NCBI GenBank assembly: GCA_003244105.1
Contig: QHBK01000001.1
Span: 1 to 51,883, forward strand
Direction of reading: 5' to 3'
DNA from: Candidatus Eremiobacter antarcticus
GTDB lineage: Bacteria; Vulcanimicrobiota; Vulcanimicrobiia; Eremiobacterales; Eremiobacteraceae
DNA length: 51,883 nucleotides
In this document: positions 1 through 51,883 of the stretch, piece by piece
How the letters are laid out: the number at the start of each line of letters is the position of its first letter
How positions within the stretch are numbered: the first letter of the stretch is position 1
The notes under the pieces: model-generated
Seen by the model: the letters and a program-made list of their open reading frames with translations, nothing else
The model's database searches: none
Told to the model about the DNA's origin: nothing
Translations under genes and position numbers: made by a program

Positions 1-1239
1 TCTCATTTTAGGGGCGCAGCACCAGCGCTCTCCAAGAGAACAACCACGAGTAAGGGCGACATAACCTTATTGGGTGAGGTCTCGTCGCCGATTCACGCGT
101 ACGTGGTCGAGATCCACCCCAAGCAGGGCTGGCATGAATGGCGCTTTTACGATAAGACCACCTATTTATTGATGCGCACCGAGCAGGTCAATGTCTCCAG
201 ACGGGTCACCCTGACCTACGACGACTATCACACGGTCGCCGGTGTCACAGAACCGTGGCACATCCACTCAACTGATGGTTATCCGCAAAACGATGAAGAC
301 TGGAAGACCACAAGCGACCGCTATGATGTCGCCGTTCCGCCAGCAAGTCTGGAGATGCCCGAGACCAATCACAATCTGGTCCAGTTTCCCGCTGGCGTGC
401 GGACCGTGAAACTGCCTGCGCGAATCATGGACGGCAATATCATCGTTCGACTGACGATCGCCGGTCGCGGCCTGGACTTCATCTTGGACTCTGGATCGAG
501 CGGCATTGCGATTGACTCGGGCATCAGCCGTGAGCTTGGGCTTAAGACCATGGGCCAGTCGGTAGAGACAACCGCAGGCACCTACGTCCAATCGCAGGCC
601 CTGATTCCGGATGTGAGCATCGGCGACATACGCATGAAGAATGTCGTGGTCGACAGCCTGCCCTTTACGGAGGATCAAGCCGCCGGCACAAAAGCGGTCG
701 GGCTGCTCGGATATGACTTCATCGCTAACGCTGTGCTTGCGGTCGACTACGAGCACGGCACTGTTGTCGCGACGGTTCCTGGCTCATTTGTACCGCCTGC
801 AGATGCCTTTGCCGTGGACACGTTGCTGGACGACGGTGTGCCGTTTGCTTCAGTGCAAGTCGGTGAGGCGACCGGAGACCATTTCATCATCGACACGGGA
901 GCCAGCCGAGGGATGATATTCTCTTCGTTTGCTGCCTTGCACCCAGCTGATATCGTCGATCAAGGTCAGGGGCGACAGATCAGCCAGTACTCGCCATTCA
1001 TGAGCGCTCAGGGCGTCGGCGGCCTTATCAAGATCACACCCATCCAAGTCAAGGTGCTGCGTGTCGGTGGCGTCACGCTCAGCGACTGGCTCATGTTCCA
1101 ATCCAGCGCCAACCGCGCGTTTGAGGGCGAAGACATAGACGGCGTGCTCGGCTATGATTTCCTGAAGTACTTCACTGTGTATCTGGATTACGCGGATTCG
1201 CACATCTACCTGACGCCAAACAGCTTAGCCAAACGCTAA
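1..1239 (+). CDS. Aspartyl protease (tandem retropepsin-like) protein, 5' end outside window
   Basis: The frame is open from the first base of the window, so the gene starts upstream; the TTG at 70 is only the first possible start seen here. Counting from that TTG, two aspartic-protease active-site motifs occur: DSGSSG near residue 140 and DTGAS near residue 275. Each is followed about 75-80 residues later by a hydrophobic-Gly element, GLLGYDFI and GVLGYDFL. This is the arrangement of two retropepsin halves in one chain. The region before residue 100 (WHEWRFYDKTTYLL) resembles beta-rich carrier-like domains of exported proteins. A signal peptide would lie outside the window. Substrate unknown. 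Family assignment is firm, role is not. The IS3 element begins 122 bases downstream. Confidence 0.8.
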   Translation, partial: SHFRGAAPALSKRTTTSKGDITLLGEVSSPIHAYVVEIHPKQGWHEWRFYDKTTYLLMRTEQVNVSRRVTLTYDDYHTVAGVTEPWHIHSTDGYPQNDEDWKTTSDRYDVAVPPASLEMPETNHNLVQFPAGVRTVKLPARIMDGNIIVRLTIAGRGLDFILDSGSSGIAIDSGISRELGLKTMGQSVETTAGTYVQSQALIPDVSIGDIRMKNVVVDSLPFTEDQAAGTKAVGLLGYDFIANAVLAVDYEHGTVVATVPGSFVPPADAFAVDTLLDDGVPFASVQVGEATGDHFIIDTGASRGMIFSSFAALHPADIVDQGQGRQISQYSPFMSAQGVGGLIKITPIQVKVLRVGGVTLSDWLMFQSSANRAFEGEDIDGVLGYDFLKYFTVYLDYADSHIYLTPNSLAKR

Positions 1240-1431
1240 ACGCAAGAGGTGCGGTTATTTGCGGCCAATAACGGTTGGAGTAGCGCTCTTTCGACTAGTC
1301 AGCTTGGCACCGGACGACAGGCTGCACCGTAATGAGTCCCTTCGAGCTGACTTTGTAGTATTGACGGTATCCCCGTGAGTGCCGCCACTGGTTAGTGGAC
1401 TCCGAGGCGATCGCCTCGAAAAGGAGCCCAC

Positions 1432-1698
1432 ATGCGTAAATCTCGTTTCACCGAATCTCAGATCGTCGGGATTCTCAAAGAGCTGAAGGTGGGATCAAAA
1501 GCTGCAGACCTGTGCCGGCAGCACGGCGTCAGCGAAGCCACGCTCTATAGCTGGCGCGCCAAATATGGCGGATTGGAAGCAAGCGATCTGCTGCGCCTCA
1601 AACAGCTGGAAGACGAAAACCGGCGGCTCAAGAAGATCGTTGCCGATCAGGCCCTCAACATCGAAGCGCTCAAGATGGTGGCCGAGGGAAACTTCTAA
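1432..1698 (+). CDS. IS3-family transposase OrfA (DNA-binding subunit)
   Basis: 88 residues. The N-terminal half is the helix-turn-helix of IS3 OrfA proteins ([35 protein letters not shown]), which binds the terminal repeats. The C-terminal half is a leucine-zipper-like coiled coil ([20 protein letters not shown]), which in this family mediates multimerisation. The upstream sequence AAGGAG gives a good ribosome site 8 nt before ATG. The stop lies two codons after a slippery heptamer, so OrfA is both a free regulator and the N-terminal part of the fused transposase. Confidence 0.92.
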
Positions 1699-1730
1699 GG
1701 TCTGCACAGCGAAGAGCGGCCGTGCAGGCC
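1686..1730 (+). promoter_or_regulatory. Programmed -1 ribosomal frameshift signal in the IS
   Basis: The heptamer G GGA AAC (1686-1692) lies in the orfA frame and fits X XXY YYZ. Six bases later a 9-bp stem begins: GGTCTGCAC (1699-1707) pairs with GTGCAGGCC (1722-1730), with one U-G pair and a 14-nt loop. Slippage by -1 after AAC puts the ribosome in the orfB frame, which is open from this point. This would yield the OrfAB fusion that IS3 elements use as transposase. Confidence 0.75.
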
Positions 1731-2555
1731 GTACGTGAGCGATTCCAGGTTGCCGAGCGGCGCGGTTGCCGCTGGTTGGGTGTGAATCGCAAGCTCTTGC
1801 ACCATCGCAGCCGGCGCGTTGATGAAACGCCGTTGCGACAGCATCTGGAATCGCTGGCGTTGGCGCACCGCCGTTATGGCTTGCCACGCTTGGTCGTCCT
1901 CCTGCGTCGCGCCGGCGTGCGTGACAATCACAAACGGATTGGTCGCGTGTATCGCGCGGCTCATCTACAAGTGCGCAAGCGAATCCGTCGCAAGCTGGCC
2001 CTGGGAGGAGGCATACCACCAGCTCATGCAACGCGACCAAATGAGCGCTGGTCGGTAGATTTTATCCACGATCGCCTGCGTCACGGCCGCAGGCTGCGTA
2101 TGCTTACCGTTGTCGACGATTGTACGAGAGAGAATCTGGCCATCGAGGCTGATTACGGTTTCTCCAGCCAACGATTGGTACGAAGCCTTGATGCAATCGC
2201 AGCCCTGCGCGGTTATCCGAGCACGCTGATCGCAGATAATGGACCTGAACTTTGTAGCCTCGCGCTGTTGCGCTGGGCGCAAGAGCGCAACGTGCGGCTG
2301 CATCACATCGCACCGGGCAAGCCGGTGCAAAACGCCTTCATCGAGAGCTTCAACGGACGACTACGAGACGAATGCCTCAACGAGCACGATTTCACATCGC
2401 TGGATCAACTGCGCGAGATCCTTACGCGCTGGCGCGCGCAATACAACACCGAACGCCCTCACAAAAGCTTGGGCTGGAGAACCCCGCAGGAGTACGTTCA
2501 TGCGCTGACAACTAACCCGGTACCTCAAACTCTCCACTCATTAGTGGCGACATGA
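1722..2555 (+). CDS. IS3-family transposase OrfB (DDE catalytic domain)
   Basis: 277 residues counted from a GTG at 1722, but that codon lies inside the frameshift hairpin. The frame is open back to the slippery site, so OrfB is more likely made as the C-terminal part of an OrfAB fusion spanning 1432-2555. An HTH_21-like segment ([17 protein letters not shown]) is followed by the rve integrase core. The DDE residues are visible in [16 protein letters not shown] and [16 protein letters not shown]. The C-terminal [18 protein letters not shown] is diagnostic for IS3. The frame appears intact, so the element may still be active. Confidence 0.92.
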
Positions 2556-2652
2556 TGGGATACCGTCACGGGGACAACCGCTTTAAGAAAATCGTGTGTT
2601 CTAGGAATGCACCACCTGAGACGCGAGCGGGTAGATCAAAAGGAAACATAAC

Positions 2653-3129
2653 ATGGTTCCAAGCTATATCCAAACTCTGCGAAAGCATATTGGTCACGAC
2701 CTGTTGCTAATACCTAGCGTAACGGGTGCCGTGACGCGGAGCGATGGCAAACTCCTGATGCTAAAGCATTCGGAGACCGGTACCTGGGTGTTTCCCGGCG
2801 GCGCATTAGAACCGGGTGAGCGCCCCGCGGACGCTGTATCCCGGGAAATCCAAGAGGAGACCGGCATCTCGGCGCAAGTGACGGGATTAATTGGTGTTTA
2901 TGCGGGGCCAGAATTCGAGGTTACATATAAAAACGGTGATCAAACAGCGTATATGATGGCCCTTTATGGATGCGAAGTGGGCGGCAATGAGGTTCTTTCG
3001 CCCGGAGATGAAGCAGCCGATATAGGATTTTTCCCCGCGAATTCTCTAGAAGAGCTTCCACTTTCGGCTTGGGTGCACGTCTTGTTGGGTGATGTCTTGG
3101 CTTGGCTAAATACTTACCGAGTGAGTTAG
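2653..3129 (+). CDS. Nudix hydrolase
   Basis: 158 residues. A complete Nudix box G-x5-E-x7-REUxEExGU occupies residues 50-72 (GALEPGE then REIQEETGI), preceded by the substrate-side strand VTGAVTRSDGKLLMLKHSE. Members hydrolyse nucleoside diphosphates linked to another moiety and use Mg2+ bound by the Nudix glutamates. The length and an N-terminal helix before the beta-grasp resemble small standalone Nudix proteins such as ADP-ribose or (d)NTP pyrophosphohydrolases; the substrate cannot be told from sequence. AAAGGAA lies about 9 nt before the ATG. No operon partner; an IS lies upstream and a tRNA downstream on the other strand. Confidence 0.88.
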   Translation: MVPSYIQTLRKHIGHDLLLIPSVTGAVTRSDGKLLMLKHSETGTWVFPGGALEPGERPADAVSREIQEETGISAQVTGLIGVYAGPEFEVTYKNGDQTAYMMALYGCEVGGNEVLSPGDEAADIGFFPANSLEELPLSAWVHVLLGDVLAWLNTYRVS

Positions 3130-3243
3130 GCGTGTGCCAGCCGTGCGCCAAAATACCTGGAAAATGGCGGAATACGACGGAACAACGATGTCGGTTCCGT
3201 GGGCTTTCCGCACCATTTCATCACCCTCATTGCACCTTGAGAC

Positions 3244-3273
3244 CGCGTGTGAAGCGAGTGCTCTAGCGCTGAG
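3244..3273 (-). repeat. tRNA-Val(CAC) 5'-half remnant in a 337-bp intergenic stretch
   Basis: Thirty bases match the D-stem to anticodon-arm portion of the intact tRNA-Val(CAC) at 24679-24708 with one mismatch, in the same orientation. Neither the acceptor 3' strand nor the T-arm is present, so this is not a functional tRNA. It is probably the scar of an integration into a tRNA-Val gene. The rest of the 3130-3466 interval shows only a short tandem repeat of GGCGACCTTC near 3378-3397 and the hairpin listed separately. Confidence 0.6.
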
Positions 3274-3421
3274 GCATTCGGCCAGCCTTCACGTCCAGAG
3301 TGATCAAGGGCCTGACCGAGGGCACACTTTCTTTACATTTCCGCAAGCAAATGTACTACGGGTTGAGGGGCGATTCTTGGCGACCTTCGGCGACCTTCCG
3401 TCTCGCTCTACCGAACGCCAG

Positions 3422-3464
3422 AAGCCCGCAACGTGTCTCAAAGTCTTTACGTTACGGGCTTTTG
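3422..3464 (+). terminator. Hairpin with T tract, possible terminator
   Basis: AAGCCCG-C-AACGT and ACGTT-A-CGGGCTT form a 12-bp stem with one mismatch and a 14-nt loop, followed on the + strand by TTTT. It could end transcription from the Nudix side or insulate the convergent tRNA-Asp gene. Confidence 0.5.
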
Positions 3465-3466
3465 AG

Positions 3467-3543
3467 TGGCGACGCTGATCGGGCTCGAACCGACGACCTC
3501 CTGCGTGACAGGCAGGCGCTCTAACCAACTGAGCTACAGCGCC
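3467..3543 (-). tRNA. tRNA-Asp (anticodon GTC), CCA encoded
   Basis: On the minus strand the full cloverleaf folds: acceptor GGCGCTG/CAGCGTC, D-arm GCTC/GAGC, anticodon stem CCTGC/GCAGG around loop CTGTCAC (anticodon GTC), T-stem GTCGG/CCGAT, discriminator G and an encoded CCA. 77 nt. Confidence 0.97.
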
Positions 3544-3682
3544 ACGTTCCAAATGCACTTGGACGAGGTAATTGTTCTCGCCTCCCCCGTCGCCAGACTG
3601 ACATTGACAATCGCCGCCGGCCGTGAGGATTCGGCGTAGATAATACTTCGATATCGCTTTCGCTTTTGTCCGGTCATTGGTG

Positions 3683-4650
3683 TCATGAAAGACGATGAGT
3701 GCTTGCGTACCATCCGTCAATGCGTGGGCCAACCAACTCGCGCGGCCAGCCTCCTAACCTGACGGCAGCGTCATAAACACCGTCCGCGAAGGCGAGTAGT
3801 GTCGCGTGCGGATCTTGGCTGGTGCGAACGCTCTCCCAGGGGAGGCTTATCAGCCCGGCTGAGGCGTTGAATGCCGCTCCTTCGACGCCGAAGGTAGCCG
3901 TCGCTATGCCCTCCGGCGGTGGCGATATATACGCAAATAAAGAGGCAGTGTGAGAGCGCTTGTCGCCGAGATCTAAACCAACCGCCACGACTTCGGCCAT
4001 CATGCCGTTTTGCTGAAAAATCGGCGCCGTGCTCGGCGGTTTGACCTCGCGCCCGTTGTATCGGGCAGCGTAAAGATCGAAGCCGCCCCACATGATCCCT
4101 ACTGAGGATCTCGGCCCTCGATAGGAAGACTGCCAATCGTTCAACGCGCGTGCGGCGCTCGCCAGGGCAGCCCACACACGGCGAACGACCATCGCATCGT
4201 ACGCCCGCGTTTCCCGATCGACATCCAGATGCGGCGCGTCTGGAATCTCGGTTTCCACAGTCGTCCGCGGCGGAGGGATCCCAAGGGGCGCTACTGCGTC
4301 GACAAACCGTTTGTAAAACTCGGCGACCGAGCCCGAAGCAAGCGGAAGCGCGACGCGTCCGGTGGATGCCACCACCACGACCTGATCGTCGAGCAATTCG
4401 TAGTCGACGCGAAACATCACATCACCGCACCATAAGGCCGGCATGGCAAAGCCTCGCGGCCTGACAAAGAGAGGGATGCTGCCCCAATTCGGTTGGAACG
4501 GCTGATCGAGCGTGTACTTGCCGCCGATTTGCGCCAGCCGGTGAACGTATCCACTGTGGGCTTGATGTCATCGTATGGTAGGCTCGGCCACATATCGGGC
4601 AGCGCGGTGTTCGGCTTCACGGTTTCACACCTTCGTTGGACTTTGATCAC
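3683..4650 (-). pseudogene. DUF5996 family protein, frame broken by a one-base deletion
   Basis: Two overlapping minus-strand frames together give one DUF5996 protein. The first (from GTG 4650) carries MWPSLPYDDIKPTVDT. After a one-base loss near 4550 (one G where GG is expected) the homologous frame continues as VHRLAQIGGKYTL, then GSIPLFVRPRGFAMPALW and the rest of the domain to LGGWPRELVG. The function of DUF5996 is unknown. The GTG start overlaps the TGA of the upstream gene as GTGA, suggesting coupling. ATG 4593 is an alternative start. The change sits in a homopolymer, so a sequencing error is possible and the gene may be intact in the organism. Confidence 0.75.
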
Positions 4651-5174
4651 TTCAGATAGGGCTGGAGTTGGCCGACGAACTTATCGGTATTGCGAATGCT
4701 GCGGACAACAATGGTGATCGCTTCTTTCGGATAGCCGGATTCCAAGGTGATCGTGTAACCTGTGAAAACATCACCCCCGTCGTCTGCACCCCAAAACAGG
4801 AAGTTCTGATCGCTGAACCAGAGCAGCTTGGTCATAAGACCTGTCGGATCGGATGCCTTGCGGATGTTGATATAGCCGCCCTTGGAATGCGGATAAATGC
4901 GAAAACCGATGGTGTTGCTTTTGGTTATGCTGATCACTACTTCGAGCGAATCCGAATACGTCAATCGATCGTCGATGGAAGCGACGAAGTTGTACGGGTT
5001 TTTCGTACTTTGCCGAAAGGTCGCTCCCACATCTGAGAGCGTTCCAGCGGCCGTCAAGGTATCATGCAGCGCATCCCTCGTTTCGTCCCTCGTCATCGCA
5101 TGCGCAACTGAGGTTGTCGCCACGAACAGGACGAAACACACCGCGATCGATCGGACCAGGTTTCGGTTGACCAC
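4647..5174 (-). CDS. Exported hypothetical protein
   Basis: About 175 residues from a GTG at 5174, chosen because GGAG lies 8 nt upstream; an ATG at 5192 is the alternative. A signal peptide is clear (charged start, hydrophobic FVLFVATTSVAHA). The mature part has alternating strands and one helix (RDETRDALHDTLTAAG; YSDSLEVVISITKSNTIGFRIYP; TKLLWFSDQNFLFWGAD). This is reminiscent of small YbjN-like sensory or chaperone folds, but I do not recognise the family with confidence. It precedes and overlaps the DUF5996 gene by 4 bases. Upstream to the glycosyltransferase start at 5439 nothing else is recognisable. Confidence 0.6.
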   Translation of the reverse strand: MVNRNLVRSIAVCFVLFVATTSVAHAMTRDETRDALHDTLTAAGTLSDVGATFRQSTKNPYNFVASIDDRLTYSDSLEVVISITKSNTIGFRIYPHSKGGYINIRKASDPTGLMTKLLWFSDQNFLFWGADDGGDVFTGYTITLESGYPKEAITIVVRSIRNTDKFVGQLQPYLK

Positions 5175-5438
5175 TTGAAGTTCTCCAACCATAGGAGTAC
5201 CAAGAATGCGCCCTCAGTGTGGCGACAATCCCTTCACACGCACAGGAAGAAGCCCTTTCCTTGGTGCGGTGGTGGACGGCTACGCCAACTTTGTTTAATA
5301 GCTGATCTCCGTAGGCAAAAAGTCTCAAAGGACATGGCAGACGCGCTCATTCGGCGCTGCGCACAAGGTCACCCATAGCGAAGCTGCTAACGCTTGTCGC
5401 CGGCCGATTACTCAGCACCGCTTGGAGGGCTGACAAGC

Positions 5439-6623
5439 GTGACATTTGCTTCGGGTCTTCGCGTCGCTATGGTGTGCGGCTATCGGCCCACCCCGGCCGG
5501 CGGCGGGACCGAAAAATATGTGTACGAGCTATCGGCCGGTCTGCTGCAACGCGGAGTCCACGTTGAAATCATTTGCGAGGATCGTCCCTTTCTGCCCGAT
5601 GCCGAAAACCTGCTGGCGAAGAACATCGTCGGCGTCTCCCCGTACGCATTGAGCGGAACGAGCGGGCCAGACCGCTACTGGGAAAAGTCCCGTCAGTTCG
5701 CTCATGCGATCCAACCTGCGCGCTACGACCTCGTGCATTGCCACGGCCAATATGGCTATCACACAGCGTTGCGTTGGGCGCAGCTGGCGCGCCGTCCGCC
5801 GCTGATCGCGACGTTTCATCTCACGGCCTTGGGACCAATCCAACGCTATCGTGCGCTGGGTCTCAGCGAACCCGACGAGGCGCGAGTCGATCGTACGGTC
5901 GCAATCATGGAGGAAGCGATGGGCCGGCTTGCCGACCGCTGCATCGCCGTCTCGCAGGGAGTCGCCGACGAACTCGTGGAGCTGTACGGCGTGCCGTCCG
6001 ATCGCGTCGAGCCCATCCATAACTGGTACGATGCAAACGTCTTCCGGCCGATGGATCAGCAATTCGCCCGAGCCGTACTCGGACTAACGCCCCGCCGCCA
6101 GTACCTTCTCTACGTCGGACATTTCAACATGGCGCGGGGCAAGATCATGGCCGACGTTCTGCGCCGCTTGCCTAAGCATATAACGCTTGTGGTCGTGCAT
6201 CATGAGACGGACAAAGCCATCGTTGAAGAGTTCGGCGAACGCGTCAAATTCACGGGCCACTTGGGGCCGCGAGAGATGGCGCTGCACTACTGCGCTGCAG
6301 ACTTACTATGCTTCCCCGCGCTGTACGGCGGCTTCGGCCTCGTGCTCATCGAATCCATGGCCTGCGGCTGTCCGCCGGTGGTGTTCAACTATTCCGCGAT
6401 GAACGAAGTGGTGACCGGCGACAGCGGTTACATGGTCGAGGAGCCGTCGGCGGCTGCCTATGCGGCCAAGATCCAGCTAGCGCTCGCAGAGGGATCCGCA
6501 AAGAGTTCGGCCGCGATGGTTCGCGCCAAGGCTTTCAACATGAAGACGCAGATCGACGCCATACTCGACGTCTATCGCGACTGCGTGTCACCAGTTTCGA
6601 CGCTCGCCCGCTCGGTCTCCTAA
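5439..6623 (+). CDS. Glycosyltransferase family 4 (GT-B)
   Basis: About 394 residues from GTG 5439, preferred because TTGGAGGG lies about 10 nt upstream; the frame is open back to TTG 5394. The N-terminal Rossmann domain starts RVAMVCGYRPTPAGGGTEKYV, with the glycine-rich acceptor-side loop of GT4 enzymes. The C-terminal domain has YVGHFNMARGK and the E-x7-E nucleotide-sugar region FPALYGGFGLVLIESMACGCP. Such enzymes transfer a sugar from an NDP donor with retention of configuration, usually into exopolysaccharide or glycolipid. The only neighbour with related chemistry is the convergent hexapeptide acyltransferase, so a joint surface-polysaccharide role is plausible but unproven. Confidence 0.88.
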   Translation: MTFASGLRVAMVCGYRPTPAGGGTEKYVYELSAGLLQRGVHVEIICEDRPFLPDAENLLAKNIVGVSPYALSGTSGPDRYWEKSRQFAHAIQPARYDLVHCHGQYGYHTALRWAQLARRPPLIATFHLTALGPIQRYRALGLSEPDEARVDRTVAIMEEAMGRLADRCIAVSQGVADELVELYGVPSDRVEPIHNWYDANVFRPMDQQFARAVLGLTPRRQYLLYVGHFNMARGKIMADVLRRLPKHITLVVVHHETDKAIVEEFGERVKFTGHLGPREMALHYCAADLLCFPALYGGFGLVLIESMACGCPPVVFNYSAMNEVVTGDSGYMVEEPSAAAYAAKIQLALAEGSAKSSAAMVRAKAFNMKTQIDAILDVYRDCVSPVSTLARSVS

Positions 6624-6627
6624 CGAG

Positions 6628-7293
6628 CTAAATCCAGCGCGGAAAGTGGTGCAAGGTGTACCGGATGTCTCGGTTGCGGTCGCGGATCTTCCGCGCCGGC
6701 ACGCCCCCTACGAGCGTGTACGGCTCGACATCGCGGTTCACGAGCGACGCAGCGGCCACGTAAGCGCCTTCTCCGACCGTGACGCCGGGAAGAATCGTCG
6801 CGCGCATCGCCACCCAAGCGTTGTCTTCGATGACGACTTTTCCGATCAACCCTTCCGCCGTGGGAGAATCCACCGAGTGGCTGCCGCCGATCGTGAGCAC
6901 TTCGCCTGCGATGTTGACGTTGCGGCCGATCGTCAGGGTGCCGCGACCGTCCAGCGTGGTGAACGGCCCGATGATGCAGTTAGGCCCGATCGTGATGTCG
7001 CGTGCCTGCAGCACGAACGCGCCCATCATGATATTCGTCGTGGGATCCACCTTCACGCCGGCCTTTCTGTATAAGGCCATGCGGACTTCAGGGTACGGGA
7101 TCTTGTTGACGAACGTATTGAGGAGATAATCGATAAAGAGCGAGTCGTCGAGCCGGGGCAACCAGTGATCTAAAGCACGTCTAAGTTCGTCCGCCCCTTT
7201 GCGCCGCTGCAACAACGAGACCACGCCTGCGATCGTCGCGGTGAGCCCGAGTCCTGCGAGTAGTTTCCAAGCGCCATCGCTTCTTCGTTTCAT
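6628..7293 (-). CDS. Left-handed beta-helix acyltransferase (hexapeptide family)
   Basis: 221 residues from ATG 7293; GGGGGAG precedes it. A short N-terminal hydrophobic segment (LLAGLGLTATIAGVVSLL) suggests membrane association. The C-terminal 130 residues are hexapeptide repeats ([LIV]GxxxxI) typical of left-handed beta-helices: ITIGPNCIIGPF, LTIGRNVNIAGE, VVIEDNAWVAMRATILPGV. The closing GVPARKIRDRNRDIRYTLHH is typical of maltose/galactoside-O-acetyltransferase-like enzymes. The acceptor is unknown; a sugar or lipid-linked sugar is likely. Convergent with the GT4 gene with only 4 bases between the stop codons. Confidence 0.85.
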   Translation of the reverse strand: MKRRSDGAWKLLAGLGLTATIAGVVSLLQRRKGADELRRALDHWLPRLDDSLFIDYLLNTFVNKIPYPEVRMALYRKAGVKVDPTTNIMMGAFVLQARDITIGPNCIIGPFTTLDGRGTLTIGRNVNIAGEVLTIGGSHSVDSPTAEGLIGKVVIEDNAWVAMRATILPGVTVGEGAYVAAASLVNRDVEPYTLVGGVPARKIRDRNRDIRYTLHHFPRWI

Positions 7294-7348
7294 GGCGCTC
7301 CCCCATTCGGGCGAACGCCCCTGCCGCCTCCCCCTCTGGCTGCTTTTT

Positions 7349-7861
7349 CTACCTGTGGCTCGAGCTGAGCGTCGTGAGCGCTGCGCGGATCTGCTTTTCG
7401 GACATCTCTCCGACGCGATGCACCGTGACGGTGCCATTGGGCGCGATGAAGACGTGCAGCGGTAGACCGGCAACGCCGTAGGAGCCGCCCATGTCGCCGC
7501 TTTCGTCCAGGACGATGCGATACTGCAACCGGTATTGATCCGCGAACTCCTTCGCTTTGCCTGGGGTCTCAAGCTCGTCCACGCCTATGACGACGACGTT
7601 GCGCTTGGCAAACTCGCGCGAGAGCTTGCCGATATAGGGAGCCTCAACTTTACACGGCCCGCACCAGGTCGCGAAGAAATTGAGATAGACTCCTTTGCCG
7701 CGCAACGACGCCAGGCTAAGGGTCCCCTTGCCATTCACTGCTACGGGAAGATCGAACGCAGGCGCTGGAGAGCCGGGCCGCGGCGGCGCAGCTGCAGTGG
7801 CGACGCTGCCGGACAGCAATAGCACCGCACCGACAACAGCGCCGACGCGAGCGTACCTCAC
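7349..7861 (-). CDS. Exported TlpA/ResA-like thioredoxin-fold protein
   Basis: 170 residues from GTG 7861. This start is chosen because its GTGA overlaps the TGA stop of the upstream peroxiredoxin and AAGGAG lies about 11 nt before it. An N-terminal hydrophobic stretch (VGAVVGAVLLLSGSVATAAA) is a signal peptide or anchor. The thioredoxin fold follows, with WCGPC at residues 66-70 (redox cysteines 67 and 70), an insertion typical of TlpA/AhpC-TSA proteins and a cis-Pro context GVAGLPLHVF. Periplasmic TlpA-like proteins reduce disulfides in target proteins. The coupling to a Sec-peroxiredoxin suggests this is its reductant (inference). Confidence 0.9.
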   Translation of the reverse strand: MRYARVGAVVGAVLLLSGSVATAAAPPRPGSPAPAFDLPVAVNGKGTLSLASLRGKGVYLNFFATWCGPCKVEAPYIGKLSREFAKRNVVVIGVDELETPGKAKEFADQYRLQYRIVLDESGDMGGSYGVAGLPLHVFIAPNGTVTVHRVGEMSEKQIRAALTTLSSSHR

Positions 7862-8406
7862 GTTTGCGGATGCTCCTTCAGCCACTCATGAACTTTGCTC
7901 ACGTTTGTGAGCGGGCTCCAGTCGAACACGCTGTATCGTACCGTGCCGTCGCGCGCGATGACAAAGGTCATCCGCTTGTCGAGCGCCATCTTGCCGACGC
8001 CTATCACCGCTCCATATGCCTTCGCTATGCTCTTATCGGGATCGCTGACGAACCGCTGCGGCGCCCGACTCTGACTTTGAAACGCTGCCAGCACCTTGAT
8101 GTCGTCGGGCGAGATGCCCACGACTTCAGCGCCGAGCTTGTGAAAATCCGCCAACCTGGCGGCATACGCTTTCGCTTCGATCGTTCAGCCCTGGGTGAAG
8201 GCCTTGGGAAAGAAGTACAAGACGATCGCCCCCTTTGAGAGAGCGCTGCTGAGGCGAAAGCTCTCAGTTTTCCCCGCCAGCGTCGACGTGGCGTTCACGG
8301 CCGGCGCTTTGTCGCCGATGGACAACGCCGCCGCCTGCATGGCCGTCAGCGGCATCGCAAGCAATCCGAGCGCGGCCGCCCCGACATATCTCCATAATGG
8401 TTTCAT
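7858..8406 (-). CDS. Exported selenocysteine peroxiredoxin (PrxQ/BCP-like), UGA read as Sec
   Basis: 182 residues if the TGA at 8185-8187 is decoded. ATG 8406 has AGGAAGG upstream. A signal peptide (YVGAAALGLLAMPLTAMQAAA) is followed by the peroxiredoxin fold: IGDKAPAVNATSTL, then IVLYFFPKAFTQG-U-TIEA, where family members have FYPKxxTPGCTxE. The UGA is exactly at the peroxidatic Cys (residue 74). Downstream the same frame continues the fold without interruption (LGAEVVGISPDD, RFVSDPDKSIAKAYGA, MTFVIARDGTVRYSVFDW). The second PrxQ cysteine, five residues on, is Lys here, so it would act as a 1-Sec enzyme needing an external thiol. The next gene, a TlpA-like thioredoxin, overlaps by 4 bases. 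The alternative is a nonsense mutation; the hairpin after UGA argues against it. Confidence 0.8.
8146..8187 (-). promoter_or_regulatory. Candidate bacterial SECIS element with its UGA codon
   Basis: In the mRNA the UGA (8187-8185) is followed by a hairpin CCGCC-AGGUU-GGCGG (8162-8148). With one bulged G, two further A-U pairs extend the stem. The apical GG lies 28 nt after the UGA, within the range known for bacterial SECIS elements. The loop has G in the first positions followed by U, as SelB recognition requires. The fold was derived by eye, without energy calculation. Confidence 0.65.
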
Positions 8407-8446
8407 GTTGCTGCCTTCCTATCGCGCCCCGCTTGACAGCATTCAA

Positions 8447-9601
8447 TCAGTGGATGAGCGGACCTGTCTGCACGACCTCAAAAGCGCTTGCCGGTACGGT
8501 CTTGAGTTGGTTCAAGTCGTTGTCGTTCCAACTGGCGTTGGTCTCGCCGCTGATGAACCAGTCGGAGCCGTTATCGGCGACCAACATGCCGTATTTCTTC
8601 AACGCGACCAGCACCACTTTGGACTCGCCGGTGAAGCTTGAGATATCAAAGCTCGCCTTCAGACGGACGCGCAGGCCCATCGGCGGATCGTTGGCGTCGA
8701 GCGAAGAGCTGGCATAGTGGGTCGCGGGATGGATAAACGCCTTCTGGGTCCGATTCACGGTGAACCGCAGCGCGTGAAAGATCGCGCCTTGCTGCACTTC
8801 GTACAAGCGCGCGAGTCCCGGAAAAATCGGCAACCCGGCAGCGTCTGCGGACGTCCAGTAGTTCGGACGCAGCGCATCCGAGTTGAGGTGAAAGATCGCT
8901 CCGGCGCCTGCGTTCCAGCCGGGCCCGACGTAGTATGACGAGTACGTCTCGTACAGCACGCAGTTGTCGCGATCGATGACCAGAACGTGGCGATCGCCAG
9001 TAGAGCCCGCACCCCCCTCGACGGGAGCATTCGACGGGAACGGATACGGACCGGGATCGCTCTCGTCGGCGTAGGTGAACTGCATGGGTACTTTGGCCTG
9101 GCTACCTGGCACGGTGATATAAGGAATCCCATAGGTGGGATTCGACCCGAAGTCTGGGTGCAAATGCGTCGTCGCCCCGTTCATGTGGGCCATGTAGTTG
9201 GCGGAATTCAAATCGACCGGAAGTTGCGAGACATCTTGATTCCAGGGATTGTCGGCCGGGAAGACTGCACAGCCGGCGATCATGGCTTGGCCTCCGGGCG
9301 AGCTCGGCGTGGGCGTGGGAGCCGGTGTGGCCGTGGGGACCGGCGTCGCACTCGGTGCGGGCGTTGGCGTCGTCGTGCTAGGAATGGGCGTCGGGGACGG
9401 GTGCCTTCTGCGGGTTGGCTCTGAGCTCGCGGTTGAGCTGGAGGTGGGCAGCGCGGACGCGCCGACCGCGGGGGATGCGTTGGCGTTCGGCACCGGGTTC
9501 AGACCGAAGCCGGACGGCCCGGAAATTCCGGACCCTCCCCCCGCGCATGCCGTCAGAAAAAGCGCGACACTTGCCAGCGCGGAGAACATACGAATAGCCA
9601 T
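8447..9601 (-). CDS. Large lipoprotein with Pro/Thr linker
   Basis: 384 residues. A signal peptide ends in a lipobox, LFLTAC, with Cys at about residue 19. It is followed by a Gly/Ser spacer and a long low-complexity linker of PTP, PTPAP and TATPAP units to about residue 103. The globular part begins CAVFPADNPWNQDVSQLPVDL and contains MNGATTHLHPDFGSNPTYGIP, VLVIDRDNCVLYETYSSYY and a closing SDWFISGETNASWNDNDL. I know similar secreted proteins of unknown function from soil bacteria, but no catalytic residues can be named. It lies immediately upstream of the peroxiredoxin on the same strand. Confidence 0.75.
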   Translation of the reverse strand: MAIRMFSALASVALFLTACAGGGSGISGPSGFGLNPVPNANASPAVGASALPTSSSTASSEPTRRRHPSPTPIPSTTTPTPAPSATPVPTATPAPTPTPSSPGGQAMIAGCAVFPADNPWNQDVSQLPVDLNSANYMAHMNGATTHLHPDFGSNPTYGIPYITVPGSQAKVPMQFTYADESDPGPYPFPSNAPVEGGAGSTGDRHVLVIDRDNCVLYETYSSYYVGPGWNAGAGAIFHLNSDALRPNYWTSADAAGLPIFPGLARLYEVQQGAIFHALRFTVNRTQKAFIHPATHYASSSLDANDPPMGLRVRLKASFDISSFTGESKVVLVALKKYGMLVADNGSDWFISGETNASWNDNDLNQLKTVPASAFEVVQTGPLIH

Positions 9602-9682
9602 AGTACTTGGGTCGGCCGGCGAGAGGGTTTGTCCTTTGCCACGCGCCGAATTGCGACGACCGACACACGATAAGAGGCGCTG

Positions 9683-12600
9683 TTAGAACGCGGCGGGCTC
9701 CCGCAGCGCAGCTACCGCTTCTTCATCCGGCTCGACTGCGACCTCGAGCTGGCGCTTGAGGTGCCGCTCGTGATAGCGCTCCATCCAACCGACGAACCAG
9801 ACGTAGATCACCGGCACGAGGAACAGCGTGAGCAGCAACGAGCTCATCAAGCCTCCGATGATCACGGTGCCGATCGATTTGCGGAACTCGGCGCCCTCGG
9901 TGATGCCCGCCGCCAGCGGCAGCATGCCGAAGATCATGGACATCGTCGTCATGACGATCGGCCGGAAGCGGATGGCAGCCGACTCACGCATGGCGTCAGC
10001 GACCGACAGGCCGCGCGTGCGCATGGTGTTGGCGTAGTCCACGAGCAAGATGCCGTTCTTCGCCACAAGGCCGGTCAGCATCACGATGCCGAGCATCGAG
10101 AAAATGTTGAGCGTCTGGCCCTGGAAGTAGCGCACATCCGGGAACGCCTTGTGCAGCAGGTTGACAATGGTGAGCAGCGTCGAGACGCCGATGAACGCGA
10201 GCGGCACCGAGAACATGATGATGAACGGCGTGAGGTAGCTGCGGTACAAGATCACGAGCAGCATGTAGATCAACAAAAACGACGTCAGAAGCGCGATCCC
10301 GATTTTCTGCATGGAATCGGCCAGCAGCTGGCTGTCGCTGCCTTCTTGCGTTTTCAGGCTGACGCCGTCGGGCAAGAACGTGGGTGATTTTAGGGCGGCA
10401 TCGACGGCGCTCGTGATGCGGCTGATCGGCGCGCCGTTCTTCGTATCCGCGCTCACCGACACGATGCGCTGGCGGTCCTCGCGGTTGAGCTGCGTGGGCT
10501 CGCTCATCCACGTGAACGAGGCCACGGATGCCAGTGGGACGAGATTGCCGTTGTTCGAGCGGACGGCTACGGTGCGCAGCTGCTGCTCTTGGTTGCGCGT
10601 TTCAGCCGGCAGCTGCACGTAAGCGTTGACCAGACCTTCGGGCATGCGCACCTTGGTGGCGATCACTCCGCCGATGGACGCACGCGCCGTTTCCGCCGCT
10701 GCTTGGGGCGAAACACCAAGCAGCGCCGTGCGATTCCGATCGATGTCGATCTCCATCCGCGAGCCCGCGATCTGGGTGCTCGTCTTCACGTTGCCCGCGT
10801 CGGGGTTCTGCGCGATGAACGCACGGAGCTTCTCGGCTCCTTTTTCAACGGCTTCGCTCGATGAGCCCGTCAGCGTGTATTGGATGGGGGCCTGCCCGCC
10901 GTTCTGACCATGCGCCGCCTCAATACGTCCGCCCGGAACGAGATAGCCGAGCTTCTGCGCATCCGTGATGACCTTGTCTTCGTTGTGGCGCTTCGCCTGA
11001 TTCAGCGTGACGAATATCTCGCCCACATGGCCCCCGCGCACTCCGCTCTTATGACCGGCTGTGGCGTTGACGCTCTCAACGCCGTCCATCTTCTGCAGCG
11101 CGCGCTCGAGCCGTACGATGCCGGCGGCGGTCGTGCCGATGGGCGTCCCGGGGGGATAGGTCACATTGATGATGGCGAAGCCCCAGTCCGTCGTGGGCTG
11201 GAACTCGAACGGGATGATCTGCAACGCGACTGGGACGAACGAAGCCAGCACGAGCGTCAGCGAACCGACGACGACGATCCACGGGTGCGCCAAGGCCTTT
11301 GGGAAACCGCCGTCGTGATACGCGCGGCGCAGTTGCTCGAAGCGGTCGGCAAACCAGTTGACAAAAGCGTTGAAGAAGCGCGCGATTTTCGACCCGGAGC
11401 GGGAATCCAGCGGCGTATGCGCCGGCCGCGGACGGCGCAGCAGCGCCCACTTGGCAGCCAAAAGCGGCGTCAGCGTGAACGATACGAGCAACGAGAACAT
11501 CGTGGCGACGACGATGACCAGGCCGAACTCGTGCAAGAACTCGCCGACGATCCCCGACATGAACCCGATGGGGGCGAACACGACGACGTCGACGAGCGTG
11601 ATCGCGATGGCCGCGTTGCCGATTTCCGTGCGCCCGTCTATGGCCGCCTCGTCAGGAGATTTGCCCATCTGCCTGTGCCGGGTGATGTTTTCAATCACGA
11701 CGATGGAGTCGTCGACCAAAATGCCGACCGTGAGCGACAGCCCCATGAGCGACAGCACGTCGACCGTGAACCCGAGCGTCCACATGACGAAGAACGTTGC
11801 CAGAATCGAGGCGGGAATCGCGATCATGACGACGAGCGCGCTGCGCCAGATGTGCAAGAACAGCAGCAAAACAATGGCGGTCAGCAGGATGCCTTCGAAG
11901 AGGTTTTCGAGCACGCCCTTGATCGAGTCGTGCATGAAGGTGTAGTCAGCCTGCAGCTCCTTGAAATGCAGCTGCGGATATTTCTTTGCGAGCTTCTTGA
12001 ACTCGGCGCGCACGGCGACGGTGGTGTTCTTCGTGTCGCTGTTCGCGTCACGAACGACTTGCAAGATGACGCCGTTGGTGGCGTTGTATGTGGAAATGCT
12101 GCGGCGGTCGGCGTACCCATCGACGACCCGCGCGACATCGCCGACCTTGACTTGACCGTTGCTGCCGCCCGGAATGCTCAGCGGGAGAAAAGAAATCTCA
12201 CGGGGGTCGCGGATGTCCGCGCGCACGCCAACCGTCGATTCCCGGAATGATTGATCGAGCCGCCCGCCCGGCAAGCTGACGTTCCCCTGACCGACTGCTG
12301 CATCGATGTCCAGCAGCGTGCCCCCGATAGACTGCAGTTTGCCCAGATCCGGTTCAACCGTGATTTGCCTGATGAACAGGCCGCCGGCGGACGCGCCGCC
12401 GACACCTTTGACCGCCCGCAGGTCCGGAATGACCTCGTTGTTGATGATGCTCGACAAAGCGCTGGGCGAAAGACCGGGACCGCTCACCGCCTCGATGATG
12501 ACGGGATCACCGGAGGTATCGTTCTTTGAGATTTGGGGCGGGTCCAAATCGGAAGGCAAGTTGATGCGCGCGGCATCGACCGCTTGCTGAACGTCCGTAG

Positions 12601-12913
12601 CCGCGAAATTGACATCGGTCCCGAGCTTGAACTCGACGTCCATGAACGCGATTCCGTCTTCGATGGTGGTGCTGACGTGGTTGACGTGCGAAACGTCCTG
12701 CAGCTGATCCTCGATGGGGCGGACGATGAGCCGTTCCATCTCTTCCGGGCTGGCGCCGGGATAGCCCGCGACCACGCTGACGTCGGGGAACTGGACGCTC
12801 GGGTTGATGTTTTGCCCCATCGTCCGGTACGCGATGATGCCGAATACCGCCACCGCCAAAAAGAATAGCGTGACGATAGTGGGATTCTTAATAGAAAAAC
12901 GCGTCAACCACAT
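9683..12913 (-). CDS. RND-family efflux transporter (HAE1/AcrB-like)
   Basis: 1076 residues, the usual length. The N-terminus is FSIKNPTIVTLFFLAVAVFGIIAYRTMG (TM1). Two large periplasmic loops and twelve membrane segments in the standard 1+6+5 layout follow. TM4 carries the proton-relay aspartates in GILVDDSIVVIENI. The second half contains MLTGLVAKNGILLVDYAN and IRFRPIVMTTMSMIFGMLPLA. These are hallmarks of hydrophobe/amphiphile exporters. No membrane-fusion protein or outer-membrane factor gene is adjacent, so partners must be encoded elsewhere. The ATG lies 7 nt after a TATAAT box, suggesting a leaderless mRNA; a palindrome covers the upstream promoter region. Confidence 0.93.
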   Translation of the reverse strand: MWLTRFSIKNPTIVTLFFLAVAVFGIIAYRTMGQNINPSVQFPDVSVVAGYPGASPEEMERLIVRPIEDQLQDVSHVNHVSTTIEDGIAFMDVEFKLGTDVNFAATDVQQAVDAARINLPSDLDPPQISKNDTSGDPVIIEAVSGPGLSPSALSSIINNEVIPDLRAVKGVGGASAGGLFIRQITVEPDLGKLQSIGGTLLDIDAAVGQGNVSLPGGRLDQSFRESTVGVRADIRDPREISFLPLSIPGGSNGQVKVGDVARVVDGYADRRSISTYNATNGVILQVVRDANSDTKNTTVAVRAEFKKLAKKYPQLHFKELQADYTFMHDSIKGVLENLFEGILLTAIVLLLFLHIWRSALVVMIAIPASILATFFVMWTLGFTVDVLSLMGLSLTVGILVDDSIVVIENITRHRQMGKSPDEAAIDGRTEIGNAAIAITLVDVVVFAPIGFMSGIVGEFLHEFGLVIVVATMFSLLVSFTLTPLLAAKWALLRRPRPAHTPLDSRSGSKIARFFNAFVNWFADRFEQLRRAYHDGGFPKALAHPWIVVVGSLTLVLASFVPVALQIIPFEFQPTTDWGFAIINVTYPPGTPIGTTAAGIVRLERALQKMDGVESVNATAGHKSGVRGGHVGEIFVTLNQAKRHNEDKVITDAQKLGYLVPGGRIEAAHGQNGGQAPIQYTLTGSSSEAVEKGAEKLRAFIAQNPDAGNVKTSTQIAGSRMEIDIDRNRTALLGVSPQAAAETARASIGGVIATKVRMPEGLVNAYVQLPAETRNQEQQLRTVAVRSNNGNLVPLASVASFTWMSEPTQLNREDRQRIVSVSADTKNGAPISRITSAVDAALKSPTFLPDGVSLKTQEGSDSQLLADSMQKIGIALLTSFLLIYMLLVILYRSYLTPFIIMFSVPLAFIGVSTLLTIVNLLHKAFPDVRYFQGQTLNIFSMLGIVMLTGLVAKNGILLVDYANTMRTRGLSVADAMRESAAIRFRPIVMTTMSMIFGMLPLAAGITEGAEFRKSIGTVIIGGLMSSLLLTLFLVPVIYVWFVGWMERYHERHLKRQLEVAVEPDEEAVAALREPAAF

Positions 12914-12960
12914 ACGGGGGATTATAGCAAACCAAACATCGATTTGTTACAGCAAATCGA
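12914..12960 (-). promoter_or_regulatory. Promoter and palindromic operator of the RND gene
   Basis: On the minus strand TATAAT (12926-12921) ends 7 nt before the ATG of the RND gene. Upstream, TCGATTTG-N6-CAAATCGA (12939-12960) is a perfect 8-bp inverted repeat overlapping the -35 region. I infer a regulated, leaderless promoter with an operator of the kind bound by TetR- or MarR-type repressors. No good TTGACA is present, which fits activation or a weak promoter. Confidence 0.5.
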
Positions 12961-12996
12961 CGGATGTCGCCTTAAGCCCCCGGCCGCTGTGCGTTC

Positions 12997-13179
12997 TTAG
13001 CTCCCGGGGACCTCGGTTGCAGGGGCTTCGCCGCCCTCGGGCGGTTTATGGGCCGGTGCCTTCAGGTCGTAATCCTGGTCGAGATCCTCGTTGTCAGTCT
13101 GGGGTTGCGGGGGGCCGTCGGGCTTGAAGGGCTCGCCTAAATCGTTCACGGCTTTCTCCGGGGGGTCGTGCAGTGGCAT
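12997..13179 (-). CDS. Small acidic Pro-rich hypothetical protein
   Basis: 60 residues, starting with an ATG immediately after the TAA of the Nramp gene (GGGTAAGAG lies about 5 nt before it). The composition is rich in Asp, Glu and Pro (NEDLDQDYDLKAP; KPPEGGEAPATEVP), with no membrane segment or known domain. It is probably intrinsically disordered. The tight junction with the transporter gene makes translation plausible; function unknown. Confidence 0.4.
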   Translation of the reverse strand: MPLHDPPEKAVNDLGEPFKPDGPPQPQTDNEDLDQDYDLKAPAHKPPEGGEAPATEVPGS

Positions 13180-14532
13180 TTAACTCTTACCCCAGGTGGC
13201 GAACAATCCCACCGCGGCGGCGAACATCACGGCGGTCGTAGCCCATCCCATCAGGTTGATGCCGCGGCCGTTGATGCGGTTGCCCATGATCTTCTTGTTG
13301 TTCGAGATCAGCATAATGAAAAAGAGGAGCACAGGCGCGAGCAGCCCGTTGATGACCGCCGTCCAGTACAGCGCGGCGATGGGATTGATCCCCATGAAGT
13401 TCATCTGCATACCGATCAGCATCGAGGCCGCGATCACCGTATAGAACTGCGGAGCGCGCGTCGGATGCTGACCGAGCCCAAACTTCCACCCGAAGGCCTC
13501 GGAGAGCGCGTAGCCGGCGGAACCGGTGAGTATGGGAACGGCTAAAATGCCTGCTCCGATGAGGCCGATGGCGAGCAAAAGCTCGGAGCCGCGGCCGGCC
13601 AAAGGCTCCAAGGCCTTCGCAGCATCAGCTGCCGATCCAATGGTGTGATGGCCGGCCTTGAACAGCGTGGCCGCCGTCGTGAGTATAATGAAGTACATGA
13701 CCAGGTTGGAGAAAAACATCCCGATGTTGATGTCCCAAGCGGCATACCTCAGCTCCGAATCAGTTGTCCCACGACGCTGCCACAACGCCTTGCGGCCCAT
13801 TTCGACGTCTTCTTCCACTTCTTGATTGGTCTGCCAAAAGAACATATATGGGGAGATGGTCGTGCCGAAGATCGCCATCAGCGTGGTCAGGTACGCGGTC
13901 GTGAAACTGATGTGAGGAACGAACGTGCCGTGCAGCACCTGCGCTGCCGGCGGGTGGGCGAAAAACGCGGCTCCGATATAAGCGAGCAACGCTAAGCTCA
14001 GCCACTTGAAGGTCTTGGCAATCGTGCGATACGAGCCCCATACTTGCAACGCAAGGATACCCAGACCGATCGGAACGATCAGCGATACAATGGGAACTTT
14101 TGGAACCAAGAGATTGACCGCTGCGGCAATCGCGCCTATGTCGGCGCCGGCGTTGATCGTGTTCGCGATGACGAGAGCAAAGATGAGGGGGTAGACGATC
14201 GACGTCGAGTAGTTACGGCGCAACACGCCTGCCAGCCCCATGCCGGTGACGAGCCCGATTTTGGAGCAGATGAATTGCACGGACGCCATCATTGGGAACG
14301 TCAGCAGTGCAGTCCACAGCGTTGAAAAGCCCAGCGTGGCGCCTGCGACTGCGTAGGTGCCGATGCCCGACGGGTCGTCGTCCGACGCGCCGGTTATCAA
14401 CCCCGGCCCCAAAAGTTTTACGACGCGCCTGACCGGATGCGACTCGGCTTCGATGTTGGCTTCGCGCACGCCGATCACACGCGCCGGCTTTACGCTTTCG
14501 AGATCATCCTGATTGGAGAGATCGGGCGGCAT
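13180..14532 (-). CDS. Nramp-family divalent metal transporter homologue
   Basis: About 450 residues from ATG 14532. The frame extends upstream to 14709 but that part crosses a terminator hairpin, so the later start is preferred. Eleven or so membrane segments. The TM1 motif is GPGLITGASDDDPSGIGTYA, where canonical Nramp has DPGN. The TM6 region PYMFFWQTNQEVEEDVEMGR replaces the usual MPH motif. This clade is related to Mn/Fe transporters, but the altered metal site means the substrate may be another divalent ion such as Mg2+; I cannot decide. An acidic small ORF follows. Confidence 0.85.
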   Translation of the reverse strand: MPPDLSNQDDLESVKPARVIGVREANIEAESHPVRRVVKLLGPGLITGASDDDPSGIGTYAVAGATLGFSTLWTALLTFPMMASVQFICSKIGLVTGMGLAGVLRRNYSTSIVYPLIFALVIANTINAGADIGAIAAAVNLLVPKVPIVSLIVPIGLGILALQVWGSYRTIAKTFKWLSLALLAYIGAAFFAHPPAAQVLHGTFVPHISFTTAYLTTLMAIFGTTISPYMFFWQTNQEVEEDVEMGRKALWQRRGTTDSELRYAAWDINIGMFFSNLVMYFIILTTAATLFKAGHHTIGSAADAAKALEPLAGRGSELLLAIGLIGAGILAVPILTGSAGYALSEAFGWKFGLGQHPTRAPQFYTVIAASMLIGMQMNFMGINPIAALYWTAVINGLLAPVLLFFIMLISNNKKIMGNRINGRGINLMGWATTAVMFAAAVGLFATWGKS

Positions 14533-14584
14533 TATCCGGCGCTTTCGCCACGCATTCCAGTCGCGGAGCGTGGAGACTGCTCTA

Positions 14585-14616
14585 TAAAAAAGGGGCGGGC
14601 ATCGCTGCCCGCCCCC
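14585..14616 (-). terminator. Rho-independent terminator after the lmo0937-type gene
   Basis: On the minus strand a 10-bp GC stem (GGGGCGGGCA/TGCCCGCCCC, 14592-14601 with 14606-14615, 4-nt loop) is followed by TTTTTT. It lies 15 bp after the small membrane-protein gene and upstream of the chosen Nramp start. Confidence 0.85.
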
Positions 14617-14629
14617 ACTTGAGGAAGGT

Positions 14630-14785
14630 TCAAATCGTTTTTCGGCCGCTGAGCAAGTTGACGATGAATAAGATGACGGCGATGACGAGCACGATATGGA
14701 TAAGCCCACCGCCTATGTGCATGAGAAAGCCGATGAGCCATAAGACGACTAAGATGACGATGATGGTCCAGAGCATACTTCCCAT
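14630..14785 (-). CDS. lmo0937-family small membrane protein
   Basis: 51 residues from ATG 14785, preceded by GGAGGGT at a good spacing; the ATG at 14815 is the less likely alternative. Two hydrophobic helices separated by a Gly-rich turn (MLWTIIVILVVLWLIGFL; GGGLIHIVLVIAVILFIVNLL) match the lmo0937/DUF5670 pattern. These are small inner-membrane proteins, often stress-associated, of unknown biochemical role. Monocistronic, with its own terminator. Confidence 0.8.
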   Translation of the reverse strand: MGSMLWTIIVILVVLWLIGFLMHIGGGLIHIVLVIAVILFIVNLLSGRKTI

Positions 14786-14918
14786 TGTGACCCTCCACGG
14801 AATGCGTACGGGCATAGGTCCGATTAGATGCTATTTACCCTTTGGGCAGAACGACCAAACGGCTTCCGTGTCCGGCTGACGTCGGGTTGGCCATCCGTCA
14901 AATAGGTAGAAGGTCACA

Positions 14919-16328
14919 GTGCAGCGCAAAGAGTTCGATTTCTGCGTTCTGGGAGCAGGCAGCGCTGGTTTTGCCGCAGCGACGCGCGCGCGAGAGCTTG
15001 GGAAATCCGTTGCCTTCGTCGACGGCACGGGGCCGCTCTCAGGTCTTTGCATCTTGCAAGGCTGCATGCCGGGAAAAACACTGGTGCATGCCGCCGATGT
15101 CGCGCGCACCGTCAGAAACGCCGGTTCTGTGGGGATTGACGTCTCGGGCTACACCTTCAACGTCGCCAGGGTTGTGCACCGCAAACAGTGCGTCATCGAT
15201 GAGTTCGCTCACGACCGCGTCCAAAAGCTTGAAGAATTCCCGATGTTTCGCGGTGCTCCACGGTTCGTCTCGAGCCATGAAGTCACCGTCGGGGATCATG
15301 CGATCGCGGCCAAGAAGTTCCTGATCTCCACCGGCTCGGTGATCAACATAGCTGACATCCCCGGGTTGCGCGAGACGGGGTTCTTGTGCAGCGACGACAT
15401 CCTAGATGCGCAGATCTGCCCCAAAAGCGTTATCATCATGGGCGGAGGGGCAGTGGCAGCGGAGTTGTGCCAATACCTCTTCCAGGCTGGCACCGAGACG
15501 ACAATTTTGCAACGCAGCGCGCACATTCTCTCTTCCGAAGACTCTGACATCGGCGAATGCCTGCGCAGCGTCTTCGAGCGCGACGGCATTCGGGTGGTGA
15601 CCGGGGTGCAGTTCCAACGGGTCGAGTCTTTTGAGGGCCGCAAGCGCGTCCATGCCATCGTCGACGGCGAAGAGCAGTCCTTCGTTGCCGACGAGATCTT
15701 AGCCGCGCTGGGCCGCCGGGCGAACGTCGACAACTTCGGTTTCGAGGACGCTGGCGTTGAGTACACCCGCAACGGCGTCCTCATGAACGAATATCTGCAG
15801 ACGAGCAACCCCGACATCTATGCGGCCGGGGACGTGACCGGGATTTGGCGGCTCTTGCACGTCGCCGTCTACGAAGGAAAGTTGGCCGCTCAAAACGCGT
15901 TTGGCCCAGAAAAACAGCCGGCGCGCTATGACTTGCAGCGGGCCCGGGTGATCTTCAGCTCCCCGCAGGTGGGAATCGTCGGCCTGTCCGAGCGGCGAGC
16001 GCGCGAACAGGGCGTGTGGTACGACAAGGCGACATTTCCGTTTTGCGAGCTCGGGAAAGCCATCGTGATGGATGCGAGGGACGGCTTCGTCAAGATGCTC
16101 TGCGATAAAGAGGGAAAGATTTTGGGGATCACCTACGTCGGGGCGGAAGCTTCCGACTTGATCCATGAAGCCATCGCGCTGCTTTATTTTCACGCCAACA
16201 TCCGCGACGTTCTCGCCATTCCGCACATTCATCCGACCCTGGCTGAGATCCTGACGGCCCCAGCCGAGGAGCTGGCCGCCCGGACGAGCGCTGAGCCGTT
16301 CCAACGCCTCGGCTACGCCTGGGGATAA
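14919..16328 (+). CDS. Dihydrolipoamide dehydrogenase-like FAD/NAD(P) disulfide reductase
   Basis: 469 residues from GTG 14919. FAD-binding DFCVLGAGSAGFAAA starts the protein. The redox-active pair is in GLCILQGCMPGK, keeping the CxxxxC spacing although the usual GGTCVNVGCVPSK is altered. NAD(P) binding: VIIMGGGAVAAELCQYL. A second FAD motif, NPDIYAAGDVTG, is present. The C-terminal interface domain has HIHPTLAEIL, with the catalytic His near the usual Glu. No 2-oxoacid dehydrogenase subunits are nearby, so this is a standalone member of the class I family (mercuric reductase/Lpd-like); the substrate is unknown. The next gene starts 1 base after its stop. Confidence 0.88.
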   Translation: MQRKEFDFCVLGAGSAGFAAATRARELGKSVAFVDGTGPLSGLCILQGCMPGKTLVHAADVARTVRNAGSVGIDVSGYTFNVARVVHRKQCVIDEFAHDRVQKLEEFPMFRGAPRFVSSHEVTVGDHAIAAKKFLISTGSVINIADIPGLRETGFLCSDDILDAQICPKSVIIMGGGAVAAELCQYLFQAGTETTILQRSAHILSSEDSDIGECLRSVFERDGIRVVTGVQFQRVESFEGRKRVHAIVDGEEQSFVADEILAALGRRANVDNFGFEDAGVEYTRNGVLMNEYLQTSNPDIYAAGDVTGIWRLLHVAVYEGKLAAQNAFGPEKQPARYDLQRARVIFSSPQVGIVGLSERRAREQGVWYDKATFPFCELGKAIVMDARDGFVKMLCDKEGKILGITYVGAEASDLIHEAIALLYFHANIRDVLAIPHIHPTLAEILTAPAEELAARTSAEPFQRLGYAWG

Positions 16329-16329
16329 A

Positions 16330-17454
16330 GTGACTGCAAGTGTGAGCCGGCCTGCGTTGCGAGCGGGTCTCTATGGAACGGGCGCGTTTGGGCGCTTCTT
16401 GCTGGAATCGCTTTCGGACAGTGCGAGCATGCGCGTGGAAGCGCTCGCCAACCGCACTGCGGCGCGCGGTGCTGTCGTCGCACGAGAATACGGCATCGAA
16501 CGCCGCTACGATACGTATGAGGAGTTGCTGGCCGACCCGGCGCTTGAGGCGATCATCATCGCAACGCCGCCCGCGGATCACGGCGCGGCCGCGCTCGCGG
16601 CGCTGAGCGCGGGCAAACATATCTTCATCGAAAAGCCTCTCGCCACGACGCTCGAGGCGGCGGATCGTATCCTGGCCGGCGCCGCGGCAGCGCACCGAAG
16701 GGTCGCGGTTGATTATCCACTCATGTACACGCCGCTCGTCGAAGGTTTGCGCCAATTCCGCACCTCGCAACTGTGCGGAAAGCTGCTACGCATCTCCGTG
16801 GAGAACATCGCGAGCTGCGACGGCTTAGACGACGATCACTGGTTTTGGAACAAGGAGCTGTCCGGCGGCATTTTCGTGGAGCACGGCGTCCACTTCTTCG
16901 ACTGGTGCGGCGCCTTGGCCGGAGCGGCGCGGCAAGTATCGGCCCTGACGTTTCTCAACGGAAAGCGGGAAGATCGCGTCTTCGCCGCGGTCGACCACGC
17001 CGGCGGTGCGTTAGCGACGTATTTCCATGCCTTTGTCACCAGCCCGGAAAACGAGCGGACGCGCGCGGTCATCTCATTTGAGTCGGTGGACGCCGTCGTG
17101 GATGGCTGGGTTCCTCTGGTCCTGCGCATGTACGGCCCGTCTGCCGCTGTTGCGACGACGACCATCCGGCGCATGCTCGATCGCTCGGTTGAGAGCATCC
17201 CGGACGCTTCGGCCGGCTTCGCGTTCAGTTCGGGCGATAAGCAACAAGCATATGGCCGAGCGGTGCGAGCCGCGGTGGAAGACTTCGCGCGCGCAGTGCA
17301 CGACCCGAGCTACGTGCCTCGAAATGACGCGACCCGCGCTTACGCCAGCTTACAAGTGGCAGTGGCGGCGCGCGAGGCGGCCGCGACTGGAGTCACGCAG
17401 CTTATCGCGAAGAGGGCCGCTAGGGAGTCGATAGCCGATACCGCGAGGGCTTAA
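16330..17454 (+). CDS. Gfo/Idh/MocA-family oxidoreductase
   Basis: 374 residues. The N-terminal Rossmann motif is GLYGTGAFGRFLLESL. The classic EKPLATTLEAAD (residues about 100-111) supplies the conserved Lys-Pro, and the helix HGVHFFDWCGALAG matches the active-site region of this family. These NAD(P)-dependent enzymes oxidise or reduce sugar and inositol hydroxyls. It begins one base after the upstream TAA, so co-transcription is likely. Its 3' end overlaps the convergent alcohol dehydrogenase by 4 bases, and the two oxidoreductases plus the GH5-like gene form a carbohydrate cluster. Confidence 0.88.
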   Translation: MTASVSRPALRAGLYGTGAFGRFLLESLSDSASMRVEALANRTAARGAVVAREYGIERRYDTYEELLADPALEAIIIATPPADHGAAALAALSAGKHIFIEKPLATTLEAADRILAGAAAAHRRVAVDYPLMYTPLVEGLRQFRTSQLCGKLLRISVENIASCDGLDDDHWFWNKELSGGIFVEHGVHFFDWCGALAGAARQVSALTFLNGKREDRVFAAVDHAGGALATYFHAFVTSPENERTRAVISFESVDAVVDGWVPLVLRMYGPSAAVATTTIRRMLDRSVESIPDASAGFAFSSGDKQQAYGRAVRAAVEDFARAVHDPSYVPRNDATRAYASLQVAVAAREAAATGVTQLIAKRAARESIADTARA

Positions 17455-18461
17455 GCAAACTCCAAAGCGATCTTGACTTCATCCGGTGCGGGTTTGCCGA
17501 GGAGCAGCTTGGGGAGATCAGCGAGCTCCACGCGATCCGAAACGATCTTGTCCACCTCAACCGTACGCTCGGCCAACATGACGACGGCTTTCTCCATCGT
17601 GAACGGGTTGATGTTGGAAGCCGCCAGGCGCAACTCTTTTCGGTACAGTTCGTACGGTTCGATGGGAACGGACGTCTTCGCCGGTGCGACGCCGAAGAGC
17701 AAGATGTCAGCGCCGCGTCGCGCCAGGCGCACGGCGCTTTGCAGCGCTGCGGGAGCGCCCGTGCAGTCGACCACGACATCGTACGCGGCCGTATGGCTGG
17801 CGTGCTCCATCATCTCGGGGGTGTAGACCTCGTTCGCTCCGAGCTCTTCTGCAAGACTGCGTCGCGCAGAGGACGGCTCGGAGATGGTCACGGATGAAGC
17901 GCCTACTGAACGCAGCACTTGCAGCATCAGCAGACCGATGCTGCCTGCGCCGAGGATCACGGCGCTCGCCCCTAAGGGCGTGACGACTCGCTCTACCCCA
18001 TGAATGACGCACGACAGCGGCTCTGCAAACGCCGCATCGCGCAACGACACCCCCGCCGGCACTTTGTACGCTTGTGCCTGCGGTACGACGATGTGCGGCG
18101 CCATTGCGCCGGGTCGGGTCACGCCGATTGCTTCCAGCCGCTCGCACAAGTGGACGTCGCCACGCCTGCATGGCGTGCATTCGTGGCATGCGATGTTGGG
18201 ATCGATCGCGACCGAGTCGCCGGCCACGAATTTATCGGCGGTTGGACCAACCGCCGCAACGGTGCCGGCGAACTCATGACCCAACACGTTCGGATACGTT
18301 GCCGGATACGTTCCGTCCGCGATATGCCTGTCCGTGCCGCATACGCCGCACGCCGCGACCTTTAGGGCGATGTCCGAGCCTTGCGGTTCAGCCTCTTCCC
18401 AAGCGTCGACTGAGACTCCGCGAGGCCGGCGAACGACGAGTGCTTGCATCGGTTTCGGCAT
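17451..18461 (-). CDS. Zinc-dependent medium-chain alcohol/polyol dehydrogenase
   Basis: 336 residues. Catalytic-zinc ligands lie in GVCGTDRHI and NVLGHEFAGTV, the structural-zinc cysteines in CHECTPCRRGDVHLC, and the NAD-binding loop in VILGAGSIGLLML. The arrangement matches threonine/sorbitol-type MDR dehydrogenases. Located beside a Gfo/Idh/MocA enzyme and a GH5-like hydrolase, it probably oxidises a sugar or sugar alcohol, but no substrate is indicated by the sequence. The promoter region is shared with the divergent GH5-like gene at 18525. Confidence 0.9.
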   Translation of the reverse strand: MPKPMQALVVRRPRGVSVDAWEEAEPQGSDIALKVAACGVCGTDRHIADGTYPATYPNVLGHEFAGTVAAVGPTADKFVAGDSVAIDPNIACHECTPCRRGDVHLCERLEAIGVTRPGAMAPHIVVPQAQAYKVPAGVSLRDAAFAEPLSCVIHGVERVVTPLGASAVILGAGSIGLLMLQVLRSVGASSVTISEPSSARRSLAEELGANEVYTPEMMEHASHTAAYDVVVDCTGAPAALQSAVRLARRGADILLFGVAPAKTSVPIEPYELYRKELRLAASNINPFTMEKAVVMLAERTVEVDKIVSDRVELADLPKLLLGKPAPDEVKIALEFA

Positions 18462-18524
18462 TTGGGAAATCTAACGGCGGACCTTTGAGGGGGCCGTTCG
18501 GCGCGTCGGCGCGAACAGGCGCGC

Positions 18525-20480
18525 GTGGACCGCTTGAGCTTAGAGCGCGGCTATTTTCGCCGTCCATCCGGCGCAGCTGTGTATCTGATCGGCGCTAATT
18601 TTTGGCCGAAGAAGAGCGGCCCGTGGATGTATCGCGAGCCCTGGGATGCAGACGGCATCCAACGCGATCTCTCCGAGCTTGCGCAGCTTGGCGCAAACGT
18701 CGTCCGCACGTTCTGCTTTTTGCCCGACTTTTTGCCATCTCCGGATGCCATTGACACAACTGCGCTGCAGCGTCTTGAGATGTTGGTCGAGCTGGCCGCA
18801 CAACAGGAGCTGTGGTCTGTACCGACGTTCTTGGTCGGTCATATGTCGGGTGAGAACTGGGCGCCGGATTGGAGCCTCGGGCGCGACTGGTACACGGACG
18901 CGGGACTCTTGCGCGCCAGCGAACTTCTCGTCCAAGCCGTCGTCACGCGCTTCAGCGGCGACGCGCGCATCGCGGCCTATCTCGTGACAAACGAATGGCC
19001 GCTGTTCGCGGGCGTGGCGACACCGGCCAATGGATTTGCCTGGGCTGAGCGCATGTGTGCGGCAGTCCGGGGCGCGGACCCGCACGCGCTCGTGTCTTTG
19101 GGTGATGGGTCGTGGGATATGATGGCGGGCGAGCAGACGGGTCTCCCCACGCCGGCTCTGAAAGAGACCATCGACTTCGTCGGCCCTCACTTCTACCCCA
19201 AGGAAACCGACTCGCTGCGGCATTCCGGATTCGCCGCGTTTGCCATGCGCATGCTGCAGCCGTTCGGCCTTCCGGTGCTCCTCGAAGAATTCGGCTGTTC
19301 GTCCGATCAGACGACCGACGAGAACGCTGCGCATTACTACCGCACGGTTTTGTGGTCGGCGTTCGGAGCCGGCAATTGCGGATCGCTGTTTTGGAACTCG
19401 CACGACTTTGCGTGCGAAGACAAGCCGCCATACGATCATCATCCCTATGAGCTGCACTTCGGGGTCTTGCGCACCGACGGCAGTCCCAAACCGCAGGCCG
19501 AAGAAGTGCGCCGGTTCGCGCGCGTCATGCGCGGCCACGATCCGGATGAATGGCAGCCGCAGGCTGCAGAGGCGCTGATCGGGCGATGCAGTTACTACAC
19601 CACTGCGTTTCCGTTCGATTGGGGATGGACCAAAAAGCAGCTCAACAACTTGTACCTGCAGGCGTACGTGACCGCAAGCCTTGCCGGTCTAAACGCTGCG
19701 TTCGTCGATTTGACGTCTCTCGAAGCCTGCCCGGCGACGAAGCTTCTGTTGCTTCCTTGCCTGCAGCAGATCACGACGGAAGACGTCGCGCAGCTTTACC
19801 GCTTTGCAGATGGCGGCGGTACGGTGTATCTGTCTTGCGGCGGCGAACCGTGGTTCCCGGGCTTAGCCGATTTCATCGGCGCCAAACCCAATATACGCTA
19901 TGGCCTGGTCGAACCGCCGGCGGGTGTTCCCATCAACTTGCGCCTTACCTCTGAGGGCGCTGCGTTCACGCGCGCTGCTGCAGGCGAACGTGAGCTGGGG
20001 TTCTCAGTGCGAGGAGCTGAGCGGCTCGCGGCACCCCTGCGTTGCAGTCCGCTTGACGCGACGGTGTTGGCCCTCGACAATCGCGATGACCCGGCGCTGC
20101 TGCTCAGGCCGCTCGGCAAAGGACGGGTCGTGTTCCTGACGTACCCGCTTGAGTATTACGCTTTGAACGGACTGGAAGGCAACGCAGACAACCCGTTATG
20201 GAAGGTGTATGCAATGGTCGCCAAAATTGGCGGCGTTCGCCCTCCGATTTCCACCGGCGTGCCCGATGTCCAGTGCTTTGTCCGGAGAGCCGTTCGCAAG
20301 CCGCCGCGCCAGCGTATCCTGTTGGTCAACCACGCATGGCGCGACGTTCAGGCTAACCTCACCGACGGCGAGGGGCGACCAGTCCGGGGCCTCTCCGATG
20401 TTGAGTCGGGGGAGCAAGCAGCCAGCGCAAATGTGCGCCTGGGGCCCAAGGCGGTGCGAATCTTCGAACGCACCCTGTAA
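18525..20480 (+). CDS. GH5-like glycoside hydrolase with C-terminal amidotransferase-like domain
   Basis: 651 residues from GTG 18525. The N-terminal (beta/alpha)8 barrel starts VYLIGANFWP and QLGANVVRTF. The acid/base is Asn-Glu in LVTNEWPLF (E157) and the nucleophile lies in LLEEFGCS (E255), as in clan GH-A. From about residue 360 a Rossmann-like domain resembling the trimerisation domain of GH42 enzymes follows (LLLPCLQQITTEDVAQLYRFADGGGTVYL), then a short beta domain with GKGRVVFLTYPLEYY. No signal peptide, so it is probably cytosolic and acts on imported oligosaccharides. The neighbouring dehydrogenases suggest sugar catabolism. The exact GH family is uncertain. Confidence 0.8.
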   Translation: MDRLSLERGYFRRPSGAAVYLIGANFWPKKSGPWMYREPWDADGIQRDLSELAQLGANVVRTFCFLPDFLPSPDAIDTTALQRLEMLVELAAQQELWSVPTFLVGHMSGENWAPDWSLGRDWYTDAGLLRASELLVQAVVTRFSGDARIAAYLVTNEWPLFAGVATPANGFAWAERMCAAVRGADPHALVSLGDGSWDMMAGEQTGLPTPALKETIDFVGPHFYPKETDSLRHSGFAAFAMRMLQPFGLPVLLEEFGCSSDQTTDENAAHYYRTVLWSAFGAGNCGSLFWNSHDFACEDKPPYDHHPYELHFGVLRTDGSPKPQAEEVRRFARVMRGHDPDEWQPQAAEALIGRCSYYTTAFPFDWGWTKKQLNNLYLQAYVTASLAGLNAAFVDLTSLEACPATKLLLLPCLQQITTEDVAQLYRFADGGGTVYLSCGGEPWFPGLADFIGAKPNIRYGLVEPPAGVPINLRLTSEGAAFTRAAAGERELGFSVRGAERLAAPLRCSPLDATVLALDNRDDPALLLRPLGKGRVVFLTYPLEYYALNGLEGNADNPLWKVYAMVAKIGGVRPPISTGVPDVQCFVRRAVRKPPRQRILLVNHAWRDVQANLTDGEGRPVRGLSDVESGEQAASANVRLGPKAVRIFERTL

Positions 20481-20496
20481 GAGCTGGCCCATAACG

Positions 20497-20525
20497 AGAG
20501 CGGCCGCAAGTCTTGCAGCCGCTCT
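20497..20525. terminator. Bidirectional terminator-like hairpin
   Basis: AGAGCGGC/GCCGCTCT (8 bp) encloses GCAAG/CTTGC (5 bp) with single unpaired bases between and a 1-nt apex as written. It lies between the convergent GH5-like and SRPBCC genes. The T tract is weak on both strands. Confidence 0.55.
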
Positions 20526-20550
20526 TCATCGTAGGTGCGTTCGCTATTCG

Positions 20551-21693
20551 CTAGAGATCGCTCTCGTCAGCTTCCGAGACACCGCCAAGATCTTCTTCGT
20601 CCAAGGCCTCGTCGGACAGTGGCCTCGTTCCAGAGCTTGGCCGTTTGCCTGTCGCAGTGCCACCTGCGGATCCCACGCCCATGGTGGAACCCGAGAGCCC
20701 CGGCACCGACGTGCCGGAAACGCCGGTTGTGGCAGAACCTCCGACGCCGGTCGTCGATGCTCCGCCGGTGAGGCCGGTGGTCGAGCCGGCGATGGTCGAG
20801 GCCGTTCCCCCTACGCCCGACGAAGCCGTCCCAGCGCCGGTGGTCGTGCCGCGGCTGCTCTCGGTCCCGTAATCGGTGGCCGAGCCCACGGATGTATAAT
20901 CGTCGCTCATCGCTCCCGCCGCACCGTAGCCGCCGGTTGCGGATCCGGTTGTGGATCCCGTTGTCGCCCCAACGCTTTCCGGTGGAAGACCGGAAAAGTC
21001 GCTGCCGCTGCGATCTTTCGTCTGACCGGTGGTCGTGGCGTTGCCTGCCGAGCCCGCGTCATAGGGGTCGCTTGACGTGGCAGCCAGACCACTTGAGCTT
21101 CCTGACGCGCCGGCCGAAAAATCGCGATCTCGCTGCGAACCCAACGTGTCGGCAGGGGTTGCGCCGGTCGCACCCATGCTTGCATCCTGGGCTCGAGTCG
21201 TCTTGCCCTTGGCCGCTGCGCTGTCGCTGTGGAACAGGTAGTCGGAAGATTCGGGATCCAAAGCGCCGGGCGGTGCTCCCGCCACCATGGCCGCGAAGTT
21301 GTCGAGGTCGCGCTGCAGCGCAGCTTCGAGCGATTTGCCGGCGCCAAGCGCCTCGCCAATCGCGCCGAGAACACCCGCGGGCGGATCGTAACTGATTGTC
21401 ACGTCCACGCGCGTCTGGTTAGCGCCGGCGGGGCTGAAGCGCACCGCGCCGCTGTTCTTCAAGCCGTTGGTGGAGCGCCAGCCGATCTGTTGATCCTCGA
21501 TCCAGCCCTCATTCACCGCATCCCACTCGTGCTTGCCCACGACGTCGGCAACCCAATGGCTGCGCTGGTCGTCGTAGTACGTGACTTCCTTGATATGGCT
21601 CATGAATTTGGGGTAATCGTTGAAGTGTGAAAAGAGCTGGTACACCTGATGAACCGGAGCGTTCACCGTCACGGATGCGTGGTGTGCGGCCAT
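20551..21693 (-). CDS. SRPBCC (COQ10/START-like) protein with long Gly/Ser/Thr-rich tail
   Basis: 380 residues from ATG 21693 (GGGAGA upstream). Residues 1-150 form a polyketide-cyclase/COQ10-like SRPBCC domain: VTVNAPVHQVYQLFSHFNDYPKFM, WVADVVGKHEWDAVNEGW, GWRSTNGLKNSGAVRF, DVTISYDPPAG. This domain binds hydrophobic ligands. The remaining ~220 residues are low-complexity, dominated by TTG, GST and SGG steps, ending in an acidic cap (LDEEDLGGVSEADESDL). Similar two-part proteins occur in several soil phyla and the tail is probably disordered. No partner gene is evident. Confidence 0.82.
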   Translation of the reverse strand: MAAHHASVTVNAPVHQVYQLFSHFNDYPKFMSHIKEVTYYDDQRSHWVADVVGKHEWDAVNEGWIEDQQIGWRSTNGLKNSGAVRFSPAGANQTRVDVTISYDPPAGVLGAIGEALGAGKSLEAALQRDLDNFAAMVAGAPPGALDPESSDYLFHSDSAAAKGKTTRAQDASMGATGATPADTLGSQRDRDFSAGASGSSSGLAATSSDPYDAGSAGNATTTGQTKDRSGSDFSGLPPESVGATTGSTTGSATGGYGAAGAMSDDYTSVGSATDYGTESSRGTTTGAGTASSGVGGTASTIAGSTTGLTGGASTTGVGGSATTGVSGTSVPGLSGSTMGVGSAGGTATGKRPSSGTRPLSDEALDEEDLGGVSEADESDL

Positions 21694-21867
21694 ATTCTTG
21701 TCTCCCGTGGCTTTGCGCCAAATTGAATGAGCCTCTGAGCCTCGCGGCTCTGCGACCACGTACCCTGAGGTGGGGGAGGGCAAACGTCTCATTTATCCCG
21801 GCGTCTGTGTATGTGGCTCTGAAATGTGGGAGAATGTGACCAGGACCATAGCTGCAAGGAGAGCCCG

Positions 21868-22251
21868 GTGGAAATCGACCTGACATTGGACATCCGCCAC
21901 ACCCCCGATGTCTCGATCGTCCGCATGATCGGGTCGCTCACAGCGGAGACCTATGCGGCGTTCAGGGACTGCACGGACGGGTTCGACGAGCTCTTCCGGC
22001 GCTACGTGGTTGCTAACCTCAACCTCGTCAACGATATCGACGTCTCCGGCTTTTGCAATCTCTTGAATCTAGCCCGCGAGCTGCGCGACAACAAACGGGC
22101 ACTCGCCATCGTCGTCAACGATCAGACCGCGCGCGAGTCGTTCTCGATGATGGGCTTTGACCTTGTGTGCGCTCACGAATCAAGCGCAGTCGCCGCTTTT
22201 CACCAGCTGGCGGTACTGCATAAAGTGAAGCACTGGCCCAAAGCGTCGTAG
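21868..22251 (+). CDS. STAS-domain protein (anti-sigma antagonist-like)
   Basis: 127 residues from GTG 21868, with AAGGAGA 7 nt before it. The fold is that of SpoIIAA-like STAS domains: VSIVRMIGSLTAETYAAFRD, then LNLVNDIDVSGFCNLLNLA, where the D-x-SG motif provides the serine phosphorylated by cognate kinases, and ALAIVVNDQTARESFSMMGF. Such proteins control partner-switching of anti-sigma factors. No kinase or sigma gene is adjacent, so the partner is unknown. Confidence 0.82.
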   Translation: MEIDLTLDIRHTPDVSIVRMIGSLTAETYAAFRDCTDGFDELFRRYVVANLNLVNDIDVSGFCNLLNLARELRDNKRALAIVVNDQTARESFSMMGFDLVCAHESSAVAAFHQLAVLHKVKHWPKAS

Positions 22252-22266
22252 ACATTCCCGCCCCGC

Positions 22267-23010
22267 TCACGACGCAGCCAGGATTTCGATCAGCTTCTTC
22301 GCGTTTTTCACCGCGTGTGCTTGAACGTCGTTGTTGAAATAGACGTAGACTTTGCGCGCGCCGAGCGAGCGCATGTCCATGAGGCGCTGAGCCCAGCCTT
22401 TGAGCATTCGATCGCTGTACCTGCCCGTGAAGGGCGCGAGCGAGCCGTGCAACCGGACGTAGCCAAATGAAGCGGTGACTTCAGGAGGCGTCTCGCTCTT
22501 CTTCATGTCGTGCGCGCAGAGCGCAACATTGTAGCGGCGTAAAAGGTCGAAAACTGCGCTCGAAAGCCACGACTTGTTGCGGAACTCCAGAACGTGCTGC
22601 TGCTCAGGGGCAAGCGTCCGTAAGAAGTCCTCCAGGCGTTGGTCGTCGCGCTCCATCTTCGGGGGAAGCTGATACAGCAGCGGTCCGAGAGCCGCACCAA
22701 GACCGGTGGCGGATTTCATGAGCCGCTCGACAGGCTCGGCCGGCTCTTTGAGGCGTTTGAGGTGGGTGAGATACCGGCTGCCCTTGACCGCGAACACGAA
22801 GCCTTGCGGCACTTGCTTGCGCCACGATTTAAACACGCTGCGCTTCGGCAGACGATAGAAGCTGGCATTGATCTCGACGGTCCGGAAGTGCTCAGTGTAG
22901 AACAACAGCCACTGAGAAGCGGGCAACTTCTTCGGATAAAAGCGGCCGCGCCAGTGCTGGTATGACCAGCCGCTTGTGCCCACATAAAACGGCCCGGTTT
23001 GGGCTGTCAC
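22267..23010 (-). CDS. DUF72 (YecE-like) protein
   Basis: 247 residues. The start YVGTSGWSYQHWRGRFYP, the internal FRTVEINASFYRLP and the ending VYVYFNNDVQAHAVKNAKKL are signatures of DUF72, a TIM-barrel family of unknown enzymatic function related to sugar isomerase folds. Full length for the family. Convergent with the STAS gene, 15 bp apart; downstream of the small secreted protein gene on the same strand. Confidence 0.9.
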   Translation of the reverse strand: MTAQTGPFYVGTSGWSYQHWRGRFYPKKLPASQWLLFYTEHFRTVEINASFYRLPKRSVFKSWRKQVPQGFVFAVKGSRYLTHLKRLKEPAEPVERLMKSATGLGAALGPLLYQLPPKMERDDQRLEDFLRTLAPEQQHVLEFRNKSWLSSAVFDLLRRYNVALCAHDMKKSETPPEVTASFGYVRLHGSLAPFTGRYSDRMLKGWAQRLMDMRSLGARKVYVYFNNDVQAHAVKNAKKLIEILAAS

Positions 23011-23047
23011 GCCACGTTCGCTTGCGGGGCCCTACAAGCGCAAGTCG

Positions 23048-23569
23048 TCAGTAAAGAGTGACGCCCGTGCGGCGGTAGGCGACCAAGTCGAAGACGTCGC
23101 CCATCAGGATGCCGTTGGAAAATGCGAGCGCCGGTTTTTGGGCGGTCTGCGGAAGATCGAAGGCCAGCTGAAATGACGCGTGACCCCCGGCCGGCACACT
23201 ATGCGAGGTTGGATGACCGTGGTTCAACTTCGCTTGCGCATGCGGTGCCACGCCGTATGTGACTCCCTTGGCATCGACGATGTGAGCGACGCGATCATCC
23301 CATTCATAGGGCACCCTCAGAGCGTGATTGTCGAGACGCACGGTGACCAGATAAAAAATGCCGCGGGCACGGACAGCCTCTGAGTCTTCGCCAACCGTTT
23401 TCGCCTTGCCCACAGCTGTCACGGTGTACGTGAAATCATCTTGGCGTATGGGAACGCCGAGGCCGACGAAAACCTGAGGCCGCGAAAAGGCGTACACGCA
23501 CAGATAGACCCCGGCGACGCATAAGAGGCCGCCAAGTCCGAGCAGGGGCAAGAGAACGGCGCGCCGCAT
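23048..23569 (-). CDS. Membrane-anchored or secreted protein, DUF4352-like
   Basis: 173 residues from ATG 23569, chosen because a near-consensus promoter ends 6 nt upstream; the longer frame from 23608 would start inside the -35 box. An N-terminal hydrophobic helix (AVLLPLLGLGGLLCVAGVYLCVYAF) acts as anchor or signal. The rest is an immunoglobulin-like beta domain (FTYTVTAVGKAKTVG; GIFYLVTVRLDNHALR; SFQLAFDLPQ), similar to DUF4352 telokin-like domains found in lipoproteins. Function unknown. Expression is probably repressor-controlled through the palindrome at its promoter. Confidence 0.7.
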   Translation of the reverse strand: MRRAVLLPLLGLGGLLCVAGVYLCVYAFSRPQVFVGLGVPIRQDDFTYTVTAVGKAKTVGEDSEAVRARGIFYLVTVRLDNHALRVPYEWDDRVAHIVDAKGVTYGVAPHAQAKLNHGHPTSHSVPAGGHASFQLAFDLPQTAQKPALAFSNGILMGDVFDLVAYRRTGVTLY

Positions 23570-23604
23570 AGTTACTTTATACCGCAAAGTAACTTGGTTG
23601 TCAA
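23570..23604 (-). promoter_or_regulatory. Sigma-70 promoter with 25-bp palindromic operator, leaderless
   Basis: Minus strand: TTGACA (23604-23599), 17-bp spacer, TATAAA (23581-23576), then 6 nt to the ATG. A perfect 9-bp inverted repeat AGTTACTTT-N7-AAAGTAACT (23570-23594) covers the spacer, the -10 box and the bases up to the start codon. The mRNA is likely leaderless and the palindrome is a strong operator candidate; the regulator is not in the window. Confidence 0.75.
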
Positions 23605-23822
23605 TCATCGTTCATATAATGACCTATAACTTCAGATGAGGGATGAGCCCCAAATCCGACGCTTCACTCCAGGAAAGTCGCTGCTGGAAAAGATATTGCT
23701 AAGAGCCCGAAGCCGTGCCGTTGGCCGCTAAGCGATGCCACGCCGCAGACGATAATTACGTTAAGGGACTTGGCTCTGCTCGATGGGCACTTCCATCATC
23801 GGTTTGAAGGGACGTTTTAAAC

Positions 23823-24614
23823 ATGGTAGCAAGCAAGCGTGCGTTAACACTTGGGGCGGCCGCCCTCTGCTGCGCGAGCGCGCTGTTCGCGGCTGCTTGT
23901 GGGGGCGGATCGTCCACGGGCACGATTCCGAACAACCCGCCGCCGACTGCTACCCCTCCCGCCCCGTCTCCTACGCCGAGCATCTCGGCCGGCGCAGACA
24001 CCATCGTCACCTCACAGGGAGCAATCATCGGGCTGGACGATCAATTCACGCCGGCCGACGGTGACACAGCAAATCCAAGTGCTGGCCACGGGCAACCGGT
24101 AGACGGCATCACGTGCGATACGACCATGTCGGGAAATTATCACATCCACGTCTACCTCGGCATCTATGTCAACGGCACGCGCTACGCCATGCCGGACACC
24201 GTTGGAATGCTGAACCCGGTTGCAGAGCCGGCCGGTGGATTCACGGATGGAGCGCAGTGCTTTTACTGGGTCCACACCCATGATGCGTCGGGAATCGTGC
24301 ACGTCGAGACGCCGAATGCGGGCGGCGCTCCCGTCACGGCGAGCATTATGAACTTGAAGAACGTTCTGGACGTTTGGGGCATCGCTGCCAACACGACGCA
24401 TGTCGGCCAATTCTCGGGCCCCGTAGCGGTGTTCACTTCCGGGCAAGTCTATCGTGGTTCGTCGAACAACGGCCTTGTGTCTTCGACGATGTACACTCAG
24501 TACAACGGCGATCTCAACACGATCCCGCTGTTTTCTCACGAAGTGATCTGGTTGCTCGTCGGCCCGACGTTCCCGGCGTCGCTGCCGAACGTGATGTTCT
24601 ACCCGCAGTTCTAA
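23823..24614 (+). CDS. Secreted lipoprotein with His-rich motifs
   Basis: 263 residues. Signal peptide with lipobox-like ALFAAAC (Cys near residue 26) followed by GGGSSTG and a PPPTATPPAPSPTPS linker. The mature domain has GNYHIHVYLGIYVNGTRYAMP, then FYWVHTHDASGIVHVETP, then VLDVWGIAAN; clustered histidines could bind a metal. I know related lipoproteins of unknown function from the same type of bacteria. It stands alone, followed by tRNA-Val. Confidence 0.75.
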   Translation: MVASKRALTLGAAALCCASALFAAACGGGSSTGTIPNNPPPTATPPAPSPTPSISAGADTIVTSQGAIIGLDDQFTPADGDTANPSAGHGQPVDGITCDTTMSGNYHIHVYLGIYVNGTRYAMPDTVGMLNPVAEPAGGFTDGAQCFYWVHTHDASGIVHVETPNAGGAPVTASIMNLKNVLDVWGIAANTTHVGQFSGPVAVFTSGQVYRGSSNNGLVSSTMYTQYNGDLNTIPLFSHEVIWLLVGPTFPASLPNVMFYPQF

Positions 24615-24643
24615 GGCTAGGCCACCCATCGAGGGCTTGGGGA

Positions 24644-24718
<75 letters not shown>

Positions 24719-24792
24719 GACGGCCTCATTTTACAATATCTGGTTGCCTTTGGCCTACCAGGGGTGTCTTTTGTGAGACGTAACCTCGGCTG

Positions 24793-26247
24793 ATGTATGC
24801 CGCGAGCAGTGAACACGAAGTGATCACCGGCCACCATCTCCTTCGGAATAGGCTCGTTGACAGCCACCGCACGTTGCTGATAGGCATATTGTGGCTTCTG
24901 GCGTGGTCCCCACTGGGCAATGCAGCTCCAAGCGTTTCCGATGCGGTTAGCGGCTACATGACTAAAGAGTTGCATTCAACAAACATCCCGGGCGCCCAAA
25001 TATCCGTGCACTTACGCCACAAGTTGGTTTTCCAGCGAGCCTACGGTATGGCGAACGTGGATGGCCGGATACCGATGAGCCCCGATACAACGATGCTCAT
25101 AGCGTCCAACACCAAGATGTTCACCGCCTTCGCGTTGCAGTTGCTGGCCCAGGATCATCGCGTCGCCCTGGACGGTCCTATCGCACGATACGTTCCCGAA
25201 CTGCCGCCGAAAGTCGGGCAGGTCACCCTTCGACAGTTGCTAAGCAACATGGGCGGCGTTAAAGATTCCGCCGCAGATTTTGGATCCCACGATGACTCTG
25301 CGTTGGCTGCAGCCATTGCGAAGTGGGACGACGGTTATCTTTTTCACACTCCGGGCGACGTTTTTCGTACTCAAACCTCGGCTTCGATCTCGCGGGATAT
25401 GTACTCGAAAGAGTCACGGGCATGCCCTATCCGGATGCCTTGAATACGTTGATTTTCAAACCAGCCGGAATGCTGCAAACCCACTGCCAGGCTCGACGTC
25501 GCTATCACGTTTCCGTTTGCTGAAGGATACAAAGCGGCCAACCAAACCTTGACAGCGGTGCGACCGTTCCCAGACAATGCTGCAGAGAAGCCCAGCGGAG
25601 GTGTCTTCACCAACACAACCGACCTGATGCGGTTTTTGGAAATCGTCATGAACAACGGGACGTGGCAAGGTTTCCGTGTCTTTCCATCATCTGCCGTGGC
25701 TGCGTTTTTAAGACCCACGGCCGAGCCGTCACTGAATCGGGATCGCACGACGCAGTATGCCAACGGCCTCAATTACGTCTACATGGGTCCGGAACAGATG
25801 CTTCAGCATTCCGGCTCTATAGCGGGGTTCGGTTCGCTCATCCGCTTCGATCCTAAGGCTGGATTCGCCATCGTAATCCTTGCCAACAAGACAGACGGAC
25901 TGCTGCTCGATACCTTCGACAGGGTAACCAATCTGCTGATTCCAGCAACGGCCGTGCCGCCCCGAGCAAAGAAAACTGGCCTGCCTGTCGGCGACACAGA
26001 AGCGCACGAGCTCGTCGGGCGCTACGTGAACGACATAAAGTACTTAGCCATCGACCTTCTCATCACGAACGGCAAGTTAGTGCTTCGCCAAGTCGGGTCA
26101 GCGGACGTGTCCGTCGTTTTAAAAACCGGCGGGGACTCTTATTCTGGCGATGGGGAGCCGTTTTCAATCGTGCGTGATTCGACAAACCGAACCAAGTATC
26201 TATCAATTGTGGGGCACGCGCTGCGGCGGTCGCCCGTATCCAAGTAG
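24793..26247 (+). pseudogene. Serine hydrolase (class C beta-lactamase/PBP-like), two frameshifts
   Basis: The product is spread over three frames. Frame 1 (from 24793) carries a signal-like segment, GYMTKELHSTNIPGAQISV and the catalytic SxxK in IASNTKMFTAFALQ. Near 25363 a five-T run (six expected) shifts into the frame with FSYSNLGFDLAGYVLERVTG, which supplies the YxN motif. Near 25484 an extra C in CCC shifts back to TARLDVAITFPFAEGY and on through SGGVFTNTTDLMRF and QHSGSIAGFGSL (HSG matches the third KTG/HxG motif). The C-terminal domain runs to 26247. Both changes are homopolymer length changes that compensate. Either decayed or a sequencing artefact. The intact protein would be an exported esterase/beta-lactamase-like enzyme. 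Confidence 0.8.
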
Positions 26248-26302
26248 GATCTAAGACACAAACCCCAACGCTACGCGGATTCCATATAACAAGGTCACAA
26301 CC

Positions 26303-26683
26303 TTACGAACCATAGCGCCGCGCCTTCTTGATAGCGATCCTCGGGAATTTAGCCGGCATCAGCTCCTTGCGTCCATCGGGCGCCAGTTCAATCACCTCGA
26401 CTTCTCCATGAGGGAAACGAGCAACAATCTGTAGCTCTCCCCCCATTGCCTCAACATACCGACGCAGGGTGCTCACATAAACGTCAGCGCGATGCTCGAG
26501 TTTGGAAACTTCAGGCTGCGTCATGCTTAGGATTTCGGCAAGGGCTCCTTGCGTGAGTTGTCGCGCCCGACGTAGTTCGCCAAGCAACGCAGCACGTTTC
26601 CTGCGGTTGGCTTCAACACGCTCGAGCACTCCCGGCTTTGAGCGCGTTGCTCGAATCTCGCTCCACTTTTTTGTCTTCGGCAT
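26303..26683 (-). CDS. higA: XRE/HigA-type antitoxin or regulator
   Basis: 126 residues with a helix-turn-helix in the middle (RARQLTQGALAEILSMTQPEVSKLEHRAD) followed by VSTLRRYVEAMGGELQIVARFP, the typical tail of HigA-type antitoxins that follow RelE/HigB toxins. The ATG overlaps the TGA of the upstream toxin frame (TGATG), as in higBA operons where the toxin comes first. It would neutralise the toxin and repress the shared promoter at 27042-27075. The frame is intact. Confidence 0.82.
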   Translation of the reverse strand: MPKTKKWSEIRATRSKPGVLERVEANRRKRAALLGELRRARQLTQGALAEILSMTQPEVSKLEHRADVYVSTLRRYVEAMGGELQIVARFPHGEVEVIELAPDGRKELMPAKFPRIAIKKARRYGS

Positions 26684-27041
26684 CAGATCAAACCTTCGTC
26701 TTTCAACTCTTTAAGATACGTGACGTAAAGTTTATCGGCGATTGAAACCATTCGTTCGTAGAATCGACCATCTCCCGTCTTATCGCCGCCGATCAAGAGA
26801 ATCGCACTGCGGCGTGGATCAAACGCGAAGAAGGTACGCAACGGATGCCCGCTTTCTTGCGTTCGCAGCTCTTCATATTGGTGAAACGCGAACCGTGAAC
26901 AACATCGGCGTGGGGACGCCCCAGCGCTGGTCCATGCTCTTCAAGAAGCGCTATCGAGTTATCTAAGGCCACCTGCTCGTCGGCATCTAGTGATCCATAC
27001 CGCTCCTCAAATTCCCTTGTGCCTTCCAGATTCCACGACAT
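26683..27041 (-). pseudogene. higB: RelE/HigB-type toxin with one-base frameshift
   Basis: From ATG 27041: MSWNLEGTREFEERYGSLD, then LLEEHGPALGRPHADVVHGS and FTNMK. One A appears lost at AAGAGCTG near 26877; in the next frame the family sequence continues as ELRTQESGHPLRTFFAFDP, then SAILLIGGDKTGDGRFYERM, ending LKELKDEGLI with a TGA at 26683. This is a full-length Gp49/HigB-like mRNA interferase if read across the shift. The lost base lies in an A run, so the gene may be intact. It lies upstream of the antitoxin. Confidence 0.78.
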
Positions 27042-27075
27042 GTAGCGTTATACCTTTTAGGTCATAGTCTGTCAA
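27042..27075 (-). promoter_or_regulatory. Sigma-70 promoter of the HigBA-like pair
   Basis: Minus strand TTGACA (27075-27070), 17-bp spacer, TATAAC (27052-27047), then 5 nt to the toxin ATG. Near-consensus and leaderless by position. Confidence 0.75.
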
Positions 27076-27242
27076 GGGTATTCTGGAAAAAACAAACCGC
27101 TTATCGGCGCTTTTAAATGAGCGGCTGTTCAGACGTGCGCCAAACGACCCGTATATTACCGACCAGGGCGGGTCGGCACACGCTCCAAGTACCGCTCGAC
27201 CCTTAATTTCACGAAGTCTAATCATCTGTTGTCGGAGCGAGG

Positions 27243-27283
27243 TCGCGTGTGAAGCGCGTGCTCTACCCCGTAGCTATACGCCC
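27243..27283 (-). repeat. Decayed 5' half of a tRNA-Val, possible att scar
   Basis: Minus strand GGGCGTATAGCT, then GGTAGAGCAC and GCTTCACACGCGA, matches the 5' half of tRNA-Val(CAC) at 24680-24718 with several substitutions; homology ends just past the anticodon arm. The TAG stop of the monooxygenase lies inside it. With the intact tRNA it brackets a 2.5-kb stretch holding the serine hydrolase and HigBA-like genes. Confidence 0.6.
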
Positions 27284-28836
27284 GAAGCTAGGTTAGGAAC
27301 GTTTTGCCAGTTCGCTTCTGCCGTCTCCCGTCGATCCTGAGCCACAAAGCCGAGCGCGGTGCGGACTCCGCCGATCACTGATGCAGCGTTGGGATTTCGT
27401 TCAAAGTATCCGACGACACCGTCGGGGCGCACGAGCGCCGCGAACGGATCGCTGCATTTCCATGGCCGCCAGTCTGGGCATTCAACAACGGTTAAGTCCG
27501 CAATCTGCGTGGCTGCCGCCGCCTCCTCGACTTCGCTCAGGACACGTTGAACGACCAGCGTTGGAGCGTAACGGACCAGCGTTTCAGGAATAGGCGAACG
27601 GACCCCAACCAAAGAGCTCTTTCCGCCGATGATGGTCGATCGTCTGTAACGAGTGTTGATCATCATCATAGTACGCATCATTCTTCGGGCCATCGGCCGC
27701 ACTTTCGCAAGCCGGTTCATCAGGGTTATCAGTGCGTTGCGGACTTTTGGGGCGCTCGTCAAGCCGTTGCGGGTGAGGCCGTCTGTCAGCCGCTCAACTC
27801 CATGCTCGATCGTGAAGCGGCGCTCGGCGTCGTACGATGTCAGCAGAACATCGCGGTCTGCACCCCGCAGCGCATACGCTAACTTCCAGGCAAGGTTGTG
27901 GGCGTCTTGAATGCCGGCGTTCATGCCCTGACCGCCGGCCGGCGAGTTGATGTGGGCAGCATCGCCCGCCAAAATTACGCGCCCTTTCCGAAACGTGGCT
28001 GCATGACGGCGGTGAATCGCGAAGATGCTTTGCCAAATAAGATCAAACTGGCCCGAGCGCCCGCCGAAAAGCGTCTTGATGCGGGGCTGCAAGAATGCCT
28101 CATCGATGCTTGCACCGGCTTCGGCCTCGGTCAACGTCCCAACGATGCGCCACTGGCCGTTGGCGAATCGTATGGTGAAGAGCGCCTGCGGGCTGCCCAT
28201 CGAGATCCGCGGCCAGGGCAGCGTATCGCGTTCGTCGTTGACGCGAATGTCCGCGAGAAACACGTGCACGGGATATGTCTTGCCTTCTAAATGCAGGCCG
28301 ATCGATTGGCGAACCATGCTGTGCGCGCCGTCCGCTCCGACCGCAAATTGCGCGTTCAATGAATATGCGTCGCCAGAAACCGGCTGCACGCTCACCGTCA
28401 CGGCGTCACCGTTTTCGATCGCCGCAGTGACGCGCTGGTTGAAGCGCAGCTCGCACATGCCCGTTTCCATGACAGCGTCATAGAGCAGCTTTTCGGTCTC
28501 ATCTTGGGGCAGCACGACGATAGACGCGTTCGGCGTTTCGGCAGCGAGCGGTGAAACGTCCAGTGAGAACACTGGGTCGTTCGTTTCCGACGCATACGCA
28601 GTGATGCGGTGAAGCACCTCACCCACTGCTAAGAAACGTTCTGCCGCGTTCCAGGATTGGATCGCTTCGAGCGTGCGCAACAAGATGATGACGGCGCGCG
28701 AGTGCGGCGACAGTTGGGCGTTTTGTTCGAAGATGATGCTGCGCACGCCTTGACGCGCGAGCCCGAGGGCAAGGGAAAGACCAGCCGGACCGGCGCCTGC
28801 AATAACGACTGGAATTGTTTTTGCGGAGGTAGCCAT
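27274..28836 (-). CDS. FAD-dependent aromatic-ring monooxygenase (PHBH-like)
   Basis: 520 residues from ATG 28836 (a TTG at 28866 is the longer alternative). FAD-binding GxGxxG in VVIAGAGPAGLSLALGLA, the DG-type motif FAVGADGAHSMVRQ, and the FAD ribityl motif GRVILAGDAAHINSPAGGQG identify a group A flavin monooxygenase. The C-terminal ~100 residues resemble the thioredoxin-like tail of pentachlorophenol/rifampicin-type hydroxylases (FAALVRPDGVVGYF). It would use NAD(P)H and O2 to hydroxylate an aromatic compound, substrate unknown. Divergent from the HAD gene. Confidence 0.88.
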   Translation of the reverse strand: MATSAKTIPVVIAGAGPAGLSLALGLARQGVRSIIFEQNAQLSPHSRAVIILLRTLEAIQSWNAAERFLAVGEVLHRITAYASETNDPVFSLDVSPLAAETPNASIVVLPQDETEKLLYDAVMETGMCELRFNQRVTAAIENGDAVTVSVQPVSGDAYSLNAQFAVGADGAHSMVRQSIGLHLEGKTYPVHVFLADIRVNDERDTLPWPRISMGSPQALFTIRFANGQWRIVGTLTEAEAGASIDEAFLQPRIKTLFGGRSGQFDLIWQSIFAIHRRHAATFRKGRVILAGDAAHINSPAGGQGMNAGIQDAHNLAWKLAYALRGADRDVLLTSYDAERRFTIEHGVERLTDGLTRNGLTSAPKVRNALITLMNRLAKVRPMARRMMRTMMMINTRYRRSTIIGGKSSLVGVRSPIPETLVRYAPTLVVQRVLSEVEEAAAATQIADLTVVECPDWRPWKCSDPFAALVRPDGVVGYFERNPNAASVIGGVRTALGFVAQDRRETAEANWQNVPNLASGV

Positions 28837-28926
28837 GCCGCGCGCACTCTTGTAGGTGAAGGGCAAGGTTCCCGCCTTCTCAAGTTAGCAAGGTTATGCC
28901 CTGGCGCCGCGGGGTATATGAGGGCG

Positions 28927-29631
28927 ATGAATACGAGCGTTAGGATAAAGGGAGCCTTGTTCGACGTCGACGGCACTCTCGTGTTGAGCAACGAAGCTCA
29001 TGCGCAGGCCTGGGTTGAGGCATTCGCCTCTTTCGGCATCACCGTTCCCATCGAGCACGTGCGACCGCTCATCGGCATGGGCGGCGACAAGCTGGTACCC
29101 GCTTTGGCGCCTGCGCTCAGCAGCGACACGGGAATGGGCAAGGAGATCGCGGAGCGTCACAAACAGTGCTTTCTTTCGGAGTATGTTCCGACGTTGCGGC
29201 CGGCACCAGGCGCTCGCGACCTGTGCCTCCACTTGCGCGATCAGGGGCTGCAGCTATCCACGGCGACCTCCGCGAACGCCGAAGAACTCAGCAGGTTGCT
29301 GGAGATCGCCGATGTCAAAGACGTATTCGAAGCCAAAGGGGGGAGCGATGATAAAGATTCCAAGCCGTCCTCCGACGTCGTTGTAGCTGCCCTCGCACGC
29401 ATCCGGTTGAAGCCCGAAGAGGTGATCATGGTGGGCGACACGCCGTACGACATCGAGTCCGCGCGCAAATGCGGCATCCGCACTATCGCCGTGCGATGCG
29501 GCGGCTGGGACGACGCGCGCCTGCGTGATGCCATCGCCATCTACGATGACCCGGCCGACTTGCTCGCCCGTTACTGGGAATCACCGTTCGGCCGTGCTGC
29601 AGGGCCCGCCTCGAGCGATGGACCTCGATAA
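28927..29631 (+). CDS. HAD-superfamily phosphatase
   Basis: 234 residues from ATG 28927 (ATG 28918 also possible). Motif I is in GALFDVDGTLVLSNEAHA, motif II Thr/Ser in LQLSTATSAN, motif III Lys in SKPSSDVVV, motif IV in IMVGDTPYDIESARKCGI. A four-helix cap domain is inserted after motif I, as in phosphoglycolate phosphatase and beta-phosphoglucomutase. The 3' end overlaps the next gene by 14 bases, so the two are co-transcribed. Confidence 0.9.
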   Translation: MNTSVRIKGALFDVDGTLVLSNEAHAQAWVEAFASFGITVPIEHVRPLIGMGGDKLVPALAPALSSDTGMGKEIAERHKQCFLSEYVPTLRPAPGARDLCLHLRDQGLQLSTATSANAEELSRLLEIADVKDVFEAKGGSDDKDSKPSSDVVVAALARIRLKPEEVIMVGDTPYDIESARKCGIRTIAVRCGGWDDARLRDAIAIYDDPADLLARYWESPFGRAAGPASSDGPR

Positions 29632-30745
29632 GCGCCTAACCCGCACTCTCCAGTTCTTAGGCATCGTCGCTATCGGCGTTGCCTTGCTGTGGGCGATCGG
29701 CTCTGTGCTTTCGCACGTCAAGATCGTGTTGCTGATCCTCATCGGCGCCGTTTTTCTCGCGTATCTGCTGTATCCGGCTGTTCGAGCGTTGCAGGTGCGT
29801 CGCTTTCCGCGCTGGCTCGCTATCGCCGTCGTCTACGCGATCATCATCATTATCTTGGGGACCGCCGGCGGCTTCGGCGGTCCGGCACTCGTCGGGGAGG
29901 CCCGCACTTTTTCGTCCGAACTTCCGTCCGTCGTGCGCCAACTGCATGACACGCTCGTGCACGCGCACACGTCCGCGCTCTCTGTCGTTCCGATAGAGAC
30001 TCGTCAGACCGCGGCGGACTACCTCGATCGGGCGGTCCTCGATTTGCAGACCGCGGCGGGCGCCTACACCGGTCAAGCGTTGACCATCGTCCTCAGCGTG
30101 GTTTCGGTCATCAGCGGTCTGGTGATCGTGCCGATCTTGGCTTTTTATATCTTGCTGGACTCCGAACGGCTGGGCCAGTCGTTCATCAACCTGTTTCCGG
30201 TGGGCATGCGGTCGCAGGTGACGCTGCTCATGCGCGACATCGATGTCGTCTTGAGCGGCTTCATCCGGGGTCAGATCATCGTCGCGGCCTTCGTCGCTTT
30301 GGCCGTCACCATCGCCCTGCTCGCGTTCGGCATCCGCTATGCGATCTTGATCGGCGTGTTCGCTGGCCTGGCAGACATGATTCCGTACGTTGGAGCAGTT
30401 GCGGGCGCTATACCCGCTGTGTTGGTCGCCTTTCTCACGTACGGGCCCATCAAGGCCCTCTTCGTGGGGCTCGCATTTTTGCTCATCTACGAGCTGGAGG
30501 GCCACTTTGTCGCGCCGGGCGTGGTCGGCAAGCGCGTGGGCCTATCGGCACTGCTGGTGATCATTGCGATACTGATGGGCGCCGAGTTTGGCGGAATCGT
30601 CGGCATGTTTGTCGCAGTGCCGGTGGCGGCGATCATCCGCGTGCTGTGGCGCCGGATCATCTATCCGCTTGAGGTCGCTCAGGTATCGACGCCCATACCA
30701 GCTGTGGAGCCGACGGCGAAGACCATCGCTATCGTCAACGAATGA
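29618..30745 (+). CDS. AI-2E/PerM-family transporter
   Basis: 375 residues from ATG 29618, which overlaps the end of the HAD gene. About eight membrane segments: FLGIVAIGVALLWAIGSVL, VLLILIGAVFLAYLLYP, then a periplasmic helical stretch, and a C-terminal bundle with GVFAGLADMIPYVGAVAGAI and FLLIYELEGHFVAPGVVGKR, the family signature. Family members export small molecules or exchange ions; AI-2 transport itself is shown only for a few. Specific substrate unknown. Confidence 0.88.
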   Translation: MDLDKRLTRTLQFLGIVAIGVALLWAIGSVLSHVKIVLLILIGAVFLAYLLYPAVRALQVRRFPRWLAIAVVYAIIIIILGTAGGFGGPALVGEARTFSSELPSVVRQLHDTLVHAHTSALSVVPIETRQTAADYLDRAVLDLQTAAGAYTGQALTIVLSVVSVISGLVIVPILAFYILLDSERLGQSFINLFPVGMRSQVTLLMRDIDVVLSGFIRGQIIVAAFVALAVTIALLAFGIRYAILIGVFAGLADMIPYVGAVAGAIPAVLVAFLTYGPIKALFVGLAFLLIYELEGHFVAPGVVGKRVGLSALLVIIAILMGAEFGGIVGMFVAVPVAAIIRVLWRRIIYPLEVAQVSTPIPAVEPTAKTIAIVNE

Positions 30746-30758
30746 GGCATAACACACC

Positions 30759-31010
30759 ATGAAATTGTGGACGGACATCGAGAAAGATGTGCTCGCGGGA
30801 TCGACATGTCTCGCTGAATCCAATGAGTTCGCCGTGTATGCTGTCGGCAACGACACCTATGCTTTAGTGCTGCGCCATCACGGGATGCCGTGGCAAGGCG
30901 TCACGCTTTCCGGTGACGGCGTGTTTCGCGTGACGGAGCTGATGGCGGCGGCGAGCCGTTCGCTGTATCGGGAGGTCGCTTCGCGTTTATCTCCGGATCA
31001 CAAGAGCTGA
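30759..31010 (+). CDS. Small hypothetical protein
   Basis: 83 residues. GAGG lies about 10 nt upstream of the ATG and the gene follows the permease by 13 bp, so it is probably the last gene of the HAD-permease operon. The sequence KLWTDIEKDVLAGSTCLAES with alternating strands (FAVYAVGNDTYALVL) and a C-terminal helix shows no family I know. No membrane segment. Confidence 0.55.
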   Translation: MKLWTDIEKDVLAGSTCLAESNEFAVYAVGNDTYALVLRHHGMPWQGVTLSGDGVFRVTELMAAASRSLYREVASRLSPDHKS

Positions 31011-31049
31011 CGGGCCGCTCGTCGAAAACGCGGTGACTACGATGGTAGC

Positions 31050-31121
31050 GGGCGCGTAGCTCAGGGGTAGAGCGCTACATTGACACTGTAGAGGTCAGAG
31101 GTTCGAGACCTCTCGCGCCCA
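31050..31121 (+). tRNA. tRNA-Val (anticodon GAC), integration target
   Basis: Acceptor GGGCGCG/CGCGCCC, D-arm GCTC/GAGC, anticodon stem CTACA/TGTAG around TTGACAC (anticodon GAC), T-stem AGAGG/CCTCT, discriminator A; no encoded CCA. 72 nt. The integrase of the conjugative element abuts and overlaps its 3' end on the opposite strand, marking this as the attL side. Confidence 0.97.
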
Positions 31122-32374
31122 TTCGTCAAAGCCTCACGGGATAAGGCTTTGTCCAGGGTAACCGGCTCGGGGATTTCGTTTCGGGGTGTTTCTGCCGCCA
31201 TTCTGCCACCATTGTTGCCGTCGAAGGCATCGATAGCCGACCGTATGGCGCAATCCATCTTCTGAGCGGCATCAGCCTGCATGTCGGGCAGTACCTCACT
31301 GTAAATGTCGAGCGTCAAACGTACGGTACTGTGGCCCAGGCGGCTGCTGGCGACTTTCGGGTTGACACCCTGGAGAGCCATAAACGTCGCGCTTGTTCGC
31401 CGTAAGGTGTGAGGTCCGGTTTCCGGAAGCTGAGCATACTTGACGGTCCTCCGGAAAAGCTTCGTGAAGGAGTCAGACTTCCACGGGCTGCCATCGAAGG
31501 CGGCAAACACCAAGTCACAGTTCACATAGGCTTGTCCAAGCTCGGTGCGCTCTGCATTCTGCTCCTTCCTATGGAGCTGCAACTTATCCATTACGATCGA
31601 GGGCATAGTCAGCGCCCTTCCCTTACCGTTCTTAGGTGTCTTGAACGTGATGCCTTGGCCCTTTGTCTTCACCATCGCTTGTCGTACGAAGAGAGTCCCG
31701 CTGTCAAAGTCAACGTCCGACCACCGCAAACCCAGTAGCTCCCCTCTTCGAAGTCCACAGGCGACTAGTAGTAGGATGGGAAGATGTATTCTTGATCCCC
31801 GGGTCGATTTCAACAGCTTCGCCACTTCCAGAGCAGTTAAGGCGTGCCTCGGTCGCGTTGTTCCTCGCGGAAGGTCTACCAAAGCGGCGGGGTTATTAGC
31901 AATCAGGCGCCACTTCAGCGCGGTTTGAAGAGCTTCTCGGAGCACCGCATGATGTTTCGCGATGGTGGCTGCAGATAACCCACCAACCTGACCATCTAAC
32001 CGACCTTGCTGTAGCCATTTAGTGTACACTGCTTGGATGTGCTGAGGACCGAGCTTGCTTAGCTTATAATGACCCAGCTTGGGATCCAGATGTTTGGAAA
32101 TAATATCGGCATACTTTTCAAATGTACCCGCAGAGACCCGTCCTTTGACAAAGTCATCCCGCCAGCGCGCAAGAAATTCTGACAGATTGGCCTTAGAGCT
32201 TATGAGCTGGTCCGAGTCGAGGGCGCAACGGAGCCTTGCGAGCTCCGCATAAGCATCTCTCTTAGATCCGATTACTGTTTTCCAAAGGCGCTGTCGCTTG
32301 CCGGCTTCATTCCGGTCGCGCTCAATGGCCAGCTGCCACTTGCGCGGACCCCTCGGTCGCACGAACCCCTTCAT
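31061..32374 (-). CDS. int: Tyrosine recombinase (integrase) of the ICE
   Basis: 437 residues from ATG 32374 (a TTG lies one codon upstream). An AP2-like arm-binding region (WQLAIERDRNEAGKRQRLW) and a SAM-like core-binding domain (LSEFLARWRDDFVKGRVSAGT) precede the catalytic domain. The residues are Arg in ACGLRRGELLGLRWSDVD, His-x-x-Arg in GPHTLRRTSA, His in SSRLGHSTVR and the nucleophile Tyr in LTLDIYSEV (about residue 358). The last 20 codons run into the antisense of tRNA-Val and the TGA stop (31061-31063) lies in the tRNA D-arm. This is the typical int position beside attL. Confidence 0.93.
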   Translation of the reverse strand: MKGFVRPRGPRKWQLAIERDRNEAGKRQRLWKTVIGSKRDAYAELARLRCALDSDQLISSKANLSEFLARWRDDFVKGRVSAGTFEKYADIISKHLDPKLGHYKLSKLGPQHIQAVYTKWLQQGRLDGQVGGLSAATIAKHHAVLREALQTALKWRLIANNPAALVDLPRGTTRPRHALTALEVAKLLKSTRGSRIHLPILLLVACGLRRGELLGLRWSDVDFDSGTLFVRQAMVKTKGQGITFKTPKNGKGRALTMPSIVMDKLQLHRKEQNAERTELGQAYVNCDLVFAAFDGSPWKSDSFTKLFRRTVKYAQLPETGPHTLRRTSATFMALQGVNPKVASSRLGHSTVRLTLDIYSEVLPDMQADAAQKMDCAIRSAIDAFDGNNGGRMAAETPRNEIPEPVTLDKALSREALTNGRERSRTSDLYSVNVALYP

Positions 32375-32451
32375 CAACGCATCTAGAGGTGGCCGCCCGA
32401 GTGAGCGCGTTTCACGTTATAGCGTGCTCAGGGCAGTCGCCCGATTGTTTG

Positions 32452-32652
32452 TCATAGGATGGCTCCCTGTTTCAAGACTTCTATTAACGCCAGTTTTGGC
32501 ACCTTAATGAGTCTGCCAGCACGAATCGTGCGTATCTTTCCACGCCGCACCACCTCATAAGCGGCGGTGCGTCCGATTCCAAGGATTTTTCTCATCTGCT
32601 CAACGGTTAAAACATCGGGAGCATTATCCATGTTAAGGGTTGGTTCTGTCAT
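32452..32652 (-). CDS. Excisionase-like helix-turn-helix protein
   Basis: 66 residues from ATG 32652, preferred over the longer frame from 32745 because AGGAAGG lies 6 nt upstream. The sequence VLTVEQMRKILGIGRTAAYEVVRRGKI is a MerR-like winged HTH of the excisionase/HTH_17 family. It lies just upstream of int on the same strand, the usual location of the recombination directionality factor. Its role as excisionase is inferred from position and fold. Confidence 0.82.
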   Translation of the reverse strand: MTEPTLNMDNAPDVLTVEQMRKILGIGRTAAYEVVRRGKIRTIRAGRLIKVPKLALIEVLKQGAIL

Positions 32653-32771
32653 GTAACCTTCCTCGTGGCTTTCCGCTAACGATCGGCCCATTTGCGGCCG
32701 GCGCGAATATTTCATCGAACTAAACTCGGAACTTCGTCGCACCACAAACTTTTGAGAGCCAAGTTGCGCGA

Positions 32772-34046
32772 TTACTTATCGGAATACGGCGCCGAAAGTA
32801 CTATATCGCGATCGACAATCACATTAAATTCATATCCCGTCGGGACGCGAAGGTTTGGTTGTACATTGAGCTGTCTCTGAACCGATTGGCTAGTTTGATT
32901 GGCCAACTGAATTCCCAAACTGCCTGCGACGACCTGTCCGACGCTTGGTGGTGAACCGTTTGACGTGGATTGCTGCGGTTGACTGAGTTGTGCACCAGCA
33001 CCGATGATGCTGAGTAGGATCGCGCCCTGGAAGAGCTTGCGTGTGTGACCGTTGACGCGGGCATCAAACCCGGAGCGTCCGCCTAAGTCTGTACCTGGCA
33101 TTGCTTTTAAGTCAACGCTCGAGCCGTTCGGGTAGATTAGGCGCGACCAGGTTACGAGAAGACGAGCCTGTCCATACGCGACTGCGGATCCATATGTCCC
33201 TACAAGTCTGGCACCTTGTGGTATAAGAAGGTAGCGACCGCTTGCCGTATCATATACGTTTTGCCTGACCTGCCCGACGATTAGGCCGGGCAGATCGGAA
33301 TCGATGGCCGATAGCAGGGTTGCTGGAATGACGCTGCCCATTTTGACCTCGAATGGCGAATGGATGACCTTGCTCGGCGCTGAATTTTCGGTCATAGAGT
33401 TACTGCGGGAGTCAACCAAAGCGCCGAACCCGGCTACCGCAGACGTTTTGCCATCCACCAAGGCTTCTGCCGACATAGCAGCCTGAACTATCGCCTCCTC
33501 CGCGGGATCGGCGTTCAACGCTGGTCGAGCCTTGCGCGCACTAATTGGCTGCTCAATTGCCGGCGGTACGGGTTCGTTTGCGAGCGGTGGAATGACCGGA
33601 AAGTTCTGGTCAACGGCTTCCGGCAGCGGCGTGAATGCACGCGGATGTGGCAAAGTGCTTGCAGGTCTGGCTCGCCGTTCAGCGAGCGGTTGTCCGGGAG
33701 GCACGACAGGACTTATTATCCGTTGCGGCCTCAGAGCTTGTTTGTTCGCCGGCAAAATGGGGACCGGCACTGCGTCGCTTTGGCTCTGCCACCAAGGTGG
33801 CGCTTCGGCGGGAAGCGTCGCTTTTTGCGATCGATCTGAGACCGCTTGAGCCCTGCCCCGGTTATTCAAACTCACTCCATACAGTATGCAAACGACAATC
33901 AGAAGAAGGCTCCCTAGCATGAAGAAACCGGCCTTCTTTCCCAGCCGTCCGCCGCTGATGATGTGGCCGCGAATCCTGATGTAACCGTCCTGCTCCAGTT
34001 CTGTTGGAGACTTAATGTCCTTTTGTGGGTTACTCATGTCGCTCAC
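32772..34046 (-). CDS. trbI: T4SS core-complex protein TrbI/VirB10
   Basis: 424 residues from GTG 34046, 1 base after the trbG stop. A cytoplasmic N-terminus, one membrane helix (KAGFFMLGSLLLIVVCILYGV), a Pro-rich periplasmic spacer and a C-terminal beta-barrel domain (FEVKMGSVIPATLLSAIDSDLPG; YLLIPQGARLVGTYGS; SRLIYPNGSSVDLKAMPGTD) define VirB10. The outer-membrane antenna corresponds to the stretch after KLFQGAILLSIIGAGAQLSQ. It spans both membranes and connects energy from the ATPases to the outer pore. Last gene of the trb operon. Confidence 0.93.
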   Translation of the reverse strand: MSDMSNPQKDIKSPTELEQDGYIRIRGHIISGGRLGKKAGFFMLGSLLLIVVCILYGVSLNNRGRAQAVSDRSQKATLPAEAPPWWQSQSDAVPVPILPANKQALRPQRIISPVVPPGQPLAERRARPASTLPHPRAFTPLPEAVDQNFPVIPPLANEPVPPAIEQPISARKARPALNADPAEEAIVQAAMSAEALVDGKTSAVAGFGALVDSRSNSMTENSAPSKVIHSPFEVKMGSVIPATLLSAIDSDLPGLIVGQVRQNVYDTASGRYLLIPQGARLVGTYGSAVAYGQARLLVTWSRLIYPNGSSVDLKAMPGTDLGGRSGFDARVNGHTRKLFQGAILLSIIGAGAQLSQPQQSTSNGSPPSVGQVVAGSLGIQLANQTSQSVQRQLNVQPNLRVPTGYEFNVIVDRDIVLSAPYSDK

Positions 34047-34047
34047 G

Positions 34048-34821
34048 TCAGTTGCCTCGTTCGATAATCGTGCGACGCTGATGTCTTCCCGAACCTTCGA
34101 CCAACGCTATGGCTTGAGGGACCCCATCCAGGATGAAGAAGCGACCGCGGAAACGATAGTTGACGAGCGTGTCAGAGCCATCATTTCCGATAGCGAACAC
34201 CGCCGGCATGTTCTGCAATCCTGTGGGCATTTCGATGTAGGTGCGAACGCCGTCGTTCATGGCGCCCACGGGCATGATTGTTCGATCACCGTGCATGTGA
34301 TAGGCGAAGTCCAGCTTCTCGGGATCCACCTGCAAAATGCCAGCTGCATTGGGGAGGGCCGATTTCCCCCGCACATTTTCCTCGATGTGCGCAACTCGTG
34401 CGACCCGATAGTAAAAATTCGTATAGCCCTGATCGCTCCGCGGCGTTGAAGCTAGGATGACATAGCAGACGCGTCTATCGGTTGTGATGATCAAGTTTGT
34501 CCGCAGCCCGTACTGCGTTGGTTTCACCAAAACGTGGGGGGTCGTAGCGTCGATACCGCTCACCGCCGTATTCAGAATCCAACGTACCGAGTCGCCCGTG
34601 GCCATACTTATGACGGTTTCGCCCTGGTCGAGTACAATGTCGCAAACGAAAAGCGGCTGACAGACGACAGCGCTGGACGGTCCATGAGGTTGCTGCCGTG
34701 CTCTTGCGTCACCACTGCCAGCGGGGTGTGGAACACCTAGCGCCGCGCCCGAAAAGATCGACAGGACAGCGCCGACCGTGATCATGAGCACGAGTGTTTT
34801 GGCCTTCAACTTCGACCTCAT
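34048..34821 (-). CDS. trbG: T4SS core-complex protein TrbG/VirB9
   Basis: 257 residues from ATG 34821, which overlaps the TGA of trbF as ATGA; the ATG at 34836 lies inside trbF and is less likely. A signal peptide (LVLMITVGAVLSIFSGAALG) is followed by the VirB9 beta-sandwich: VCDIVLDQGETVISMATGDSVRWIL, HVLVKPTQYGLRTNLIITTD, and a C-terminal domain with FVFAIGNDGSDTLVNYRFRG-like strands (AVFAIGNDGSDTLVNYRFRG in the sequence). It forms the outer-membrane ring with VirB10. No VirB7/TrbH lipoprotein gene lies between it and trbI. Confidence 0.92.
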   Translation of the reverse strand: MRSKLKAKTLVLMITVGAVLSIFSGAALGVPHPAGSGDARARQQPHGPSSAVVCQPLFVCDIVLDQGETVISMATGDSVRWILNTAVSGIDATTPHVLVKPTQYGLRTNLIITTDRRVCYVILASTPRSDQGYTNFYYRVARVAHIEENVRGKSALPNAAGILQVDPEKLDFAYHMHGDRTIMPVGAMNDGVRTYIEMPTGLQNMPAVFAIGNDGSDTLVNYRFRGRFFILDGVPQAIALVEGSGRHQRRTIIERGN

Positions 34822-35480
34822 AGGTATTCGGTCCATCGAATGTTATGCACGAAGATGCCAAGTGGATTCTTAAACAATCCGGCTTCATCCGACGATGGGT
34901 TCAACTCAATCTCGAGGCTGGCTTGCCAGTGTGTAGTTTTCGTAATGCGGCCTTGAAGATCTCGCGCGTCTTCAGCCCATTGGACCTGGTACGTTCTATC
35001 GCTGATTGGCAGGACTGCGTCAATAGCGCAGCCTACCGTTCCATTCTGTGCGATATCAAAGGGCGAATTCGCCTTGAAATATTCGTTAAGAATCGTTGCT
35101 CCTGAAGAATCGACCATCGCATAAGCTCGAGCAAGAAGTGCTTTCTGAGCGATCGGATCGGAACTCACCGAGCGGACGTCCGTAATCCACGAAGCAAGTT
35201 GCGCCTTTATCACTCGTTGATCGACCGCTGCAGCGCGATCGGCCGGCCTTACCGCGACGGCTTGTCCAAGTTTGTCGACCTCCACCACGAAGGGCACGAA
35301 TTTGCTTTGCGAGGCAAGCCAGATGACGCCGAGCGCCAGAACGGCAGATACAGCAATAGAGCCCAAAGCGGCGTACCGCCAGTTCCGCGCACGAGCGATG
35401 TAACTGCCGTAACGCTCGTTCCACTCACGACGTGCATTCAAATATGGGTCCAAGTCAGTTTCAGCCGGCGTCCCAGTCAC
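34818..35480 (-). CDS. trbF: T4SS inner-membrane protein TrbF/VirB8
   Basis: 220 residues from GTG 35480, chosen because GTGA overlaps the stop of the small upstream ORF; TTG 35522 is the longer option. A short cytoplasmic N-terminus with NARREWNERYGSYIARARNW, one membrane helix (AALGSIAVSAVLALGVIWLA), then the periplasmic NTF2-like domain (FVPFVVEVDKLGQAV; LASWITDVRSVSSDP; YQVQWAEDARD). It nucleates assembly of the inner-membrane complex. Coupled by 4-base overlaps on both sides. Confidence 0.92.
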   Translation of the reverse strand: MTGTPAETDLDPYLNARREWNERYGSYIARARNWRYAALGSIAVSAVLALGVIWLASQSKFVPFVVEVDKLGQAVAVRPADRAAAVDQRVIKAQLASWITDVRSVSSDPIAQKALLARAYAMVDSSGATILNEYFKANSPFDIAQNGTVGCAIDAVLPISDRTYQVQWAEDARDLQGRITKTTHWQASLEIELNPSSDEAGLFKNPLGIFVHNIRWTEYL

Positions 35481-35719
35481 TGACGTGCCACTTCTTCTAC
35501 CCGATTCATACGCGTTGTGCAAAATCGGTGCAACGTCGCATTCACAACTTCGGCCATTTCATCATCAGATAGGCCTATGATGACAATGCTCCGCAGCGTT
35601 TGTGCAACCCACAACATCGCAAGGTCACGACGCAACGAGTTGTCGCGAGAGGTACTTGAAATTCTGCGGGTGCTAGTTCTGATCTCGCCACGACGGCCAG
35701 ACGATTGCGTTTCCAACAA
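35477..35719 (-). CDS. Unrecognised 80-aa protein between trbL and trbF
   Basis: The frame fits tightly in the operon: TTG 35719 lies 4 nt after the trbL stop with GGAG about 9 nt upstream, and its TGA overlaps the trbF GTG. The N-terminal third is rich in Arg, Ser and Thr (SGRRGEIRTSTRRISSTSRD). The rest looks helical (LRRDLAMLWVAQTLRSIVIIGLSDDEMAEVVNATL), with a hydrophobic stretch that is marginal for a membrane segment. It has no lipobox, so it is not an ordinary TrbH, TrbK or VirB7. In Ti-type trb operons no gene sits at this exact place. Function unknown. Confidence 0.6.
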   Translation of the reverse strand: MLETQSSGRRGEIRTSTRRISSTSRDNSLRRDLAMLWVAQTLRSIVIIGLSDDEMAEVVNATLHRFCTTRMNRVEEVARQ

Positions 35720-35723
35720 CAGG

Positions 35724-37331
35724 CTACTCCATATCGTGGTGTTTAAAGCGAATATGAATGGTTCCACCGGCGGCATCGTTAGGAAAAGTCGGTGTTCGCA
35801 GATTGCGAAGCACATCTAGCACGGACTGGGATTTACGCTTCGAAACGCCAGTGAGGCTATCACTCGTCTTAGCCGCAGTGCCCGACGATCGTGAAGGCGG
35901 CTCAACGCCGGTGCCGAGCGAATCAACAGCGCTTGGCATTGAGGATGCAGTGGATCCAGAGGCCGACACTTCCTCGTCGGCTGCGCTCTCGGGAGTCGGC
36001 GAGCTCTCCTCTTGGGATCCGTCAACCTGTTTCTGTACTTGCGGCGCTTTTGACGAGCCGGCTTTGCGCGAGCCACTAGCTGGTATGACCGCCGCTTCGC
36101 GCATCGCATCCAGAATTGTGCCGGGTTGGGGAGCAAAACTACCTGTCGAAGGAGATGTATTGCTTGAGCGAGGGGTCAGCGGTTCAGCAGCTATCCCCGC
36201 CCTATGTGTCGGTGCCTTGGCTTCGGGACTAGGTGGCGCACCAGTGATCATCCCAACAACGGGAGACGAAGCCGCATCTTTTACGCGCTGAAGGCTGCCA
36301 ACGCTGGATGCGACCGCGCCCGCTGCAGTTAGAGATCCAGCCACCATCCCAACCGCGCCCGCTATGGTGGTGCTTGCAGTAGAGGCAGCGGTGCCTAATG
36401 TCATCACCGGAGAGCCGTTCATGAGTCCTGCAGCCAAGCCCGGGATATGCCAGCCAAGAAGCATGAACACAAGGGCCGAGCCCGCGACACCAACATAGAC
36501 ATCCGGCGGCGCCACCACCCCTGCCGTGAATAGCGCCGCCCATTTGGTGGCAAGCGTTTCACCTAGACCGACAATCAGATACAGCATGAACAGCTTGATA
36601 CCGACGCTTACGGCATAGCCAACGTACTTCTCGGAGAACGGCAGCGTCCACCGACTGCCTCCAAAGCCGAGAAAGAATATCCCAGCGCTTACAACGATGT
36701 ACGATTCGATGAGAGTAACCATGAGTTGACCCGCCACTACGGCGAAGGCGACCACGACCCCAAGAGCGGAGAGCGTTGCGATGAGCACTGCCAACATCGC
36801 TGTAAAAAAGTTCGGATTCGTGATCGTCCCGAGCATGCTTTTCGCTAACTGAAGACCATGTCCGAACATGCTGCTCGGATCAAGAACAACCGCTTGGCCG
36901 CCAATGGTTGCGCCGGCCTGTGAGAAGCTATTTATGAGGTATGGCATCCAGGTCGGAGCATTCTGAAGCAGGGCTAGAAAAAAGAACACGCCCATGAGCT
37001 TGAGCACGAGCTGCGAGATGAAGTCTGAAAGACTATCGCGTTGCAACGCATAGGTGATGGCTGTCCACGCAAGTTCGATCGCAACGAGCGCGAAAAACAG
37101 GTGCTGAGCATACCCCAGTGCGGTTGAAATCCACTCGCTGCTTGCCCCCTTATATGCATTTGCCACGTCCGTGAGAGTGCCGGCGCCTGCCATAGGCGTA
37201 ATCACAGCCGCGTGAGCCGCCGCTGCCGAATACCCGAATGTCGCCACTACGACCGCCACAATGAGAGCGAGCCGCCCCGCAGGCAAGACCCTCGAGGTAG
37301 CAAACTGCAACCGCAGACAGGAGGACGCCAC
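35724..37331 (-). CDS. trbL: T4SS polytopic membrane protein TrbL/VirB6
   Basis: 535 residues from GTG 37331, 2 bases after the trbJ stop. A signal peptide (LIVAVVVATFGYSAAAAHA), several membrane segments (YAQHLFFALVAIELAWTAI; LVLKLMGVFFFLALL; FFTAMLAVLIATLSALGVVV; GIKLFMLYLIVGLGETL) and a long cytosolic Ser/Ala/Pro-rich tail from about residue 340 are typical of TrbL. The inner-membrane channel of the transfer apparatus. The low-complexity tail is longer than average. Coupled to the small ORF that follows. Confidence 0.92.
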   Translation of the reverse strand: MASSCLRLQFATSRVLPAGRLALIVAVVVATFGYSAAAAHAAVITPMAGAGTLTDVANAYKGASSEWISTALGYAQHLFFALVAIELAWTAITYALQRDSLSDFISQLVLKLMGVFFFLALLQNAPTWMPYLINSFSQAGATIGGQAVVLDPSSMFGHGLQLAKSMLGTITNPNFFTAMLAVLIATLSALGVVVAFAVVAGQLMVTLIESYIVVSAGIFFLGFGGSRWTLPFSEKYVGYAVSVGIKLFMLYLIVGLGETLATKWAALFTAGVVAPPDVYVGVAGSALVFMLLGWHIPGLAAGLMNGSPVMTLGTAASTASTTIAGAVGMVAGSLTAAGAVASSVGSLQRVKDAASSPVVGMITGAPPSPEAKAPTHRAGIAAEPLTPRSSNTSPSTGSFAPQPGTILDAMREAAVIPASGSRKAGSSKAPQVQKQVDGSQEESSPTPESAADEEVSASGSTASSMPSAVDSLGTGVEPPSRSSGTAAKTSDSLTGVSKRKSQSVLDVLRNLRTPTFPNDAAGGTIHIRFKHHDME

Positions 37332-37333
37332 TT

Positions 37334-38044
37334 CTAGAACTTGACCGCCGGGTTACTAGCGCTGTCGATCCAAGCTCTCAATGAAGCATACTGACTCGTC
37401 TGAATCTGCTGCTGTGCCGCAAGAAAGCTGGCCTGGGTTTGGATTTGCGCCATTTGCAATTGGCGAAGTTTTTGAAGTTGCTGAACTTGTTGGGCGGCGA
37501 TCATGTTGCCGACTTGGAGAACTTGCATATGCCCTGCCGCGCCGTCGCTCATGGACTCCAAGGAATACAAGAGCTCATCTTCGCTGCCCAATTGCCGGTC
37601 CTGGACATGAGCGTCTTGAAGTGAAGCCTTGATGCCCGCAAGAGAGTTCCGCGCCCATTCTTTATACTGCTGGACGAAGTCCGGCGCACCTTGGAAGCCG
37701 GGGTACATCTTGTCGAATTCATTGGATAGGTTTTGATCGGCATAGCTTATGGTTTGGCTGTTGCGCATAATCTGTCGCAACCGTGCCATTTCTGATTGGA
37801 TCGCGCCCCATTGCCCTTTTGGTATGTTGCGAAGCGCTCGCACTTGTAGCTCGATCTGCTGCAGCTGATAGGCGATCTGCTTAGTTTGATTGATCGTTGC
37901 CTTGAGAGTGTTTGCTTGGTTGAGGACATTTTGCACGTAGTTGACCGGATCAAATACCGGCACTGTCGCCTGAACTTGAGTGCAGCTCATCGAAAACCAC
38001 GCGCATGTGAACAAGACGACAATAATAGAGCGTTTCCGTCTCAT
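37334..38044 (-). CDS. trbJ: T4SS minor pilus protein TrbJ/VirB5
   Basis: 236 residues from ATG 38044 (AAGGAG upstream). Signal peptide with a cysteine near its end (LFTCAWFSMSCTQVQA), then a long coiled-coil-rich body: VNYVQNVLNQANTLKATINQ, QIAYQLQQIELQVRALRNIP and a Gln-rich region QQVQQLQKLRQLQMAQIQTQ. This matches TrbJ, the VirB5 counterpart at the pilus tip, involved in cell contact and entry exclusion. A 61-bp gap separates it from trbE. Confidence 0.9.
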   Translation of the reverse strand: MRRKRSIIVVLFTCAWFSMSCTQVQATVPVFDPVNYVQNVLNQANTLKATINQTKQIAYQLQQIELQVRALRNIPKGQWGAIQSEMARLRQIMRNSQTISYADQNLSNEFDKMYPGFQGAPDFVQQYKEWARNSLAGIKASLQDAHVQDRQLGSEDELLYSLESMSDGAAGHMQVLQVGNMIAAQQVQQLQKLRQLQMAQIQTQASFLAAQQQIQTSQYASLRAWIDSASNPAVKF

Positions 38045-38105
38045 CTTCTACTCCTTTCTACCTAGTGTATAATTCATCGCTGCAATTTTACGAGCGGTAA
38101 CATAG

Positions 38106-40556
38106 CTAGTTGCGCAGACGCAGCCATGTTTCGCCGGCGTCGGATAATCCGCGGGAATGGAGCCATATGGCCGGCCATACATCGCCGCACGCCTCGATCA
38201 AGGATTGCACCGAAGCGATTTCGTCCTTACCGCCGGCTCCTAGAAAGCTAAAGGCGACGTCTCCCAAGTCTAAATCAAAAACGCGTTTGCCCAGGGGCGA
38301 TAAATAATAGTACTGCCTCTTCGGTAGAGCTGAAGCGATAATCTCGATTTGTTCTGCGGTGACGCCGAGCGCGGAATATCCAGCTGCCACCGAAGGGTTC
38401 GTCGCCTCCGGATTCGGGAGCAGAATCTTAGTTGGACAAGACTCCATCACCACATTAGCTATGTGCGACTCGAGAATATCGGTGGGGCTATGAGTTGAGA
38501 AAACGACGGCAGCATTGGCCTTACGAAGCGTCTTGAGCCATGCCCGGATCCTCTCTTCGAACAGCGGGTTGAGCAGCAGCAGCCATGCCTCGTCAAGGAC
38601 AACAAGCGTGGGCTGACCGGTCAGGCGTTCTTCTATTCGATGAAAAAGATACAATAGGACTGGAATGACATTGTTGCGCCCAAGTTCCATGAGGTTTTCC
38701 ATTTCGAACACCTGGAATGCATTGTCGGCGAGCCCGTCTTGATCCGCATCCAACAGAGTCCCCATGGCTCCGGAAAGAGTGTAGTGAACAAGGGTGTCAC
38801 GGAGCTCGTGATCCTGTAGGGTGCTGAGAAGATCCGTTAAGCTACGGCCTTTGCTTTCGCCAAGTAACCGCAATGCCGTGGTGAGCGCCTTGCGATGATG
38901 TGGCCGCACACTGAGTCCCTGCAGACTAGCGAGCGTCTCAAGCCACTCCGCGGCCCATGCTTGCTCGGATATCTGATCCACTCGAGCGAGTGGATAAAAT
39001 GATAACCCGCCTCGTTGTCCTGCAATATCGTAGTGTTCGCCGCCCGCTGCCTTGCACAGTATGAAGGCCGAATAGCCCTTATCGAAAGCAAAAACCTGAG
39101 CGTTCGAATATCGGAAATGTTGAGCCATCAAAAACGCAAGCAAGGTCGACTTTCCCGAGCCCGTTGGGCCAAGGACCAAGGTATGTCCGACGTCGCTCAC
39201 GTGGAGATCCAAGCGGAAAGGAGTCGCACCGTTCGTAGAGGTGTATGCCAGCGGAGAGCTGTTCGATGGGTAATAAGGGCACGGGTTCTCTTCAGGACCG
39301 GGCCAGATCGTCGTGAGCGGCAACAGGTCGGCCAGGTTTAGCGTATGCATCAGGGGCCGGCGCACGTTAGCGTATCCGTGACCTGGCAGGCTTCCAAGGT
39401 ATGCCTCAACAGCATTCACATCTTCCAATCGAGCGTTAAAACCGGCAGCGTTGGCCAGTTTGAGGACGTTTCGTGCACTGGTATCCGCAATGGCGGAATC
39501 TTCATTCATGATCACCACGACGCTTGTACAATAACCGAACGTGACGGATCCGCTTGAGGCTTCGGCCAGCGCGCTTTGAGCATCGTCCGCCATCGCATCG
39601 GCGTGAGCATTTGGGCGGGCGGTGCGACCACCGGCCTGCTCGGCTATTAGGCCTCGAAGGCTCTTACGCCGCTGGAACCACTTTTTTTCGTAGTTGGAGA
39701 TCTGTTTCTCCGCAATCGTCGAATCCAAGAAAATGAAGCGCGTTGACCAGCGATAAGCTAATGGAAGCCGATGGAGAAACTCGAGCATGGCGGGATGGCT
39801 GTACTGCGGATAGCCGACGATTGAAATCGGCCGAATATGCATGCGACCAATCTTGGGCCTTGAATCGCCATAGAAATCTTGGCTTCCTAGAACGCAGTCC
39901 AAGTACATGGGCACCGGCGGAAGATTAATGGGATGATCAAGGCCGGTGATGCATCTGTTCAGATGGCGTAAAAGCCGGTCCTCACACCATCGCTGTTCAC
40001 AGTTGACTCCGGACTGTCGACCAAGCCTAGTGAGCTTTAAGCTTGTGGAAAGTAGGCCCTCGATCTCAGAAAGACTGCTCCTAAAGAACTCGAGTTGTTG
40101 TATAGCAACGTCTTGGGCATTGTCCTGAGGCTCGGCAAAGTAGGCAGCAAGTTTGCCTTCGACATCGGCGGGCGGCAGGTATGTCAACGTGAAACAGTAC
40201 TCGCTTTCGAAGTGCCGACCCGCTGCCTCATACCGCGCGCGCCGTTCCTCGTCGATAAGCCGTGTCGTCCGGTCCGGAAATTTTGAAGTCGTCAAGTATC
40301 CCAGGGAGGGCCGACGGATTGCATCTACGTGGGCCATCCAACCGCTTCCGCGCCCCATCAAAGCCGTGTTAACCCGTGCCGAGAGCGCTGACAGTTTGTG
40401 ACTAGTCGCCGAATCGAGGTCCTCACCACAATAAGACCACGCGGCCAACAGGCTGCCGTCTTTGTTCAAAACGATGCCGTCTTCGATCAGCGCAGCGTAG
40501 TTCAGTAAATCCGCGAAACCTTTCGCCCTAGTACGGAACTCTTTCAACTGCAACAC
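38106..40556 (-). CDS. trbE: T4SS ATPase TrbE/VirB4
   Basis: 816 residues from GTG 40556, 7 bp after trbD. The N-terminal CagE/TrbE domain (FADLLNYAALIEDGIVLNKDG) is followed by the ATPase with Walker A in LVLGPTGSGKSTLLAFLMA and Walker B in PTLVVLDEAWLLLLNPLF. The closing region KTLRKANAAVVFSTHSPTDI is the usual sensor segment. It powers pilus biogenesis and substrate transfer from the cytosolic face of the inner membrane. Full length, intact. Confidence 0.95.
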   Translation of the reverse strand: MLQLKEFRTRAKGFADLLNYAALIEDGIVLNKDGSLLAAWSYCGEDLDSATSHKLSALSARVNTALMGRGSGWMAHVDAIRRPSLGYLTTSKFPDRTTRLIDEERRARYEAAGRHFESEYCFTLTYLPPADVEGKLAAYFAEPQDNAQDVAIQQLEFFRSSLSEIEGLLSTSLKLTRLGRQSGVNCEQRWCEDRLLRHLNRCITGLDHPINLPPVPMYLDCVLGSQDFYGDSRPKIGRMHIRPISIVGYPQYSHPAMLEFLHRLPLAYRWSTRFIFLDSTIAEKQISNYEKKWFQRRKSLRGLIAEQAGGRTARPNAHADAMADDAQSALAEASSGSVTFGYCTSVVVIMNEDSAIADTSARNVLKLANAAGFNARLEDVNAVEAYLGSLPGHGYANVRRPLMHTLNLADLLPLTTIWPGPEENPCPYYPSNSSPLAYTSTNGATPFRLDLHVSDVGHTLVLGPTGSGKSTLLAFLMAQHFRYSNAQVFAFDKGYSAFILCKAAGGEHYDIAGQRGGLSFYPLARVDQISEQAWAAEWLETLASLQGLSVRPHHRKALTTALRLLGESKGRSLTDLLSTLQDHELRDTLVHYTLSGAMGTLLDADQDGLADNAFQVFEMENLMELGRNNVIPVLLYLFHRIEERLTGQPTLVVLDEAWLLLLNPLFEERIRAWLKTLRKANAAVVFSTHSPTDILESHIANVVMESCPTKILLPNPEATNPSVAAGYSALGVTAEQIEIIASALPKRQYYYLSPLGKRVFDLDLGDVAFSFLGAGGKDEIASVQSLIEACGDVWPAIWLHSRGLSDAGETWLRLRN

Positions 40557-40563
40557 AGAAGTA

Positions 40564-40887
40564 TTACTGTTGCTCTGTGCGGTGGCTTAGCGACGCCGTG
40601 AAGTGTGCATGGGCCGGATAATAGCTGCGATACCTCACATGGCGTACGTATGTCTTGGACATTTGCGCATCGCGCTTTGCGAGCCGCTGAAGTGCCGCAA
40701 GCATCAGGCTCCAAAACACAAGGCCTCCCAAAGCAAAATATAGATTTGCGATGCTGAAGACCGTCATGCTCGCTAAGGTCGCTGAAACGATAACGAGCTC
40801 TCGCTCCGCACCTAACACCAGCAACGGCTGAAGCAAGGATTGGTGAATGGGCAGCAACCTCGGATCCTTGGCAGGCGCCTGTGTCAA
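40564..40887 (-). CDS. trbD: T4SS protein TrbD/VirB3
   Basis: 107 residues. The N-terminal PRLLPIHQSLLQPLLVLGAERELV is the VirB3/TrbD signature, followed by two membrane helices (VIVSATLASMTVFSIANLYF; LGGLVFWSLMLAALQRL) and a basic C-terminus. The ATG overlaps the trbC stop by 4 bases (ATGA). An inner-membrane partner of TrbE. Confidence 0.9.
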   Translation of the reverse strand: MTQAPAKDPRLLPIHQSLLQPLLVLGAERELVIVSATLASMTVFSIANLYFALGGLVFWSLMLAALQRLAKRDAQMSKTYVRHVRYRSYYPAHAHFTASLSHRTEQQ

Positions 40888-41219
40888 ATGGTTGCACCTG
40901 CAAGACCAAGAGCGCTCAGGAATTTTGAACCGAGCACCAAAAAGGCGATTGCGATAACTACCATAAGCGCGCGGCGGGCAAAATGGCTCAAGTCCTCACC
41001 GAATACAAGGACGGCACCCGCCACGAACAGAGCGATCAAGGAAATCGCGCTTGCTACAGGACCAGTAAGATCGGCTGCAAGCGTTTGCAAGGGAGCATCC
41101 CATGGGAGCGATCCGCCAGCACTTGACGCCGCTGCCTCGTCTGCCGTCGCGCCGTAGGCTAAGAGTGCGCCGACGACGTAGCACCATCGTATATGTGTGC
41201 GCTGGAAAAAAGTGCTCAA
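40884..41219 (-). CDS. trbC: T4SS pilin TrbC/VirB2
   Basis: 111 residues from TTG 41219, chosen because AGGAGGAG lies about 4-5 nt upstream and fits better than the ATG at 41270. A signal peptide ending near DEAAASSA releases a mature subunit GGSLPWDAPLQTLAADLTGP with two hydrophobic helices (VASAISLIALFVAGAVLVFG; ALMVVIAIAFLVLGSKFL) around a short polar loop. The C-terminus GLAGATI resembles the tail that TraF removes from RP4 TrbC during pilin cyclisation. It forms the conjugative pilus. Separated from trbB by an HNH gene on the other strand. Confidence 0.88.
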   Translation of the reverse strand: MSTFFQRTHIRWCYVVGALLAYGATADEAAASSAGGSLPWDAPLQTLAADLTGPVASAISLIALFVAGAVLVFGEDLSHFARRALMVVIAIAFLVLGSKFLSALGLAGATI

Positions 41220-41500
41220 ACATCTCCTCCTGTGGAAAGTGCGGGCAACGCATATCACCCGGATATTCAAGTCGTCTAGCGCTGATATTTACTAAGAACG
41301 ATCTAACTTCACGTTATGATGGAGCGACAGTGTTCTCGAATTGTGGCGAGATGATGATCAAGTGTAGCTCAAGATTAGTTTGCAGGTCTGCGCTCCGAGC
41401 GTAGACACGTCGCGTTCTTCTCTTGTTTGCGCTAGTAGACGCAATGGCGCTCAGGATGACGGCAGGAGCAGCTCGCCCGAATGTTTGACCCTAAGACCTA

Positions 41501-41827
41501 GTGAAACATCATCCGTTCAAGAGTGCTCACATTCGCAAAGCTTGGTTGCGAAAGCAACTCGGCCAATACGGGCCCTTTTGTTGGCTCTGTGGTTATCTGC
41601 TCCCTGACGCCTTCGGCTTATCCGAAGATGGCATCTGGGCTACGACCTTTGATCACGTGCAGACTCGGGCGGATGGAGGGACGTCTGACTACGAGAATCT
41701 TCGTTTGGCACATGGAAAATGCAATTACCGGCGGAACAACCGGTGCGTTACAACTGAGCTCATAGAACACATACATGACCTCGTGCCCGGAAATATCCGA
41801 AGATTATCCTCCCGCTTAGATCAATGA
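41501..41827 (+). CDS. HNH endonuclease, opposite strand inside the trb operon
   Basis: 108 residues from GTG 41501. Zinc cysteines in PFCWLCGYLL and LRLAHGKCNYRRNN flank the HNH core ATTFDHVQTRADGGTSDYEN, in the order C-x2-C, DH, N, H-x2-C. It matches small standalone HNH nucleases related to those of group I introns and phages. It lies between trbC and trbB but is transcribed the other way, so it was inserted between operon genes; no intron or intein features were recognised. Its role may be homing or defence. The 280 bp before it (41220-41500) shows no other gene. Confidence 0.82.
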   Translation: MKHHPFKSAHIRKAWLRKQLGQYGPFCWLCGYLLPDAFGLSEDGIWATTFDHVQTRADGGTSDYENLRLAHGKCNYRRNNRCVTTELIEHIHDLVPGNIRRLSSRLDQ

Positions 41828-41900
41828 GTTCAATTCCGTGCGTCCGTTGCTCGCCCAATAATCGGCACCACAGGCCCGAACGGTTGGGTCGCTTGTCGTC

Positions 41901-42872
41901 TCAAGTACTTGCGAGAGGTTCCAAAACATATCCGGCCTCGGTCCAACCTCTCACCGACACTATCTCCTGAACGCGCCTTCCGCTTGGGGTACGTGCAATC
42001 CAAACGACTATATTTACAACTTCAGCGACGAGTTTTGGTTGCGCCGGGACGTTTGCTTCTTGTATGAGCTGCTCCAGGCGAACAAGTGCGGCCGCACAAT
42101 TGTTGGCATGAATAGTAGCTAAGCCTCCTGGGTGTCCGGTGTTCCAAGCCTTCAGCAGTGCGAGAGCCTCCGCTCCCCGGACCTCGCCGACGACGATTCG
42201 ATCCGGTCGCAGTCGCATCGTTGTCCGCAGCAAGCGCGTCATGTCTGCATGCTCGCTTGTGTGCAACTCCACGCGGTTCGCAGCGATGCACTGCAGTTCA
42301 ACCGTATCCTCCAACACGACGATCCGTTCACAAGAGCTGGCGCCGGTGCTCATTTGAAGCAGGAGAGCGTTGGCAAACGTCGTCTTACCCGATCCGGCCG
42401 CTCCTACTATAAGAATATTCTTCCTTTCATAAATGGCGTGGCGAAGAACATCTGCGTGCATAGCTCGTAGCGATCCCAACAGAACATAGTCATCTAACGA
42501 GTAAACCAAGCTTGCGCGCTTGCGGATTGCAAAGCTCGGAGCTGAGGCGATCGGCGGCAGCACGCCTCCAATCCGGCTTCCATCGAGGGGTAGTTCTGCT
42601 TGTAAGATCGGATGCTCCGAGTTCACGACTGAGTTGAGCATCATCGCAACAGTGCCAAGTAAGCTTTCGGCTTGGGCCGGCTTCATTCGATCGCCCGTAT
42701 CGTGCATACCGCTTCCCATCACGTCGACCCATAATCTACCGTCGGGATTCAGCATCACTTCAACAACTTGCGGGTCCGCCAATGCGCTGAGTACTGTAGG
42801 CCCGAGTTCTCTCTTGAGCTTCTCTTCCAGGCGCGCTTGCCGGCGCTGTGCGGCCGATAGAGCATCTTGCAC
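41901..42872 (-). CDS. trbB: T4SS hexameric ATPase TrbB/VirB11
   Basis: 323 residues. An N-terminal domain (VVEVMLNPDGRLWVDVMGSG; LDGSRIGGVLPP) precedes the RecA-like ATPase, with Walker A GAAGSGKTT at residues 157-165, an Asp box in CERIVVLEDTVEL, Walker B-like RPDRIVVGEVRGAEAL, and the His box GGLATIHANN. It energises pilus assembly at the membrane. First gene of the trb block. Two palindromes lie between it and traG. Confidence 0.94.
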   Translation of the reverse strand: MQDALSAAQRRQARLEEKLKRELGPTVLSALADPQVVEVMLNPDGRLWVDVMGSGMHDTGDRMKPAQAESLLGTVAMMLNSVVNSEHPILQAELPLDGSRIGGVLPPIASAPSFAIRKRASLVYSLDDYVLLGSLRAMHADVLRHAIYERKNILIVGAAGSGKTTFANALLLQMSTGASSCERIVVLEDTVELQCIAANRVELHTSEHADMTRLLRTTMRLRPDRIVVGEVRGAEALALLKAWNTGHPGGLATIHANNCAAALVRLEQLIQEANVPAQPKLVAEVVNIVVWIARTPSGRRVQEIVSVRGWTEAGYVLEPLAST

Positions 42873-42898
42873 GTTGTTACCTACGGGGGGCCGATGTG

Positions 42899-42957
42899 GT
42901 GTTCGCAGGACACCCTAAAAGTGTCCAAGCGAACACACCGTCTTACGGACGGTTATG
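42899..42957 (-). promoter_or_regulatory. Nested palindromes between traG and trbB
   Basis: GTGTTCGC/GCGAACAC (42899-42906 with 42929-42936) encloses GGACAC/GTGTCC (42908-42913 with 42921-42926). Next to it, ACCGTC-N5-GACGGT (42937-42954 region) forms a second hairpin. No T tract follows on the minus strand, so this may be an operator, an RNA processing site or an attenuator controlling trb expression rather than a simple terminator. Confidence 0.5.
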
Positions 42958-42958
42958 G

Positions 42959-44818
42959 TTACGAAGATGGCCGTAGGGGCGGCGCTATCATCGCGCGTCT
43001 GGAAAACCTCGGATCCTCGTAATATCTGATTTTCTTACCGTAAATAGGAGCGTGACCGGCGAGGAACACTAGCGCGTCATCCGTAGGTAGTCGCATCGCT
43101 TCATCGGGCGTCAGTAATGGGCGCATAACTTCTTGGTCGGCAGTCGCCACATGCATAAGCGTGCCCAGGCGGCTGCCCGAATAGCTTCTGGTTGGGTTGC
43201 GCACCGTCGCGGACCCCGCCATTTTGGAGAGCAACTCCGCTGTTTCCACCTTGTTGGGAGCGAATGCGATCCGAACGTTGCAGTTAGCCATGATTGCTTC
43301 GTCTCTTCCGTAGGCGGAGTATAGCTGCGATAGGTCCTGAGAGATCAGAAAGGCCTTGATGCCGTAACCAGCCAGGAAGGCTAGCGCTTCCTGGAACACA
43401 TCGAGTCGGCCAAGCGCCGGGAACTCGTCGATCATCATGAGGAGCTGGCGTCGGTTACTATCCGTGCTCCTCTTCCCGACATGATTCAAGGGCTGCGCAA
43501 GTGCACGCACCGTCTGATTGATAATCAATCGGATTAAAGGCTTTAGACGGTCTTTATCAGACGGGGGCACCACAATGTAAAGGCTCACAGCCTTCTCGGC
43601 GCTCATCAGGTCAGTTATTCTAAAGTCGCTCACCTCGGTGTTTCTGGCGACGATTGGATCCCGGTAGAGTGTTAAGAAGCTCATGGCTGTAGAGAGCACG
43701 CCCGATTTTTCCGTGTCGGCCTTGTTTAACATATCTTTCGCGCTCTGGGCAACGACCGGATGCGTCGATGTCTGAACGCCACCGGCGTCTTTCCAACCTT
43801 TGCTACTCGTCGGATCGTGCTCAGCGTTGAGCATATGCTCAAACATCTGATTCACGTTCTCGAACCTGGGGTCAGCCAAATAGGCAGCAACACCGCGGAG
43901 CGTCTTGTCCGGTTCAGAATACAGGACGTGCAAAATGGTTCCGACCAGCAAGCTAAATCCTGTTTTTGCCCAGTGATCGTTTAACCCCTTACCGTCGGGG
44001 TCGACGATCATTGTGGCAATGTTTTGAACATCGCGGACTTCATGGTCTGTTCCAATTCGAATCTCGTTGAGTGGATTGAAGCGGGTGCTTGACCCGTCGT
44101 TGCTTGTCGGATCGAACTTCAGGCATGTACTCCCGAGCTCTTTATGACGCCAGCCAGACGAGAGCTCCCAGTTCTCGCCCTTGATGTCATTGACTAGAAC
44201 GGAGTGTGGCCAAGACAGCAGGGTGGGTATCACAAGGCCGACGCCTTTGCCCGATCGTGTGGGTGCAAATACGACCACGTGCTCCGGTCCGTTGTGGCGC
44301 AGATACTTAATTCGTCCGGAACGCGGCTCTTCCCAAGCACCCACATAGACACCGTCACTTTGCTCCAGTAGCCCAGTTGTTTGTACTTCTGCTGGACTCG
44401 CCCAATGCGCCGAGCCGTATAGATGGCTTCCAGCTCGCACTCCGGCTCCAGAGCGAAAAAAAATAGCAGCCACCAGTGTTCCCAAGCTCAGCCCCACGAA
44501 CACGATCTGGAGCTGGTGAGCGAAGACGACTTTTGTTCGACGATCCGCGTTGGCTCTATTGAACTGAACGTTCCATGCCACGCCGTCTAAGGGTCCATAG
44601 ACATGAGCGAAGAGTGGCCTTCCCAACGGACGTTGGAAGGCGAAGGCGCTCGCGACGAATTCCGTCGCTAGCCACATGGTGGAGAGCGCTATCAACAGCC
44701 ACAGCGCCATCGCCGGGTAAAGCCGGCTCAGAGGATCGGCCGGCCTCTTAGGCAGGGAATAGAGTTTATGCGGACCGACGTTAGATCTCACGCACGCGCA
44801 GGCGCGCTGAGCTGCCAA
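42959..44818 (-). CDS. traG: Coupling protein TraG/VirD4
   Basis: 619 residues from TTG 44818 (GTG 44791 is an alternative). Two N-terminal membrane helices (MALWLLIALSTMWLATEFV; LQIVFVGLSLGTLVAAIFF) precede the ATPase with Walker A FAPTRSGKGVG at residues 184-194 and Walker B in LLMMIDEFPALG. TraG motifs HVVVFAPTRSGKG, LVNDIKGENWELS and ISQDLSQLYSAYG are complete. It hands the relaxase-DNA complex to the secretion channel. The upstream gene ends 21 bp before it. Confidence 0.95.
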   Translation of the reverse strand: MAAQRACACVRSNVGPHKLYSLPKRPADPLSRLYPAMALWLLIALSTMWLATEFVASAFAFQRPLGRPLFAHVYGPLDGVAWNVQFNRANADRRTKVVFAHQLQIVFVGLSLGTLVAAIFFRSGAGVRAGSHLYGSAHWASPAEVQTTGLLEQSDGVYVGAWEEPRSGRIKYLRHNGPEHVVVFAPTRSGKGVGLVIPTLLSWPHSVLVNDIKGENWELSSGWRHKELGSTCLKFDPTSNDGSSTRFNPLNEIRIGTDHEVRDVQNIATMIVDPDGKGLNDHWAKTGFSLLVGTILHVLYSEPDKTLRGVAAYLADPRFENVNQMFEHMLNAEHDPTSSKGWKDAGGVQTSTHPVVAQSAKDMLNKADTEKSGVLSTAMSFLTLYRDPIVARNTEVSDFRITDLMSAEKAVSLYIVVPPSDKDRLKPLIRLIINQTVRALAQPLNHVGKRSTDSNRRQLLMMIDEFPALGRLDVFQEALAFLAGYGIKAFLISQDLSQLYSAYGRDEAIMANCNVRIAFAPNKVETAELLSKMAGSATVRNPTRSYSGSRLGTLMHVATADQEVMRPLLTPDEAMRLPTDDALVFLAGHAPIYGKKIRYYEDPRFSRRAMIAPPLRPSS

Positions 44819-44839
44819 ACCCGCTTGAGCTTGGGTCGC

Positions 44840-45151
44840 TCATTGCTCCGGATCACCCGTGGCTTTACGATTCGACTTGCGTCTTGTGCTTCTCCAGTAC
44901 TCCCGAAACGCACGAGAATCGATTTCAATCCCATGCTGGGCAAGTACAGCAGTCACATCTTCGAGTTCGTAACCCTGCTTGAACATAGCAGCGATTTCGC
45001 TTCGCAACGCTCGAACCACGAATGGACGGGTTACGCGTTGAGGCATCGATCCGTTCGGGTTACGGGTTTCGGCGAGCCTTTGCAACTCTGCCTGGGCTTT
45101 TTGCACTGCATCTCGGTCCACGCGGGGTATGTGCCGTTGTCCCTCGTTCAT
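44840..45151 (-). CDS. Small transfer-associated HTH-like protein
   Basis: 103 residues. A basic N-terminus is followed by VVRALRSEIAAMFKQGYELEDVTAVLAQHGIEIDSRAFREYW, which looks like a helical DNA-binding module common in short genes beside conjugative relaxase operons, and a basic tail (RSTRRKSNRK). It is the first gene of the leftward tra block, in the place of traC/traD in Ti plasmids. Likely a relaxosome or regulatory protein; exact family unknown. Confidence 0.65.
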   Translation of the reverse strand: MNEGQRHIPRVDRDAVQKAQAELQRLAETRNPNGSMPQRVTRPFVVRALRSEIAAMFKQGYELEDVTAVLAQHGIEIDSRAFREYWRSTRRKSNRKATGDPEQ

Positions 45152-45216
45152 TTAGCGCTCCTGTCCCAGGGTCGTCCTTCGTGTTGCAGGCCATTCTTTG
45201 CGACATTCCGGTACGG

Positions 45217-45246
45217 TGTCAACCTCTTTGGCAAAAAGGGTTGACG
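45217..45246. promoter_or_regulatory. Back-to-back -35 boxes in an inverted repeat (tra intergenic region)
   Basis: TGTCAACC-TCTTTGGCAAAAA-GGGTTGACG: the arms carry TTGACA reading left (45222-45217) and TTGACG reading right (45241-45246). Weak -10 candidates lie at suitable distances: AAGAAT for the leftward traG block and TACAGT (45266-45271) for the rightward relaxase block. A single regulator could control both operons. Confidence 0.5.
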
Positions 45247-45312
45247 GTTCTACTGTTGCGCTACATACAGTAAACGGCAATATGAGAGAACGACGTAGGG
45301 GACAAGGTAGGC

Positions 45313-45349
45313 CGGCGTATATACAATCGCAAGCGATTGATCTACGCCG
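45313..45349. repeat. 37-bp nested palindrome, oriT candidate
   Basis: Outer arms CGGCGTA (45313-45319) and TACGCCG (45343-45349); inner arms CAATCGC (45324-45330) and GCGATTG (45333-45339) with a 2-nt centre. It lies between the divergent tra blocks, just before the accessory and relaxase genes, where oriT is found in Ti-like plasmids. The nic sequence was not recognised. Confidence 0.55.
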
Positions 45350-45445
45350 CAGCCAAAGCAGCTCGGCGGCTTCGCCTTCTCGCGCTTTGACTTGGCCTCG
45401 ATGCTCAGGGGCTGCGCTCCCGAGACCCCCATCTACGGAATCGTG

Positions 45446-45766
45446 ATGGAACGGACAGACGGTCGCAAAGTGTTAAGCATCCTCATCAGGATGAGCCCGC
45501 ACGATCGCGAGGCAATCCAAAAAAAGGCCGATGCGTGCGCGCTATCTCTGAGTGAGTATGTGCGCCGGTGTGCACTCGATCGAGTCGTCAGCACGCGAAC
45601 CGACAGTGAGGCACTACGTGAACTCAGACGTCAAGGCGGGCTTATCAAGCATCTGGCCTCGACCGATCGGCAGAATGCTTATGAATATCGCGTTACGCTC
45701 AATCTCATCCAAGAGACCATTGGACGCTTGAACCGTGATAGCCAAGGTACCCATAAAACGACTTGA
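45446..45766 (+). CDS. Relaxosome accessory protein (ribbon-helix-helix, MobC/TraJ-like)
   Basis: 106 residues from ATG 45446. The sequence RKVLSILIRMSPHDREAIQKKADACALSLSEYVRRCAL is the ribbon-helix-helix of MobC/TraJ-type proteins that bind oriT and load the relaxase. The C-terminal half is helical (NAYEYRVTLNLIQETIGRLN). It overlaps the relaxase start by 32 bases, so the two are made together. The frame is open upstream to 45392 but no better start is seen. Confidence 0.82.
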   Translation: MERTDGRKVLSILIRMSPHDREAIQKKADACALSLSEYVRRCALDRVVSTRTDSEALRELRRQGGLIKHLASTDRQNAYEYRVTLNLIQETIGRLNRDSQGTHKTT

Positions 45767-47777
45767 CGGGAAGAGCAGCTTCTCCACTCTGACCGAGTAC
45801 ATTGTCCGGCACGCGGCAACGGTAATGCATTCACCTGCGCTGTGGAGCATCGAGACCGCGGGCGCGGAGATGGAGCGCGTCGCGCTTATGAACGAACGCG
45901 TCCAAAACGCGGCCTACCATTACGTCATAAGCTGGCGCGCCGGCGAGCATCCCACGAACGAGCAGGCTTTCGATGCCTTAACGACCACCCTTGCGGCGCT
46001 TGGTATGCAGGAACATCAGTGGATCGGTGCGGTTCACCGCAACACCGAGCACTTCCATACGCACGTTGCCGTCAACCGAATTAATCCCGAGACGCTAAAG
46101 TCGGTGTACCCGAAGCAAGACTGGATTGCGCTAGATCGGGCGTGTAGAGAGCTAGAGATAAAGCACGGATGGAGTCATACTCGGGGAACACACACTGTCG
46201 AGCCTGGAAGCGACAACGCTCCTCATATCGTGCGGACTCCGCGAGGTTTCTCAACGGAACTGAAGGCGCCGACGACGACAAGAGCCCGCGATTTTACCGC
46301 ATGGAACGGTCTCGAGAGTTTCCAGGAATGGGTGGGCAAGGAACCCGCAGATCATCTGAAGCGCGCCCTGGAAAAGTCGAACGTAACCTGGCAAAGCGTC
46401 CACAAGTCGCTGGCTGCCTTCAACCTAGAATACTGTAAGCGGGGCAGCGGAGCTGTGGTCATTGACCGTGTCAGCCCCGGAAAATTTTATGCGAAGGCCA
46501 GCCACATTGGACGATTCGCTTCGTTGGGTAGGCTGGAAGCACACCTGGGGCCATTCGAGGCGCGTAAAGACCCGCACCTACAGCAGGAGAGCTGTCAGCG
46601 GGATTTATCGGCGAAATCCATTGCGAGATCATACCAGCGAGATACTGAAGAACGTCATGGCAATCAGGAGCACCGCCGCACCAAGCGCCACGCGCTGTAC
46701 GAGCGATACGCAGCGGCGAAGTCGCAGTGGGAACGCACGGAAGGCCACAAAATCGAACTCGCCTGGTGGCAACAAAAAACAACGGAAAAAGCGCGTTTCG
46801 AGCGGCTTCGAGCTGATAATCGCTCAGCGCGCGAACAGATTAAGCGCTCCAAAACGAGCGTAAATAAGCGAGTTTTGTACTCCATTCAATCCTATGTTGC
46901 AGCAGCAAAACGCGAGGCTCTCCAACTACTAATTCGCAAAGAACGAGCAGACCTTAAAGCACAACAAGCGGTTGGACGGCCAAGACCGTGGCGAGAATGG
47001 CTTGCAGAGCAAGCGGCGATGGGCGACAATGCTGCGCAGGCGGCACTGCGTGGCCTGCGCTATCGTGAGCGGAAAGAGAGACGCACCGAGACACCGCGGA
47101 TTGAAGTAGGTGTAGTGGCGGGTTTGGAAACGCCAAACAAGGCAGTGCTAGGTGCGCTCCAATGGACGGCTGATGATCGAGGCGTGAATTACCACCTCAA
47201 CAATGCTTTAGCCTTCCGTGACGAAGGCGCCAAAGTGATCTTCAGTGACGCGAGCGACGACAGTATTCGTGCCGGCCTCCTGCTCTGTCGCGAAAAGTGG
47301 GCACGTGGGCTTAACATCAGTGGCAGAGACGAGTTCAAAGTCAAGGCTGGGGCGCTGGCCAGGGAGATGCGCATACACGTACTCGGCGCAGAAACAATGG
47401 AAGGGCGGCGAAATCCCGACCTTGCGAAACAACGACACGAGATCTACACAGAATCGAAAGTCGCCACTGTCGATCTCAAGCGGCTTTGCCGCGAGTACGG
47501 TAAGCCTGTCTCCAACAGCCAGCCACGCGCCGGTCGCCAGCACACTGGTACGGTGATCGCGATAGGGAGCGGCGCCGAAGGCGGAGCCATCGTCGCAATC
47601 GATGCGGGGCGCGAAATTGTCGTGGTTCGAACGGATACACAACCCACGACCTATCTGCAATCAAAGGTCGGGGACTGGGTGCGGGTTCGTGCCTGTAGGC
47701 CCGACACCGGTCATGCTTTGGCGTGGCGATTAGCTAAGGTTCAACGAACCGGACCGAACTTGGAACGTGGGCCGTGA
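45735..47777 (+). CDS. MOBP-type relaxase (TraI/MobA-like) with C-terminal LPD7-like domain
   Basis: 680 residues from GTG 45735. Motif I with the candidate nucleophile Tyr22 in STLTEYIVRHA; motif III with the metal-binding histidines 106, 108 and 110 in HRNTEHFHTHVAVNRI. These are MOBP relaxase features: nick oriT, remain covalently bound to the 5' end and lead the strand into the recipient. After a basic helical middle, ALQWTADDRGVNYHLNNALAF and DDSIRAGLLLCREKW match the LPD7 domain often fused to relaxases, and the end (GTVIAIGSGAEGGAIVAIDA) looks like a small beta domain. It overlaps traF as GTGA. Confidence 0.92.
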   Translation: MIAKVPIKRLDGKSSFSTLTEYIVRHAATVMHSPALWSIETAGAEMERVALMNERVQNAAYHYVISWRAGEHPTNEQAFDALTTTLAALGMQEHQWIGAVHRNTEHFHTHVAVNRINPETLKSVYPKQDWIALDRACRELEIKHGWSHTRGTHTVEPGSDNAPHIVRTPRGFSTELKAPTTTRARDFTAWNGLESFQEWVGKEPADHLKRALEKSNVTWQSVHKSLAAFNLEYCKRGSGAVVIDRVSPGKFYAKASHIGRFASLGRLEAHLGPFEARKDPHLQQESCQRDLSAKSIARSYQRDTEERHGNQEHRRTKRHALYERYAAAKSQWERTEGHKIELAWWQQKTTEKARFERLRADNRSAREQIKRSKTSVNKRVLYSIQSYVAAAKREALQLLIRKERADLKAQQAVGRPRPWREWLAEQAAMGDNAAQAALRGLRYRERKERRTETPRIEVGVVAGLETPNKAVLGALQWTADDRGVNYHLNNALAFRDEGAKVIFSDASDDSIRAGLLLCREKWARGLNISGRDEFKVKAGALAREMRIHVLGAETMEGRRNPDLAKQRHEIYTESKVATVDLKRLCREYGKPVSNSQPRAGRQHTGTVIAIGSGAEGGAIVAIDAGREIVVVRTDTQPTTYLQSKVGDWVRVRACRPDTGHALAWRLAKVQRTGPNLERGP

Positions 47778-48421
47778 GCCCCGTCGACGCCTGGCAATCA
47801 CCGCACCATCGGCGAAAGCGACTTAGGCAGGTGGCTATGTCAGCAAGCATCCTTCTTTTGGCAATATCGCCCACGTTCTTTTTGGCCAGCGGACTGCGCA
47901 TCAATCTTTCGCAAAGTATGCCCCGTGGTGTGTACAGGATCATAGCCGTGACGCGGCCGTTTACTCACGGCGATATTGTCGCGGTCTGCCCACCAGTCTC
48001 TGCAGCAGCGCTTGGCCGACAGCGCGGTTACCTCGGCCTCGGAAGTTGCACTGGAAATACCGAGCCGTTGGTCAAGGTTGTTGTTGCTTTGCACGGTGAC
48101 ACAGTCTCACTGGGTCCGCGAGGAGTTATGGTAAATGGACGAACGTTGCCGGAGAGCGCTTACCTACGATCAGACACCGCCGGCCGCCCACTGGCACATT
48201 GGTCGTGCGAAAGGTGCGCTATTCCAGCGGGGAAGATTTGGCTGTATGCACCCTCTTGGCGGAGCTGGGATTCGCGATACTGGGGTCCGGTTTCAGAGCG
48301 TGACATCAAGGGTAAGGCCGTTCCGATCTTCGCAAAGTTGCCTGAGATGATCTCAGCGCTGATCCATCAAACGGCTCATTACCCGAATTGCACACGCCGC
48401 CGATTTTGGAAGTTCAAGTAA
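47774..48421 (+). CDS. traF: Conjugative transfer S26 peptidase TraF
   Basis: 215 residues from GTG 47774, overlapping the relaxase stop by 4 bases. One membrane helix (ASILLLAISPTFFLASGLRI), then the catalytic Ser in NLSQSMPRGVYRI (S-M-P-x-G motif) and Lys in EPLVKVVVALHGDTVSL, as in type I signal peptidases. TraF of RP4 removes the TrbC tail and cyclises the pilin. The last ~27 residues, after KGKAVPIFAK, are not typical and the stop lies inside the Mrr remnant, suggesting a junction near 48390. Confidence 0.9.
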   Translation: MSPVDAWQSPHHRRKRLRQVAMSASILLLAISPTFFLASGLRINLSQSMPRGVYRIIAVTRPFTHGDIVAVCPPVSAAALGRQRGYLGLGSCTGNTEPLVKVVVALHGDTVSLGPRGVMVNGRTLPESAYLRSDTAGRPLAHWSCERCAIPAGKIWLYAPSWRSWDSRYWGPVSERDIKGKAVPIFAKLPEMISALIHQTAHYPNCTRRRFWKFK

Positions 48422-48692
48422 AGAGCGGTGCTGGAAGTGTCGGCGATCCGATAGTCTCGCAACCTTTCGGAAAAGTTGCTGGATCCGAATTCGGCCTTGT
48501 GATCACGTTGAGCACGTTCACCCACAAGCTAGGAATTTCGAAAAAAGCAGACACAACATCAGGCTTATTGATGGCGATGAGCTCGTGGATTCCATTTCTA
48601 AGTACTACGACCGATTTGATTCACAATATCAGGGGCTACTACCGTTAAAGCGCGTATATATTCCTCAATCAATCCGAGAGGACATGGGCTGA
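48395..48692 (+). pseudogene. C-terminal remnant of an Mrr-type restriction endonuclease
   Basis: PPILEVQVKSGAGSVGDPIVSQ (split here by the K of the PD-(D/E)XK site, EVQVK), then FGLVITLSTFT, is the Mrr catalytic core. Near 48527 a C appears missing from CCC; in the next frame the family ending follows: QARNFEKSRHNIRLIDGDEL, then YYDRFDSQYQGLLPLKRVYI, TGA at 48690-48692. The N-terminal part is absent and its place is taken by traF. Broken by truncation, and possibly by a homopolymer error. Confidence 0.72.
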
Positions 48693-49216
48693 GAGCATCT
48701 GGAGAAAAACAGACCCTAATGCTCAGAGATATGATTCTCCCGCGTTCTGTCTTTGCAAATATTCCGTATGCCAAGAGTTAAATCGCCGGATTTCTGCTAG
48801 CGCAGACCGACGGTCAGGGTTTGCCGGCGTTGGGTGTGTCTAGTCTCTGGTTTCCAGACGGACCTACTAGCTTACAGACCCTTGACTGAGACCCCGAGGC
48901 AATTGACGGCTACACACTCTTTGTGCGGTCTTTGCAACAGGTTTCGGAAAGCCTCCGTTTTCGAATGCGCCGATTCTAGATTCCTGATGAGCCCGCCCCT
49001 TCGACCGTCCAGGTCTGCGGAAATCAAGCCCTCATTGACTGGGAGTTGCAGATTATTGGACGGCTATGATTTCGCTGTCCGTCCCAATCGCCCGTAAGCG
49101 AAGACAACGCCGGATATATTGGTCCTCGCTAACGGCACGGCTTATTCGCAGGGTTACCGGCGCCGCATTGGCAGCCCCAAAGTTCTAAGTTTAGGGCCGT
49201 CGAATGTATCTAAAAC
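48693..49216. other. 524-bp stretch without a recognised gene
   Basis: Short open frames occur (one of 87 codons from 48834), but none has a ribosome site, known motif or gene-like composition that I can recognise. It may hold the promoter of the cargo gene at 49217 and decayed sequence linked to the Mrr remnant. Confidence 0.5.
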
Positions 49217-50938
49217 ATGAGCCGAAGACACATCGACCCATTTCCCGACATCCACATCAGGATCGACCACATGCTTGTTTTTGATCGGCCGGCTTCGCAC
49301 GATGAGCTTGCGAGCCTATTATCAAGCTTTCCTCGCAACGACCTCCTTGTGGTCCTGTCGAACCTGAACCGCTTTGTTGATCAGTTCGCTTTGGTCGCCG
49401 ATGCGGAGTTGCAAATCCCCCTTATCGCCAAGCTTGGCGGCTCGTCGGACATTGCTGCGCGCATCGCACGAACTTTCATCGAACACCCGGGGTCGGTATT
49501 TATTTTTCCTGAGCAACTATCATCTCTGTGCAAATTTGCGATCCGCTACGCGGCAGCTGATAAATGGCCCACTGACACTAACGACTCACTACTACGCGCA
49601 ATGCTCGCTTACAACTATCTACACCGGAAGGAAACCGAGCCCCGCCATGGAGCCACCGCTGACGAGCTCCTCCTGGATCTTGTAAAGTTGGAAATCGGAT
49701 CCATTCCAAACCAGGATGATCGACTTCAGAACGTCATGGTACGGTATGAGCAATTTTTCGAATGGTCACGCTCCGATGCCGGACGAGCTTCGCAGAATTA
49801 TTGCGACCTCGATGCTGATTTTCTGCGACTCGCGGGTATGACCGTCGACGAGTACACGACTGCTATTTTCTGCGTGCTCGCACTCATGGAACCCAGCCCA
49901 ACCTTCGATCAGCTAAATGTTGGGAATTGCCCAATCTCGCTAGCAAGACTCCGCGGGGGTTTGCAGGTTCCTGTTTACGTAACACGTTGGATCGAGACGC
50001 ACAGCAGGAGCGCCGATGAGCTTAAGCTTGAATATTCAAAAGAGACCCCACCTCGATATGCGGTGGCGGGTCTTCATGGTCTGATCAATAAGCCGCTCAT
50101 CCAACTTGACGGTGATCGATTCGTCGCCCCTAGCCGAAGCTTCTTCGAAAACGCTCTTGGGAGCGCGATCTTCTTCGCATTACTGGATGGGTACAACGCA
50201 GAAAATCAAAAGGAAAAAGGTAAGCAGTTCACTAGATTTTTTGGAGAATTTTTTGAGCTATATGCCCTGGCGACTTCCCGAGCTTTCGCGGCGCGCTCAA
50301 ACTCACGCTGCTTCGGAGATTTTCTGTATAACGGAGACAAGTCGACCGATGTCGTCCTCTTTGAGGGAGACCGCGCTGTGTTTATAGAGGTTGTTGCAAC
50401 CCGCTTCAACCTACTGAGCAGCGTGGTATCGCTAGATCCAAAGTCAATTGAAAAGGACTTGCAAAGGATTGTTATTGACAAGGCTGTTCAACTCGACCGT
50501 TGCGTAACCGACTTTCGCTCCGAAAAGCTCAAATATGATGGCATTAACCAGCGGCGCATTAGGAAGATATTTCCTATAGTCTTAGTCGTGCAGTCGATGT
50601 CGATGTCGTATGGTGTACGAATGCTCATAGAAAAGTTGCTTAAGGAGAAAGGTCTGTTGCAGATGACCTGCCCTCTAGAAGTGATGGAGATCGGCACGTT
50701 TGAGTCGTTGGAACCTGCTTTGGGTCGTGGTCTAAAATTGTCCACGCTGTTAAACGGCAAAATGAAGCACGCGCTTGGTAGGCGTGTATCCCTAAAGAAT
50801 TATATATTTCATTATCAACCAGAATTGCACGCTACCATGGCACGTCAGCGCAAAAACTCGATCATGGCCCACCGACATGCGGCATGGTTCGAACGTGCGA
50901 GCGCCCTCGTAAAGTCTTGGGGCATCAGCTCCGACTAG
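49217..50938 (+). CDS. Unrecognised 573-aa cargo protein with PD-(D/E)XK-like segment
   Basis: The N-terminal ~300 residues are mainly helical and unfamiliar. From residue ~325 the sequence resembles a restriction-nuclease-like fold: an acidic helix FTRFFGEFFELYALATSRAF, then STDVVLFEGDRAVFIEVVATR, where Asp, Glu and a strand pattern match D-x(n)-E-x-K although the Lys is Val and the basic residue comes later. A helix with KDLQRIVIDKAVQLDRCVTDF follows, as in several PD-(D/E)XK proteins. Located at the cargo end of the ICE beside an Mrr remnant and followed 88 bp later by another unknown gene. A defence role is possible but not shown. Confidence 0.55.
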   Translation: MSRRHIDPFPDIHIRIDHMLVFDRPASHDELASLLSSFPRNDLLVVLSNLNRFVDQFALVADAELQIPLIAKLGGSSDIAARIARTFIEHPGSVFIFPEQLSSLCKFAIRYAAADKWPTDTNDSLLRAMLAYNYLHRKETEPRHGATADELLLDLVKLEIGSIPNQDDRLQNVMVRYEQFFEWSRSDAGRASQNYCDLDADFLRLAGMTVDEYTTAIFCVLALMEPSPTFDQLNVGNCPISLARLRGGLQVPVYVTRWIETHSRSADELKLEYSKETPPRYAVAGLHGLINKPLIQLDGDRFVAPSRSFFENALGSAIFFALLDGYNAENQKEKGKQFTRFFGEFFELYALATSRAFAARSNSRCFGDFLYNGDKSTDVVLFEGDRAVFIEVVATRFNLLSSVVSLDPKSIEKDLQRIVIDKAVQLDRCVTDFRSEKLKYDGINQRRIRKIFPIVLVVQSMSMSYGVRMLIEKLLKEKGLLQMTCPLEVMEIGTFESLEPALGRGLKLSTLLNGKMKHALGRRVSLKNYIFHYQPELHATMARQRKNSIMAHRHAAWFERASALVKSWGISSD

Positions 50939-51026
50939 TTTCGAAAGTGCCCTTGACCGAGAATAGAAGCTCACCGGACAGTTAACTCTTGCAAGCCGCG
51001 TCGTATACTTCGGAGAAAGTCAATGA

Positions 51027-51836
51027 ATGGGAAATCTGGAACGCTCGGTTAAGAATCACTGTTGCGAGTCAGTCGCCGTGCTCAAAGAGCGTCTTGGCTT
51101 GCTAGCCGAAGTTCAGCCGCCAGCGGCCCTCGCGGAAGCCGCGGTACATCTCTGGATCATTTCATTGTCCGTTACCATCTTCAAGGCGCCTTACGCCCTG
51201 ATCTCGCTCTGTGACTTAGGACAAACGCTGGCTGCGTCGATACTTAGGCGGACAGTCGTTGAGTGCGCATATCGCATTTCATTTTTGATAGACAACCCTG
51301 CTAAAGCTTTGCGATTGCAGCTCACTGATGCAACGTGGCGAGTTCGTGCCAAAAAGCATCTTGGTGACATCACGAACGCCCAAGAAACTCTACTTGAAAC
51401 CGAGCTTAGGGCAAGCCGCACGCTTTACCGGCAACTCCGACAAGATCTCGCAAGCGGAACAGATGACGAAATCGATGAAGCCATGGAGCACGAACACTTC
51501 CCGGACATGGTGACGCTGCTAAAGAAGTATGGCGGTGGCGGAAGGCAGTATGTGACCGATTTCGTGTGGCCGAGCCACCTCGGCCATGGGGGTATCTTAA
51601 GCATTAGAGACTCGATTGAATCGTTTGGAGACCGTGGGGAGGTGATTCCAAACCTAGGCCTGAGTGATGGCTTCGAGCAACGCTATGCGGTGCAGGTCGC
51701 TGGTTACTGCCTCTGGGTTGCGCAGCTTTTGTCCGAGAAGTATTCCCTTGGTGAGTCGTCAGGTCTTCAAAATTTGATTGGACGGCAAGCTGATTTCTTA
51801 AAAGGTAGCGGATCACCAGTTCCTAGCGACAATTAG
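51027..51836 (+). CDS. DUF5677-like helical protein
   Basis: 269 residues from ATG 51027. All-helical, with GQTLAASILRRTVVECAYRISFLIDNP resembling the central helix pair of DUF5677/DUF6988 proteins (Arg and Glu in the R-x4-E arrangement), a charged hairpin (DDEIDEAMEHEHFPDMVTLL) and a C-terminal bundle. These families are widespread on mobile elements and genomic islands; their activity is unknown. It lies downstream of the 573-aa gene on the same strand and may form a unit with it. Identification is tentative. Confidence 0.45.
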   Translation: MGNLERSVKNHCCESVAVLKERLGLLAEVQPPAALAEAAVHLWIISLSVTIFKAPYALISLCDLGQTLAASILRRTVVECAYRISFLIDNPAKALRLQLTDATWRVRAKKHLGDITNAQETLLETELRASRTLYRQLRQDLASGTDDEIDEAMEHEHFPDMVTLLKKYGGGGRQYVTDFVWPSHLGHGGILSIRDSIESFGDRGEVIPNLGLSDGFEQRYAVQVAGYCLWVAQLLSEKYSLGESSGLQNLIGRQADFLKGSGSPVPSDN

Positions 51837-51883
51837 ATCGCGCTAACGGACTATCTAATTTGTGTTAGCCAGTACTTCATCTG

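Follow-up and report, generated by a model that had tools for sequence, protein, structure and literature searches.

Genes and features at the locus

The window, meaning the whole stretch of 51,883 nucleotides that was analysed, carries on its minus strand a gene for a peroxiredoxin with a putative signal peptide, whose reading frame contains an in-frame TGA, and an overlapping downstream gene for a TlpA/ResA-like thioredoxin, which was absent from the first-pass annotation of this DNA. The features of the locus are the following.

7349..7861, minus strand: gene for a TlpA/ResA-like exported thiol-disulfide oxidoreductase, the proposed reductant; its GTG start overlaps the stop of the peroxiredoxin gene (GTGA)
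7652..7666, minus strand: WCGPC redox motif of the TlpA-like protein, from the translation
7858..8406, minus strand: coding sequence of the predicted exported selenocysteine (Sec) peroxiredoxin, 182 aa with U74; ATG start, TGA stop, PF00578 across the in-frame TGA
8148..8162, minus strand: hairpin of the bacterial SECIS type, CCGCCA-GGU-UGGCGG, the loop occupying nt 29-31 past the UGA; kept in 10 of 10 family Sec genes
8185..8187, minus strand: in-frame TGA, read as Sec (U74) at the peroxidatic position of PxxxTxxC; U in 10 of 11 family orthologues
8326..8406, minus strand: putative signal peptide, about residues 1-27, MKPLWRYVGAAALGLLAMPLTAMQAAA, from the sequence, with the cleavage site placed by eye

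Upstream of the peroxiredoxin gene, and ending 40 nt before it, lies a gene on the same strand (8447-9601) for a 384-aa secreted lipoprotein-like protein with the lipobox LTACAG and a proline/threonine-rich linker, for which no Pfam or NCBIfam match was found. An IS3-type transposase with an rve integrase core is encoded elsewhere in the window (1722-2555, plus strand).

An in-frame TGA at the peroxidatic codon

The TGA is codon 74 of the 182-codon frame, in the residue context PKAFTQG-U-TIEA. The first-pass annotation had described a homologous frame open for 73 codons before the TGA and 108 after it; the same counts were obtained here, and a profile search with the read-through translation placed PF00578 across the TGA, at residues 30-158 (E = 9.4e-28). 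Within the family of the window genome (f1, Candidatus Eremiobacterota), 10 of 11 orthologues have TGA at the equivalent codon, namely the window gene and nine others whose proteins are 48-61% identical to the window protein; the remaining orthologue, in genome G005, has TGC. G028, a genome of family f2, has TGA at the same residue. In 85 genomes of family f3 the best match contained no stop, and the residue was Cys in all 19 sequences fetched. Outside Eremiobacterota it was Cys in all 77 proteobacterial loci, taken from a genome scan that retained the best 80 of 273. An f3 locus with a TGA, G117:C43, was considered as a further Sec active site and rejected, since its TGA lies elsewhere and its active-site residue is Cys. 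The earlier claim that the TGA replaces exactly the peroxidatic Cys codon was thus borne out, and the proposed comparison of position 74 among homologues returned both U and Cys. As expected of a bacterial selenoprotein gene, the in-frame UGA lies where homologues have Cys or Sec.

On either side of the TGA dN was well below dS, indicating mainly synonymous substitution; downstream of the TGA the pair G003/G004 gave a dN of 0.036 and a dS of 0.47, and several of the dS values are near saturation. From these sequence comparisons and the hairpin described below, it is nearly certain that the UGA encodes selenocysteine at the peroxidatic position and that the hairpin just downstream directs this decoding.

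If the TGA were instead a true stop, translation would end after 73 aa and the downstream part would be an ORF of its own, and ordinary ORF calling does yield only a downstream ORF of 98 aa, starting at TTG 8154. This reading is very improbable, because a single Pfam domain crosses the TGA, the part downstream evolves as protein, the hairpin and the Sec genes go along with the TGA, and a stop would fall on the active-site codon itself in 11 genomes. A sequencing or assembly error, or a decaying pseudogene, would be conceivable in a draft genome of 19 contigs, but is still harder to believe, given that the same TGA occurs in nine further genomes, which represent seven other genera of the family, and in a second family too, that the downstream frame is open and under purifying selection, and that the genome encodes Sec machinery. 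Genome-wide reassignment of TGA, for example to Trp, for which no supporting evidence was found, can be practically dismissed, as TGA terminates 14 of the 36 main window ORFs and the peroxiredoxin gene itself and the position holds Cys, not Trp, in homologues. All three readings were rejected on this evidence of conservation, Pfam span and use of TGA as a stop. Annotation that treats TGA as a stop will miss or split these genes.

The SECIS hairpin

Bacterial SECIS elements are hairpins just after the UGA whose apical loop contains a G and lies about 16-37 nt downstream. Here a G-rich loop begins at nt 29 after the UGA; the first-pass annotation had put a GG apex 28 nt after it, within one base of the loop position (nt 29-31) found in this study. 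All ten f1 Sec genes contain CCGCCA-(G[G/T][T/C])-TGGCGG, in which the loop occupies nt 29-31, each of the six stem pairs (23-37 to 28-32) being kept in 10 of 10, and the loop GGU being replaced by G-T-Y in two. The f2 gene of G028 has CTCCGCT..AGCGGAG, other bases that pair at the same place, and the hairpin is lost from the Cys gene of G005. The median folding energy of nt 19-44 was -9.9 kcal/mol in 11 Sec genes and about -4 to -4.6 in 97 Cys genes, so that the region is more stable in the Sec genes than in the Cys homologues (p = 9e-8). Stem codons were also more uniform than the rest of the gene (0.83 vs 0.65, permutation p = 0.014), indicating synonymous constraint. Rfam gave no SECIS match at the gathering threshold. 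Because the stems of the Sec genes are nearly invariant, covariation rests on G028 and the paralogue.

The same genomes encode a second, cytosolic-looking peroxiredoxin of the PrxQ type. In each of the 13 loci identified its peroxidatic codon is TGA (L165, at G000:C6:302000-309000, with the Sec codon near 3201-3203, and L026-L037). These genes have their own hairpins: nine of the 13 have a GGU loop at nt 29, with one compensatory pair (A-U to G-C), and the other four have a different hairpin much nearer the UGA, with the loop AGUUCC at nt 17.

Selenocysteine machinery

The source genome (2.64 Mb, 95.8% complete) contains the full set of tRNA-Sec, SelA, SelB and SelD expected where selenoproteins are made. 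The tRNA-Sec, with a TCA anticodon, lies at C16:20414-20503 (75.7 bits vs a cut-off of 47); selA and selB are adjacent on the same contig (SelA 511 bits vs 268, SelB 320 vs 242), and selD is at C3:378019-378987 (358 bits vs 125). Absence of selB and tRNA-Sec from a near-complete genome had been named in the first-pass annotation as grounds for abandoning the Sec reading; all four components are present. Of the 14 family genomes, 13 had SelB over the cut-off and one had a truncated piece of it; across the phylum SelB was over the cut-off in 113 of the 149 Eremiobacterota genomes, which places a further phylum among those that use selenocysteine.

SelD is itself a Sec protein (L166, G000:C3:376000-380500), with an in-frame TGA in SCAG-U-ASK; aligned by eye, this U appears to correspond to the catalytic Cys17 of E. 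coli SelD. Genes for rhodanese-type sulfurtransferases and an MBL-fold/rhodanese fusion adjoin selA-selB (L045, 7485-9947) and are possibly linked to selenium or sulfur handling.

A peroxiredoxin without a resolving Cys

P67, T71, residue 74 and R145, the catalytic residues of peroxiredoxins, are invariant. In the AF2 model (mean pLDDT 89.6) residue 74 lies at the start of helix 72-83; the best PDB matches of the model were Bcp structures (3drn, 3hjp, 5epf). The PxxxTxxC/U motif, the catalytic Arg and the peroxiredoxin fold together place the protein in the peroxiredoxin superfamily (AhpC/TSA); it reached no NCBIfam cut-off. Inspection by eye of the N-terminus showed a clear hydrophobic stretch with an Ala-rich end.

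A second Cys was absent between -45 and +112 of the active site in all 11 Sec forms, which accordingly lack the resolving Cys that defines 2-Cys peroxiredoxins. In the Cys forms a further Cys stands at +40, within an ECRxKF motif, in 19 of 19 sampled f3 sequences and in 77 of 77 proteobacterial ones (among the best 80 of 273). The +40 position, in the modelled Sec protein, falls just after helix 103-112, as expected for a resolving Cys, and the +40 Cys of the Cys forms is likely to have that role. It is absent also from the Cys gene of G005, as expected if that gene reverted from Sec. The putative resolving Cys at +40 in Cys homologues, and its absence both from all Sec forms and from the reversion, are new here. 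Among known peroxiredoxins, AhpE works without a resolving Cys.

The TlpA/ResA-like neighbour as a candidate reductant

The product of the overlapping gene has a thioredoxin-like fold domain, a WCxxC motif and an N-terminal signal or anchor, as TlpA/ResA thioredoxins do; against the ResA model NF002854 it scored 102.5 bits, under the cut-off of 170. A TlpA relative lies directly downstream in eight of the 11 Sec loci, and in G008 the peroxiredoxin and TlpA form one in-frame fusion of 332 codons from the ATG. No TlpA gene was found in any of the 19 f3 Cys loci, within about 1.5 kb, or in flanks of up to 5 kb around the 77 proteobacterial Cys loci (among the best 80 of 273); weak TlpA matches in Cys loci were rejected because they were the peroxiredoxin itself. 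The association of the predicted Sec form with a TlpA neighbour, by adjacency and once by fusion, is new here. An adjacent TlpA gene was absent from the Sec genomes G003 and G004 (both of genus g4) and G028, as well as from G005 (g4). The pairing is not universal, since these Sec genomes do without the neighbour and every genome of the family encodes other TlpA-like proteins.

The gene most probably encodes an exported, periplasmic one-Sec peroxiredoxin that is resolved by the thiol of a partner, for it has no resolving Cys of its own, and the co-encoded TlpA/ResA-like thioredoxin is the most likely partner. The Sec position and the gene linkage were established by comparing sequences, and from them we infer the rest of the catalytic cycle. 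After export, the selenolate would attack H2O2 or an organic hydroperoxide and become a selenenic acid (Se- + ROOH -> SeOH). The first Cys of the TlpA WCGPC motif would then attack SeOH, giving an intermolecular mixed selenenylsulfide that the second Cys would resolve. A CcdA/DsbD-type protein would then reduce the oxidised TlpA-like protein again from across the membrane, and two candidate genes for such membrane proteins (DsbD_TM) are present in the genome.

That the TlpA-like neighbour recharges the Sec-peroxiredoxin is probable from the gene arrangement. It is possible, though rather doubtful, that the Sec-peroxiredoxin is real and its neighbour is not the reductant, this task falling to some other exported protein of thioredoxin type or to a low-molecular-weight thiol while the neighbour serves cytochrome c maturation or some other purpose. 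The four genomes without a TlpA neighbour (G003, G004, G005 and G028) and the several TlpA/ResA-like paralogues per genome would fit such a division of labour; the start/stop overlap of the two genes, a linkage (8/11) seen with Sec forms only, and the in-frame fusion in G008 argue against it. On balance we somewhat favour the broader interpretation of a dedicated extracytoplasmic selenoperoxidase pair, in which a non-resolving Sec peroxiredoxin relies on the TlpA-type thioredoxin encoded beside it and in one genome fused to it, Sec is widespread but undescribed in the phylum, and the Sec/Cys switch tracks the internal resolving Cys.

Comparison with known peroxiredoxins

Sec peroxiredoxins with TxxU are established, as in PrxU of Eubacterium acidaminophilum (PMC13188914), with which the Eremiobacterota protein shares the peroxiredoxin fold and Sec for the peroxidatic Cys. 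Unlike PrxU, it is predicted to be exported, lacks any other Cys and is coupled to a TlpA-like gene, and its score against PrxU (NF040737), 49.6 bits, is far from the curated cut-off of 270. The Sargasso Sea metagenome contributed 43 TxxU peroxiredoxin sequences (PMC1088965), of the COG1225 type like the window protein, but known as fragments of marine metagenomes.

The first-pass annotation had called the protein PrxQ-like. This holds for the Gly before the peroxidatic residue and for the best named matches (PRK09437 and the Bcp structures); it does not hold for family membership, the score against PrxQ/BCP (PRK09437) being 67.3 bits vs a curated cut-off of 140, or for the resolving Cys, which is missing, and the putative signal peptide is a further difference. 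The active-site motif is intermediate, as PxAF(T/S)xxC is the signature of AhpE and Gly before the peroxidatic residue marks PrxQ (PMC5302317). The likeness to AhpE, by motif description, extends to the lack of a resolving Cys; Sec, predicted export, the adjacent TlpA and the PrxQ-type Gly set the protein apart. The same motif, as PKAFTxGC, occurs in exported peroxiredoxins of Proteobacteria (Comamonas, Sphingomonas and others), with 37-46% identity and an N-terminal extension that aligns with the putative signal peptide, which differ in having Cys at the site, a second Cys at +40 and no TlpA neighbour.

The first-pass annotation had judged such a protein not well described, and the literature agrees: in the open-licence literature no relevant link was found between Eremiobacterota/WPS-2 and selenocysteine or selenoproteins, the only co-occurrence of the words WPS-2 and selenocysteine being in an unrelated tea paper, and a description elsewhere is possible. 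A 2026 inventory (PMC13188914) mentions neither Eremiobacterota nor WPS-2, and the main papers on the phylum that were examined do not mention selenium. While Sec peroxiredoxins as such are already known, a predicted exported, probably partner-dependent one in Eremiobacterota, soil bacteria that have received little study, seems to be undescribed. The first isolate of the phylum was described as a strict aerobe (PMC9758169), and most known selenoprotein-rich bacteria are anaerobic (PMC5029168).

Changes between Sec and Cys

In the phylogenetic tree the Sec forms lie opposite the clade with Cys plus a second Cys, the outgroup is long-branched and mostly Sec, and the G028 row is long; G005 is nested within the Sec forms with support of 100/97. 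Among the Cys/Sec changes, only the predicted Sec-to-Cys reversion of G005 is well placed. These closely related exported peroxidases, which have either Cys with a second Cys or Sec without one, often with a thioredoxin gene beside it, amount to a natural experiment on the reason for Sec, and the putative reversion has neither Sec, hairpin nor second Cys. The G005 gene (L167, G005:C63) has the appearance of a natural reversion in that it has TGC and neither hairpin nor resolving Cys while the genome retains SelB. In the tree the exported Cys peroxiredoxins of Proteobacteria fall within the f3 forms of Eremiobacterota, and this nesting suggests gene transfer between phyla.
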